Shown: one piece after another, positions 1 to 64,000 of the stretch
How the letters are laid out: the number at the start of each line of letters is the position of its first letter
How positions within the stretch are numbered: position 1 is the first letter of the stretch
Assembly: GCA_964036195.1 (NCBI GenBank)
Contig: OZ038455.1
Span: 7,891,855-7,955,854 of the forward strand
DNA: 64,000 nucleotides
Direction: 5' to 3'
Source: Sphaerolaimus hirsutus
Taxonomy: Eukaryota; Nematoda; Chromadorea; Monhysterida; Sphaerolaimidae
Position numbers and translations under genes: made by a program
Notes under the pieces: model-generated
Database searches by the model: none
What the model was told of the DNA's origin: nothing
Seen by the model: only the letters and a program-made list of their open reading frames with translations

Positions 1-1065
1 CTTACGCTTTTACAAAATACCCTTACGCTTTGTTACGCTTTCCCAGCCAAAATACCCGGGTACAGAAAGCGTAAAAATTATTTGCGCAGGACCGTGTTTA
101 TATAGCTTTTTGAGAAAGCATCAAACAGGGCCATATATAGTTGGCAGAGTGAAAAGTACTTATTCATCCAGAATTATTATGTCGATAATGGAAATTGCAG
201 ACAGTTACGCAAGAAAGAGAAATATTTAAAGAATAAAAAGGTGGAGTTGTGCACGAGCAACTAATTTTTTCCTAATAAAAATACGTTTTGTAGGAACAAC
301 ATTGATTGTATTAATGATGATTATCATGACGGAGTGTTTCCTCAGAAAAATAAATGGTCCGCAGAAAATACAAAAAAATGTGCACATGAGTTTTTCACGG
401 AAAAAATGGGGGCATAAACATGTATACTCGGCGGACACGATACTCTGCCCTCACACTGATTTATGTCTCACGTTGGAAGCGTGCCAATGATGATAAAGCA
501 TGCTATTTTTCTATAAAAGATCAAAGAAGTCATTGTGAATAAGTTAACGTCTAGCGTTATAACGGATAAGACTTTTTTCAACTTTTTTATGAAAATCGCA
601 TGCGTAAAAAAGTCGTTGGCACGCTTCCAACGGGAACCACGCGTGCAGGGTGTAAAGTGACTGGAGTATATGAAAAATGTTAAACTGTATTCAATTTGTA
701 TTTTATTTTTTGAAATTTTGGTGCTTGTAAAATGAATTTCAATGATGATGCCAGTGACATCGAATCGACAGCACAAAGTCAGAGTTATGTGAAGGATGAA
801 TAAACATTGACTTGTGTGATGCTACTGCTGAAATTATGCATGAAAATGATTTATTACCTCATCAAAAGTGAAAACAATGGTGTTTTCTGTTGCTCAACAG
901 CGAGAGCACTTTCCAAAAAAAAATTACGCTTACGCTTTATTTTACGCTTTCCTAGGTATTTTGAAAATACCTTACGCTTACAGTATCCATACTCGAAATT
1001 TGGAAAGTGTATTTACGCTTACGCTTACGCTTTCCAAAAATACCGGTATTTTAACAACTCTGTAT
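1..1065. repeat. TIR element of the TACGCTT family, left end cut by the window
   Basis: The first 80 bases and bases 912-1065 are rich in TTACGCTT, AATACCC and TACCGGTATTTT motifs in mirrored order, and the right end reads TTTTAACAACTCTG. The same arrangement recurs at 57375-58134, so this is a dispersed element with its left tip outside the window. Near its right half an ATG at 732 opens a 23-codon acidic reading frame ending at 803 in GAATAAACA, which also gives a poly(A) signal. The second copy has an acidic terminal exon in the same relative place, so this may be the remains of an element-borne exon. No recognisable protein family is visible. Confidence 0.55.
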
Positions 1066-1510
1066 ACCATGTAGGTGAAATTTTAGGAGGGGGCTCAGTT
1101 CCCCTCCCGTTAACCGGTCTCAGTAAACAAGCCCCCCGCTCAAAAATCGTGGATATCTCCCTGGTGCCCCGACCACCGGGTTTACATGCGCACCGGGATT
1201 TGGTCATGTGCAGTTAGGTGGACGGTGGGCGTAGCTGCGTTCTGTCGCAGTGGCCGTTTAGGTTCTGTTTTTCACTTGACTAATTTGTCACTATTTTCAA
1301 GTTTACTACCAGTTTGTGTCATAAGTAGGCATTCCGGGAAACTGAAAAAGTGCAATGTTCGTGCCCTTTGTTACGATAAAAATCCGCCAATGTTGCTAAT
1401 TTGTAGCCGTGTGTAAATCTACCAATTTTGCCGTGATTGTCTTTTATTTTCCGCTCAGTATTTTACATCAAATGTAAAAGCGTAAAAAGCAGCGAAATGT
1501 GAAATCTCAG
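1066..1510. other. Spacer upstream of the phospholipase gene
   Basis: No repeat of a known family and no convincing coding exon is seen. The stretch must hold the promoter and 5' untranslated region of the following gene, but I see no clear TATA box. Short open frames here lack splice-site support. Confidence 0.4.
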
Positions 1511-4500
1511 ATGGCTGTCACCGTCGATCTGGTCGATGATGCGGTCGTTCGCCACCGCGAATCTTCATTTTCGGCTCCAGGATCTGGCGCGTCGAGCGCC
1601 AAGAACGCCGCCACTCCGGACAGAACGAGCCCGGACAAATACTCGAGTTTTTTGATGCCTGGGCATAGTTCCAGTTTGGAGAAGGCAGTTGTGAGTTTCC
1701 CTTTTTCGAATTATCTATTTGAATTTTCCGTGTTTTTTCTGATTTTTTTGGAAATATTTTGCGCAGATTTTTCCGAGTATCGCGAGCCGCATAAATGAAA
1801 AGGCTGCCATACAAAGCGAGCAGGTGCCCTACATACCGGATGTGAACGCAACCGCTAAGCTGAATATGGATGGTAACTTTTGCTATTCATGTTCAATGTT
1901 GTTTATACTGTATTACTGTGCAACGGGTACTTTTGAACGATATGACTGCATAAGAATGTTCATGATTTCGAAATTTTGTTGTCGATAGTCGAGGACGTAC
2001 CCGGGGGTGCAGGGAAAGGGGGCCGCCCTCCCCTTCCTGGGCGAAACAACATTGCCAGGAATGGCACTTTTATATACCGATTTCGTAGGCACCCTGCAAT
2101 GTTTTAGCGCGCATTTCCTCACCGCACAATATACCATATTCATAAATTTTAGGGGGGGGGGGTGCTAAGGTTTTTTCAGCAGAAATCTAGGGAATTTCCA
2201 AATACTAAATCCAGGAAATTTCCCCCAATTTCAGTCATCCGCCAATATCGCCAACAACTGTGTCTAAACCATGTTCGCGATATACTAGAAAGTGCGGTGG
2301 CCGCAAGAGAGGGGTCCCCCGATGATCACCCCCTGATTTCGGTGCTGTGTTTGGATGGCGGCGGCATAAGGGGTCTAATTTTGGTGCAGATTTTGCTGCA
2401 GCTCGAATCTCTGCTCGGCCCGGGAGAAAACCTCGTTGACTACTTTGATTGGATAGCTGGCACTAGTACTGGGTCCTTTGTGGCTGCCGCGTTGGTCAAA
2501 GGTTCGTGCATTGTTTTTGTAGATCAAGCCGCCTGCATAGTAAACCACCTTGGCAATTGAATCGCTCATAGTGGCCTTCGGGTGCCAGTCCCAGACCCTG
2601 TAAAACACCATATGTCGTGCAAAAGACCCTGTACAACGTCAAATGTGATGTAAAGGCCCTGTAAAGTGTCATGTGTATCCAAATCTTATTGTATTGTATC
2701 CTAATCTTTACCGGAATTGGAGTGGACAGACATACATGACAGAAACTTTACAGGATCTTTTACGTGGCATTTTATATGACGCATAACATTGTACAGAGTC
2801 TTTTATGTGACACATTTTACAGGGTCTTTTACACTTTACAGAGTCTGGGACAGCCCCCTGGTCGAATGACAGTAATCCATTTGTACTGGACAATGGATTT
2901 TGGCTTATCACGTACCGTTCACGCTGAAAACTCATTCACACTCGCAGGCAAGTCGCTGCGCGAGTGCCAGCGAATTTACTTGCGATTCAAGGATCAGGTT
3001 TTCGAGGGCTGGTCGCGGCCGTACGACACGGAAAGACTAGAGAGGTTTATCGGCGCTGAGTTAGGATTTGACGCAAAACTGGGCGATATTGAACACCCAA
3101 GGTTGGTTCGGCTCGTGATAGGTGATGTTTACTGCGACTTTTGTAAAATTTATTTATTTAAATGTTTGAAGAAGTTTTTAAGATCTTTATTCATCTTATT
3201 TTGTTATTTTGCGTTAGTTTAAGTAAAGAAGACAAACAGGTGCGATATAAAAATTTATTATTTAAATATAAACTATATTTTTACATCTGGCAGCATAAAA
3301 AATATATTTTTGACAAATACTCGCAATAACCTATACTTATTCAGGCTAACAATCACTACAGTAGCTGCAACTGTTGTCCCATGCGAACTGCATTTGCTGA
3401 GAAATTATTGGATCGACTACATTAGCGCCGAGGAAAATGCCCAGCTGGGGTTTTCCGAGCCTAAAGGTTGTCTCACTTTAAATTTTGCGAGTTGATTGAT
3501 TGTGTCGTTTCTACGGATGGCCAGTCTTTTTTCAAAGGTTTCATGCGTAACGAGTCGACTTAAAATGAATATTTTTGACAGTACTTATTATTGATCCCAT
3601 GACTCCACAGCCATTCTATGGCTATATATAAGATCACAAAGTACTGCCACCTGTCTGAAATACCTGTAAACTTTTTTTTTGGAAAACGTTTGAAAAAAAA
3701 CGTCGTTGACAAAAACGTTTTTCCACCCCTAGTCGTTTCGTCGCGCAGACCAATCCCTTATGCGAGCGCTGCGATGCAGTTCAGCCGCGCCAACGTTTTT
3801 CACTTCCGTTGATGGGAAGTTCGTAGACGGCGGGCTGATTTCTAACAATCCCACTTTGGATTTGCTTGGAGAGATTGAACTTTGCAACACGGTCGCTGAA
3901 TTGAAGGTGATTTTCACATTCTGCTTTGGAGTAATCGACAAATTAGCAATTTATGGTACTGGAAGAAATGGAGAAAACCCACAAGTGGAGAAAACCGTTA
4001 GAGAAGTGAGAAGTAAAACGGCAAAAGCGAAGTGAAGTGATAAGTTAATAGATAAGTAAAATGGACAAAGCGAAATAAAATGAGAAGGGAATTGAGAAAT
4101 AAAATGGTAAAAGTGAAGAAAAATGATGAGTGAAATGGCAAAAAAATCGCACGTGCGAAACTAGCACCTGGTGCCAGTTCCGTAAATTCAGAAGTGAGAA
4201 GTAAAATGACAAATGCTAAGTGAATTGAGAAGAAAATTGGCAAACGCGAAGTGAAATGGCAGGTAAATTGGCAAAAGCGAAATAAAAAATAAAAATGAAA
4301 AGTGATTTCCCTTCGCTTTTGGCAATTTCCTTCTCATTTCACTTCGCATTTGCCATTTTACCTCTCACTTCTCAATTTACGGAACTGGCGCCTACAGCCA
4401 TTCTTATCCGCATTGAATCGAGCGGTGTACAATTTCAAACATACGATTGATTGATTAATCGGGCTGCCCGACAAAAATTTCACCCCCCAAAATGCAGTTG

Positions 4501-5759
4501 GGCAACAGTGCGCCGAAGCTGCAACCAGGTCTGGTGCTGTCGATGGGCTGCGGCCGGATCCCCGACGTGCCGATGGACTCGCTCGACCTGCCCGGCCTCA
4601 TGTCGGGCAACCCGCTCACCGCCGCCACCTTTGTCAAGAATATGGGCTTCTTGTTGGTTGAGCAGGTCAGTGCGGCTGGTAGGGTTGCCCGAGTTTTGTG
4701 GGGTTGATTGGGTGATTGATTTTGTGGATATTGGGCTTGGTGTTTTTGATATGGTCCAAACGGGACCACGGTCAAGGTAAATATATGGCTCGGCTAAATT
4801 CCGGCACTGGGGTGGTACCTAGGGTGTTGACAAAATCTTTTTATGGAAAACGGAAAAAATTTTATTGCACTTGCCGGAAAACGGAAACGGAAAAAAATTT
4901 GCCTGCGGAAAGTGGAAAGTTGACACCCTAGTACCGATATCGATTATCCATTATTTTTTTATTCCAATATCGTGTATCGACCATTTTGTTCTATGGAATA
5001 TTGCAATCGAAGGTCGATATCGATATTGAATACCGAGTACAGGAAAAATATGAAATAGTCAATCCTCCCAACCCCACCTGACGTCACCCTGAATTTCAAG
5101 GCGACGCAAGCGGAAGGCGCCCCTGTAGAACGCAGCGCCACTTTTTGCGCCACCAACAAAATACCGTTCTACCGTTTCTCGCCGAATATGACCAAGTTGA
5201 TCAGCCTAGACACGAAGGACGACAACGACCTGGTGCAGATGATGTGGGACACCATGGAGTACATGCACATGTGGGTTTTTCTTCACGTTTTTGTTTTCAG
5301 TTTCAGGTTATGGTTTTTTGTGTGTTTAAATACATGGTGTTACTGCTCGGCTATTGGGACATTCATTTGTATTTTGTCAGCAGGTGGACACACAGGTTAA
5401 ACAAAATGTTGCTACATACTCGATATCTGTATTTACATAATAACACTGAGGGGCGGTCACACTGGGCACATGTGGTCAACCCCCCCCCCCCCCAGGGTAC
5501 CCACCTATAGTATCCAAACATTGTGCATGTTAGATATTTTGAAATTTATCATGCAAGTGTGTGCAGTCGCAACTATTCTGCACGGTAGTATATTGTCTCA
5601 TTTAAAAAAAAAACTTGAATTACCCCCAACAGAGAGCGGCCGCGCCTGGCAGAGTGCGCCCAACTGCTGCGAGCGCTGGGCAAATCGGAACCGCGGAAAC
5701 ATTTGTTCCATTTTCCGCAAAATGGCAACGGCAACGAACAGGGTGTTTCGTTCCAATGA
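1511..5759 (+). CDS. Calcium-independent phospholipase A2 (group VI, PNPLA9-type), nine exons
   Basis: Model: 1511-1690, 1767-1872, 2235-2501, 2948-3101, 3345-3466, 3749-3906, 4498-4665, 5101-5270, 5633-5759. Phases agree at every junction and give 483 residues. The patatin core is intact: glycine-rich loop [10 protein letters not shown], nucleophile elbow [16 protein letters not shown], the SSAAPTFF block and the catalytic DGG in [11 protein letters not shown]. This order matches PLA2G6-type enzymes, which hydrolyse the sn-2 acyl chain of phospholipids. Unlike animal PLA2G6 there are no ankyrin repeats; about 95 low-complexity residues precede the domain, so the gene may be a short paralogue. 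Relative to PLA2G6 roughly 15 residues are missing at the exon 5/6 junction, possibly an unrecognised small exon. The first in-frame ATG was taken as start. Function is firm; the N-terminus is uncertain. Confidence 0.82.
2582..2860. repeat. Foldback repeat, ACCCTGTAAA family (in phospholipase intron 3)
   Basis: It begins GTGCCAGTCCCAGACCCTG and ends with the mirrored GAGTCTGGGACAGCCCCC. Between them are many TGTAAAAGACCCTGTAAA-like units and their complements. Related copies lie at 26988-27240, 27607-27802, 58717-59084 and 62435-62590. Confidence 0.65.
4165..4394. repeat. Inverted-repeat element, GTGCCAGTTCCG family (phospholipase intron 6)
   Basis: The ends are mirror images: ACCTGGTGCCAGTTCCG at left and CGGAACTGGCGCC at right. 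The interior is built of GAAGTGAGAAGTAAAATGGC-like units and their complements. A second copy is at 14158-14388. Confidence 0.65.
4788..5040. repeat. GGAAAACGGAAA-type repeat plus ATATCGAT-rich stretch (phospholipase intron 7)
   Basis: GGCACTGGGGTGGTA opens a run of repeated GGAAAACGGAAA units and is followed by TATCGAT/ATCGATA palindromic bases. A related copy starting GGCACTGGGGTGATAAA is at 8232-8455. Confidence 0.5.
5446..5600. repeat. Fragment of the 16101-17468 element family (phospholipase intron 8)
   Basis: GTCACACTGGGCACATGTGG through CAACTATTCTGCACGGTAGT matches the right-hand part of the element ending at 17468, including its terminal CAACTATTCTGCAC. A poly-C run lies inside. Confidence 0.6.
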
Positions 5760-5881
5760 ACAAGGGTTGATATTTGTTGTATTTATTTTTTCGAGCTTTA
5801 GATGAATGTGCCTAATCATTTTGTGTTTTATAGGTGTATTTTTGAGGGGTAGATAGGTAAAGAACTACGTGGACGGAATGT

Positions 5882-5887
5882 TAATAA
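5882..5887 (+). terminator. Poly(A) signal AATAAA of the phospholipase gene
   Basis: First AATAAA downstream of the stop codon at 5757-5759, about 120 bases away. Confidence 0.55.
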
Positions 5888-6476
5888 ACTCGGCAGACAT
5901 GAAACGAATCAGTTTTTTTTCTTTTATGTACGAGTAAGATATGTCTCACGTTCGAATTTGAACGGACGGATTCCGTTCGATTCACAGTGTATTTAAACCG
6001 ATTGAACTTTCAAATGTGAAAAATATATGGATTAAGCACGGATATAAAAATACACAGTCGGAAAGCTGGATATTGCGCTCGAACAGTGCTAATGAATTCC
6101 TAAAAAGCACGAATGTGATAGATATCCGGTATGTTAATTTGGCACGCGTTGGGTTACGTATTATACGAATGAGGTGAAAGACGCAGGATTTACGTTTGCG
6201 TCACTCATTATATCTGTGGAATACAATTAAGCGACTGGAATAGATTGCAAAGGTGTCAACTAGTGTACGGGCCGCCATTTGTGATCATTTCCGGTCGATT
6301 TTTTGCATTCCGCAGCGATAATCAGTGACGCGAACCTGCGTTTTTCGCTCTCATTTGTCTGAAACGCAGAGCGACTTGGACGTGGGCCAAATTCACATGT
6401 GACCCTATTGTTAGTTTATACCGCACTCGTACAGAAATTCCTTAGACCATTGACTTCCATCATGTCCGCCGAGTTT
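5888..6476. other. Spacer without recognised feature
   Basis: I see no coding exon and no member of the window's repeat families apart from short A/T runs. Confidence 0.4.
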
Positions 6477-6790
6477 ACCAGGGGTTTCCAATGGGGGCGT
6501 TACACCCCCCCCCCCCCCCCAATCGCTCAGCTATCTGGATCGATTTTTGAGAATTTTTGTCCCAATCTATGCTCAAAAACTCTAGATTTCATACCGTTTT
6601 GTGCATTTTAACCTTCAAAATCACTAGTTCAGGGTCCTTATTGCCTATTTTCAGCTACTTACGTACTATATTTGCTTATATACCAATTTTTGTCGATTTT
6701 TCCATCTTTTTTACTTCTACACCTTGAAAAAGCCGATATATTGGACCCCCGCAACCCCCAACCTGCATTTACGACCGGCTTTTTGGATGG
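6477..6790. repeat. Dispersed repeat with poly-C tract and AGCTATCT motif
   Basis: It reads GGGGTTTCCAATGGGGGCG, a C16-17 run, CGCTCAGCTATCT and a diverged tail ending in GATATATTGGACCCCC. The copy at 35436-35985 has the same order of blocks, so this is a dispersed family rather than simple sequence. Confidence 0.6.
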
Positions 6791-7009
6791 TGGTTTTCGC
6801 GGCCTCACGGATACACCAAAATTCTAAATTCTATCCTTGTATGAGCATATTTCGCTAGGTTTACTCCAATTATAATACTTTAGGCTAAGTATTTGATAGA
6901 GAATAGTGTAATCAAATTGTGAGACTCTTATTTACATCATGGAAAACGCGATATGTTGATGCTTCCACTCCGATGATCCATGCCAAAATCTACAGCGGTG
7001 ATATGTAAA

Positions 7010-7225
7010 TACCGTATTTCCTCGAATTACCCCCGGGGGTTTATAAACCCCGTTCCTGTATAAACATTGTTCTAACATAACACAGTCATTGTTTTTAACG
7101 TCTGTTATGCACTGTCCGGATCACAAACCGCAGCTATTGTCATTCACGTCCTCTATACACTAAATTGGAGGGGGTATAAATTCATTGTGCCCATTTTGAG
7201 GGGGGTATTTCGAGGAAATACGGTA
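7010..7225. repeat. TACCGTA-ended foldback (CGAAATACCCC family)
   Basis: Left end ACCGTATTTCCTCGAATTAC, right end GTATTTCGAGGAAATACGGT: near-perfect terminal inverted repeats with G/C runs just inside. This is the first of at least a dozen copies of the commonest repeat in the window. No coding capacity. Confidence 0.75.
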
Positions 7226-7382
7226 TTTAAAAGCTTTCAGAGTATTGTCGATAATATTTATGTGCATCTCATGACAATATTTCTTTGTAAATTTGATTTA
7301 GAAATTGGCGTCTGAAATACGATATGGTATCAGCTTATCAACCCCCCCCCCCTATTCTTGCATTCTTGTGTAGGCGTACATA

Positions 7383-7949
7383 CAGGGGTGGGCATCTTCA
7401 GTTACCGCTGGAAAAACGCGATAACTTGAGCTACAGTTGAGCTATCACAATGAAATTTTAACACAATAGAGTAGACTCCATAGGACACCTATTCTGAAGT
7501 TTTCTAACCAAACGGTCACAATTTGGGTGAGTTATGGAACACACAGTTTTTAGTGTTGTTTTGTAACTTGACCTCCCTCTCTCGGGACTGGGGAACTATT
7601 GGAGATAAAAAAGTATTTGGTAGTAGCCCCGACCCCAAAACCCAACATACTCAAAGGGCATCAAAATCGGTCAATGTACGACAGAATGGGATGACACCAA
7701 TGACCGGTAACCCCCCCCCCCCCCCTAAAATGCCACCCTCGATTTATCCTATGGGTGATGCCAAGTCACAAAATTACACTAAAAACTGTGTGTACCACAA
7801 CTCACCCAAAATGTGGCCGTTCAGGTTGCAAACTTCAGAATAGGTGTCCTATGGAGTCCACTCTATTGTGTTAAAATTTCGTCGTGATAGCTCAACCGTA
7901 GCTCAAGCTATCGCGTTTTCCCAGCGGTAACTGAAGATGCCCACCCCTG
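7383..7949. mobile_element. MITE with long TIRs and TA target duplication (Tc1/mariner-like)
   Basis: Starts CAGGGGTGGGCATCTTCAG and ends with its complement CTGAAGATGCCCACCCCTG. The inverted arms run about 125 bases each and the element is flanked by TA on both sides. The interior has a poly-C run and no transposase. TA duplication points to mobilisation by a Tc1/mariner enzyme encoded elsewhere (inference). Confidence 0.8.
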
Positions 7950-8231
7950 TATTTATTTTAAAGGGCAGGCGATTCATAGTTCAATACTGAAATGCTAAAG
8001 TTCTGTCACGCCTGTTCTAACGCTCTGTCTGAAATGCTATTGTCACGCCTATTTGCTATATATAATACTGCATTCCGCTTTTTCATGTTTTACATTTTTT
8101 TACAAATTTTTTGGGCAATAATTTGTTAAAGCTGTAATGAAATCTTTATACTCTTATAGCATAACGCACCAAACAATCATACAATCAAAACAGATTGGTG
8201 TCCCGCGTCTGAATGCAAGTTTACACGTAGG

Positions 8232-8455
8232 TAATGGCACTGGGGTGATAAAACATAATCTTACGGAAAACGGAAAAGTAAAAAAAATCAGGTGCTGGAA
8301 ATTGGAAAGGTAAAAAATCGTTACTCCTCGGAAAAAAATTTAGCTGTCAGAAAATGGAAAACGGAAAGGTAAGAAAATTTGCCTTCGGAAAACTGAAATT
8401 TAAAATAAAAATAGTCCAGCTGGCAGAAAATGGAATAGACAACACCTAAAAAAGA
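8232..8455. repeat. GGAAAACGGAAA-type repeat
   Basis: Second copy of the family at 4788: GGCACTGGGGTGATAAAAC followed by repeated GGAAAACGGAAAAG and AAATTTAGCTGTCAG-like units. Confidence 0.5.
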
Positions 8456-8818
8456 AATTGAACGATAAAGCATTTTCAGCTGCCCGAAAATGCAAATGTC
8501 AAAAAAAAATTTCAGCTGTCGGGAACATAAAAGTGAAAACGTTGCCTTCGGGAAACGGAAAACACCGTAATGGGCACCTTTTCTTTTTTCCTAGTTATTT
8601 GCCCACTCATTTTCACACTAAAATAACAAATACACGTGAGTGGGCAGAAAAAGGATAGATTTGAATCATTGAAATGAAATCACGATGTGATTAATGCAAT
8701 TTGTTCCAGCTGTTTGCGAAAATGTTGGATCCATTAGAAAAAGTGTTTTATTCAATCTTGTGTCCCTGTTCACAATCTGACCCAAAGTGGATATACTGAG
8801 TTTTAAACACTATCGAAA

Positions 8819-11800
8819 ATGGTGGCAGGACTCACTAACAACTGCATCAAGATTATTCTTTTCATAGCATCTTTTGCCCTTAGCGTCAGTTTTTTTTAAT
8901 GTATTAGTGCATAGGAGAACATAAATATTCGGAAATCGAAGTCATTGGAAAAAGTTCTTACTCGAATTTAGGATTGTCGCACACCTTCAGCTAATCTGCA
9001 AGGAGCGATTGAACCTAACACTTTGTGTTCTTCAAACAGCATTTAAACCCCCCCCCCCGTGACGACGACAAAAAATAAGTGAAAAAGTCTTGTAATTCCA
9101 GACATGCAAGAAAAGGCAGTGCAGTACACTCACTACCGTATATACTCGAATAATCCCCTGGTGAATTATTTTTTCGTCAGCCTTTTTTTAAGTGGGGTAT
9201 TCGAGGGGGTATAATGATTTCTCCAATAATTATTCTAGTATATACGGTAGTTCAGCTGAGTGTACACATTTTGCAAAGTGGCGCTGTTAAAAAGGCGCTT
9301 TTTCCACCCCTTATCTCGCATCCTTTGCAATGGAACCTTCATCCAACAGTTGACCCCATGCAAAACTTTTTAGCTGGTGGGCTTATTGACCGCCGTGTGC
9401 ACTTTGGTGGTTCTCGTCAGCGACGGCGCGGTGGAAGAGTTGAAAAAAAATGGCAACTATGATGACAGCGTGAGATGGCCAGGGGGATTTTTTTATCGTT
9501 GACACAATTTGGATGTTCGAGTTATGCGACGAATGGGTGGCATTTGTTGCTTGGAATTTTGCCAGAAACTAAACTGCCTAGTATTTAACGTATTGGTGCT
9601 GACCGCCAGCACAATAGTTGATACTTGTATGTCGATTGGTCCGTCAACTCATTTTCAGCTTTGTGTCTCAGATAGATGTTCCATCCAATGCACAACATGC
9701 GGCAATGTTCAAAAATAGCATTATGGCAACTGGCAGGTGCATTGGAACATCGCCGTGCGACACGTGAAGCCGAAATCTGAGTTGACTGACACAGACCAGT
9801 TGACACGCAACTGTCAACTAGTGTGTGGACCGCCATTGAATATAATGTATTCAATATAACCATCACTGACTGAGTCCGGACGATGCCAAATTTTTATCAC
9901 ATTTTCGTTGCATCTCCCGACTGTGTGCTTTTTCCACTCCACACTCGCACATTTCCATCTCAGCTGCGACTCACCTTGTGGACAATGATGGTCCTGGGCT
10001 GGGTGGTGTTTTCAGTTGGCTTTCTCGGCTGTACTGGGGCGATCTGCGAACTCAGACCACTGCTCGCAGTTGTCGGTTTGGAAGTGGGCTTTTTTGTGAT
10101 ATGTAGAGTTCAAGGGAGAGTGTAAAATTTAATGGCCTAAATACCTTGTTCCGCTGGAGGCAAAGTTAGCTAAATGTCAAAAGTAAAGTGAGAAATTGAA
10201 ACTTTGCCTCTAGCGGAACTGGCCACGGACCTGATGAACTACACATATTTAGATCATACCGTATTTGCTTGAATAATTCCCTTGTGGAATTATCATTTCG
10301 TCAAAAGTTTGAAGCATGTTTCTATGAAGTATGAACTAAAATCACGAAATAACAAAATCAACAAAATAACATGCCATTTTTGTTCAAATTGGGCTCAACA
10401 AATTTATCATATGCCAAAAGGCGGAAATTATTCGTGGGGGAATAATTTTTTTTCACTCGTGTTAACAGGGGGGGGGGGGACTATTCAAGAGCGGGAATTA
10501 TTCAAGCAAATACGGTATGTGATATATTTTTATCGAGCTACACAGGTATTTTCAATGCCGTTCATGGCGGCTGGCAAAATTCTAAATATTATAGCTGGAT
10601 AAATTTTTACCATCAGCTGATACCAATAAAATAATATTCATTTCTTCTAAAACAGTTCTTGGCGTGCACCATGCTCGTATTCATGGGAACTTTGGTGGCT
10701 GGTATATTTATGCTGGTGAATTACAATGATGATAAATTGCGTGATATTTGGAAGGATTTTTTCGATAATAATGCGGCCGCGTTGAAGAAATATTCAAAAC
10801 AGGTTGGAAAAATTTTTTGCATGTTTTGGTTAATCGTTTTGCCCCCTCATACAGAGTTGTTAAAAGTGCTGAACTTTTTCGAAGTAAACGTAAACTTAAA
10901 GTACTTTTTTTTCCATCCCTGGGTGCAGAAAACTCAAAGTTATTTTTTACTTTACGCTCCTTAAAAGGTGAGTAAACGTATCTGAATAAAATACCATTTT
11001 TTACTAAGGGAATACGTAAAAAGTCGAGAATTTTTGCCGATTTTGTGCCTAGTGAAACATAAAAATAACTACCTAAAATGAAAACTGAGAGTCGTCGTGT
11101 TCCCTACGCATTGCAACTTTATCATTTCCGCTGCCATTTTTGCAGCCGTTCCAATTTGTTTGAGTGTGTTTTTACTTTTTATTCACGCCGAAAAATGTTC
11201 TCAATAACGTTTTCTGTACTCGTGTACTTTCAAAAAGTGAGTGGTATTTTTTCGGGAGGAAACGTAAACGTATTTACGCAGTACTCGAGTATCCGTATTT
11301 ATCGAGTAAACGTAAATACGTTTTAACAACTATGCTATACACATCAACAATATGTCAATGATCGAGTGTGCAACTTTTGATCGGCAACACTACTCGACTT
11401 CTAAATGATTGTTTACTCATCCACTTGCGTAATCGACTCCTGTCCTGGAAATTGTTACCTCCAATTTTAACGTTTTCAGGAGAACTGCATAGGTTCTGAT
11501 AATTGCAGCAAGCGTGTTGTAGACGATCTGATGTCGAAAAAAACGGTAATGGTTTTGGCCTGGGCACTTGCATTGACGGTCGATGTGAGTTGACAATTTT
11601 TTTTACTTTTATCGATGTTTGGCTATAGCTTTTGCCATGTAACTGAAGGAACGTGTCCTCTTAATACCCCTTCCCTTAAATCCCATCCCAGTCTTATTAA
11701 TGTTAATAATACTTGTTTTTATGCAATATTTTTCTATCGTAATTGGGATCAGAGGCGTGTCTATAAGATTTAGAAATATTGAATGAATATGTTTGCACAC

Positions 11801-12067
11801 TGTTGAGGCAGCGCACTAGGCGCCATTGGCGACATGGAAATGGGGTGCCAAGCATTCGAGGCTACCAGTCACCAATGGCGCCACAGACAATAGGGGGCCA
11901 TGGCGCGGCGCTCACAAATGGCGCCAGCGCCATGGCAACATTCTAAAAGAACCCAGTTCCAAAAAACGTTGTATTTACCTAAAATAATATTCTAAATATA
12001 TGCTTTTCAGATGTTTACCATGGTGATGACCGGTGTCCTCTACCACTCCATTGGGACAAGGGTGTGA
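8819..12067 (+). CDS. Tetraspanin-like four-helix membrane protein, six exons
   Basis: Model: 8819-8884, 9374-9469, 9964-10071, 10656-10802, 11480-11584, 12011-12067. All introns are phase 0 and the product is 192 residues. Helix 1 spans exons 1-2 (CIKIILFIASFALS then LVGLLTAVCTLVVLV). Helix 2 with the tetraspanin signature GFLGCTGAICE is in exon 3, helix 3 (TMLVFMGTLVAGIFML) in exon 4, and helix 4 crosses exons 5-6. Tetraspanins organise membrane microdomains. The large extracellular loop here is only about 50 residues, with two cysteines (NCIGSDNC) and no CCG motif, although CCG is close to diagnostic for the family. It may therefore be a degenerate or lineage-specific tetraspanin. The start gives a typical short cytosolic N-terminus. 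No AATAAA was found close downstream. Confidence 0.75.
9134..9250. repeat. TACCGTA-ended foldback, short copy (tetraspanin intron 1)
   Basis: TACCGTATATACTCGAATAA at left, TAGTATATACGGTA at right, GGGGTATTCGAGGGGG between. Same family as 7010-7225 with diverged termini. Confidence 0.6.
10144..10226. repeat. Small palindromic repeat (tetraspanin intron 3)
   Basis: TTGTTCCGCTGGAGGCAAAG is mirrored by CTTTGCCTCTAGCGGAAC 40 bases later. It ends in CGGAACTGGCC, linking it loosely to the GCCAGTTCCG family. Confidence 0.5.
10257..10516. repeat. TACCGTA-ended foldback (tetraspanin intron 3)
   Basis: Ends TACCGTATTTGCTTGAATAA and TTATTCAAGCAAATACGGTA are exact complements. A G-run lies near the right end. 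Family member with the GAATAATTCCC variant of the inner motif. Confidence 0.75.
10853..11334. repeat. AGTTGTTAAAA-ended element (tetraspanin intron 4)
   Basis: Left end AGAGTTGTTAAAAGTGCTGA, right end AAATACGTTTTAACAACT. Inner AAACGTAAAC units are mirrored near both ends. Related copies are at 18208-19784 and 33451-33766. Confidence 0.6.
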
Positions 12068-13035
12068 TGGTGAAGATTGATTGTTTTTGATGTCTCTAGC
12101 AAATTTATAGAATTTAACCACATATTTACAGTGAATAGACAAAACAATCACCAAATATTTAGATAAAGGTAATATTTATGTGTAGTAAATATTTGGAAAA
12201 TTGGAACTGGAATGCATTTCTTTGACGATTATTAAAAAATTTTACTGGTAAACGCAATAATTGTAACTGGTATTCATACTGTAACCAGAAATAAGATTCT
12301 GGTAACAGTTATGGTAACATGTTTTTAAATTTACATTCCAAGGATTGATATTTGATAATAGGTCTTCAATTAGATATTTTCACTAAACTAAGACCGCAAA
12401 TCACACCCAAGTTGCAGTTCCAATTTACTCAGCACTGTGCATTCATCGTATTTCTTAGAATTGACCCCTCTTTGAATGGACCCTCTCGAAATACCCCGTA
12501 TCTGAATGAGCTGGGAAAATTATACATTGCATACATGATGTACATCATTCAAGAGGGGGGGGGGGTATTTCGAGGGGGGTATTTTTTCGTCAGCTCGAAA
12601 AGACCTGGGGGTATTTTGAGGGGGGTATTTTTTCCTCAGCTCGAAAAGACCTGGGGGTATTTCGAAGTGGGGTTAATTCAAGGGGGTGAATTCGAGGTAC
12701 CTAATACGGTTTATAATTTCGTATAGTGTTTTGTATTTGAAACCGGGAGCTGAATGTCATCTCTGGCTCCAGTATGAGGTGGTGACAAAAGTTTTCATGT
12801 CGTATTGCCCGTTCTTTTTTTTTAACGCACACTTGTCACTTATCACTTACAACTTTTCACTTGTAGATTACCACTCGCCACTTAGCAATTCACTTACCAC
12901 TTATAAAAATAAAACTTTAATTGACCTCTAGTGGTCGTTAACATTTTGATATTCACTACGGTCCTGTATAAATCCTAAGTATTCAGTAAATTTTTTATTT
13001 TCTCTTCGACTGTTAATTCGTTGAATCCATATCTA
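12068..13035. other. Spacer with degenerate TACCGTA repeat
   Basis: Bases 12490-12712 contain CCCCGTATCTGAATGAG, several GGGGGTATTTCGAGGGGGG units, the ATGTACATCATTC block seen in other copies and TACCTAATACGG at the right, so they are a rearranged family member. The rest is A/T-rich with no coding exon that I can support. Confidence 0.45.
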
Positions 13036-13228
13036 AATACCATATTTACTTGAATAATCCCCCTGGGGATTGATATTTTCGTCAGAATTTTTTGAGGGGG
13101 GGCTATTCGAGGGGAAATTATACAAATGTGATTATTATTTCGTCAAAGTTTTCAAACATGTTTCTATCAACTGAGTTCATGAAATATGCTTTATTAGTGC
13201 CACACAAGCTAGTTTTCATGGTTCCATC

Positions 13229-14138
13229 TAGTGATGGAAAAGCGCCAGAAAAAATGGCGCCAGGCGCCAAGGGCGCCATGGCGCCATTCGGAAAGTGGGC
13301 GCCAAGCGCCAAGGGCGCCACAGAAAAAGGGCGCCAGGCGCCAAGGGCGCCATGGCGCCATTCAGAAAGTGGGCGCCAGGCGCCAGGGGCGCCACGGAAA
13401 GAGGGCGCCAAGCGCCAAGGGCGCCATGGCGCCATTTGGAAAATAGGGCGCCAGGCGCCAAGGGCGCCAGGATAAAAAAGTGCCTACAACACCATGCGTG
13501 TGCGAAAAATGTTTCTACGGCACCATTGTACGCGCATTCACTTCTTTATTCGCGTTCTCCAGGATGTAATGAACAAAAACAAAGCTAGCAACAAAAATTT
13601 TTTGAATAAAATCCACATGACGACAAATTCAAACGCAATGGAAATTGTCATTTGACAACAATCCATTCATTACAAATAGACCTTTCCAAACAATCTTTCC
13701 TAATTGCAACGATTTAAATCCGTTTATTTCTGATTTTGCAAGTTAGACGGTCCATCATTTTTGTCTTTTGATCCGTCAGACAGATCTGGTGAACCGTTGA
13801 AACGAAAGATTTCCACCCACTCACACCACTCCGTCCATTTTTCTGGCGCATTTAGATCATCCACGGATGCGTTTTTCATTTTTTTTTCGTTAACACAGCA
13901 CTCACCGTGAAACCCTGCTGGCGCCTTTTTGGCGCCCTTCTAAAGCAGGGCGCCAGGCGCCAAGGGCGCCACGGAAAAAGGGCGCCAAGCGCCAAGGGCG
14001 CCATGGCGCCTTTCAGAATGTGGGCGCCAGGCGCCAAGGGCGCCACAGAAAAAGGGCGCCAAGCGCCAATGGCGCCATGGCGCGGCGCCCTTTGGCGCCC
14101 TCAAATGGCGCCAGCGCCATGGCGCCATTCCATCACTA
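13229..14138. mobile_element. hAT-type MITE rich in GGCGCC, 8-bp target duplication
   Basis: Termini TAGTGATGGAA and TTCCATCACTA are complementary and flanked on both sides by GTTCCATC (13221-13228 and 14139-14146), the 8-bp duplication expected of hAT transposition. Near both ends are tandem arrays of GGGCGCCAGGCGCCAAGGGC-like units with the GGCGCC palindrome repeated dozens of times. The central 400 bases are A/T-rich. No transposase is encoded. A second copy is at 31049-31860. Confidence 0.85.
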
Positions 14139-14157
14139 GTTCCATCCAATTTGAAAA

Positions 14158-14388
14158 CTGGTGCCAGTTCCGCAAAATGAGAAGTGAGAAGTGAAATGGC
14201 AAAGGCGAAGTAAAAGCGCAAAGGCCAAGTGAAATGGCAAGTGAATTGGCAAGTGAAATGGCGAGAGCGAAGAAAAATTACTTTTCATTTTTATTTTTTT
14301 TACTTTGCTTTTGCCAATTCACTTGCCGTTTCACGTCGCCTTTGCCATTTCACTTGTCACTTCTCATTTTGCGGAACCGGCACCTGGA
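14158..14388. repeat. Inverted-repeat element, GTGCCAGTTCCG family
   Basis: CTGGTGCCAGTTCCGCAAAA at left and TTTTGCGGAACCGGCACC at right, with AGTGAGAAGTGAAATGGC units inside. Second copy of the element at 4165-4394. Confidence 0.65.
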
Positions 14389-15315
14389 CTGCAATCTTGT
14401 CGATCTCCTTAAACAGTAATCCATGGACTGATCATTTCTGCAAACTAATAATTGCACCCTAATACTAGTGGTCAGTTGCGGGATGCTGGAAGCGTCAATC
14501 GGCGTTTGCATCGCCTTTCAGTTTTTGAACGAGTTTTCAAATTGGAACCATGAAAACTAGCTTGTGTGGCTATACTAACAACATAAGATGTCATTTTTGT
14601 TCAGATTATACACAATAAATTTATCATATGCCTCAAGGGGGGAATTATTCGAGCGTGGGTTTATTTTTTCCTCACTCGTCTAACAGGGCGGGATTATTCA
14701 AGGGGGAATTCTTCAAAAGAGGGAATTTTTCAAGGATGGATTAATCAAGAGGGGGAATTATTCGCGTAAATACGGTATATGCAATATTGAGAATGCGATC
14801 ATTATTACACCATAAAAAATTTGACCCTTTGGGAAACAAATTATTCCAGATATTACCTACGTACAAATCTAGAGTAGATTTTATAACTAAAAACCTTTTG
14901 CACTAAAATACCAAAGATCATGCTAAAGTGAAAAAAGCCAGAAATATTCGCTAGAAAGTTCAGAAAAGTTCCCAGATCAAGTTGACAAAATTCAAAGACA
15001 AAAGTTTCCGGCGATCGAAAATGACTCGTTCTGGGGTAAACTGAAAATTTTCAAAAACATATTTATCAGTTTCAGAAAATCAAATTCGGGAAATAAAAAA
15101 TAAGACACGCCAAATAAAATCTGATCTGGAAAAATATATCAGATATGGCAAACAGTAAACAAGTAAACAGTAAACAGGTCTAAAAATAGTCGATCGATTG
15201 ATCGGGTTGATCGATTGGGCAATTTTCGAGGTTGTTTTCGCTCCAATCGGTGTAACATGAGCACGAAAAACAACTGCATAGGTATTCTAAATTAGTTCCT
15301 ACTCGGGAAGTATGA

Positions 15316-15930
15316 ACTAGTGATGGAATGGCAGTATCTCGCTGGCGTCCTTTCAAGCGGGAATTAGAGCTCAGCGTCGATTCGACGTGAAATGATGATG
15401 TGAAATGTCGTCGTGAAATTAATTACACGAGTGTGGATCATGCTACGGGTCTACAATTTTCTAAGGATAATATATGAATCAATACCTTAATCGTGTCCAA
15501 TACTGAGTGTTATCAGCCACAACTAGAGCGAATTGAAAAATTCAATATGCTGCTTGCAATAGTCTGACGTGAAATGTCAAGTTGTTCCCTGACACTGTGA
15601 CGTGAAATGATGATGACGTGAAATGATAAAAATTGAATTTTTCAATTCGCTCTAGTTGTGGCTGATAACACTCAGTATTGGACACGATTAAGGTATTGAT
15701 TCATATATTATCCTTAGAAAATTGTAGACCCATAGCATGATCCACACTCGTGTAATTAATTTCACGACGTCATTTCACGTCATCATTTCACGTCGAATCG
15801 ACACTGAGCTCTAATTCCGGCCTAATGGTGACAAAGGGTGCCACTGCCAACGCCATTTTCGCTGACACTGGCACCATCTGGCGCCCGCGCCATTATTTTG
15901 AATGGTGCCGTGGCGCTCTTTACTCTTTGA
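15316..15930. repeat. Foldback inserted in a diverged GGCGCC-type element
   Basis: Bases 15361-15545 and 15630-15817 are long inverted arms of about 185 bases (GAATTAGAGCTCAGCGTCGA against TCGACACTGAGCTCTAATTC). The loop holds several TGACGTGAAATGATGATG units. Outside the arms, CTAGTGATGGAATGGCAG on the left and GGCGCCCGCGCCATT on the right look like the hAT-type MITE, so the foldback appears to be nested in it. Confidence 0.65.
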
Positions 15931-16100
15931 CTTTTTTACTTAAAAATAAAATAAAATATTATTAAATATCTCTGAAAAACGCAGAGAAAATATGAATAAT
16001 GATTTTAATATAGGTATTTTATTCTCATAATATAACAATAGGTAGGTAGTTAATTTACACTGAAAAATCAGAAGAGGTATAAATAAATAAGCTTTTTTTC

Positions 16101-17468
16101 ACTACCGTGCAGAATAGTTGGGACTCTCCTCTCCACCATCCTCTCAAAGGGAAATTTATTCAGGGTGCAGTCCGCTTATGTTCAAGTGCTTGTCTCACAC
16201 AGCAACCACTTGGTGAAAATTGTTGATTTTTAGATATAATGTGCTTTCATACCGGGGCTAACATGAAAATAGAAGGCATCTTTTTATGACCCCCTGACCC
16301 AAGATAGGGTGGGTCTGTAAAATGGTCAATTTTTCGAAAAAATTTACCTGTCACCATTGGAAGTTTGAACATCAATAACTCTTCCATTTATCAGCTGCAT
16401 TTTGTCAATCAACACTTAAAATGATCATAACAACCCACAGTTTCCATTGTTGTGATATGTGGTGTGATTTGAGTGGTGTCTGAATTCCGTACACTGATTT
16501 CACCAATACCGTATTTCTTCTAATAGAACGGCATACCTCCAATAGAACGGCACCTCCAATAGAACAGCAGGTTTTGGCACTTTTTAGAATTCACGAAAAC
16601 AATAGAATAACAGCCTCCAATAGAACGGCACCTTCAATAGAATGGGAGGTAGAAATTACGTTGGAAGAGTGCCAGAACACACAAATATTAGAAAAATGGG
16701 TGGTGAGAACATCCAAGGTGTTCAGAAGTAAGATTTAGGGTCATTTTCACATTTGGTTTTGTTTGAATTGATCCTCTTATAGTAAAATGTTGTTTATTTT
16801 TCATTAAAAACACTGTTCTTTGAAAAATGTCTGAAAAATATTGGTGAAAAAAATAGAATGGCAGCCTCCAATAGAACGGCACCTCTAATAGAATGGCAGG
16901 TAAAAAAGTTGATGAATAAAATAGAACGGCACTCTTCTATTAGAAGAAATATGGTAATTGGCTGATTTACAAAACACTTGCATGTTCTATATTCTCAGTT
17001 GGGCCAACTTTTCTCCACAATGGAGCAAAACCAAAATCTCAAATTTACACAGCAAATAGTCCCACTGACTAGTATGCCTACCTCTATTTACAATCTGCTG
17101 TTCACATGTAAAATCTTCCTTGCTGCCAAAGAGCGCAGTAATACAAGCAGATGGTTGTCATATAGAAAATATTGTTTAAAAATGAATATATAGGAATTGG
17201 ATACACACCATATAATAAGATACTGGGTAGCTACTGCACAAAACAAGAAAAGTCCCAACTACTCTGAAACACAAACAAACTGGATGATTTATGTTACTAC
17301 CCTAGGGATATATGCACATACAAATATGAGGGGTTGTCATCCCGGGCACATGTAGCCAACCCCCACTACACCCAACTATGGTACCAAATGTTTTGCACAT
17401 TCATCATTTTCAAATTTTGGCAATGTTAGTCATGCAGCGAAAAAGTCCCAACTATTCTGCACAGTAGT
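16101..17468. mobile_element. 1.4-kb TIR element without coding capacity
   Basis: ACTACCGTGCAGAATAGTTG opens and CAACTATTCTGCACAGTAGT closes it, giving about 25-base inverted repeats. It contains a nested foldback at 16507-16956. A fragment of the same family is in the phospholipase gene at 5446-5600. Open frames inside are short and unlike any transposase. Confidence 0.6.
16507..16956. repeat. TACCGTA-ended foldback, AATAGAACGGCA subfamily
   Basis: TACCGTATTTCTTCTAATAG at left and CTATTAGAAGAAATATGGTA at right. Just inside both ends are repeated CCTCCAATAGAACGGCA units. It shares the outer TACCGTA with the CGAAATACCCC family but has a different inner motif. Confidence 0.7.
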
Positions 17469-17726
17469 GTATTTAGTTATATTTAAAAAATATATATCTG
17501 CCAAGATTTTTGGAACGCTAGTCATAAAACTGATCGGGGGCGTCAGTTACCGCCCCGATTCCGCGATTTCCACGATTAATTTCAATAAACAAGGAACAGT
17601 TATTTAAAACACATGCAGATGCCGTGTGCAGTGTTTTTAGTGGACACATTAAGAAACGGTTGTAAATGAGTAAACATTTGTTGTTTTTATGGGAATTTTC
17701 TAGTACACAGTAAACAATGTGGACCG

Positions 17727-17734
17727 TATATAAA
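17727..17734 (+). promoter_or_regulatory. TATA box of the secreted repetitive protein gene
   Basis: TATATAAA lies 68 bases before the ATG at 17802. The expected transcription start is near 17757-17762, leaving a leader of about 40 bases with repeated AAACAAAC. Position and match are textbook-like, which suggests a strongly regulated gene. Confidence 0.6.
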
Positions 17735-17801
17735 TGCGAACTTTTCATGCAAATCTCACAAGTCACAAATTAGTGCAACAAACAAACAAACAAAGGACAA
17801 A

Positions 17802-20800
17802 ATGGTCTCGAACATGAAGCTGACTTTGGCTATTTTCTTGGCGGTCACCCTGTGGCTGCCCCAAGGCGCCCCCGCCCCCTCTGGCCGCGGATCTTCAGAT
17901 CAGGTGTGTTCGATCAAAAATCCAGTGCCCTGCTCTGCTCATTGTCCCGCAGGCAGTGCATTAAAATGGGTGATTTTGAGAAAATATAATGCAGATAATC
18001 TTTCAAAAAGTACGTAAATATCAATAGTTGAATCCTGAATTCCTCTTGAATAATTCCTCCTGATGAGTGAGGAAAAGAATCCCCCTGCAGCTGCAGATAT
18101 ATGATCAATTTATTAGTTCCAATTTGAGAAAAAGTGTCATGTTTTGTGTTGATAAAACATATTTTGTGGAATGGGTTGATGCTTGAGAAAAATGCTTCAA
18201 AACTACAGAGTTGTTAGAATTACTGAACTTTTTTAAAAGTATATGTAAACGTAAGGTTTTTTTTTACTCATCACAAAGTATACAAAAAACGTAAAATACT
18301 TTTTTTTTACTTGTACGTACGCGTAAATGCAAGTACAAATTTGTTTCCCCAGTAAAATGCAAAAGTGAGCACCTTTCTCCATAGAATATGTAGAACTAGG
18401 TAGGTTTTCGAAATATTTACCCCCCCCTCAAAATGGCCACTACGAAATACCTAAAAGACCCCCCATCGAACCCCCCCCCCCACCCAAATTGAGTGTAACG
18501 AGAACGTAAATACCAAAACATTCAGTTTGTGTTTTGTGAAATGCAGGACACACGTTAAAACAATGACTGCGTCACGCTAGAACAGGGTTTATGTCATCTC
18601 TATTTACATACTTAGGTATATAAGTATATAGACTCTTATACCGTATTTCCTCGAAATACCCCCCCTCGTTTGACCCCCCCCCCTCGAAATACCCCCCCAA
18701 ATTGAGTGTAAAGGGAACGTACATGACAATAACTGTAGTTTGTGTTCTGTGTACTGCAGAACACACGTTAAAACAATGTCGGTGTCACGTTAGAACAGTG
18801 TACATACCATCTACATACCGTATTACCTCGAAATACCCCCAGGGGGTTTATTATTTCGCCAGCAAAATTTGATGGGGGGATAATTCGAGGGGGGGGTTTA
18901 TTCGAGGGGGGGGGGGGGGTCTATTATTCCGCCAGAAATTTTCGGAAATTCTCCATACGCAGACGTAGAAAAATCGAACAATCACATAGATTTATATGTG
19001 TTTATAGGCTATATTACGGTATTTGTCATGTACGTTCACGTTACACTCAATTTTAGGGGGGGGGGGTATTTCGAGGGGGGGGGGGGGTTATAATTGCCTC
19101 AGCCGAAATTTAGGGGGGGGTATTTCGAGGGGGGGGTTAATTCAAAGGGGGGGGGATTATTCGAGGTAATACGGTACTAATATTAGTCTACAGAACCTTA
19201 TAAATGGCAGTTTTTGTTGCATTTTTCGACGTCTGCGTACGTTTCAGACGACAATTTCGTACTTGGTTTTCAAAAATTTTCTTGTGAAATAATAACCCCC
19301 CCCCCTCGAAATACCCCCCTCGTTTAACCCCCCCCCCCTCTCGGGACCACTATGAAACAATCACCCCCCGGGGGGTATTTCGAGGAAATACGGTATGTAT
19401 ATGGTGCTTATTGTTGCATTTTTCTACCTCGGCGTATGTTACAAACAATGATCTGTACTGAGAGTACAAAAAAATTCTGGCGAAGTAATAACCCCCCTCG
19501 AAATACCCATTATTGTTTAACCGCCCTCAAAATTTTCACTATGAAAGAATCACCCCCCAGCCCGAGGGGGAGGTTTTGAGGAAATAGAGTACATTGGAGT
19601 TGTCACCTTATAAATATATCCCACATTGCATTCTCAGAAATACATTTTCTTTACGCGTATGCTTCAAAAATGTACGCGTACATGTGAGTACGTTACTTTT
19701 TCTAAAAGTATATGTAAACGTATTTACCGCGTACTCGCGTACGCGTATTTTTCGAGTAAACGTACGTACCTTTTAACAACTCTGGAAAACTAAGAACAAA
19801 TATTTTTTCCGCGCACAAAAAAGTCAGACAAAAATAAATTTCCAGGGAATTATTCAAACAAATATGGTATACCGTATTACCTCGAATTATCCCCCCCCTT
19901 GAATTAACCCCCCCCCCCCCCTCGAAATACCCCCCCTAAATTTCGGCTGAGGAAATAATAAACCCCCCCTCGAAATACCCCCCCTAAAATTGAGTGTAAC
20001 GTGAACGTACATGACAAATACCGCAGTTTGTGATCTGTACTATGCAGATTACACGTTAAAACTGATGATTAAGTGACGTTAGGGAAGGGTTTTTGTGTAT
20101 ATACAGTAATATATGCCTATAAACACATATAAATCTATGTGATTGTTCGATTTTTATACGTCTGCATACGGGGAATCTCCGAAAATTTTTGGCGAAATAA
20201 TAGACCCCCCCTCGAATAAACCCCCCCTCGAATTATCCCCCCCTCAAATTTTGCTGGCGAAATAATAAACCCCCTGGGGGTATTTCGAGGTAATACGGTA
20301 CCTAATTATACCGTTATTGAAGAAGCCAGGCAACATATTAATTTATAATCATCTTGTTTTCCTTTCAGATGAGGGAAAATCATTGGATGATTCCTTTCTT
20401 TCCTATTATTTTGTAATACCGATCTCCCAGATATTTTTTCAATGCTAAGTGTGAATAAGTCCATGGTCCATTTCCTGTAAAGTGTAAATAAACATCAATT
20501 ATAAATACACCATACTAAATCCTGTACTACGTCCTAGGCGATCGATGCATCAGCATCGGCCAGCGTCGAGACGGAAAACGAGGTCGAATCCAGTGTCGAT
20601 GCCGGTTCAGTCGGGGGCGCCGGCGCCGGCGTCGATTCATCCAGCAATACGGGCGCCGGAGTTGGTGCAAGTGGGGGTCCTGGAGATGAATTATTGGTGA
20701 GTGTTGTCTTTTGAGTACACTGATGACATAATTCTGATGAAAAAGTTAAATTTTTAGGGGGTTTTCAGTTGAGTTTGAGCATTTTCTACTTTTCTAATTC

Positions 20801-23800
20801 AGATTAATTCGATTTTCAAGGTGTTACCACTGTTGCCACTTTTATTCCTTTTCTATATTATTTTTGACCACAATTTATTACCACAATTGAATCAGACAAA
20901 AATGCTTCACAAAGCAATTTTGAATTCCCACCGTTTTAGTATTAGACTGTAGTATTTTGCTGTAGCTGGAAAGAATGTTGTTGGCAAATTATGCGATGCA
21001 ATGCAATCATGTAGACATGTATTTTATTGACTTAATTCAACACAGGGTGGTGGCAGTGGCGGGTTGCTGAACACTGGCTCGGTCGTTAATACAGCTGGCC
21101 AGCTGACAGATGGTGTAGTGGTGAGTGTTGTCTGATGAGCACACTGATGCAACAATTGTAAGATTTTTTTATTAAAAGTTTTTGTTTAAGTTGATTTTCT
21201 GCAATTTCTAGTTTTCTAATTCAGATTAAATTAAAATTTTCAATTATTTTGGAATGAATTGTAGACTTTTGAATTTTTTGACCAGTTAAGTATCTTGTGC
21301 AACTTTTGAATGTTAATAAAACATCAAGATGTTGCCACCCATGTCAATCTTACTGCCAAATTTTTGACCACAAATGTGCTGCAATTGAATCAGACAAAAA
21401 TGCCTCACAAAGTAATCCTGGGTTCCTACCATTTTAACATTAGGCTGTAACATTTGAGCTGAAAACAATGTGTTTGGCAAATTATGTGATGATTGGCATG
21501 TAATTGACCTAATTGAACACAGGGTGGTGCTGGCGGGTTGGTGGACACTGGCTCGGTCGTTGATACAGCTGGCCAACTGACAGATGGTGTAGTGGTGAGT
21601 GTTGTCTGTTGAGCACACTGATGCCACAATTCTAAGATTTTTTAATTAAAAGTTTTTTGTTTAAGTAGATTTTCTGGAATTTCTAGTTTTCTAATTCAGA
21701 TTAATTTAAAATTTTCAATTATTTTGGAATGAATTGTGGACTTTTGAATTTTTTGATTAGTTTAGTATCTTTTCCAACGTTTGAATGTTGCCAAATTTTT
21801 GACCACAAATGTGCTGCAATTGAATCAGACAAAAATGCCTCACAAGGCAATTCTGGGTTCCTACCATTTTAACATGAGGCTGTAACATTTGAGCTGAAAA
21901 TAATGTGTTTGGCAAATTGTGTGATGATTGGCATGTAATTGACCTAACTGAACACAGGGTGGTGCTGGCGGGTTGGTGGACACTGGCTCGGTCGTTGGTA
22001 CCGCTGGCCAGCTGACAGATGGTGTAGTGGTGAGTGTTGTCTGATGAGCACACTGATGCCACAATTGTAAGATTTTTTTAATTAAAAGTTTTTTGTTTAA
22101 GTTGATTTTCTGCAATTTCTAGTTTTCTATATCAGATTAATATAAAATTTTCCTTTTTTTGGATTGAATTGTGGACTTTTGAATTTTTTGACCAGTTAAG
22201 TATATTTTCCGACTTTTGAATGTTAGTAAAACATCAAGATGTTGCCACCCATGTCAAATTCACTGCCAAATTTTTCACCACAAATGTGCTGCAATTGAAT
22301 CTGACAAAAATGCCTCACAAAGCAATCCTGGGTTCCTACCATTTTAACATGAGGCTGTAACATTTGAGCTGAAAAAAATGTGTTTGGCAAATTGTGTGAT
22401 GATTGGCATGTAATTGACCTAATTCAACACAGGGTGGTGCTGGCGGGTTGGTGGACCCTGACTCGGTCGTTGGTACCGCTGGCCAGCTGACAGATGGTGT
22501 ACTGGTGAGTGTTGTCAGTTGAGAATATTGATGGCATAAATCTAAGAAATTTCTTTTAATTTTAAGTTTTTTGTTTACCTTTATAGATTTTCTGCATTTT
22601 CTAGTTTTCTAATTCAGATTACCGTATTACCTCGAATTATTTCCCATGAATTGACCCCCCCCTCAAAACGGGCTGCGGAAATGATAAACCCCCCTCGAAA
22701 TAACCCCGCCCCCCGAAATGATGTACATCATGTATGCCATGTACATGATGTATTTTGTTACCGCTAATTGACATTGCAGCTACACATAGACTAGTTTGTG
22801 TAGCTATCTACGTTTTTATGTCCAATTATACCCTGTTTGGACATATTTATTACCTGTTTTGGGTACGCAAATGCCTACTATTTACTAAGGTCCTTACGAA
22901 AATTTCTGACGGAATAATATACCCCCATCGAATAAGCCCTCCCCTTCCTCGAATTAACCCACCTCAAATTTTGCTGGTGGAATAATAAACCCCCATGGGG
23001 GTATTTTGAGGTAATACTGTAGTTTAAAATTTTCAATATTTTTGGAATGAATTGTGGACCTTTAAATTCATCTGACTAGTTCACGATCTTTTCTAACTTT
23101 TGAATGTTTAAAAAAGATTCAAGATGTGTTCCACCAGTGTCAATTTCATTGCCAATTTTATTTTTCACCACAAATGTGCTGCATCTGAATCAGTCAAACA
23201 TGCCTCACAAAACAAGTTTGGGTTTCTACCAGTTTAACATTAACTGTAACATAACATTTAGGTTGGAACAAATGTGTTTGGCAAATTGTGTGATGATTGC
23301 ATATAATGGACCTTATTCAACTCAGGGCGGTGCTGGCGCTGGTGATGTAGTTGGCGAGGTTGCCAGTGGAGTCGGTGTCGGTGGCAGTGGTGGGTGGCTG
23401 AACACTGGCCCAGTCCTTGGTACTGCTGGCCAACTGACAGATGGTTTGGTGGTGAGTGTTGTCTATTGAGCATAAGGATTGGCATAATTCTACAAAAAAG
23501 GTTAAAATTTAAGTTATTTTTGTTTAAGATGAGTTTCTAGTTCTAGTTTTCTCATTCAAATTAGTTTAGAAATTCAATTAGTTTGGAATAGACTCTGGAT
23601 TTTCAATTTTTCTGACTACTTCAGGATCTTTTCCAACTTTTGAATGTTTCAAAGCATTTTCAAGATGTTGCCGCCAGTGTCAATTTCACTACCAATTTGA
23701 TTTTTGACCACAAATGTGCTTCAATTGAATCAGACAAAAATGCCCCACAAAGCAATTTTGGATTTCTACTTTTTAACCTTAGACTTAAGCTGGGAAGAAT

Positions 23801-25068
23801 GTGGTTTGCAAATTGTGTGATGATTAGCATGTAATTAACCTAATCCAGGGTGGTGTTGGCACTGGTGATGTAGTCGGCCAGGTTGCCAGTGGTGTCGGTG
23901 GCAGTGGCGGCTTGGTGGACCCTGACCCGGTCGTTGGAACTGCGGGCCAGCTGACAGATGGTGTACTGGTGAGTGTTGTTAGTTGAGCATCCTGACCTGA
24001 TGGCATTATTATAAGAAAACGGTGCTTTAATTTTGAGTTTTTATGATGAGTTTCTGCATTTTCTAGCTTTCTAATTCAGATTAGTTTAGAATTTACAGTC
24101 ATTTTGTAATGGATTGTGGATTTTTGAATTTTTCAGACTAGTTCATCATCTTTTCCAATTTTTGAATGTTTTGAAGGATTTTCAAGAAGTTGCCACTGGT
24201 GTCATGTTCACTGCTAAATTTATTTCTGACCACAAATGGTCTGCATTTGAATCAGACAAAAATGCCTCACAAAACAATTGAATAATTGATTGAATTCAAC
24301 TCAGGGTGGTGGTGGCAATGGTGACGTAATTGGCGAGGTTGTCAGTGGAGTCGGTGTCGGTGGCAGTGGTGGGTTGCTGAACACTGGCCCAGTCCTTGGT
24401 ACTGCTGGCCAACTGACAGATGGTTTACTGGTGAGTGTTGTCTTTTAGTACAGTGACAGAATTTTTCGTTTAAGATGAGTTTCTGCATTTTCTAGTTTGT
24501 AATTCAGAATAGTTTAACTTTTTCAATCATTTCGGGATGGCTTGTTGATTTTTTTAATTTTTCTGACTAGTATAGGAACTTTTCCAATTTTTTTATGTTG
24601 TTGAACAATTTTCAAGATTGGTGCCAATTTCACTGCCCATTTTATTGTTGACCACAAATGTGCTGCAATTGAATTGCACAATAATGCCTCAAAACGAAAT
24701 TTTGGATTTTCGACTCCTACTGCTTTAATCAGACTGTAACATTAAAGCTGGGAAGTATGTGTCTGGCAAATTGTGAAATGATGGGTAATTGACTTAATTC
24801 AACACAGGGTGGTGGTGCTGGCGCTGGCGATGTAGTCGGCCAGGTTGCCAATGGTGCTGGTGTTGACGGTGCCGTTGGCCTGGGTACTGGCGTTGCCGCT
24901 GAGACTGATGCTGCTGGCGTTGACGCTGACGTTGGCGTTGGCAGTGAAGTTGGTGTTGAAGCGGATACTGGTAGTGATGGTGTTGGTGTCGAAAGTGGTG
25001 TTGGCGCTGACACTGGCGTTGGTGTTGGTGTTGGCGGGTTACTTGGTGGTTTGGGTAAGAGAAGATAG
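17802..25068 (+). CDS. Secreted Gly/Val/Asp-rich protein with tandemly duplicated exons
   Basis: Ten phase-0 exons: 17802-17903, 20538-20696, 21046-21120, 21523-21594, 21958-22029, 22433-22504, 23326-23451, 23849-23968, 24305-24430, 24808-25068; 394 residues. Residues 1-25 form a signal peptide (hydrophobic LTLAIFLAVTLWLP, then GAPAPS). Exons 3-9 each carry GG-G-GLV-TGSVV followed by TAGQLTDGVV; exons 7-9 add a GDVVG-VASGVG block. The last exon is Gly/Val/Asp repeats ending GLGKRR, which could be a dibasic or amidation site. There are no cysteines after the signal peptide. Composition recalls extracellular structural or silk-like proteins, but I recognise no family and assign no function. Intron 1 is 2.6 kb of repeats. 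A possible alternative 3' exon lies at about 20368-20447, where CTTTCAG opens a frame ending TGCTAA with AATAAA downstream. Confidence 0.72.
18208..19784. repeat. AGTTGTTA-ended element filled with nested foldbacks (intron 1)
   Basis: AGAGTTGTTAGAATTACTGA at 18208 and the TTTTAACAACTCT end near 19784 match the termini of the element at 10853-11334, with AAACGTAA units near both ends. Between them sit several CGAAATACCCC-family copies. Confidence 0.45.
18400..20302. repeat. Cluster of CGAAATACCCC foldbacks with long C and G runs
   Basis: At least four copies in both orientations are juxtaposed, with ends such as ACCGTATTTCCTCGAAATAC (about 18640), TACCGTATTACCTCGAAATA (about 18817) and their complements near 19176, 19395 and 20300. 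Runs of 8-14 G or C sit between the units. Several tips are shared or missing, so individual boundaries cannot all be resolved. Confidence 0.65.
21046..24807 (+). repeat. Seven tandem exon-intron units of the secreted protein gene
   Basis: Exon starts are 477, 435, 475, 893, 523, 456 and 503 bases apart. The 893-base unit falls to about 490 once the foldback at 22620-23021 is removed. Exons and introns are both duplicated: every unit begins its intron with GTGAGTGTTGT, then shares TTCTAGTTTTCTAATTCAGA, AATCAGACAAAAATGCCTCA and TTGGCAAATTGTGTGATGAT before the next acceptor. Units 2-4 are nearly identical, so they are the youngest. Confidence 0.85.
22620..23021. repeat. TACCGTA-ended foldback inside the fourth duplicated unit
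   Basis: TACCGTATTACCTCGAATTA at left, TATTTTGAGGTAATACTGTA at right, with the ATGTACATGATGTATT block and C-runs inside. It interrupts only one of the seven introns, so it postdates the duplications. Confidence 0.75.
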
Positions 25069-25648
25069 TTGCATTACTGCTTTAACATTGTTTGTAATTA
25101 TATTTATGTTCTCATCCAATTTGTGCATACAAATTGCTGTTTTGTATTACTCTATGTTTGTAATTTATTAGTGATATTCACTAATTTTTATTAACTATTA
25201 TACCTCATTTGTGGGTCAACGAATGTATACCATACCATGCATACTGATACAAAAACTGGACAGTAATCGGCTCTGGAATTACTGATGCGACGATGGCGAG
25301 CAAAATTCAAAAATTTGAAAACATTTTCAAAAATTTGAATCTCTATTCCACTACTTAAAACACTTACAAATTGATTTTTTTCTGGAAAATTTGATTTTAC
25401 TTCATTTGATGTACCTATTCTGACACGAAAAGCCTGTACGAGATAGCGTGGACATCATATACCTATATTTATTTATACTACAGTGCAATTGTAGTGCACT
25501 TAAGAGCAAGGATGAAAAATTAAAGTTATCGAATCAGTGAAACAGGTGTTCAAGTAAAACGAGTTGAATTAGCATCAAAAATGAAGTTCAGTGTTTCAGT
25601 GTTTCTGATATCGCGCAGAGTAAATTAATGATACTCAAAGTAAATAAT

Positions 25649-25654
25649 TTTATT
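25649..25654 (-). terminator. Poly(A) signal of the BPI-like gene
   Basis: AATAAA on the minus strand, about 50 bases past the stop codon. The secreted-protein gene on the opposite strand ends about 580 bases away, so the two genes converge. Confidence 0.6.
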
Positions 25655-25704
25655 GAAAATATTTATAATAACAATACAAATGTTTTAAAAGGCTGAAAAG
25701 TTGT

Positions 25705-28700
25705 TCACTGTGGCGGTATCTCCATCACAAGGCGATAAAATTTGTCTAAATTGTAATCAATGTCTGTATCAATGACCACCGCGTGGTCTATGTAAGTCAC
25801 GTGTGTATTCAACAGTTCGAGTCCACAGATCACTGGTAGCTTGAAGCCTGTAAATCAATCAAAAGATAACCCTAAAAGATGATAAAAACTGAAAATTGTG
25901 TGAAACCTTTTCTATTCAAAGCAAATGACAGCCTCCGCTGAATACTGGGCCACAGTTTTTTTGGCAGTAATTTCTTCATTATTTTCCCAGCACCCGATAC
26001 TGCCTTGCCAATCGTCCCACCTGTAGATTGTCAGAGACAAATTTACCTGCCAAGTTTTTTTATACTACAAATAAATAGCTGTACGCACCTAAATGAGCCT
26101 CCTCTATCTGTATGTTTACCGAGTCGACATCAACTTTTCCATACAGAACGCCACTCTTAACGTATGGTTTTATCTGTAAAATGTGGGCAGAACACTCCAG
26201 ACCTTATATACTGTACTCGGAATATTAACATGTTATGCTTATACTCAGCGGACCGCACGCTATACATTTTTCTGAAGGAAACACTCCATCATGACGTCAT
26301 CGTTAAAAAATAAAAAATGTGCTAGCTAAAAGGAAAAGCATTTCAGGAAAAAACATTCCTCGCTTGTACGCAACTCCGCCTTTCTGTTTTGAGAATATTT
26401 TTCTCATTGTGAAAGTGCGTACATACTCGCGTACCTGCTCGCGCGTTATCGACTAAGACAGAAGTAACTTTGGGCGCATACTTTGCGGTCCGCAAAGTAC
26501 ACATGTATAATTGGTTTGTCCAGCGTGCACATCTGACCCTATCACGAGTTCACAACTCATCCCACTTACACTGACGGTCACCCCCGAGTCTCCATTGATG
26601 ATATCAAACTCCCTGAAACTGCCGTCCACAGTCAAGCGGAACTGGCCGTGGAAATACAGGGTGACCCCCTCCCTTGCAGTGGTAGTTATCGTCGGTGCAC
26701 TTTCCAGGCTGGCTGTCAATCTAAAGTGTGATATTGCAGTGGGTAGATTTTGACAGGTTTAGAACAGTACAATGCAATCAATAGATTGGTGCTAGCCTGA
26801 CTTGACAGCTGGAGCACAACAGCTGTATGCCATGCCTCAAAACCGGTGGCAAATCGCTCACCCTGCCGATTTTAGTCACATCTCCCAGGCCTGAAATGGT
26901 GATGTGCGTGAAGATTGTTGATGTGCGTAAATGTTCAACTAGCTCTCCTGGAGGAGTATGTATTGAACATTCCATCCCATCCTGTAAAATGTTGTGTGTC
27001 ATGTAAAAGACCCTGTAAATCTGGTATCCCTACATTTTAGCATACGATTTGGATTCAAAAACATAAAATTTGGATACCACAGAATAAGATTGGGATACTA
27101 CAGGATAAGATTTGGACACTTTACATGGTCTTTTACGTGACACATGACTCTTTACGGGGTCGATTACATGAAACATAACGCATAACATTTTACAGAGTCT
27201 TTTACATTTTACATGATCTTTTACCGGGTCCGGTACTGGCATCGGTTTAGCGATGATTAAGTCTGTGAAATAACAGCGCTACCAGCAAATTCCCGATGGG
27301 ATTCATTCCTATACCAAGAGTCCTTCGACTCAACTCGACGTACCCTGTGCGAACACGTGCGCGAAGAACGAGTTGGGCACGAACTCGGTCACCACGAAGC
27401 TGACCATGCGCTCCGACCAGGGGATGCCGGGCGCGCGGCCGCGGTGCGCGGACGCCGCTGGCGAGGACCTGCGTCAGGCGATACTCAGCGACTACACTGT
27501 GCTAACGATTTCAGTGTTTCGTTAATATAATTTTTCACAAAAATACCCAGTTTTACATTTTTTGGGAAAAGTAGTTTACCGTATTTCCTCGAAATACCCC
27601 CAGGCCCCAGGTGCCAATCCCAAACCCTGTAAAGTATAAAGTAAAGTGTCAAATGTAAAGTCAAATGCAAAGTAAAGTGTCAATTCGAGTGCAAAGTTCA
27701 ATAATAAAATCTTTTCTTTTTTGTTTTGATTGACATTTGACTTTGCATTTGACTTTACATTTGACACTTTACTTTACACTTTACAGGGCTTGGGACTGCC
27801 CCCAGGGGGTTTATCTTTTCAGAGTGGAAATTTTGAGGGTGCGTATTTCGAGGGGGGTATTTCGAAGGGAGGGGGGTATTTCGAAGGGGCTTATTCGAGT
27901 GGGTTTATTCTTTTGCCAGAAATTTTCGTAAATATGGTAGTAAAGCATGGGCTTTTACATACCCAAAACTGGTAATAAACGTCACCAAATGGGACGTATT
28001 AGAACATGCAAACGTAGATAGCTATGCCCCCCCCTCAAAATGGGCTGGGGAAATAATAAACCCCCCCTCGAAATACCCCCCCGGAATGATGTACATCATG
28101 TATGCAATGTACATGATGTATTTATTACTACTTATTTGCATCGCAGCATTCTTATACGCTCATTTGTGTACAGATGTACATCTATAGCCCCAATATAACC
28201 TATATTCTCACATTTATTACCGTTTTTGTGTAAGAAATAGCGTATTCTTTACTACGAATTCCACGAAATTTTCTGGCGAAAAAATAAACCCCCCCCCTCG
28301 AATAAACCCCCCCCTCGAATTAACCCCCCCCCCCCTCAAATTTTGCTGGCGAAATAATAAACCCCCATGGGGGTATTTCGAGGTACTCTATGTATATCTG
28401 CGATGAGATATGACCCAAATAAATACATCATGTACATTGTATATTGACATGATGTACATCATTCAACACGGGGGTATTTCAAGGGGGATATTTTTCCATA
28501 GCTCGAAAACACCTGGATGTATTTCGAGGGGGGAGGGTTAATCAAAGGGGGTATTTCGAGGAAATACGGTACTCATGTTTACTGATGAGTAAAAATAAAC
28601 AAATTTCATTTACATTTTCTGTACTCAGGGTGAGCAATTAGTACTTTACGTTTACGTATACCTACATTGGAAACTGTTAGGCTCTTTTAACAAATCTGAT

Positions 28701-31700
28701 CAAAATTCCACCCTTCAACACCTACTTAAACAACAATCCACCATCAAATGCCACCAGCGCATGACTGTCAGTGAACACCGGCTGCGAGAATAAATTGAAA
28801 TCGATCGCAAAATCGGACAATTTTCGACTGGCGTTGCCGCCGCCCGCGCCGGGCTGGCCCTGGGTGGGATCGCCGCAAAACACGTCAGCGTCGGCCGTTT
28901 TGTAGTTTTCTGGAAAGTTGGAGATGCTTTTGTGCGCTATTTATGGTGTTGGGATGGATACCGTATCGGCTCGATTAATTCCCCCCTGGGGAATTTTTTT
29001 TTCGTCAGACTGTTTGCGAGGGTACCATTCAATGCGAGGAGTTATTCAAGGGGGAATGATTATTTCATCAAAAATTACAAACATTTTTGTATCAACAATT
29101 TAACGAAATACCGTATTACCTCGAAATACCCCCATGGGGGTTTATTATTTCGCCAGCAAAATTTGAGGGGGGGGTTAATTCGAGGGGGGGTTTTATTATC
29201 TCGTCAGAAATTTTCGTAAGGATCGTAGTAAATAGTAGGCATTTGCGTACCCAAAATAGGTAATAAATGTGTCCAAACAGGATATATTTGGACATAAAAA
29301 CGTAGATAGCTACACAAACTACTCTATGTGTAGCTGCAATGCAAATTAACAGTAATATACATCGCATGTACATTGCGTACATGACGTATTTATTATGTAC
29401 ATGACGTACATCATTCCGAAGGGGGGGGGGGTATTTCGAGGGGGGGTTTATTATTTCCCCAGCCCATTTTGAGGGGGGGTTTATTCGAGGGGGGGTTAAT
29501 TCAAGGGGGGGATAATTTGAGGTAATACGGTATGCTTTATAATACAGCCTTTATTTGCAAACTCACCATTTTTGTTCAAAGTTTTACACTACATTTTTTC
29601 AAATGCCTGAAGGGGAAAATCATAGTGGTGGTAAATAAATATTTTTCCTCACACGTCTAACTGGGTAGTATTATTCAAGAGGTGGAAATATTAAAGGGGT
29701 GAATTATTCGAGCAGATATTTACGTTATATTTGCAAAAGTTGCATTAAGAAATAATAAATAAGTGTTGAACACACCAGCCATCTCATCGAAGTCCGTCTC
29801 CAAACTCTGCTCCCTTCTGCCGATTTCCTCACTTATCATCTTTGTTGACATCACTGTCACTTGGCATAGAATTTCGTCCAGTTGCTGTATAATTTTTCAA
29901 ATTAGAAAAATAGAAAGGTTTCAACAAATATTCACACGCTATCAACACAAACACCAAGACATCTCCATCCTGCCAATTCACATTAAAATACCTGGGTGAG
30001 AAACGTTGCGACGACCCCCCTCAAAGCATTCAACACCGACGACCAGCCGCCCCCGAATACCACCGTCACGTCCGCCGTGCCGCCGCGACACTCGTGCACC
30101 TTTTTTGATGGATGTGATATTTGCGAGTCCATTTTCAATCTATCGTGATGAACGATCCTGGGTGAGTTCTCAAAATAAAACACTTTCTGTATTTTGAGTT
30201 TTTCAAAAACGGATATCTGTGTTTTGAGTTTTTTCACGAAAAACTTGAGATTCTGTGTTTTATTTTGGTAAAAACTCAAGTTTTTTGGATAAACTCAGGG
30301 TTTTTTTACAAAATGCTGCATTTTAGAGCATTTTACTGTGGAAACAGTGGGTTTTTTATCAAAGATTGGTTTTGCACACGTTTTTTCAAGTATTGGGAAT
30401 TAAATACTTTATTAAATATAAGAGAATAAAAAGTCTAAATTTTTTCCAGGTGTTTTCAGAGGGATTTAATTATATTCAATTTATGAGAAGAACATAAAAT
30501 ATAGGTATATCCTTTCGGTATACCTATTTATTCATATTTTTGCTGCCTTTTTTAGAAAGATTCAATTTTATTTCATTTTAAAGGTATCTTCAGAGATTAT
30601 GTTTAATTATATTTTCAGACAATCACCTATTTTTGGCAAATCATGATTCTAGAATAAGCTAACCAGCACCTCTACTTTTCTATTGGTTTCGTTGAGTCGA
30701 AATCCGACGAGCATTGTCAAATTCAGATCGGTCACTTGACCTTTGAATTTGCCTGTTTTTGTCCAGAAACCAAAACCACCCTCATATGTCCCTGTGATGA
30801 GCGCCTTGGGTAGGTGGATTTCCGCCCGAATACCTGGCAATTGATAAATATTGACTGTAATTGGGTACAGATTATAGGCACCAATTTATGCATTTGTGTG
30901 GCAATGCGACGTCATAATGTAGGCAAAATGAAGGAAAAACAAAACTATTGAGACAGAGTATAGATAAAATAACTATGTTCGAGCATCGGCAAAAGCCCCG
31001 CCTTTTGACAAAAAATACAACGGTATAAATTACAATCTTTCTTGATACTAGTGATGGAAAAGCGCCAGGAAAAATGGCGCCAGGCGCCAATGGCGCCATG
31101 GCGCCATTCTTAAAATTGGCGCCGGGCGCCAAAGGGCGCCAGAGAAAATTTCGAAAATCGAAAAAAAAATTCCTAATTGGAATTTTTCAAGCAATACTGT
31201 ATAGCAAATTCGCCATTGCGACACTATGCTGTTTTGTGTGCAAAAACACTTTGGCAGTGGCTTCAATACATATAGCAAATGTGGCCCCACCCCTTCCTAA
31301 AGCAATTATTATACCATGTTTCCTGGGATAAACCGCCCTCAAAATACTCATAGGTTCGAGCAAGCTGGGGAAAATGCAAGAATTACACCCCTGAGAGTAT
31401 TTCAAGTAAATACACTGCACTGCCAATATGTAATCAACGATGTAAAGACTAGAAAAAATTATTGACATTTTTTAATGTTGGGTCGTATTTGAAAATTCGT
31501 AGTTTATGTGGTATAAAACCATGATCATGAACCCAGACTTGCAATGCTAGCAACCAATTTACAAAGTTTAATGTGTTAAACACCACCAACATGATATCAT
31601 TCAGCAGATAAGGCAGTTGAATGTGGAAAAATATAACCGTTCATACCTGCATTTTGGCGCCATTTCCGGCGCCATCAAAAACAATGGCGCCGGGCGCCAA

Positions 31701-33216
31701 ATTGGCGCCAGCGAAAATGGCGCCAAGCGCCAAGGGCGCCATGGCGCCATTTGAAATAATGGCGCCACAGAAAAGGGCGCCAAGCGCCAATGGCGCCATG
31801 GCGCTGGCGCCCTTTGGCGCCATTAAAGGGTGCCAGCGCCATGGCGCCATTCCATCACTAGTTGATACCCTAACAACTTATTTGTGCTAAACACCCCGCC
31901 CTCTTGAATGTAACCGACCGACATCCTTCACGAATTTCGCACTAATATTGGGTGCGGCAAATTCCTCAATGTCCAGTTTTTTTAATTTGTAACCTCCAGC
32001 TTCAGACTCGGGTATTTTGGTGTGCTTCACCAAGTGCGGAATGGCCTTTTGCGCTACTTGAGTGATGAAATCCAAGCCTGAAATACAACCAACGATGCAA
32101 CTGTGAACGATGGCGGTGAACAGGTTCTGTTTATGCTGCGATTACACCTCGGGCGTAAATTTGACTAAGCGTAAAATTAATTTTGAACGTAAAATTAATT
32201 ACAGATGAATGGATAAAGATATGACATTGTTTTTTCAGTCAAAGCAAGCTTGGATGCAGACGTTTATTGTGTCCAAAGTTCATCAGTTTATTTTAATCGT
32301 ACTGGGAGTTGTGGGTTTTTGCACAATTTTTCCAATTATGCGGTGTAAGTTGCATAAAATTAGGGCATAAAATTAAAAAAATTTGCGCCAAAATTCAAAA
32401 TTACTAGTACAATTAAAATAAACTGTTGAGCTTCGGACACAAGCAACATCTGCATGTGCGCTTTCTTTGACTGAAATTACAACGCCATATTTTTATCCAT
32501 TCACCTGTAATTTATTTTACGCCCAAAAATCAATTTTACGCCTGGTCAATTTTATGCCTGAGCTGTAATCGCAGCATTAGGAAGAATGGAGTCAAGCGCT
32601 GAGGCCACTATGGGGCCAGATTCCAATTTAAGAAAAGCGCAAATAAGAATGCGCCAGTCGCCAACAATTTTTAAGTTTTAGTGCCCTTTACATCGGTCTC
32701 GAAGGGCACCATTGTCCGTTCATGTATTTAAATATAAAAATGATTCAATGGCGCACCGCACACTGAAATTTTGCGTTCAGCGTTTGAACGTTTTTGCTCG
32801 CTGAACTACAAACGCTGAAATCAAAATCTAAAGAACACGTTTTTGAAGCCTAAAAACTTCGACTCACATGCAAATTGCGCGAAATATTACAAATTCTGAA
32901 GTTTTTACGCTTCAAAAACGTTGTGTTTTTTAGATTTTGATTTCAGTGTTTATAGTTCAGCGTGCAAAAACGTTCGATGTACGCAAAATTTCAGTGTGCG
33001 GTGCGGCATTGTCAGCAAAGCCTACATACCTTCTTGCGAAACCTGCGCAATGACTCCGCCTCTCTCATAATCATCATCTCTCTCGAAAATCTCCACGTTT
33101 TGCAGCAAATAATCATCATCGATGTACGATCCATTTGAATATTCATGTTCAGTTGAAACCAGCGGACAAGCGGCCAGCCCAATTAAAAAGGCACAAATCA
33201 ATGTTTTCAAACTCAT
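25705..33216 (-). CDS. BPI/LBP-fold secreted lipid-binding protein, 12 exons
   Basis: Exons (descending): 33216-33030, 32077-31919, 30833-30664, 30168-29992, 29884-29776, 28909-28742, 27457-27344, 26947-26862, 26720-26570, 26173-26089, 26020-25907, 25847-25705; about 553 residues. The signal peptide is LKTLICAFLIGLAACPL, followed by an acidic stretch. Order and spacing follow both BPI halves: GLDFITQVAQKAIPHL start, IEEFAAPNI, the two conserved cysteines (HECRGG in exon 4, ILCQV in exon 5), SERMVSFVVTEF opening the second half, and a final GFKLPVICG segment. Such proteins bind lipopolysaccharide or other lipids, often in innate immunity; the ligand here is unknown. Two cautions: exon 4 begins next to a dispersed repeat, so its acceptor is tentative, and the exon 8/9 junction is out of frame by one base. 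It could be an assembly error, a missed microexon or a damaged allele. Confidence 0.75.
26240..26505. repeat. TIR element, GCGGACCGCA family (BPI intron 9)
   Basis: TACTCAGCGGACCGCACGCT at left and GCATACTTTGCGGTCCGC at right, with CACTCCATCATGACGTCATC inside. A second copy is at 60084-60356, and a probable fragment with ACTCGGCGGAC is near 425. Confidence 0.65.
26988..27240. repeat. ACCCTGTAAA-family foldback (BPI intron 7)
   Basis: Left half carries TGTAAAAGACCCTGTAAA-like units; the right half has TTTACAGAGTCTTTTAC and ends CCGGGTCCGGTACTGGC. AGATTTGGATAC-type units lie in the middle, as in the copy at 2582. Confidence 0.5.
27578..27939. repeat. TACCGTA foldback with an ACCCTGTAAA foldback inserted (BPI intron 6)
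   Basis: ACCGTATTTCCTCGAAATAC begins the outer copy and AATATGGTA near 27939 ends it. Inside, 27607-27802 is a second foldback from GCCAATCCCAAACCCTGTAA to ACAGGGCTTGGGACTGCCC. This is a clear nested pair. Confidence 0.6.
28015..28571. repeat. CGAAATACCCC foldback copies (BPI intron 6)
   Basis: Repeated CCCCCTCGAAATACCCCC, ATGTACATCATGTATGCAAT and GGGTATTTCGAGG units in mirrored order, ending GTATTTCGAGGAAATACGGT. Two copies, one lacking its left tip. Confidence 0.6.
28958..29532. repeat. Two adjacent TACCGTA-family copies (BPI intron 5)
   Basis: ACCGTATCGGCTCGATTAAT at 28960 starts one copy. ACCGTATTACCTCGAAATAC at 29109 and GATAATTTGAGGTAATACGG at the right end bound the second, which also carries the ATGTACATGACGTACATCAT block. 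Confidence 0.65.
30150..30395. repeat. GTGTTTTGAGTTTTT dispersed repeat abutting BPI exon 4
   Basis: TGGGTGAGTTCTCAAAATAA leads into alternating CTGTGTTTTGAGTTTTT and AAAAACTTGAG hairpin units and ends with GATTGGTTTTGCACACG. The copy at 38583-38870 has the same order. The repeat touches the presumed splice acceptor of BPI exon 4 (30168), so the first few codons of that exon may be repeat-derived. Confidence 0.6.
31049..31860. mobile_element. hAT-type MITE, second copy (BPI intron 2)
   Basis: TAGTGATGGAA and TTCCATCACTA termini with inner GGCGCC arrays as in the copy at 13229-14138. Flanks CTTGATAC (31041-31048) and GTTGATAC (31861-31868) match at 7 of 8 bases, consistent with an aged 8-bp target duplication. 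The interior is unlike that of the first copy. Confidence 0.8.
32133..32580. repeat. TIR element, GCTGCGATTACA family (BPI intron 1)
   Basis: ATGCTGCGATTACACCTCGG at left and GAGCTGTAATCGCAGCAT at right, with GGCGTAAAATT units and complements inside. The copy at 37449-37896 has the same ends and layout. Confidence 0.75.
32745..33010. repeat. Foldback with long arms (BPI intron 1)
   Basis: GCACCGCACACTGAAATTTT at left pairs with AAAATTTCAGTGTGCGGTGC at right. The arms of about 85 bases each are nearly complementary (including GCTGAAATCAAAATCTAAA). The loop is about 90 bases. Confidence 0.75.
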
Positions 33217-33450
33217 AGTGGGCTTAGAAGTTTCGGAATTCGTATTGTATTTACACTTGCTTGTCCCGCCCAGTAATGTAAATAGTTTCGGTTGTTTATT
33301 GTATTTATGTTTATTATGTGGCCTACACTGTTCCAAACATTATGCACATGATATGCCCGATTGTTTATGGCGTCTGTTTGACGATGGCAAGCCCTCTGGA
33401 ATGAGTTTTTTACAAATTTTATTTGTTTGTTTTTTACACATCAATACCAG

Positions 33451-33766
33451 TATTTTTACTTAGGGAAAACGTAAAAGCCTGTATTTCTTTCGATTTTGTA
33501 CTCAGGAAAACATGAGAAGTGAAGCAAAAGTGAGAGTCGTCGGTTTCTCTACACGACCAAACTTCGATCATTTCCGCTGAAATTTTCACACCCATTTCAA
33601 TTCGTTTGAATCGTTTTTGCTTGTCATGCACCCCATTAATTTTTCGGAATTACGTTTTCTGTACCCACGTACTTTTAAAAAAGTACGCGAGTAGTAAGTA
33701 AGTGCGGGTAGGTGAGTCGAGTATTCGTATCTTTCGAGTAAACGTAAATACGTTTTAACAAGTAGC
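33451..33766. repeat. AAACGTAAA / TTTTAACAA element
   Basis: TTTTTACTTAGGGAAAACGT at left and GTAAATACGTTTTAACAAG at right resemble the elements at 10853 and 18208. No coding exon. Confidence 0.45.
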
Positions 33767-35435
33767 TCATTTTTTCATTTCGCCAGAATATACTCATGTT
33801 CATTTTTCGCCAGACAGTTCATTTTTTGCATTTTCAACCAAAAGCACCGAGAAAAAAATCGCAACTACTTTTCCAATTTTTGTACAATTTTTCGTTGTTG
33901 ATATTTTGAATGTTTTTTCTGCTTGTGAAATATAAGTTCGAAAACTCCAAAAAATTGCTAATTATCATTATTTTTTTCTAATTTTGGTTTGCCATCGTTT
34001 CGCCCGTGCGGCCAGAGTTTGCGGCAATATCGCTAGCCGCAAAGCATTCAGTCAAGTAAATATAGTGCAACTCATTGGAAACTAGAGCGATTCAGTACCA
34101 AGAACGCAGGGGCTGTTCCTGTGCTCGACAAAATTTCATTCAAATGAAAACTATGTCGGGAAATTGTAAAGAATACTCTCAGTGGCGTGGCAAATTATAC
34201 GTTAACCGCCATGTCACGGCGGATGGCGCCCATTTTTCTGCGCCTTTCCATCACCTGGAAGGGCAACTTTACATTCGTGGAAAGGGCTACGGTTTTATCA
34301 TTCTAGGTATTTAAAAACCGGTAACATTTCAAGCTAGCAGCGAACTGTCTGCATTCATGGGGATTCAATATCGAAGAAACATTAAATACCGTATTTCCTC
34401 GAAATACACCCCCTTGAATTAACCCCCCCCCCCCTCGAAATACCACCAGGTGTTTTCGAGCTGGGGAAAAAATACCCCCCCCCCTCGAAATACCCCCGTC
34501 TTGAAGAAAGTACATCATGTATACGATATACATGATGTATAAATTGGGAGCAATTTGCATCGCTGGTACATAATGGCCCCACACAAGCTGGTTTTCAAGG
34601 TTCCCTCTGTGAAAACCCATTATTTTGTTTTCAAATTCATTTAAACAGTCTGTGTAATGAGCCAAATGGCTGCCATCTTTGTTTTTTTTCTATTTTTCCT
34701 CCGGAAGAACACATATTTGAAAACTCTGGTAAAATGCTGCAGACAAAATATTTTTTTGTTCAATAAGTACGAATTTGTAGGACAAGCTGTAAGCGGCATG
34801 TGATGCAGAAAATTATGCTTGATTTTTGGGACTGTATTGTATATTTTTAGCGCTGTTATACATATTTTTAAAAATTAATTCGTTTTCTCACTATAAATAT
34901 TTTTAAAAATTCAGTTTTACATTCTATATGATATCCGTCTCAGATATATATCCAGTTTTTTTTTCTCTTTCATTTGATACCATGTTTCACGATAGAAGTT
35001 CAAAAATGATGAAGAAATTGTGGTTATGCTTAAAACATTTAATAATTTTTTAAAATTACATCTGTGTATCTGTAATTATTGCATTATCACAGTAAAAAGC
35101 CCTTATTTTTTCACATCGAACAAAAAAAACTGAATTCAATAACATTTCCGCAAAACAAATAATGTTATTTTTATACAATCAACTTTTTAATTTTTTTAAA
35201 AATCACAAGTGTAATTCAAACAGCTGATTTTGTATGTAAATGAAAGCCAAAAAAATGAACAACAAGTGAACACTGACTGCGACGATGTCACATTCAATAC
35301 ACTAGCACAAAAAAATAAAAACAATTTTATTGTATTGTTTTCAGAAATGTTTTCATTTAATATTACAATCTGTCACGAAATTTTACATAAACATGAACCT
35401 TTTTGAAAACTCAAAAGTTATCTAGATCTATCCAT
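33767..35435. other. A/T-rich spacer with one half-foldback
   Basis: 34386-34560 holds the left half of a CGAAATACCCC element (ACCGTATTTCCTCGAAATAC, C-runs, ATGTATACGATATACATG). Otherwise it is A/T-rich with no exon or RNA gene that I can support. Confidence 0.45.
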
Positions 35436-35985
35436 GGAATCAGGGGTCTCGAATGGGGGGGGGTTGGGGGGGGTTACCCCCCCCCCCCAAACCGCCCAGC
35501 TATCTATCTATCCCGGAGGCCGCTCAGCTATCTATCTATCCCGGAGGCAAAATTTTGGGCTACTACCCCCTAAACCCCCCCCAAATCGCTCAGCTATCTA
35601 CCTATCTGGAGCGATTTTTCAGAAACTATACCCCAATTTTCGCTCAAAATCGCTATTTTTCATACCTATATATAGATTTTCAACTCCAAAATCACTGGTT
35701 CATGCGTCTAACTGCCTATTTTCAGCTATTTTAAGTACTATATGCTCTTGTATACCCATTTTGAGCTATTTGACACCTACTTTTAGTGATTTTTCTCCCT
35801 TTTCTTCCTTCTATGCCCCGAAAAAGCCTATATATCGAACCACCACAACCCCCCCCCCCCAAACCCCCCCCCAACCCCCCCCCCCAGAAAATTTTTCAGC
35901 TATCTATCCCTCCGGAGGAGCGATTTGCTATCTATCCAACCACTCGGAGGGTCAAAATTCAAGATACCCCTGCATGGAATTGAGG
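35436..35985. repeat. Dispersed repeat with G/C runs and CAGCTATCTATCTATCCCGG units
   Basis: Second and longer copy of the family at 6477-6790. GGGGTCTCGAATGGGGG, C-runs, several CAGCTATCTATC units, a body ending ATATATCGAACCACC, more C-runs and CTATCTATCC at the right. The long open frame through it is a consequence of C-runs and is not a gene. Confidence 0.6.
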
Positions 35986-36124
35986 AATTGAGTGAAAGTC
36001 TTGTAAAAGAAAAGTAAAGATGCAAAAAAGGCTTGGAAAACATCACATAGTCTTTTTATGTTTCCAGAGATTTTTTCAAAATTATTTACTGTATGTGCAC
36101 AACTTCCAAGTGTCAGTGCAAATG

Positions 36125-36206
36125 GTATAAATTAACTACCAAGCACTCAGTGGCAGCCATTAAAACACTCCAGCCTGCAGCAAAAACACCAAAAACTCCA
36201 GTCCAG
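36125..36206 (+). promoter_or_regulatory. Possible core promoter and non-coding first exon
   Basis: GGTATAAATTAA, then CACTCAGTGG about 28 bases on (initiator-like), then a donor-like CCAG/GTGAGC at 36206. The spacing suits a TATA promoter with a short untranslated first exon. No downstream coding exon could be joined to it, so this is weak. Confidence 0.2.
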
Positions 36207-36574
36207 GTGAGCCAAGCAGTGCAGCTGTGAAGCAGTGCAATGAAGCAAGAAAATCTAGAGCTGCACAGGAAAACTCAGCTTAGTAAATGTGATGCAAGGT
36301 GGAAGTGCACAAAATAAGACATATGTAATATGCAGAAAATCAGGTTTGGCACCCGGCCAGATACTGTTTAGTTGTTTAGTCACCTTGGAGTGTTGATGCT
36401 GGTATCGACCTCACGTTGCAACAACATAAATACCATAAATATGACATCAACCCCACATAAATATGACATAATCAATATAATAAAACGCCCACTTCACAAC
36501 ATCATAAATCTAAAACTTTTCAAAATTGGTAATAACTTATGGAAACAGGTGACATATGCAGTTGTCACCTGAAA

Positions 36575-37170
36575 CATCGCCACAGCGACGTTTTTAAAAA
36601 AAAAATTATTTTATTTTATATAAATCCCAAGTTTTCTACGACCCTATCATCAGATGCAGCAAAAAATACTGCATCTACAGTGTCAATTTTACATAAACCC
36701 ATTCATCCAGTGGTTTTTAAAGGATTTTGAAGTAAGTTGGCGAAATTTTGTAAACTGGTGATGCTGGGCGACGATTTTCCTACTTTTGATGTGTGAGGCG
36801 ACGCATTTTCACATTTGTTCCACAGATATTGAAAACTGGCGCATACAGCGACATACAATGACGTCGCCGTACGTCGCTCTACATCTCTACATTCACAAAT
36901 GTTCTGCAAATTTGAAAACTGTAATGTACATTTTTGAAAACTACATTATTCAATTTTAAGTTTTCAAAATTGTCTTCAGAGTATTATAGTGGCGACGCGT
37001 CGCCGCTACGGAGGCGACGCGTCGCCCTACGGTTTTCAAAAATGTTCTGCAAATGTGAACTTTGAACGGCAAATGTGACTTGCCGAAACCAATATTCACA
37101 TATGCTGTCACTTATTGAAAAATAAAAGTGCAAATTGCACACTTTTGAATTCCAAACAGCGACGCGTCGC
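36575..37170. repeat. GCGACGCGTCGC-rich repeat
   Basis: Palindromic GGCGACGCGTCGCC units (for example 36993-37025 and 37159-37172) alternate with GTTTTCAAAAATGTTCTGCA and complements. The same GCGAC palindromes occur in intron sequence at 41120-41270 and just inside the right end of the large element (56355-56580). Confidence 0.5.
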
Positions 37171-37374
37171 CTAGGAGAGTTTTCAAAAAGGAACATTGAA
37201 AACCAGCTTGTGTGGCCACAATATAGACTGGTTCGTGTAGCGATACACGCCGATATGTTCAAGTATAACCTCGTTCGCTGCATTTATTCCAGTTTGGAAT
37301 ATGAAATAGAGCATTCTTTACTACCATCCATCTCAAAAATTTCTGGCGCAATAAAAAAAACCCTCGAATAAGCC

Positions 37375-37448
37375 CCCCCTCGAAATACCCCCCTTAAAAT
37401 TTCCACTCTGAAAAAATAAACCCCCTGGGGTATTTCGAGGAAATACGG
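37375..37448. repeat. Right half of a CGAAATACCCC foldback
   Basis: CCCCCCTCGAAATACCCCCC through GGTATTTCGAGGAAATACGG. The left tip is absent. Confidence 0.5.
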
Positions 37449-37896
37449 TATGCTGCGATTACAGCTCGGGCGTAAAATTGACCAGGCATAAAATTGATTT
37501 TTGGGCGTAAAATTAATTACAGGGGGATGGATAAAGATATGGCGTTGCAATTTCAGTCAAAGGAAGCGCACATGCAGATGTTGCTTGTGTCCAAAGCTCA
37601 TCAGTTTATTTTGATTGTACTAGAAGTTATGAATTTTGGCGCAAATTTTTTTAATTTTACACCCTAATTTTACGCAACTTACAGCACATAATTGAAAAAA
37701 TTGCGCTAAAATTCATAACTCCCAGTATGATTCAAATAAACTCATGAGCTTTGGACACAAGAAACGTCTGCATCTAAGCTTTCTTTGACTGAAATAACAA
37801 TGGCGTATCCTTATCTATTCATCTGTAATTAATTTTACGCCCAAAATCAATTTTACGCCTGGTCAATTTACGCCCGAGCTGTAATCGCAGCATTAT
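37449..37896. repeat. TIR element, GCTGCGATTACA family
   Basis: ATGCTGCGATTACAGCTCGG and CCGAGCTGTAATCGCAGCAT are exact complements over 20 bases. Inner units GGCGTAAAATTAATTACAG are mirrored. Better preserved than the copy at 32133-32580. Confidence 0.8.
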
Positions 37897-38582
37897 AGAG
37901 AAAACTCGCCCCTGCATTATGGCACGTCTCCTAAGTCAAGTGGGGATATTGTATGCATTATAAACACATTGATATTGACCCACCAACAATATTCCTATAA
38001 GCATTCGCAAAAAGCCAGCATTCAATGTATTTTTGTTCGACTGGCGATTTTCTCCCATTTCTCGACCGCTGTGGCGTTAAATTACTGAAACAGTGTGGTG
38101 AAAATTACCGCAACCAGAGACACCTCAAGCAACGCCGTGGGGTTTGTTCAAAACATATGGAGTACTATGAAATAACACTAATATAAATGCATAACATTCA
38201 CTACATCTTGCCATTTTGTGAAACTCACTCTAAAACCGTGTTGGCGTCGTTGTGGCGCCAATGGCGCGATGGCGCCATAGCGTCACTACCGGGAAGCCAG
38301 GAGAACGAGATAGGTGAATAAATAATAATGCATATAAATAATGCCTAATTGACATTTTTAAATCGGTATAATTGACATTTTTAGATCGGCCTTATGGACA
38401 ACCGGACATACAGCGACACCACAATGTGTAGCTGCACAGCACACATCTAACGACGAATTATTGCAGCTCTTGTATTCATATCGTGTCTATTTATTTGACA
38501 TATGTAACCCATCCCAACAAAAAGTTCATTGCGAATTTTCTCAAAAGGTCTGAGCAAAAAATAACCCGACCTCCTATATACA
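37897..38582. other. Spacer left of the large element
   Basis: No coding exon is supported. A short GGCGCCAATGGCGCGATGGC patch at 38255-38285 resembles the hAT-type MITE interior without its ends. Confidence 0.4.
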
Positions 38583-38870
38583 ACGATGGGTAAGTTCTCC
38601 AAAAAAAAAACACTTTCTGTGTTTTGAGTTTTTCAAAAATGAATACCTGTGTTTTGAGTTTTTTTCTTGAAAAAAACTTGAGTAACTCTGTTTTTATTTC
38701 TGTCTTTTTTGTAAAAACTTGAGTGTTTTGAGTTTTTTCTAAAAAAACTCGAGTTCTTTTCCAAAAAATTAGAGTTTTCCCCAAAAAAATTTTTATTTAC
38801 AGCATTTCGGTCTGGAAACAGCAGTTTTCTTATAAAATATTGGTTTTGCACATGTTTTAACCCCACATAA
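38583..38870. repeat. GTGTTTTGAGTTTTT dispersed repeat
   Basis: GGGTAAGTTCTCCAAAAAAA, alternating TGTGTTTTGAGTTTTT and AAAAACTTGAG units, and ATTGGTTTTGCACATG at the end. Second copy of the repeat at 30150-30395. Confidence 0.6.
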
Positions 38871-39855
38871 CATTTGTGTATTCATTCAAGTGTCAAAAAA
38901 GTCCATAAAAATGTCCACAATGAGGACATCAACATCACAACACCAGCAACAAAATTCCCAGAAACGACAATTTACGCAGTACTTCAAAATTCTTCAATGG
39001 CCCCGCGCACACTAGTTTACTGGCGTTTTCAGTTTACTGGCGGTAAACTCCATTTTTTAGTTTACCGGCTAAATTCACGCATAGTAAAAGTGGGCGGAGT
39101 TTAGGCCGCCATCTTTATTTTTTTCAAGTTTGCCTGTGATGTGAATTTACGCTGTAAACGTTAATTTCTAATTTCTTTAATTGTGGAAGAACGGAGCATT
39201 GTTTATGCAATTTTTTTGCGTCATCGTGTACAGTACGTTGTGTAGATGTTGTCAAAATTTTTAAAATATTTTTAAGTGCAACATTGTATTTTTTATTGAA
39301 TTTATCATTTTTTTTGTGGAAATAAATTTTTATAAAATCACCTGTTACGTTTTTTCGTTTATTGAAACGTTCCAAATTATCAGTTTTCGTTGCGCTATCG
39401 ATTGGTGTACACAGCGGACATGAAATATAAACTTTCGATTTTTTATGATTTTATTTCAATTAAACGCAAATAAATCACTAGCACGTGAACGGAAAGCCCG
39501 AATCCGGAAAAAAAAATCACACATGAAAGAGGAACATTAGCTGCACACATCACACAATTTTTCGCGGCGTGAAACGAAAGACTTTGCGAATTATGATTTA
39601 ATCACAATTAAAAAAAAAAAAATCAGCCAAAAATCGAATAGTGAATGAAAATTGTCCATTCAACGACAGTGTACTACATAACAACCATTATAACCGGTTG
39701 CAATCGAAAAATGAAGTGTAGCTGTAGCAGATAGCATGAAAATGAATTTTTTGTATTTGTTACATCAGTTTACCATTCCAGTGCCACTTTAATGCTAACT
39801 GCCACTGCAACGGAAATATTTCAGTTTGATTTTTATATTCAACGTAGTTGCAAAT

Positions 39856-42346
39856 TCAGCAGTCAGCGGGATTCACCCACGGAACACGACCGGCGTCCGT
39901 CATCATCCACTCCTTGATTGCATCCCTGATGGGGCGCGCATCTCTTTCGTCAACGTCCCTTCGGATTGGCACGTTATCGATCGTATCCATGTTGTCGTAC
40001 ACTGGTCGCCACTGCAGCTGTGTATGGGAATGAATTTATGTGATGTTGAATTGTAACAGTGAATATGCAAGGTAAACTTACATTTCGCTCAACAGTGTCG
40101 TTCGGGTCATCTTGTGGTTTTTCATCGCCATTTTCATCAAATTGGTTGGCAGCACTTTCCCCGCGGATATCACGCAGCCAATTGTGCAGGTGGCAACAGG
40201 CCATAACCAGTCTTTGTACGCGCGGCGGTTCCATCGCGATACAGGTCATCAGTATGCGCCATCTGCCAGCCAAAATACCAAAGACGCATTCGACAGTGCG
40301 CCTAGCTCGGGATAAGCTGCAGTAGTTGCAGTCAAATTTAGATTTCAGTTTTACCAAACAACGCTTCTTTCACAATATTCAAACACACCGATAGTTGAAG
40401 TGTCGCTGGCTGTCATCTGCATGCAGCGCATATGGCACCATACACCACTTGCGCAACGCGAACGCTTGATCACCCACAAAATAACTCGGAATGGTATTTG
40501 CAGGTTCGTTGGCATCTGCACCGGGCAGCAAGCATGGTGGCGCCATAAGCATTCTGCCATGTCTGTGTAAATGTATCACTTTTATCATGTGTAAATGTAT
40601 AGCACCTCATTGGAACATGTCAAAAAGGATGTAAACTCACATCAAATCCTGCCCGAAATCAGACGTGATCAGCACAGCACCATCTGCTTGTGACCCCGGC
40701 ATACCGATGTCCACGTACTGAATTTTCAAATCTGCGCTGGCGCTGATGAACAGTATAATCGACGAGAAGCCCTTGTAGCACCAGTATCTCGTTCCACCCT
40801 CTGCAAGGCGTTTTTCATTTACTTTTGTAACTGTAAACATTTCCACCTCACTGCACAGTTTCCCATCACTGTGAATTTAGTCATTTTTCTACAGTCGCCA
40901 GACCGTCGCCAGACCGTCGCCATTTCGTCGCGCAATTTGGCCCTTTTTTAAAAAAAATCATAACTTTTTTTTGGATCACTTTTATGAGAAGCCAGGTACG
41001 TCAGAAGAAGCGCAATTTTTTTCTCTACAAGTACATCCAAAAATCATTTGCACAACATTCCCATGACCCAAATGAAGTTACTTTCAAATCGGTGGGGGTT
41101 GCGGTTAAACTCAAGCAAAAGCGACGATTTTGCGACGTTTGCGACGCAAAATGCGACGAAAAGCGACGTTTTCACAAAAAAATTTGCAACCTTGGTAAAC
41201 TGGCGACTATTTCTGATTGAAGGCGACGCACGCGTCGCAAGCGTCGCAAGCGTCGCAAATGCGACGCTTAGTTTACCGTGACGTTGCATACGACTCACCA
41301 TGTTTATGTTTACTGGAAACAACACACATGAGGGCAAAAGTAGAATGCGTAAAATGATATGTACTTACCAGCGGGTTTGCGAATACGGATGTGTTTGCCA
41401 TCCAGACTCCCCACACAGTTCGGCATCTGCCACAGTTTCCAGTATTGCTGCGCGAAATCTTTCATTTGCCCTAAATCACTCCCCATAGGTTTCAAGTGGT
41501 CCTTCAAAACTTTCACTATTCCGGTGGACACTTCGTCAATAATCGTTCTAATCGTAGCGCCGGAAATCTGTAAATGTTTTTCCAAAATACAATGAACTAT
41601 AAAGCAATCTAAAAGCATGAAAAATGGTATCACCTGTGACTGGCCGGCACAATCTTCAACTTCCCGGCCGTTTGCGCATGTATACAGAAAGTAAAACAGT
41701 CGCATTTCTGTTGTCACTACAGCGATGTGTCTTCTTTCATCTCGTGTTCTCAGGTACTGTTCACCAGTTTCAGGGTCGACAGCTGTAAGCATCGCGTGCA
41801 GCTGTTCGAATTCAGTTGGCCACAGCTGTAATTAATTTGTAATCATTGTGAACGTTATCGGTAAACTGAGTTCATTCATACATATCAGTTTACTGTTCGA
41901 TTGCAATGTTGTTGTAAACAATAACATGAAAATGTCACAACACAGTAAGTGATGTTATATACGTCTGTATATTTTACGTAAATAACAGAAATTGTGAAAC
42001 AACGAACCCTGCACAGTTTGTAAAACCATGCTGGATCGGTGTTCTTGCAGGCAATAACAGCTCGCCAGTAATTGCCCCTGGAGCGCGCCCTTTCTAGTAA
42101 ATACGGTGTCATGTACTTTTTCCTGCCCTGATCACCCTGTTCTTGTGCGACATTCTGCTGTTCCTGCTCTTGTTCTTCGTCGTCGTTGTCCACATCATAC
42201 GAAAACAACGTGTTCCCGACTGCCAAAAAAGCGGCTAAAATTTGTCTCTTCTGATTGTGCGTTAGTGGCGCAGTTCCATCCAAATTCCGCTCTAGCGCTT
42301 CGTTCATTCTTTGCATTTGTCCCAAAATGGATTCATCTTGCGCCAT
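39856..42346 (-). CDS. PIF/Harbinger (HARBI1-like) DDE transposase, seven exons, intact
   Basis: Exons (descending): 42346-42008, 41825-41634, 41567-41369, 40800-40641, 40562-40389, 40316-40082, 40011-39856; all phases agree, 484 residues. Residues 1-113 form an N-terminal region with an acidic Q/E patch. The DDE domain follows the family order: CVGSLDGKHIRI (first Asp), QYVDIGMPGSQADGAV (second Asp), PSYFVGDQAFALRKW, FNYRLSRARRTVECVFGILA (Glu) and GRWRIL, then CCHLHNWLR. These enzymes cut and paste Harbinger elements, normally with a Myb/SANT-type partner. No stop or frameshift is present, so it is recent or under selection. Six introns are many for such a transposase and raise domestication as the alternative. 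Start is the first ATG, 252 bases from the start of the divergent gene. Confidence 0.87.
40895..41275. repeat. GTCGCCA / GCGACGCA repeat in transposase intron 3
   Basis: Three CAGACCGTCGCCA-like units open it, and the right part is a dense array of GCGACG and CGTCGCA units forming several hairpins. It lies wholly within the intron between exons 3 and 4. Confidence 0.5.
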
Positions 42347-42598
42347 TTTGAAACGTTTTTTTGGGGACAGTTTTTGTCAATCGATATTTCAGATTTCTGG
42401 CCATATGCCAGACATTTCTGGCATGTAGCCAGAAATGAAACATGTCATTAAAAAAAGTAACCATGAATAACATAAAATTGTATCACGACGTGTCACTTTT
42501 TTTTGTCACAAATCCATATCTTTCACAGATAAGAAATAAAAAGCGAAAATTTTGTGGAAAAGTGAAAAATAGACCGTTTGATTGATTTCGCGTCGAAA
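42347..42598. promoter_or_regulatory. Divergent promoter region between transposase and the large gene
   Basis: Only 252 bases separate the two ATGs, so both genes must share this region for initiation. It contains a small inverted patch TTCTGGCCATATGCCAGACA with further TCTGGCATGTAGCCAGA. No clear TATA box is seen. Confidence 0.5.
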
Positions 42599-43871
42599 AT
42601 GGTCCGAACTTTGGGCGGTATGGCGCGCGGCCGATCGCAAAACGTTTCCGCGACCGCGGAAACGACTTCGGATGGCGGCAAAGGCAAAAATGGAAACAAA
42701 CGTGGACGGCCGCCAAAGCAGAAAAGTGAGAGCCAGCCCCCAGAACAGGTTACTCATCCGATTTCTTTGGTTATCTGACCATTTCTTTTCATTCATTTTC
42801 TAGTTATCATTTTTGTTTGAGTACAAGTGTGTTTTGGACATCTGCCAATTTATCTACAATTTGCGAATGTTTACAAGCCAACGCGATATTTACAATCCAA
42901 GATAAGCCAACCAATGTTTACAAATCGTTTGCCCCACTTCAGACCGTTCCGACTGGACCGCCCGTGCGTGGTCGAGGCACAAACATGCGCACCAGAGGGC
43001 AGGCTGCGCAGAGTTCTCAGCGCGACATTTCCGAGCCGCAGCGCGTGCTTGTCCCCGACGATCACCTCGCACATTCGTTTGGCAGGGTTTTGTCGCAGGT
43101 TTGCTACTTATATTTGTATGGGTTTCTGAACTTTTTCTACACACACAGTTTATTCTTTATTTGAAATTTGTCTAAATTCATTTCTAATTTAGCAAACTTC
43201 TGTGCTTTTTCGTAAACTCACATTTCATTTGTTTCAACTATGCGGAATTCTCTTTCCACCGTGTCAAAAGTGTACACAATGTTCCTTTTCAGGATTTGTT
43301 CGCGAGTCAGGACTCTCCGGCTGAGCCGGAAGTCCCGGCTGACGGTGACCGTTTGGAGGAGCAGGAAAAAGCGCGCGAGGAGGAAAGAGCGCGCCAGCAG
43401 AAATTGTCGATGGAGGAGCAAAGAAGGCTGAGAAAGTTGGAAAATGACAGAATCGGGGCGAAGCGGCGCAGAGACCAGAAGAGGCTGCAATTGAAAGAGA
43501 AAAAAATGGTTTGTCATTTTTTCTTTATTTGAATACGTTCTCTTTCCGGCATTACCTCACTGTACACTTTCGTGAAAGTTTGCGCAACGTGAACTACTGT
43601 TGCTGTTTTCACCACTTATGTAAAAAGTAGATGTAAACTGAGGTTGCCATGACAGTGTAACTTTGCACACTGTGACAGACATACTGTAGCACCTTTTACC
43701 CATTATGTAAAATGTAGATGTAAACTGATAGTTTGATCACACACACACTGTCACTTTGCAGCAGGAGCTGCAACGGCAGGCACGTGAGGCAGCCACGAAC
43801 GTGTACGGTGGTCCCCTTGTGCCGTCCGCAGTGGTTGCACCCGCTGCAAGCACTACGGCTTCCGTGTCCAT

Positions 43872-43936
<65 letters not shown>

Positions 43937-46900
43937 TCGTACCGCCCGCCAAGAAATTGCCCGTGAAAACTGTCGTTGTTGGGGGTTCGCAGTCCCCGAC
44001 GCCGACAGTTTGCCAAGACACTGCCACAGCCGAGAAGGCCAAGCCTTCGACGCCGACAGTTGGCCAAGACGCTGCCGCAGCCGAGAAGCCAAAGCGAAAG
44101 TTTGCGCTCTTCGTTTGTGACAAGCCACGGTGTCACGGTATTTACGTTAGTTTACTTTCAGTAAGAATTCTTTCAGTGTTCTTGAGACATGTTTTAGACG
44201 TTTCTGAATGTGTTGCAGGATGAGGAAGAGCGCTTGGCGATGGAGGCCGGCCTACCAATTCCGCCGGAAAGCCCCGGGAAGATTGCGGAAAAGAAGCGCT
44301 TGAGGGAGGAGCACAACAGGACGTGCGAGTACAGAACTGCCCCTGTGAATGAAGTAAGTTTACTTCCTTACTTTCATCCTTTTTGCACTTTGTTTTCGTT
44401 AAATGTAAATGTTAAGTATGCGTTAGTTTCAATATAAGAATGTTCAGTTTGGTAAATTCTTCAATACATGTACTCTTACGTATTTCAGTATGGCGATCCG
44501 ATCGTGCCAGATAAGCGCACTGATCGTCAGCCGAAAAGCAGTGGCGTGCAGAAGGTGAAGGGCACAATCACCGCCGAAGTTAGTTCAGTACGATTGTTTT
44601 TTGGTGAAATATGGAGACGTATACTAATCAAAAAAGTAGGGAAATGGGCTCATATTTATATTTTTGTTATACCAAAAATCGGTCATGTAAAATGACTTTT
44701 TCCCATAATTCCGTTTCTAAGTTTTGGCAAACTCTGCGTATATGTATGAAATCAAAAAGTGTCTGACAGGGTTCCATATATAGTTTTGTTCAACCAAAAT
44801 GTTTCATGTGAGATCCATTTTTCACATGTTTCTCTTTTGAAAATTTTTCACCTTCTGCATATTCCGTTGGAATCAAAAGTGTCTAAGTGGCTTCCATATT
44901 TATATTTGTGTATAACCAAAATCTTTCATGTGAAATAAAATTTCCCCATGTTTCTGTTTTGAAAATTTTGCACATTCTGCAGGTATGTTTGGAATCAAAA
45001 AATGTCTAAGTGGGTTCCATATTTAAATTTTTGTTATACCAAAATCCTTCTGTAAAATCACTTTTTCCCATCTTTTTAAAATTGTTCACCTCATGCATCA
45101 GAAGTTGGGATCAAAAATGTCTCAGTGTGTGCCATATATATATTTTTCAGCCATCAAAATTCTCACTGTTTCACTGGCTGACAATTTTAATTGGTTCTTA
45201 GAAAGGTGTAGATTGATGGAATCGAAAATGTCTCTGTCTGTTCCATATATATATTTTTCAGCCATCAAATTTCTCACTGTTTCACTGGCTGACAATTTTA
45301 ATTGGTTCTTAGAAAGGTATATATTCTTGGAATCAAAAATGTCTCAGTGTGTGCCATATATATATTTTTCAGCGATCAAAATGCCCACTTTTTCACTGTC
45401 TTAAAATTTTAATTGTTTCTTACAAAGTGAGAATTACATTGGCTGAATCGAAACTGGCTTCAACTGCTCTGATTTTATAATTTTGTATTTACAAAATTAT
45501 ACATGGCTAATTTCCTTTTGCAAAACATTTTCTCAAAATGTTTCTCCTATTTCGCAGACCCTGCAAGAAATCCGGAACGAGTTGGCCATGCCCACGTGCA
45601 CTACCCCGTTGCCGGCCATGTACAAAGACGGTACTCTTTTCTAACTGTCTTTTTAACATGGAAACGAAACATTCATTGTAACGTGCTCTTTGTGCAGATG
45701 TTTTGGACGAGGGCCAGGGCTGGGTTCACTCGGGTCCCGGTGACGACGGTTGGATTCGGCACACGACGAGGACACCGGGCCCGTTTTGCCCCTTTCCAAT
45801 TTACCACCGCACAAATTCGCTTCCGCGTCGCCTGATGGATATCGTTAGCCCGACACTGTTTACCATTTTACTGTTAACTTTTTTCGAATAACTTTCTGAA
45901 TGGCAGGTAGGCCGTTCGACAGTGTAAGTTTAACTGTAAGTGGCACTTACCATTTAAAGTTTTTTGTAGCTTCTAGGACTATTAACTGTGCACTTTCCCG
46001 GTGTTGGTGAAAGGAAGGTGGATTCTGATTTCAACTAATTATTAAGCATGTACATCGCTGAAGTACATGCACCATCTATACCTTTTTTCCCTCATTTTCG
46101 GTGTCATTCTTTGGTGTTAGTTAGCTTCCCTGTAATCCAGCTTCTGTTGTACTAATGGTCATGCACACACTACTTTACCGCAACATTTTTGTAAACTGAT
46201 ACCTCAACTTATAACGCATTTGCGTTTCATACAGTGATGTCTCTGGCAACTGCAGTCAATGAATAAACCATTTCAGTGAACTGAAATGCGTTCAAAGCTG
46301 CTTTATCAGTTTACCTACATGTGGCAGTAAACTAGCGTGTGCATGCGCTACTTTACAGCTTTTTCTAATGCAAAATTCTTTCAACATTTCTCATTTTTTC
46401 AGGGTGCAAACGAGCGTGTTCCGTGGTGGGCGGATAAGCAGAACCCACCCGAGAATGCCAAGCCCGACATGCCCGCCGAGCCCGCCAAGCCCGCCGAGCC
46501 TGTCCGGACTGCACCGCCGGGCAAACCCGCTGACACAGCCACGCCCACAGCGTCCGACGTGAAGCGAAATTTGAATTTTGACAATAGTAAAGTGAGTTTG
46601 CAGTTCTGTTGCGCTTTCCGAGACATTTATTACAAGAACGGTTCACTTTTAAGCAGTACTTTCTGAACATCACAGTTCTCTGTATAAAAGGGGGGAATCA
46701 GTTGGTTCAGTGTTTCACATGTAGCGATTGACAGGATGGGTACGCTGCAGGTCACGCGGAACGAGCTCTGTCACCATGCGCTCATAAGCCTTCTCTTTCT
46801 TTTCGAGCAACTTAGTGTGTTCCAACAGAACCTCCGTAGCTTTACTGGCCATATGCATCTTGCCCGTAAACTGGTTCACTGTGTTCACCAGTTTCTGCAC

Positions 46901-49900
46901 TTGCGTGTTCACGTGTACGATGTTGTTCTCGGTGGTTTTCGTGAAGTTGATGAGCTCATCCATCTGCATTTTGAAAGAAATGGGAAAAAACCGTATTTCT
47001 TGAAGAATAACACGTGATCAACTTTGACAAATTTTTGTCAACATGGTCAGTTTTTACTGCACTGTAAACTAACAGCTTGAAATGGTGTCATTCTGGGGCC
47101 TGCATCCTCCTCACTCCTGTCAATACTCATGCCTTCCGCTGTGGACACTGAAGTTCCGCTTTGCACTTGTGTTGTTTGATTGGGTGTAGACGCACCGGGT
47201 ACCGGAAAACGAAAACTGTGCTTGTGTACACACTGTTACATTTTCTCATACACAAACCTTATCACATAAGAACTGTTTGCTGCACCTGCAATCACAAAAA
47301 GCATTTAGCAGTGTGAAAAGTGAAACCCGCTAATGTCATGTTTCAGGGAAAATGATCATGGCATGCATTTTTAGTGTTTGGTGGCAGTCTCAAGCAGAAT
47401 GTTGTTGCGTAAATCCTTGTCCAAAACGATTATACGTCACTATTTGGAGCACATTCTTTATTAGAATGTGCTGTTTAAATTTTAATTGGTTCTTGATAGG
47501 CAGGTAGCTTTAGAGAAACGATACTGAAATGTGTACACAAGCACCTGTTTGGGGGCGGTGGTGGAAAGGGGTAGGCTGAGGTGTTCGTTGTGGCGGGAAA
47601 CTGGAACATGCCATGTGAGAAAGTGCGACTGAAATCGGACTGCGACTGTTGCGCAGCGTAAGGCCCGCTGGATTGCTGCCCTTGCTGCGACATGACGCTC
47701 TTGTTCCCAACTGCCAGTGAATTAAGTTGTTCAGTTAGGCTAGGCATACTGCTTTTATTCTGTTGTATGACACGTTAGACGTGTGCGCACTTCCGACTTA
47801 AATTTTTTTCAGACTGCCCGCCCGCCATCGGAGTATGATCTGACGCTGACTGAGAAGGTGACGTTTGACTTTTGGACATTTAAATTTTGGACATTTAAAT
47901 TTTGGACATTTTTTGCTTGAACCCACATCATTCATGTTTCAAGCACGCACTGTACACATGAATGTCATGCCAAAAATACCTGTGTGCAGTTGACAGGTTG
48001 AGTTACCTTCTATTATTTGAAACACGCGGTTTTTAACAACCGTGTGTCATTCTCACGTTGAAATGTTTTGGACATTTTTGGCTTGAACCCAAATCTTTCA
48101 TGTTTCAAGCACACACTGTAGACACCTTGCACGATTTCTTCCATACAGCAAAACACTATAAATCTGGAAATATTCGTGTATTTACATGAAAATATTACAG
48201 CGAAAATTTATTTGAAACGCACTGTAGTTAAACAGTGTGTCATTGGCAGTAGGATTCAAAGGGGATTGAGTTTTCGGGATCGGGATCGGGATTGGGATCG
48301 GGATGGGCATGGGAATCGGGATCGGGATGGGAATCACGTTCCTCACAGTAAACGTGATTTGCTTGAACCCGCTTCTTTCATGTTTCAAGCACACATTTAT
48401 ATACACACATTCCACTATTTCTACAGTACAAATGGAGATTCTTGCGATTCGTGTGTAGGCCCACACGTGCAAGCTTTCCCAATATTTTGAACACACTGTG
48501 TTAAAAACAGTGTGTTATTTTCAATACGGTTCAAAGGGAATTTACTTATCGGGATGGGGATCGGGATGGGGATTGTGATCGGGATGGGGATCGGGATGGG
48601 GATCGGGATGGGGATTGGGATAGGGACTTGAACCCAAATCTTTCATGTTTCAAGCACACACTGTAGACACCTTGCATGATTTCTTCCATACAGCAAAACA
48701 AATTGTGCAAATATTCGTGTATTTACATGAAAATATTACAGCGAAAATTTATTTGAAACGCACTGTACTTAAACAGTGTGTCATTGTCAGTAGAATTCAA
48801 GGGGAATTGAGTTTTCGGGATTGGGATCGGGATTGGGATCGGGATGGGCATGGGAATCGGGATGGGAATCACGTTCCTCACAGTAAACGTGATTTGCTTG
48901 AACCCGCTTCTTTCATGTTTCAAGCACACATTATATACACACATTCCACTATTTCTACAATACAAATTGATTTCTCCAACAGATTCAAGCGAGTTGTGTG
49001 TAGGCCCACACGGCAAGCTTCCCGTTATTTGGAACACACTGTGTTAAAAACAGTGTGTTATTTTCAAAACGGTTCAAAGGGAATTTACTTATCGGGATGG
49101 GGATCGGGATGGGGATCGGGATCGGCATACGAATGGGGATCGGGATGGGGATCGGGATTGGCATACGAATGGGGATCGGGATCGGCATACGAATGGGGAT
49201 CGGGATAGGGACTTGAACCCACATCTATCATGTTTCAAGCAGTAACTATATACACACGTTGCACTATTTCTATATTCAAAACTCTCTAGCGAACCAAGCG
49301 TTGCTATGGGTTGCCAGAACATAAATGCATCCTCTATTTGGAACACACTGTGTTTAAAAACAGTGTGTTATTTTCAGTACGGTTAAAACGGAATTTACTT
49401 AGAAGGGATCGGGATGGGGATGGGGATGGGGATGGGGATTGGGATGGGGATCGGGAATGCCAAACCCCAGACTTTCACGGGATATGGGTTCTCACAGTAA
49501 ACATGATTTGCTTGAACCCACACATTTCATCTTTCAAGCAGTAACTATATAGACACATTTCACGATTTGTACCGTTCTAAAATCCACCAGCGAGTCTTGC
49601 TGTATACATGAATTTGAAACACACTGTGTTTTAAAACACTGTGTAATTGTCACTGCAAAACACTACTTTGAAATATCTCTCAGGCAAAGCTCGAGTACGA
49701 GCGACACGTGGCGCTGAAGAGCAAGGCGTCCAAAAGCAAAAGGAGCCTGCACGAAGAACGCGTGAAAAAAGAAAATGGGCGCGCCAAGGTGAAGTGGGAC
49801 GACTGGGAGGTTAATTTAACTTGGGTACACACGCTGAACTGCAAACTGTGTGCTGGAAACGTCATAAATCAGCTTTGAATGCATGTCAGTTCACCAAAAT

Positions 49901-52900
49901 AATGTATATGTCAAACGCAATTACTGGGGCATAACTCATTCAAGTAAACTGCAATCCGTTCCAAACACATTTATGAATGCCTACAAGCACAAAGTTTGCA
50001 GTTTACCATGTGCATGCGCAGATGTAGTAAACTTCTTTTTAAGTTCTCTTTACATGAAACAGTAAACTTAGCGTTGTAAACTGCAGGACGATGATGACGA
50101 CTTCATCACGCCAAGGTACAGTCAGACCGCCAAGTCACCACCGAGCGCAGTGGACGTGGAAATGGAAAGGCGGAGGAAGGAAAATGCCAAGAGACTGGAG
50201 GAGCAAACGAGGGCGCTGGCTGCACAGGTCGCTAAAGTGGTACGTTTAAATGACCGTTTTTGACATTTTCAAAAGAAGAGTTTGCATTTACAGTAGCACT
50301 TTCTTGTATACAGCAAGTGCCAGTCATCGGCCGCAACAACAGCAGCGTGCGCCGCTCTCGCGTGAATGCCACAAAGCAACTGAAACAGCTTCAGGATGGC
50401 CAAGTGGACGAGGACGATCCACAGAAGGACAAGGACTGGGTGGAGGACTTCACCCAGCAGGATGATGACCAAGAGGTAGCTTACGATTCGGACCCCTTCG
50501 GTTTGGATAGTTCCGGATCGTGCATAATTGTGACTTTCCCATACATTTTCAGTTACGTGACAATCTCACATACCTCCCGTAACTCAGGAAATGAATCCGT
50601 TGGGGCCGCGCGGCCGCGGGCCCAACGACGGGTCGCAAACGCCATCCGATGACGATGAGCGGTCGCTGGCGGTGGCCCAGTCAAAGACTGAAAAGCGCCC
50701 GAGCAAGCTGAAAGTGGCCGGGAAAAAACCGAAAAAACCGGTGACAGTCACACACCGTCTGCAAGTAAATGTAAACTGTTGCTTGCCTTGCAATTCGTAC
50801 AATATCATGATAAAACGGTTAGCCGGAAGGCTACCTGTATTTAACAGGATATTTACAAACGTGCATGGCTGGAAACAGTATACTGGACAGTTAAGACGGT
50901 GTGTGAGTGACCTCAGATTACCGGCGATGTGAGCCGCGTCGGCGTCGGAGGCCGGCCGAGCGTGCTGATTCCGGCCGAGAAATCGGAAGAATTCTGGGAG
51001 AAGTTCCACGAGCTGTTCCAGAAATACCCGCTGTTTGTTTCTGTTTGTATTTTTTTATCACACAAGTAAATGGACGTTGTGAACACGTACATTACTCACA
51101 GGTGCTGGAGCATGAAGGAGTGCACCAAGTACGACCTGCATCACCCGGAAAGGCAAACGAACGTTAGTTGCAGTTTACCGCTTACTTTCATTTGAGAGTT
51201 AAAGATTCCTTTCTGTAACCATTCTTTCATTTCTTTTTTCAGCGGTCCGATCACCCGGCGGTGAACAGGTCGTGGAACAACTTCACGAGGGAGAGCTACT
51301 TCGAGCCCCCGTACGACAACTACCCCGACAACAAGATGTGGTTGACCCGCGAGGTGGCGAACGAGTCCGCCAAAACAAACCAGAACGCTCTGGTGGCCCG
51401 CCGCGGCATGTTGCAGTCGATGTGGGACACGAAAAAGCGGCAGTTCAAGGTTAACCATGTTTTAGACTTCTCAGTTTACAGTTGACGAGTACTGCTGTGT
51501 CAAATTTCTGTATGCCGTTTTACGGCAAGTGCGGGAAATGTATCTGTTTCCCTTTTCTGGCAAGTGCAAAACATTTCGCAGTATTTGTTTTTGTGCAAGT
51601 GCAAACAGCTTTCAGTTTCCGTTTTACAGCAAGTGAAAACAATCTTTTACTTTCAGTTTCAAGTAAGCAACTTTGTTTTACACCGTACACGTAACACTGT
51701 TTCACTGTCCTTTCAGAGAGCGTTGACCCAAGCGCGCATACTTTACGGCGGCCGTCTGAGCGGCGTGTCAAACGAGGACCTCGGGGCGCACTACTACAAG
51801 AGGATCATGGAGCTCAATTTCGCGACTCTGAAGCACATGGACTACTATGCAGACGAGTCCGGTGAGTTTACCCTTTCCGGGCCATGTAGATGTAAACTTC
51901 GCATTTGCATTACGCAAAAATGGTACAACTACTCAGTGTTTCCCGACATCGTGGAACGCATGCGCAGTCAGGGCCGCACAGCTGAACAAAAAGCCGCTAT
52001 TCCGAAAGTGGCGCCAGGAGAACTGCCCCAGGTTGATTCAGATAAGCCTTGCGTCAGTGAATTATCACAGTTTGGGGAACAGTACTAACCTTTTCAACAC
52101 GTTTATTCAGATCAGCCGGCGCGAGCTGGGGCACTACGCGTGGAAAATCGAGTTGGACAAGGTGCGAACCGACTTGAAGGCGGACATCGTGTTTACCCTG
52201 GTGCACCAAATGCGGCAATCGGAGGCCCAGGCTATGCAACTGGCGGAAGAAATGATCCAGTTCTCCACCATGCCCATGATTGTGTTCAAAGACGGAAAGG
52301 CCAGTAGATGTTGGTTTACTGAAATGTATCATTTAATGTTGTTTTTATGTTTGTACGTTTGTAGCAGTGGTTGTGCACTTTACAGCGACCGATTGGCGCC
52401 GGGCAATGCAAGTTTACTGGCACAACGTGTGCCAGGGAAACTTCTACATCATGCTGGGCAAATTGGTAAAAACCACGTTCACGCCGGAGAAAATTGAGCC
52501 GCAAAGTATGGCGGTGCAACTCGTGGATTACCGAGTGAAACAGGCTGCGAGTGCCGTTCCCCCCGCGCCAGGGACGGTGCAAACGGTCGATAGCCCACCG
52601 CCGGAGGACTTTCACGAGGCGCCCGACATGGCGCAGGACAACGCGCCCATCATGGCGCAGGACAACGCGCCCATCATGGCGCAGGACAACAACCAGGTGC
52701 GAGTTGCATGAATGTAACAGGAAAATTGTAAGGAGTGAATAAAAATGTACTTTGTGTTAACGTTAAAGTGTAATAGTAAATTGTTTTTGTTAACTGTTAC
52801 GTTTTGACCATTTTAGTTTTATTTCCCGTTTTTAATATACACTTTTTTAAATTGCCGTAACCACCGCCAGACATGCCGCGAGCACGAGCCGTTGAGGAAC

Positions 52901-55268
52901 CCCCAGTTTCACAGCGTGCTGAAACAGTTCGCGCCCATTATCGACAAGATGGACGTTGCAGCGATCCGTGCAATGCGCCAAAATATGGAAAGGATGCTGT
53001 CGCAGTGCACCCAATCGGTAAACTATTCTTTATTGTCATGTATTCAGTCAATTCTACCATATCTTTCAAATGTGCTAATTTGCAGAGCACAAGCGTGAAT
53101 GCGGACAGCGTGAAGCGCAGCAAACTGCCCTGCATTTGCTCCTTCATCAAGAACATCCGGTTCATCGGCGTGGTGCAGCAGGAAATCGGCGTGATCAACA
53201 CGCTGCTGAAGGCCGATATGAACAAGTTCTGTGACATGATCGAGGACTTCATCATGAACCAGGTTATTTGATTGATAAACATTTTGAGAATGGAGTGTGT
53301 GTGTTTTCGGGACTGTTGCCTTGAACGTATCTCAACGTCACCACTTAAAAGTAGGAAAAAGTAATTTACTTGAAACGTTTCGTAAATGATGTTAACTTTT
53401 CGTAGGAATCCGCCAATACTGGAACGACCAGTTTGCCGATCGTTGCGGCTCCGCCTGCCAATCCGTCTGGCAGTGCGCTGCTCGAACGCCGCCACCGCAG
53501 GACCAGCGGGCTCGTTGTGTCGCCCCTCGCCGCGCCGCAAAAGAACGCGGAAATGGACTACAACGTCACGCCGGTGCAGGTGAGTATAACGGTGGTGTTT
53601 CATGATGTACGTAAACAGCATGTAACTAACAACCCTGTACTAACTACTAATGTTACTTACATCAGAAAACAAACCCGGGCAACTTTGCGTTTCCGCAGCA
53701 GGAGGCGAAAGTTGCCGAACCGGACCAAGATGACAGTCTGGTACAATACCTGGCTCAAATTGTGAGGATTGCACTCTTTCTTTTGTGTCAACAAACTACT
53801 TAAGATGCATCTTTTCGTAAATTGAAAATGTGTAATTTAAAAGATTTACTTCTTGTTACTTTTGATGAAATCCAATTTACACATTCTTATACATATTTTG
53901 GTAAATCAGTGTGCACAGTGGTACTTATTTGTAGTAGTGCATTTCTTTATGATTATGATAAAGTGACATATCGTACTTACAGCCGACGCAACAACTGGAC
54001 CAACTTGCCGGGTCTATGAAAAAAGCCAAGAAATCCGTGCCGACGGAAAAGGGCAAATTGCCCACGGTGCAGAAATTGCCGACTCCGCAACAGAACGTGC
54101 AAGCACCGAGTTTGCCGTACACGTCACCGGTGAATGTGAACACAGCGACGACCATCGCCGCACACTTGATGCAAAGGCAGGCTTCCGAGGTTGCCCTGGC
54201 TGCCAAGCTTCAGGCGACCCGCTTTGAAGTGCAGCACTTGCAGCAAGCCCTGCAAAACGTTAACGTTAGTAAGACATTTCATTACTTCTTCATGTGCAAT
54301 ACCATATGCAAATTGAAATTTCTCATGTATATTCGCAGTCGTGCCACCAGGTCGATGCCACTGAAGACGGCATCACGTACTCGTTTGTGGCATCGCAGGC
54401 GCCGCAGCGGCAGCATCAACAGCTGCAGTATGCCGAGGTGACTGACAGTTTCTGTTTTTTTTTCCTACTTATAATTCAGTGTTAAGAAGCAAGTAAATTC
54501 TATCCGCTTTTTTACAGCCCGCTGAAATGGACTGCGAGAACGACGATGGCGTCGTGCTGTTGCAAAGTGCCCAGAAACGCACTGGCCAGCCTGTACCGGA
54601 CACAGAATGTGCTGCGAAGCGGTACCGCCTGACAGTAAGTTTCTGTCTGCAGTGCTTCTGTTGTACAACTTTGTTGCCATTATAAAATGATAATATAAAC
54701 TCAGAATCAGACTGCTGCCAGTTCCCCGGCCAGCGCGCGCAAAAGTGCAAAGAAGAGCGAGCAAGCGGCTGCCGGGACCAAAACGGTTAGGATAGAAAAT
54801 TGCTTCGATATTTTGCTTCGTACTGTAATCTATGTTTACAGTATGAAAATGTGCAGACAAGCGAACCGCCGCCGACCAGTGAACAGCGCCGTACCGTGCC
54901 ACAGCCGATCCGCCAATCGCGCGCCGGTACGACGCCGCGCAATTGCCCTTTGGATGAGGAGGGCTACGCAAAACGACTGGCGGTACGTCTTGGGTTCAAT
55001 TGTGGTTTTCGGTGTTGTACATGTTTCTATGTGCAGTGTCTACTAGACTTTAGTATTTCTACAGTAATTGATATGTACAGTCCCCAGTGTGCATATATAT
55101 ATATCTGGGAAACAGTTGGAAACTTTTCTATAAGTTTACCATTACAGATGTTCATAGATGTAAACTGTTTACTTCTTTTTAACAAATAGAACGGTATACT
55201 GAAATTGCACACATTCTCAGGCGATCAATGAAGACTACTATGAGGAACTGGAGGATTTTGATGATTGA
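42599..55268 (+). CDS. Unrecognised 1558-residue AT-hook/coiled-coil protein, 31 exons
   Basis: Exons: 42599-42748, 42943-43098, 43293-43508, 43762-44112, 44219-44353, 44489-44578, 45558-45630, 45698-45843, 46403-46591, 47813-47857, 49684-49809, 50087-50239, 50314-50475, 50588-50764, 50917-51032, 51102-51162, 51243-51449, 51717-51861, 51937-52031, 52111-52303, 52368-52696, 52871-53017, 53086-53262, 53406-53579, 53666-53761, 53983-54264, 54339-54437, 54518-54634, 54705-54785, 54842-54982, 55221-55268. All phases agree; most are 0. Visible parts: AT-hook KRGRPPKQK (residues 34-42), E/R/K coiled coil (about 120-174), Pro-Ala repeat (about 205-230), acidic and basic linkers, a compact region 735-1045 rich in W and Y (EEFWEKFHELFQKYPL, RSWNNFTRESYFEPPYDNYP, ELGHYAWKIELDKV), MAQDNAPI repeated near 1090, acidic tail ending EELEDFDD. 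Probably nuclear and DNA-binding (inference). No Myb/SANT domain seen. Alternative ends may exist, for example AATAAA near 52738. Confidence 0.7.
43873..43934 (+). repeat. CCCGCG hexamer microsatellite coding Pro-Ala
   Basis: About ten copies of GCGCCC in frame within exon 4 of the large gene, giving an uninterrupted Pro-Ala stretch. Length variation here would change the protein by dipeptides without a frameshift. Confidence 0.85.
44620..45420 (+). repeat. Tandem units of about 120 bases in intron 6 of the large gene
   Basis: Each unit reads roughly GGAATCAAAAATGTCTCAGT, GTTCCATATATATATTTTT and CATCAAAATT. The last three units (45110-45410) are nearly identical, while four earlier ones are diverged. 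ACTGGCTGACAATTTTAATT and CAATTTTAATTGGTTCTTAG are exact across the recent copies. No coding exon was found among them. Confidence 0.75.
46626..46631 (-). terminator. Poly(A) signal of the nested gene
   Basis: AATAAA on the minus strand, 84 bases beyond the stop codon of the nested gene and about 35 bases short of plus-strand exon 9, so the two transcripts need not share exonic sequence. Confidence 0.5.
46715..47747 (-). CDS. Nested coiled-coil protein gene, three exons
   Basis: Exons (descending) 47747-47545, 47215-47074, 46963-46715; phases agree (2, then 0) and the product is 197 residues. It lies entirely inside intron 9 of the large plus-strand gene, on the opposite strand. Residues 1-68 are Gln/Ser/Pro-rich and end in a Pro run (PFPPPPPN). 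Residues 69-115 are Ser/Thr-rich with an acidic patch (SEEDAG). Residues 116-197 form an amphipathic helix typical of a coiled coil (NTQVQKLVNTVNQFTGKMHM, EHTKLLEKKEKAYERMVTEL). I recognise no family. Position suggests a third element-encoded protein, perhaps an oligomerisation partner of one of the others (inference). Confidence 0.62.
47860..49670 (+). repeat. Complex tandem array in intron 10 of the large gene (GGGATC/GGGATG units)
   Basis: About five units of 280-470 bases. Each contains TTGAACCCACATCTTTCATG, TTTCAAGCACACACTGTA, a hairpin ACACACTGTGTTAAAAACAG followed by TGTGT, GAATTTACTTATCGGGAT and a run of GGGATC, GGGATT or GGGATG hexamers. The regularly spaced GGG triplets could form G-quadruplexes in DNA or pre-mRNA. 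Units near 48060-48400 and 48640-48920 are nearly identical over almost 300 bases, so duplication is recent. Confidence 0.8.
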
Positions 55269-55415
55269 AATGTGTTTTTTTTGGTAATGTGAAAGGGGCG
55301 TGTGCCTCTGTGCATGTTTACCCCATGTGCATGTCAGCGGTATTCTACATGTTGACTTTCCACGACGCTCCAGGGGATTCGGTAGACTCCTCTGGAGCAA
55401 TTGATAGTTCTTACA

Positions 55416-55421
55416 AATAAA
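55416..55421 (+). terminator. Poly(A) signal of the large gene
   Basis: First AATAAA after the stop codon at 55266-55268, within 150 bases. Confidence 0.55.
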
Positions 55422-55805
55422 ACACATGGACTAGTCGTTTCAAAGGTGAAAATATATAAAAAGTTATGGAAATTGTTGAATTTGAGTTAAAATTATGGTC
55501 CACATGCACACTGGGTTTACATGCACAGAAGGCTTCAGTCATGTGAAAGTGCTGAAAGTAGTGAATACGTTTTAATGCAGTTTCTTATCATTTTACGTTT
55601 TCATACAGTTCCTTTTTTGTAACATTTCCATCATTCGCAAATTATCACATTTCAAAGTGAAAACGTTATGTACTTTTTAAGTTTCTTCCGTATACAATTG
55701 TCAAATTTCGCATTGTGAGATAGGTAAACAAGTTTTAAATTTTGCTCAAAAGTGTAACTCTTGTCAACAGCAATATAGTCTTGTTTTTGTTTTTTCTTAG
55801 TTTTT

Positions 55806-56025
55806 GTTACAGCGAGAAGGAGAATGATTTCTTTTTACAGTTTTAGATTTAAATTGAAAATTGGCGAGTACAAAGTTTGGATTTTTTTTTGTCGCACTTC
55901 CTTTCTTTTTGTCAAAGCAAGAAGGAGAATGATTTCTTTTTTTACACTTTTAGATATACATTGAAAATTCGCGAGTACAAAGTTTGGATTTTATTTTGTC
56001 GCACTTGCATTTCTTTTTGTCGAAC
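55806..56025 (+). repeat. Tandem duplication of about 117 bases
   Basis: GAGAAGGAGAATGATTTCTT ... GCGAGTACAAAGTTTGGATT ... TGTCGCACTT occurs twice in direct order with few differences. It is non-coding, between the large gene and the right end of the candidate element. Confidence 0.7.
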
Positions 56026-56540
56026 TTCCATACAAATCACGTGTCCATGTAATTTTTAATTTTTCTATCCGTAACAACATGATGAAATCACGCAATAAAT
56101 CTGTTAGGTACATTTCAATTTGTAAATTGAAGTAAAAAGTAACAAAAACGAATTATTAACAGTCACGATAAATAACGAAATATCAACAGTCACGATAAAG
56201 AACAAATGTTAGCAGACACACACAAACGTAATTGTCACGTCTAAATTGTCTACGTTTCGCAACAAAGATACGTTAGGGAATTTGAAAAGTCAAAAAAATT
56301 AGTTTACTGCTCACCTGATAAGTCTCGGGGAATAAATCCTTCCTTATTTTTGGCTGTACGACGCGTCGCGAGTCGCATACGACGCGTCGCGCGACGAATG
56401 CGACGCGTCGCATAATCGTCACTTCCAGTTTACCCAGCTGTGTCACATTCGTGTGTAATAGTGCGACGCGTCGCACTTTTGTGACTTGCCGAAACCACTA
56501 ACCCCAGAAAGTGAAACACCAACGTAAACTAAAGTACACA

Positions 56541-56604
56541 CGTCGATCAAAAATGTAAACCGACGCGCGACGCGTCGCGTTTCAGTTTACATTTTTGATC
56601 GACG
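56541..56604. repeat. Perfect 20-bp-arm hairpin just inside the right end of the large element
   Basis: CGTCGATCAAAAATGTAAAC (56541-56560) and its exact complement (56585-56604) flank a 24-base loop of CGACGCGCGACGCGTCGCG plus five bases. Both arms contain the GTAAAC motif, and the terminal repeat starts 10 bases further right. Subterminal hairpins of this kind are candidate transposase-binding sites (inference). Confidence 0.8.
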
Positions 56605-56689
56605 TGCCGTGTTGGTAAACTAGCGTGTACAGCCACAATGGATGTGCACTGTATGGAAGACTACGGAATTGATTTGAACTACAACTACC

Positions 56690-57026
56690 ATATTACCTCG
56701 AAATACCCCCATGGGCATTATTATTTCGTCTGAAAGTTTTGTAAGGATCATAAAAAATAGTAGGCATTTACGTACCCAAAACAGGTTATAAATGCGTACA
56801 AACAGGATATATTTGAAATAAACATGTAGATAGCTACACAACCTAGTACAGTCTATGTGTAGCTGCGATGCAAATTAGCAGTAATAAATACATCATGTAC
56901 ATTGGATACATGATGTACATCATCCCAGAGGGGGGTATTTTGAGAGGGGCGGGGCTTATTATTTCACCAGTCCATTATGAGGGGAGTTAATTCAAGGGGG
57001 GGGGGGTAATTCAAGGTAATAAGGTA
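56690..57026. repeat. TACCGTA-family foldback, degenerate
   Basis: ACCATATTACCTCGAAATAC at left and AATTCAAGGTAATAAGGTA at right, with the ATGTACATTGGATACATGAT block. Immediately outside the candidate large element. Confidence 0.6.
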
Positions 57027-57374
57027 TACTTAAATGTCAAAAACTAAAAATTGTCAAATCCACCATGAGATGTGCATGCCATCTTGAATTTCTTTTTTGT
57101 ACCCATATAAAATATGAATACATTATGTACATATTTACATACTATAGATGCTTATCTTATCTTGTTTAGTTTAACTGAAATGTGCATTCAACCGCTTCGC
57201 TGAAAAAAACACAAAAACTCAAAAAACTTTTCCGTGTTTCGGTGTTCTCCAAAAAAAAACTCATTTGAGTTTTGAGTTTTTCAAAATTTATGAGTTTCCG
57301 TGTTTCTGTGTAAAACAAAAACACAGAAACTCAATGAGTTTCTGTGTTCAATTTCTGTGTTTTTTCCATCGTTG
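57027..57374. other. Spacer with AAAACTCA/TGAGTTTT hairpins
   Basis: 57200-57360 is a self-complementary stretch of AAAACACAAAAACTC and TGAGTTTCTGTGTTT units, related to the repeats at 30150 and 38583. No exon is supported. Confidence 0.45.
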
Positions 57375-58134
57375 CCTATATAACAGAGTTGCGAAAGCGT
57401 ATTTCGCGTACCTGAAATACCCGGATAAATGGGTATTTATATTTACGCTTACGCTTTCGTAAAATACCCATACGCTTTGTTACGCTTTCTCAGCCGAAAT
57501 ACCCGGGTACTAAAAGCGTAAAAAACGTTCCGCACGGTCCAGTTTTACGCTTTTGAAAAAGCGTAAAACCACACAAAAGAAAGTGAATGGGGACGAGTGA
57601 GTGAGGAAGAGAAGGTGTACCAAAAAGAAATGACTTGTGTGTGCAGTAACGCACTGTACATAGCGGCACATTTACAAATGTGTCGAAATATGAATGTATT
57701 GTTTAAATTGTGTTGTCTAGCATGTGTTTCGATTTTAAATTGTAGGGCCCACAATTGATTCCGATGACAACTTTGTCACCGTGGTCCGTGACATCACTAT
57801 CTTCAAGTTGGAAGATGAAGTTGAAGTTGCCATCGACATCCAAGTGCAGACAATCAAGTGGGCGTCAGAAAAATCTTGCTAAAGCTTGTGTTGATTAGAA
57901 TAATTTATAATTATGAATTGATATAATAAATAAATTCATCTAAGGTGAAAGCAATTTCCAATTCTCAACAGCAAGAACACTTTCTAAAAAAATTATACGC
58001 TTAGCTTTTTTTACGCTTTCCTAGGTATTGAAAAAATACCTTACGCTTACAGTATCCATACTCAAAATTTGGAAAGTGTATTTACGCTTACGCTTACACT
58101 TTCCAAAAATACCGGTATTTTGACAACTCTGCTA
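57375..58134. repeat. TACGCTT-family TIR element, complete copy
   Basis: AGAGTTGCGAAAGCGTATTT at left and AAATACCGGTATTTTGACAA at right bound mirrored TTTACGCTTACGC and AAATACCCGG units. Same family as 1-1065. It carries a short coding exon (57746-57882). Confidence 0.65.
57746..57882 (+). CDS. Orphan terminal exon, acidic, inside a TIR element
   Basis: A good acceptor (TTAAATTGTAG) opens a 45-codon frame ending in TAA, with AATAAA about 40 bases on. The 44 residues (SDDNFVTVVRDITIFKLEDE, VEVAIDIQVQTIKWASEKSC) look like real protein rather than random translation, with alternating hydrophobic and charged residues as in beta strands. No upstream exon was found. It may be a captured 3' exon or the last exon of the element's own gene. 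No family recognised. Confidence 0.4.
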
Positions 58135-58349
58135 TATAACACCCATATCAAAAATATCTGACGAGGATGTAAAACTCCCCTGAGGATGTTTTGAGAATTC
58201 CCGTTATGTTCTATTCGAATCGGGGTCATTGTATTGCCAAACACCAGCCCATCTTTTTTATGACGGTGTTTATTACTTTCAGACAATAAACACGCATGCA
58301 GTTGGCGTCTGATGCACATGCTGTGATGATAGGATTTGTAGCTTAAGAC

Positions 58350-59334
58350 CAGGGTTGGTTTTATAAAAATTCATTTTAGTAAAATTGTATAAAAATTGTA
58401 TAAAAATTTTATTTTTATTTTATTCTTGTTTCATTTTATTTTATTTTATTTTATTCCCAAAAGTCATTAATAAAATAAAATGACTCATTTTACAAAAATT
58501 ATACAAAAATTGTACAAAAATTGTACAAAAAATCAGAAACATGCATGGAAGGCCAGAAAAAATGTTATAATTAGACCTATACATGAAAAACATGTGACAA
58601 ATTTTTCCCTTACTTTTCAAAAGTTGCATGCAGTATGTATTGTTAGCTAGCTGCAAGTGTAAAGTTACAATTATTGATAAGAATGGTTTGCATTTTCAGT
58701 AGAAGGACTACTGGAGTGGCCTGTGCACATTTGTAAAATGTCATGCAAAGTGTCAATTGTCATGACAAATGTCATGCAAAGTGTAAATTGTGTATCCAAA
58801 TATAGTGTTTTTGTATCCATAGTATGTTTTATATCCAAATCTTATGTTTTTGTATCCAAATGTTCACATAAGATTTAGAGTCAACAACAACATAATTTGG
58901 ATACAAAACATAAGATTTTGAAATAAAACATGAGATTTGAACACAATTTGCTTGACAATTGATACCTCAATTTTTACATTTCATGACAATTTACACTTTA
59001 CTTTACATTTGTCATGACAATTGACACTTTGCATGACATTTTACATGACATTTGACACTTTACAAAGCTTGGGACTGCCCCCAGATCCATGAATAAACAG
59101 GTAGACACTCAAGTAATGAGACAAAATTTTACAAAAAATATGAATTTTTATACAATTTTACAAAAATCCGAATTTTTATACAATTTTACAAAAAAAATTA
59201 CAAAAATCCGAATTTTTATACAATTTTTATTTTTATTCTTAAATTTTCCATTTTATTTTATTTTATTTTATTCTTGAATATTCCATTTTATTTTTATTTT
59301 ATTTTTATTTTTTTCTGAGATTTTGCCAACCCTG
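58350..59334. mobile_element. hAT-type non-autonomous element with exact 8-bp target duplication
   Basis: CAGGGTTGG starts and CCAACCCTG ends it. CTTAAGAC is present on both sides (58342-58349 and 59335-59342). CAG-start termini and 8-bp duplication are hAT hallmarks. The interior is A/T-rich, with AAAATTGTATAAAAATTG and TTTTATTTTATT units mirrored, and an ACCCTGTAAA-type foldback (58717-59084) nested in the middle. Confidence 0.85.
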
Positions 59335-59549
59335 CTTAAGACATTTCATGTGAATAGAGTATATTTTGCCTGAACAATATACTTGTTTTAGCCAATGTAG
59401 TAGTTGATTGAAATTACTGATTTTGTAGTATCACTGATTCACTCAACTAATTAATCAAGATTGGCTCCGCGGAAAATAATATGATTAAGCCTCATGGATA
59501 CTTAAATGTGCAATCTCAGTGTAAAAATTCATTGTATTTTCAAAAAGTG

Positions 59550-59795
59550 TTACCGCATCACCTCGACTTACCCCCCGGGTGTTTATTTTTTCAGAGTGAA
59601 AATTTTGAGAGAAAAACGTGAAAAATGCAACAATAACCACCATTTATAAGTTTTTACAGCCTTATATAAGGGTGTAGATGGTATAAACGATGTTCTAACG
59701 TAACACAGTAAGTGTTTTGAACGTCTGTTATGCATTTCCCGGACCACAAATTCATAGTGCCCATTTTGAGGCGGGTATTTCGAGGAAATACGGTA
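59550..59795. repeat. TACCGTA-family foldback
   Basis: TACCGCATCACCTCGACTTA at left, GGTATTTCGAGGAAATACGG at right. Body resembles the copy at 7010-7225 (TATAAACGATGTTCTAACGT, ACACAGTAAGTGTTTTGAAC). Confidence 0.65.
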
Positions 59796-59814
59796 TTATA
59801 TCATCGTTATTTCC

Positions 59815-60502
59815 ATTCTTTAAAGCAGTTAACATACCGTATTTCCTAGAAATACCCCCTCGAAATACCCCTCACAAAATGGCCACGATGGATTAATAAA
59901 CCCCCCTCGAAACACTTCTCTCTGGAATGATGTACATCATGTACATATGCAATGTACATGATGTATTTTTTGCTGCCAGTTTGCATCGCAGCTATTTACA
60001 TACACACATAGGTACTACGTAGTTTGTGTACCGGTGAACGTTGATCTGTCCAAATATATCATATTTGGGCACAATTATTTCCAGATTTGTGTATACTCGG
60101 TGGACCGCACGCTATGCATTTTTCTGAAGGAAACACTCCATCATGACGTCATCGTTGATAAAAAAAATTATTCCAGCAAAAAAAAAATAAACCCTTCCAG
60201 GAACAAACATTCAATGCTTGTACAAAACTCCGCCTTTTTCTTTTTAAAATATTTTTCTTTTTTGTAAAATTGCATACATAAGTATCCTGCTCGCGCGTTA
60301 CCGACTAGGACATAAATAATTTTGGGCGCATACTTTGCGGTCCGCCGAGTATACTTCAAACGCATATTCTTTACTATAAATTTCAGGAAAACTTCTGACG
60401 AAATAATAACTCCCCGTCGAAACCCCCTCTCCTCATTTAACCCCCTCAAAATTTCCACTCTGAAAAATAAACCCCCTGGGGGTAGTTCTAGCAAATACGG
60501 TA
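59815..60502. repeat. TACCGTA foldback carrying a nested GCGGACCGCA element
   Basis: ATACCGTATTTCCTAGAAAT at left and GTTCTAGCAAATACGGTA at right. Between them, 60084-60356 is a complete GCGGACCGCA element (TACTCGGTGGACCGCACGCT to GCGGTCCGCCGAGTATA) containing CACTCCATCATGACGTCATC. The insertion order is clear. Confidence 0.65.
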
Positions 60503-60518
60503 GCTATAGAATTTCCAG

Positions 60519-60723
60519 ACCCTGCACCAGCACATTTTACCACCATACAGTTCAGTTCGGATCATATTTCCTCTCAAAAACGTGCTTTAACGTCGACGAG
60601 GCTGGCCGAAAGTACAATATTCATTGTAATTGCACAAGTAAATATTGTAAGCGAATCGAACAGTGGCCGGGCTGTCCGGCAAGCACCTGCTGCTCGACTG
60701 AACACTTTGTTCGTGCTTTGCGG
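60519..60723 (+). CDS. Orphan exon of a cysteine-rich protein
   Basis: Between an acceptor (GAATTTCCAG) and a donor-like GTGGCT, the frame starting one base in reads 68 residues with eight cysteines: PCTSTFYHHTVQFGS, KTCFNVDEAGRKYNIHCNC, TSKYCKRIEQWPGCPA, STCCSTEHFVRAL. The even cysteine number and spacing suggest a disulphide-rich extracellular domain. The frame runs on 18 bases into a MITE that starts at 60734 and supplies a stop, so the splice donor before it is likely the true end. Flanking exons were not found: the exon is squeezed between two transposons. No family recognised; it may be a relic. Confidence 0.4.
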
Positions 60724-60733
60724 GTGGCTAAGT

Positions 60734-61177
60734 TACCGTAAATGCTCTAATAATACGACAGGTCTCCAATAATACGACATCTCCAATAGTGTGACAGGTT
60801 TGGGGACGTTGTGTGAAAATAATCCGACACTCTCCAATAATGCGACACTCTTCAATAGTGCGACACCTGAGAAATAAAAAGAAAAAGCGCCGTAACGATG
60901 TGGCAATCTGCGGAAGCCGCGGATTCGGCGCTTTTGGACACAGCGGCGGCTGGCGGCAGTTCACAAGAGTCGCTCGGCAGTTCGCAAGGGTCGGCGGACA
61001 GTTCGCAAGGGCGCCAGCCGCCTCACAACCGCCATTATTCACTGGCCGAGAAGTTGTTGATTCGACGAAAACAATAATGCAACACTCTCTAATAATGCGA
61101 CATCTCCAATAGTACGACACCTAAAAATGTGCTGAAAAAAATAGTACGACTGTCGTATTATTAGAGCATTTACGGTA
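60734..61177. repeat. TACCGTA-ended foldback, AATAATACGACA subfamily
   Basis: TACCGTAAATGCTCTAATAA and TTATTAGAGCATTTACGGTA are exact 20-base complements, followed inward by ACGAC and CTCCAATAGTGCGACA units. The centre is GC-rich (GGCAGTTCACAAGAGTCGC and relatives) and non-coding. Third TACCGTA subfamily in the window. Confidence 0.8.
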
Positions 61178-61263
61178 TATGGTTATTCATCTGTAACGTA
61201 ATGATAACGGGTAACTTGAAAATGTGTCGAAAAAAGCCCCTTTTTGATTTTGTGATGAAAAAC
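61178..61263. other. Short spacer
   Basis: No feature seen. Confidence 0.3.
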
Positions 61264-61868
61264 GGGGCCGGGTCTATGCACAAGTAAACCCGGTGCCCAA
61301 GTAGGGCCGGTGCACAAGTTGTAATACCCAGTGCCCAAGTAGGCCTGGTGCCCAAGTAAAGTGCCCGTAATTGTGCACCGAGCCGGGCATTTACTTGTGC
61401 ACAGGGCGGCTTTTTATTTGAGCATACATGTGCATTGCTTGGGCACCACTTGTGCACCTTGCGTCAGGCCGGGTTTACTCGCTCACCCCCCCCCCCCCCA
61501 CAGCAGCCCGGACACACTTGAGAGTAGTGGTTGTATCAATGTCGCAAATATGCGAGCCAATGTTTGTTATCAAGTTCCCAACTGGTGCACATTTTTTTTC
61601 TACCGTTTTGTTGAGCTAGTGTCAAAAATGTTAAAAACATGTTGCAAAATGTAAACCCCGTGTAAATACAATCACTAGTGTACTCGACTAGCGATTGTAT
61701 TTACGACCCGGAAAAAAGTTCGACTTGACTAGGGTGAGCGAATGGGGTGAGCAAATTTGATTTGACAATATAGAGGGTGGAACTCATTTTTACCGCCGAC
61801 AGACCATTGTCCGTGGGAAGTTCCCAGATTTGATAGTCAGAAATGTTTATTTGATCGAAACCCCAATG

Positions 61869-61924
<56 letters not shown>

Positions 61925-62136
61925 AATCATGGATGCTCAAGTAAACCCAGCCTGACGCAAGTGCACAAGTGCTGCCCAAGTAATGCACAAGTGGTGCCCA
62001 AGCAATGCACATGTATGCTCAAGTAAAAAGCCACCCGGTGCACAAGTACCTGCCCAGCCCGGTGCCCAAGTACGGGCACTTTACCTGGGCACCGGGCCTA
62101 CTTGGGCACCGGTATTACAACTTGTGCACCGGCCGG
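61264..62136. repeat. Large foldback of CCCAAGTA / TGCACAAGT units
   Basis: Left arm (61264-61490) and right arm (61925-62136) are inverted copies built from GGTGCCCAAGTA and CCGGTGCACAAGTTGTAATA units; AATGCACATGTATGCTCAAG on the right mirrors the left. The spacer of about 430 bases holds a poly-C run (61486-61499) and a TA microsatellite. Confidence 0.75.
61873..61919. repeat. TA dinucleotide microsatellite
   Basis: Uninterrupted TA repeats over about 45 bases in the loop of the large foldback. Confidence 0.9.
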
Positions 62137-62239
62137 TCGCCGAAAAAAACAGCTCCTCCCCTCAAATAACTCCCCAGTCAAAAATTTCTGACAAAATGAA
62201 AATCACCTGTAGTCGCCGAATATACCAGTTTTGAGTACC

Positions 62240-62395
62240 ATAAAAGCCCATCTTTATTACTACTTTCATTCACGAAAAATTCTGGTGAAATAATACCCCC
62301 CCCCCTGAATAAGCACCCACCTATAAATACGCCCCTCAAAATTCACACTCTGAAAAACCCTGGGGGTATTTCGAGGACATGCAGTATTTACAGGT
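62240..62395. repeat. Half of a CGAAATACCCC foldback
   Basis: AATAATACCCCCCCCCCTGA through CCTGGGGGTATTTCGAGG. The terminal ACGGTA is altered to GCAGTA. Confidence 0.45.
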
Positions 62396-62434
62396 ATCGT
62401 TCTTAACGGTATTTTTGTATCAGGCAAATAACAC

Positions 62435-62590
62435 TCCGACCGTGTCATGCAAAGTGTCAAAAGTCAAACAAAATATAATTACCGATGTCAAACGACCAGT
62501 AAAACCTTTTTTGACCATTTTCTGTCATTCTATATGCCTTATGACACTTTGCACGACATTTGACATTGTACTAGGTCTGGGACCTTCCGC
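62435..62590. repeat. ACCCTGTAAA-type foldback, diverged
   Basis: TCATGCAAAGTGTCAAAAGT at left, GACACTTTGCACGACATTTG at right, ending AGGTCTGGGACCTTCC. Related to 58717-59084. Confidence 0.45.
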
Positions 62591-63234
62591 TGCTTTCAAT
62601 TCAGTTAACGTGAGATAAAAAATACGGTAACGGTGGTGACATAAACTGAGCGGTAAGTTTTTCCAACTTATCCCGTATGACTGCAGCATGTCGATCGTCA
62701 CAGAAAGTGGCTCCCGTGCACTGGGGTGATTGAGGCCATAAAGTGGGCACTTTAATATTGAATTTCCTCCATGTGGTTCGCATGCGCTTTCAACCCATGC
62801 ACCGGCGGGTAGGGTTGGGAATTTCAAAATTTCCGGGTTCAGGTATCGGGTATCGGTTCCAAACATTTTGCAGGCATCGAGTTCGGGTTCGGGTTCGGGT
62901 ATTGAGGTTGGGTATCGGATCGGGTTTCCAAGTGAAATTGTTGGGTATCAGGTAATAGAATTGTCAGCAATTGGGTAATAAAATCACCTCTTACTGGATA
63001 AAACAACAACAAATACAGCATGGCATGGTGTAGCTATCACCAGACCCCAAATTTTTTACAATGGCAGATTTTTATTTATTTATAAGTTTATTTATTTATT
63101 TATTTATAAGTTTTAGACACAATATGTACAGTGTTTTCCCAATAAAACTTCAAACTGCCTGGCACAACCATTATGTGCTTGCCTTTCAGTCATGCCATTG
63201 TAACAAAATCTGGGGTCAGGTGTGTATATAAATA
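62591..63234. other. Spacer with GGGTTC microsatellite
   Basis: 62878-62930 holds GGGTTCGGGTTCGGGTAT-type simple repeats and 63062-63110 TTTATTTATTTA repeats. Overlapping open frames on the minus strand at 62601-62783 have some protein-like composition but no splice support. Confidence 0.4.
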
Positions 63235-63860
63235 CCAGGCCCCAGATTTAATTGGGCAGATTATCCCTGAGAGGGAGGACATGACGGGCGTGTCTAGCAA
63301 TTCGAGATTTGATTGGGCAGGCATGCCCACGCCGCCCACCCGTTATGCCAGGCACCTTACAGCCACCGCCCGACTGCCAGGCAGAGCGAGATTTAATTGC
63401 GTGCCGGGCAGCAGCTGTCAGGTGCCTGGCAGGACAGGCATGAACATAAGATTTGGATACACAAACATAAGTTTTGGACACAAAACATAAGATTTGGATA
63501 CATGAAAAATAATATTTGGATACAAAAAAAAATTTGGATACACTATGGAAAAAGTCAAACTGAAAACATGAAAAGTTACCTGCCCTGCACCTCTGAGGAT
63601 GCAGGGCACATTTTTCATGTTCTGTTAAATTTTGCCAGGCATGCTCTCACAATTAAATCTCATTTTGCAATTTTCAGGCAAGTCAGGCACTCGTGAGGGC
63701 GTGCTTGGCAGGCGCGTCGGGCGTGTCAGGCGCCTGGCATGCAGGGCGCAATTGAATCTCATTTTACAAAATTTTGCCTGGCGTGCATGACGGGCATTTC
63801 AGGTGCCAGGCGCGGAGGGCAGAAATCTGTCTGCCCAATTAAATCTGGGGCCTGGTGTAT
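63235..63860. repeat. TIR element, CCCCAGATTTAATTGGGCAG family
   Basis: CCCCAGATTTAATTGGGCAG (63240) and CTGCCCAATTAAATCTGGGG (63832) are exact 20-base complements within longer similar arms (ATATAAATACCAGG against CCTGGTGTATATA). Inside are repeated GCCAGGC and AGGCGCCTGGCA units. No coding capacity. Confidence 0.75.
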
Positions 63861-64000
63861 ATACCTGGTGTAAATACAAATGTGAAAGTTTTTGCGCAGT
63901 TTTTCCCACAAAAAAAACCATATTTCTTTAGAAAAAAGCATGGCCATTGAATTGTGGCATGAAACAAACAATGTTCACTATCTGTATTCCCAAATCAACC

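Follow-up and report, generated by a model that had tools for sequence, protein, structure and literature searches.

The segment from 38999 to 56636 of the window (the whole 64,000-nucleotide stretch of Sphaerolaimus hirsutus DNA that was analysed) is a large, recently active DNA transposon, young and complete. Its three predicted genes, with 41 exons in total, are a DDE transposase, a divergently transcribed large gene and a third gene nested in an intron of the latter. We consider it best explained, with a probability of about 0.85, as a five-fold enlarged Pangu element, whose large gene would encode the second Harbinger protein, in the form of a 1563-aa AT-hook protein, and whose nested gene would encode a third partner. 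The earlier note on this DNA had proposed a giant, intron-rich Harbinger-like element, and this is borne out by copies with target-site duplications and by an empty-site match.

Borders and copies of the element

Comparison of 24 full-length copies sets the borders of the 17,638-bp element at 38999 and 56636, correcting the 39001 and 56635 given at first. It is bracketed by a target-site duplication, with AAT at 38996–38998 and an identical AAT at 56637–56639, the latter recognized from the flank comparison of copies. The 22-bp terminal inverted repeats are identical in 15 of 22 bases: the left one (38999–39020, plus strand) starts with GG and ends with CTAGTTTAC, whereas the right one (56615–56636, minus strand) starts with GT, or GTGG in full on the minus strand, and also ends with CTAGTTTAC. 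Flanks were read for the 24 full-length pairs of ends (17.08–18.3 kb) and for seven others; one of the right-end lists is biased, as its query overran the earlier-placed end by two bases, one of them belonging to the element. Among the full-length pairs, the flanks agree over 3 bp in 20, over 1 bp in two, over 2 bp in one and over 4–7 bp in none, leaving four without matching duplications. A permutation test preserving base composition gave a mean of 8.9 matching 3-bp flanks against the 20 found, and none of 100,000 permutations equalled that number; over all 31 pairs read, 3-bp duplications are present in 22. The 20 matching duplications comprise AAT and ATT (nine each), TAT and ATA (one each). 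The CAATGG reported previously is indeed present on both sides of the element, but the duplication itself is the 3-bp AAT: since the copies agree over 3 bp, and none of the 24 at 6 bp, CAATGG amounts to AAT plus bases agreeing by chance. TGG as the start of the element was dropped after the same comparison.

A search of the genome (348.5 Mb in 762 contigs) with a 26-bp left-end pattern (38998–39023) and a 22-bp right-end pattern (56614–56635) returned 51 and 126 exact matches, respectively, and the reversed patterns, used as controls, returned none. The excess of right over left ends goes along in part with the greater length of the left pattern, which misses a GGCCCCACGCACAC variant found in three copies. 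Transposase loci of the family number at least 137, from 150 scored of 306 candidates. When these loci were paired with 100 of the 126 right ends, the left end being predicted from the position of the transposase, an exact right end in the correct orientation lay 16–19 kb from the predicted left end in at least 47 of the 137; a correctly oriented right end lay within 40 kb in at least 87, and a right end was less than 8 kb away in at least 23. The ends thus recur together, and the genome holds dozens of full-length copies. Ten further copies and the window copy are 99.19–99.95% identical, and in all 11, which were fully read, the three frames are open and no internal splice site departs from GT or AG. 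Length changes in their coding sequence are multiples of three and confined to, or beside, a proline-alanine repeat in exon 4. The ten were picked by ends about 17.6 kb apart, so the sample is not a random one. Two copies picked for their divergence are both broken, one by a 1303-bp insert in exon 30 and the other by stop codons in both its transposase and its large gene; of four short pieces sampled from two more diverged copies, two matched the element and two did not.

Insertion-free sites were sought by joining the flanks of individual copies. For the copy at C14:19.6 Mb, the flanks joined with a single AAT find repeat copies that match over the full 120 bp, 12 being 99% identical and further ones 98%. 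This gives paralogous empty sites with one AAT that are clean for this one insertion; for the copy at C1:27.1 Mb the joined flanks find matches at 88–96%.

These observations bear on two rival readings. The near-identity of the copies is what a segmental duplication or an assembly artefact spreading the 17.6 kb would produce, yet such an origin is extremely improbable in view of the fixed borders, the differing flanks in the 31 pairs, 22 of which have 3-bp duplications, and the empty-site match. A domesticated locus that had kept its ends, which had been offered as the alternative, could likewise have an intact transposase and long genes; it is excluded, its probability being practically nil, by the dozens of near-identical full-length copies with duplications, the integrity of 11 out of 11 copies read, and the presence of the related copies and terminal inverted repeats that domesticated Harbinger genes lack.

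Forms of other lengths also occur. Two long forms, of 21.9 and 30 kb, both have matching 3-bp flanks. Five short forms (3.2–10.1 kb; C7:6.37, C2:19.84, C3:28.89, C6:29.15 and C3:8.27 Mb) retain both ends, and none has matching 3-bp flanks; simple internal deletion of an insertion therefore does not account for them, and failed gap repair leading to internal deletion is unsupported as their source. The three shortest (3.2–3.8 kb) all have AAT as the left and ATT as the right flank.

The three genes

The gene models are based on splice sites, reading frame and conservation. The transposase gene occupies 39856–42346 on the minus strand, with seven exons (42008–42346, 41634–41825, 41369–41567, 40641–40800, 40389–40562, 40082–40316 and 39856–40017) encoding 486 aa with a DDE_Tnp_4 match at E=4.1e-26. 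Its D233, D328 and E364, which by motif would be the catalytic triad, are conserved in 40, 39 and 40, respectively, of the first 40 among 89 relatives. Over these 89 matches identity ranges from 28 to 43%, and the relatives with names are animal proteins, several of them HARBI1 or ALP1-like. With the frame intact in all 11 copies, the complete HARBI1-like transposase described previously is confirmed. In the gene models, a gap of 252 bp (42347–42598) separates its start codon from that of the large gene; it is probably a two-way promoter. The large gene (42599–55268, plus strand) has the 31 exons first proposed, encoding 1563 aa instead of the 1558 then counted; its introns are all GT-AG, 26 of the 30 being in phase 0. 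Near the N terminus of the protein is the sequence KRGRP, presumably an AT-hook core. The nested gene (46715–47747, minus strand), also recognized earlier, lies within the ninth intron of the large gene and is again intact in 11 of 11 copies; its three exons (47545–47747, 47074–47215 and 46715–46963) encode 197 aa, judged by eye to form a coiled coil. Intron 10 of the large gene (48264–49477) contains GGGATCGGGATG-type repeats inside larger units of about 270 bp.

In comparison with a diverged copy on C3, the transposase has a dN/dS of 0.37 (Fisher p=3e-4), the large gene one of 0.51 (p=1.8e-8) and the nested gene one of 0.22 (p=1.7e-3); against the C14 copy the values are 0.51, 0.60 and 0.28. 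Among the 11 near-identical copies, pN/pS is 0.49, 0.70 and 0 in the same order, on 4/6, 26/53 and 2/0 synonymous/nonsynonymous sites, which says little at such low divergence. Indels divisible by three make up 6 of 6 in coding against 10 of 27 in noncoding sequence of the 11 intact copies, and 12 of 16 against 15 of 62 in the C3 copy.

Searches of Pfam with the large and nested proteins, whole and in pieces and from both families of the element (see below), gave sub-threshold matches only, with no Myb/SANT/MADF domain among them, though a diverged fold is possible. The PDB holds no meaningful relative of the core of the large protein; the protein database yielded no relatives of its residues 730–1240 at E<=0.001, nor of the nested protein at E<=10. 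Viral contigs contained no relatives of the transposase or of the large-gene core, and the whole window had no Rfam match at gathering scores.

A second family and the relationship to Pangu

Stronger evidence than dN/dS that the large and nested genes are real parts of the element comes from a second, distant family in this genome, in which the arrangement of three genes is found again. With large-gene exon 17 as the query, all 123 candidates were scored; about 100 are loci of the family of the window element and 21 stand at 37–44% identity. In at least 71 of 99 exon-17 loci of the former, a divergent transposase lies 9–12.5 kb away; in the second family, a divergent transposase of its own type lies within 25 kb in 10 of 13 such loci, and at 7.3–7.5 kb in seven. 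Family 2 is about 38% identical to the window element in exon 17 and 35–74% across the proteins. In one locus, of which 9.9 kb was read, the transposase exons are 38–74% and the large-gene core 35% identical to those of the window element, and a nested gene is again placed on the minus strand between stretches of the large gene, with 42% identity over 85 residues (E=2e-18; 1.5e-10 under another matrix). The large proteins of both families start with MVRT and have the core RGRP. After AAT, the left end of family 2 starts with GGCCCCACACA, as against GGCCCCGCGCA in the window element. A member of family 2 lies from about C1:28876537, and further exon-17 relatives at 37–44% are located on C6, C16, C746, C15, C3, C7 and C302.

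This recurrence points to a working unit rather than an accidental cargo. The earlier note was right in counting three genes; since family 2 keeps them all, "cargo" is probably the wrong word, and by sequence the large and nested genes look like ancestral parts of the transposon lineage, neither passengers nor a domesticated locus. That they are captured host genes travelling without a part in transposition is nevertheless the rival with most in its favor: no domain ties either protein to a known transposition protein, neither the nested protein nor the stretch of the large one searched has database relatives at the thresholds above, and among the matches listed 18 of the 99 exon-17 loci have no divergent transposase within 25 kb. 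Three of these (C2:30.20, C6:0.92 and C6:7.46 Mb; 79–87% identity) could be either old copies or a host gene. We regard this reading as unlikely, given that both genes, in the same orientations and with the same nesting, persist in family 2 for all its divergence in exon 17, and that, with every exon-17 candidate scored, what lies beyond the family of the window element is the set of 21 at 37–44%. The same lack of protein-database relatives would suit a nested gene that is a chance reading frame in an intron. This is very improbable, as family 2 has a minus-strand frame in a comparable position that matches it over 85 residues, and as the dN/dS of the nested gene against the C3 copy is 0.22.

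The PF13359-type DDE transposase with its intact triad, in a mobile unit with terminal inverted repeats and a short target-site duplication, places the element in the PHIS superfamily. It resembles canonical PIF/Harbinger elements in this transposase, in short terminal inverted repeats, in a 3-bp duplication and in the presence of an accessory protein (PMC9179366, PMC9710019 and PMC4482050, each in its available part), but differs from them in having 5'-ANT-3' instead of 5'-TWA-3' as the duplication, in the lack of a detectable Myb/SANT/MADF domain, and in being 17.6 kb long against an average of about 4.1 kb (PMC4482050, section 5). The ANT target site, represented by AAT or ATT in 18 of the 20 matching duplications, places the element with Pangu, which is Harbinger2 in Repbase and is given as 34 families with ANT duplications and with terminal inverted repeats of 11–40 bp starting with AG or GG (PMC4482050, in the parts available). 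On target-site sequence, then, the element fits the Pangu group. Section 6 of the same source describes autonomous Pangu elements as averaging about 3487 bp, with two ORFs, the second having no known motif; its section 11 lists Pangu among the groups whose extra ORF encodes Myb/SANT. With the Pangu described there the window element shares a DDE transposase without further known domain, the ANT duplication and a motif-less second ORF. Its own 22-bp terminal repeats start with GG at the left end and with GT at the right. It departs from them in its size, five-fold the average of about 3.5 kb, in having three genes rather than two, and in the 31-exon organization of the second gene, with its 1563-aa product and a further gene nested in an intron.

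Harbingers of three proteins without Myb/SANT exist in rust fungi: none of the three proteins of these PHISTA elements is described with that domain in the available part of the report (PMC12730594). They differ in their TA duplication and TET/JBP enzyme, whereas the window element has two extra proteins without a known domain. Polintons, Teratorn and the 16–20 kb CACTA elements of a red alga are comparable in size and extra genes but belong to other superfamilies, according to the accessible text of a review of giant transposons (PMC6431247), which has no mention of "Harbinger" or "PIF". Among the literature matches listed, Repbase aside, there was no Harbinger or Pangu of this size or layout.

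Proposed mechanism and the GTTTAC motif

In the zebrafish element Harbinger3_DR, a Myb-like partner recognizes a subterminal motif of 9 bp, and the nuclear entry of both proteins depends on this partner (PMC9710019, available part). By analogy, the corresponding role in the element described here would best be filled by the large AT-hook protein. The roles that we infer for the element-encoded proteins from their sequences are as follows. The DDE transposase would cut at the terminal repeats and insert the element with a 3-bp stagger. The large protein, as an enlarged second Harbinger protein, would bind AT-rich DNA, and perhaps the GTTTAC motifs scattered through the element, bringing its distant ends to the transposase. 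The small nested protein might serve as a third partner; alternatively, its gene might act as a regulator, with antisense transcription through intron 9 tempering the large gene.

Excision and insertion of Harbinger-type elements in a yeast assay were more frequent the smaller the element, and the largest one given in the available part of that study measured 7,126 bp (PMC10288884). The existence of a 17.6-kb element in dozens of full-length copies, intact in all 11 that were read, therefore calls for an explanation, for which its two proteins without a known domain are the obvious candidates. That a DNA transposon carries 41 exons and a nested gene intact also bears on how intron-rich genes spread. 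More speculatively, and at somewhat less than even odds, the window element could belong to a lineage of its own among Pangu transposons, one of giant three-gene elements that comprises at least two families in this genome. Here an AT-hook scaffold and a coiled-coil partner would replace the Myb/SANT protein, and the new kind of transposition complex so formed would overcome the size penalty seen in Harbingers, possibly by coating the element through GTTTAC sites.

The last of these suggestions, coating through GTTTAC, is a guess. The motif is the core of both ends. The element contains 59 copies of it where 13.7 (sd 3.5) would be expected, and 55 of them lie outside coding exons. In the C3 copy, 48 of 54 noncoding sites are kept, compared with 71% for the background and 75% for hexamers of the same composition, some other hexamers being likewise kept; in the C14 copy, all 54 are kept, compared with 92 and 93%, respectively. 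In family 2 the enrichment is far weaker (17 against 9.2 expected), and GTTTTC, the terminal motif of that family, is unconvincing as a counterpart, as it is also enriched elsewhere in the window. Together, these two observations make the idea of motif binding a weak one.

Elsewhere in the window, an exon at 2153–2557 has a patatin/iPLA2-like motif (GGGIRG ... GTSTG) identified by eye, which is in keeping with an animal host, GGCGCC-rich tandem arrays lie at 13242–14083, and a tandem array of 2.8 copies of a 435-bp unit occupies 21354–22621.
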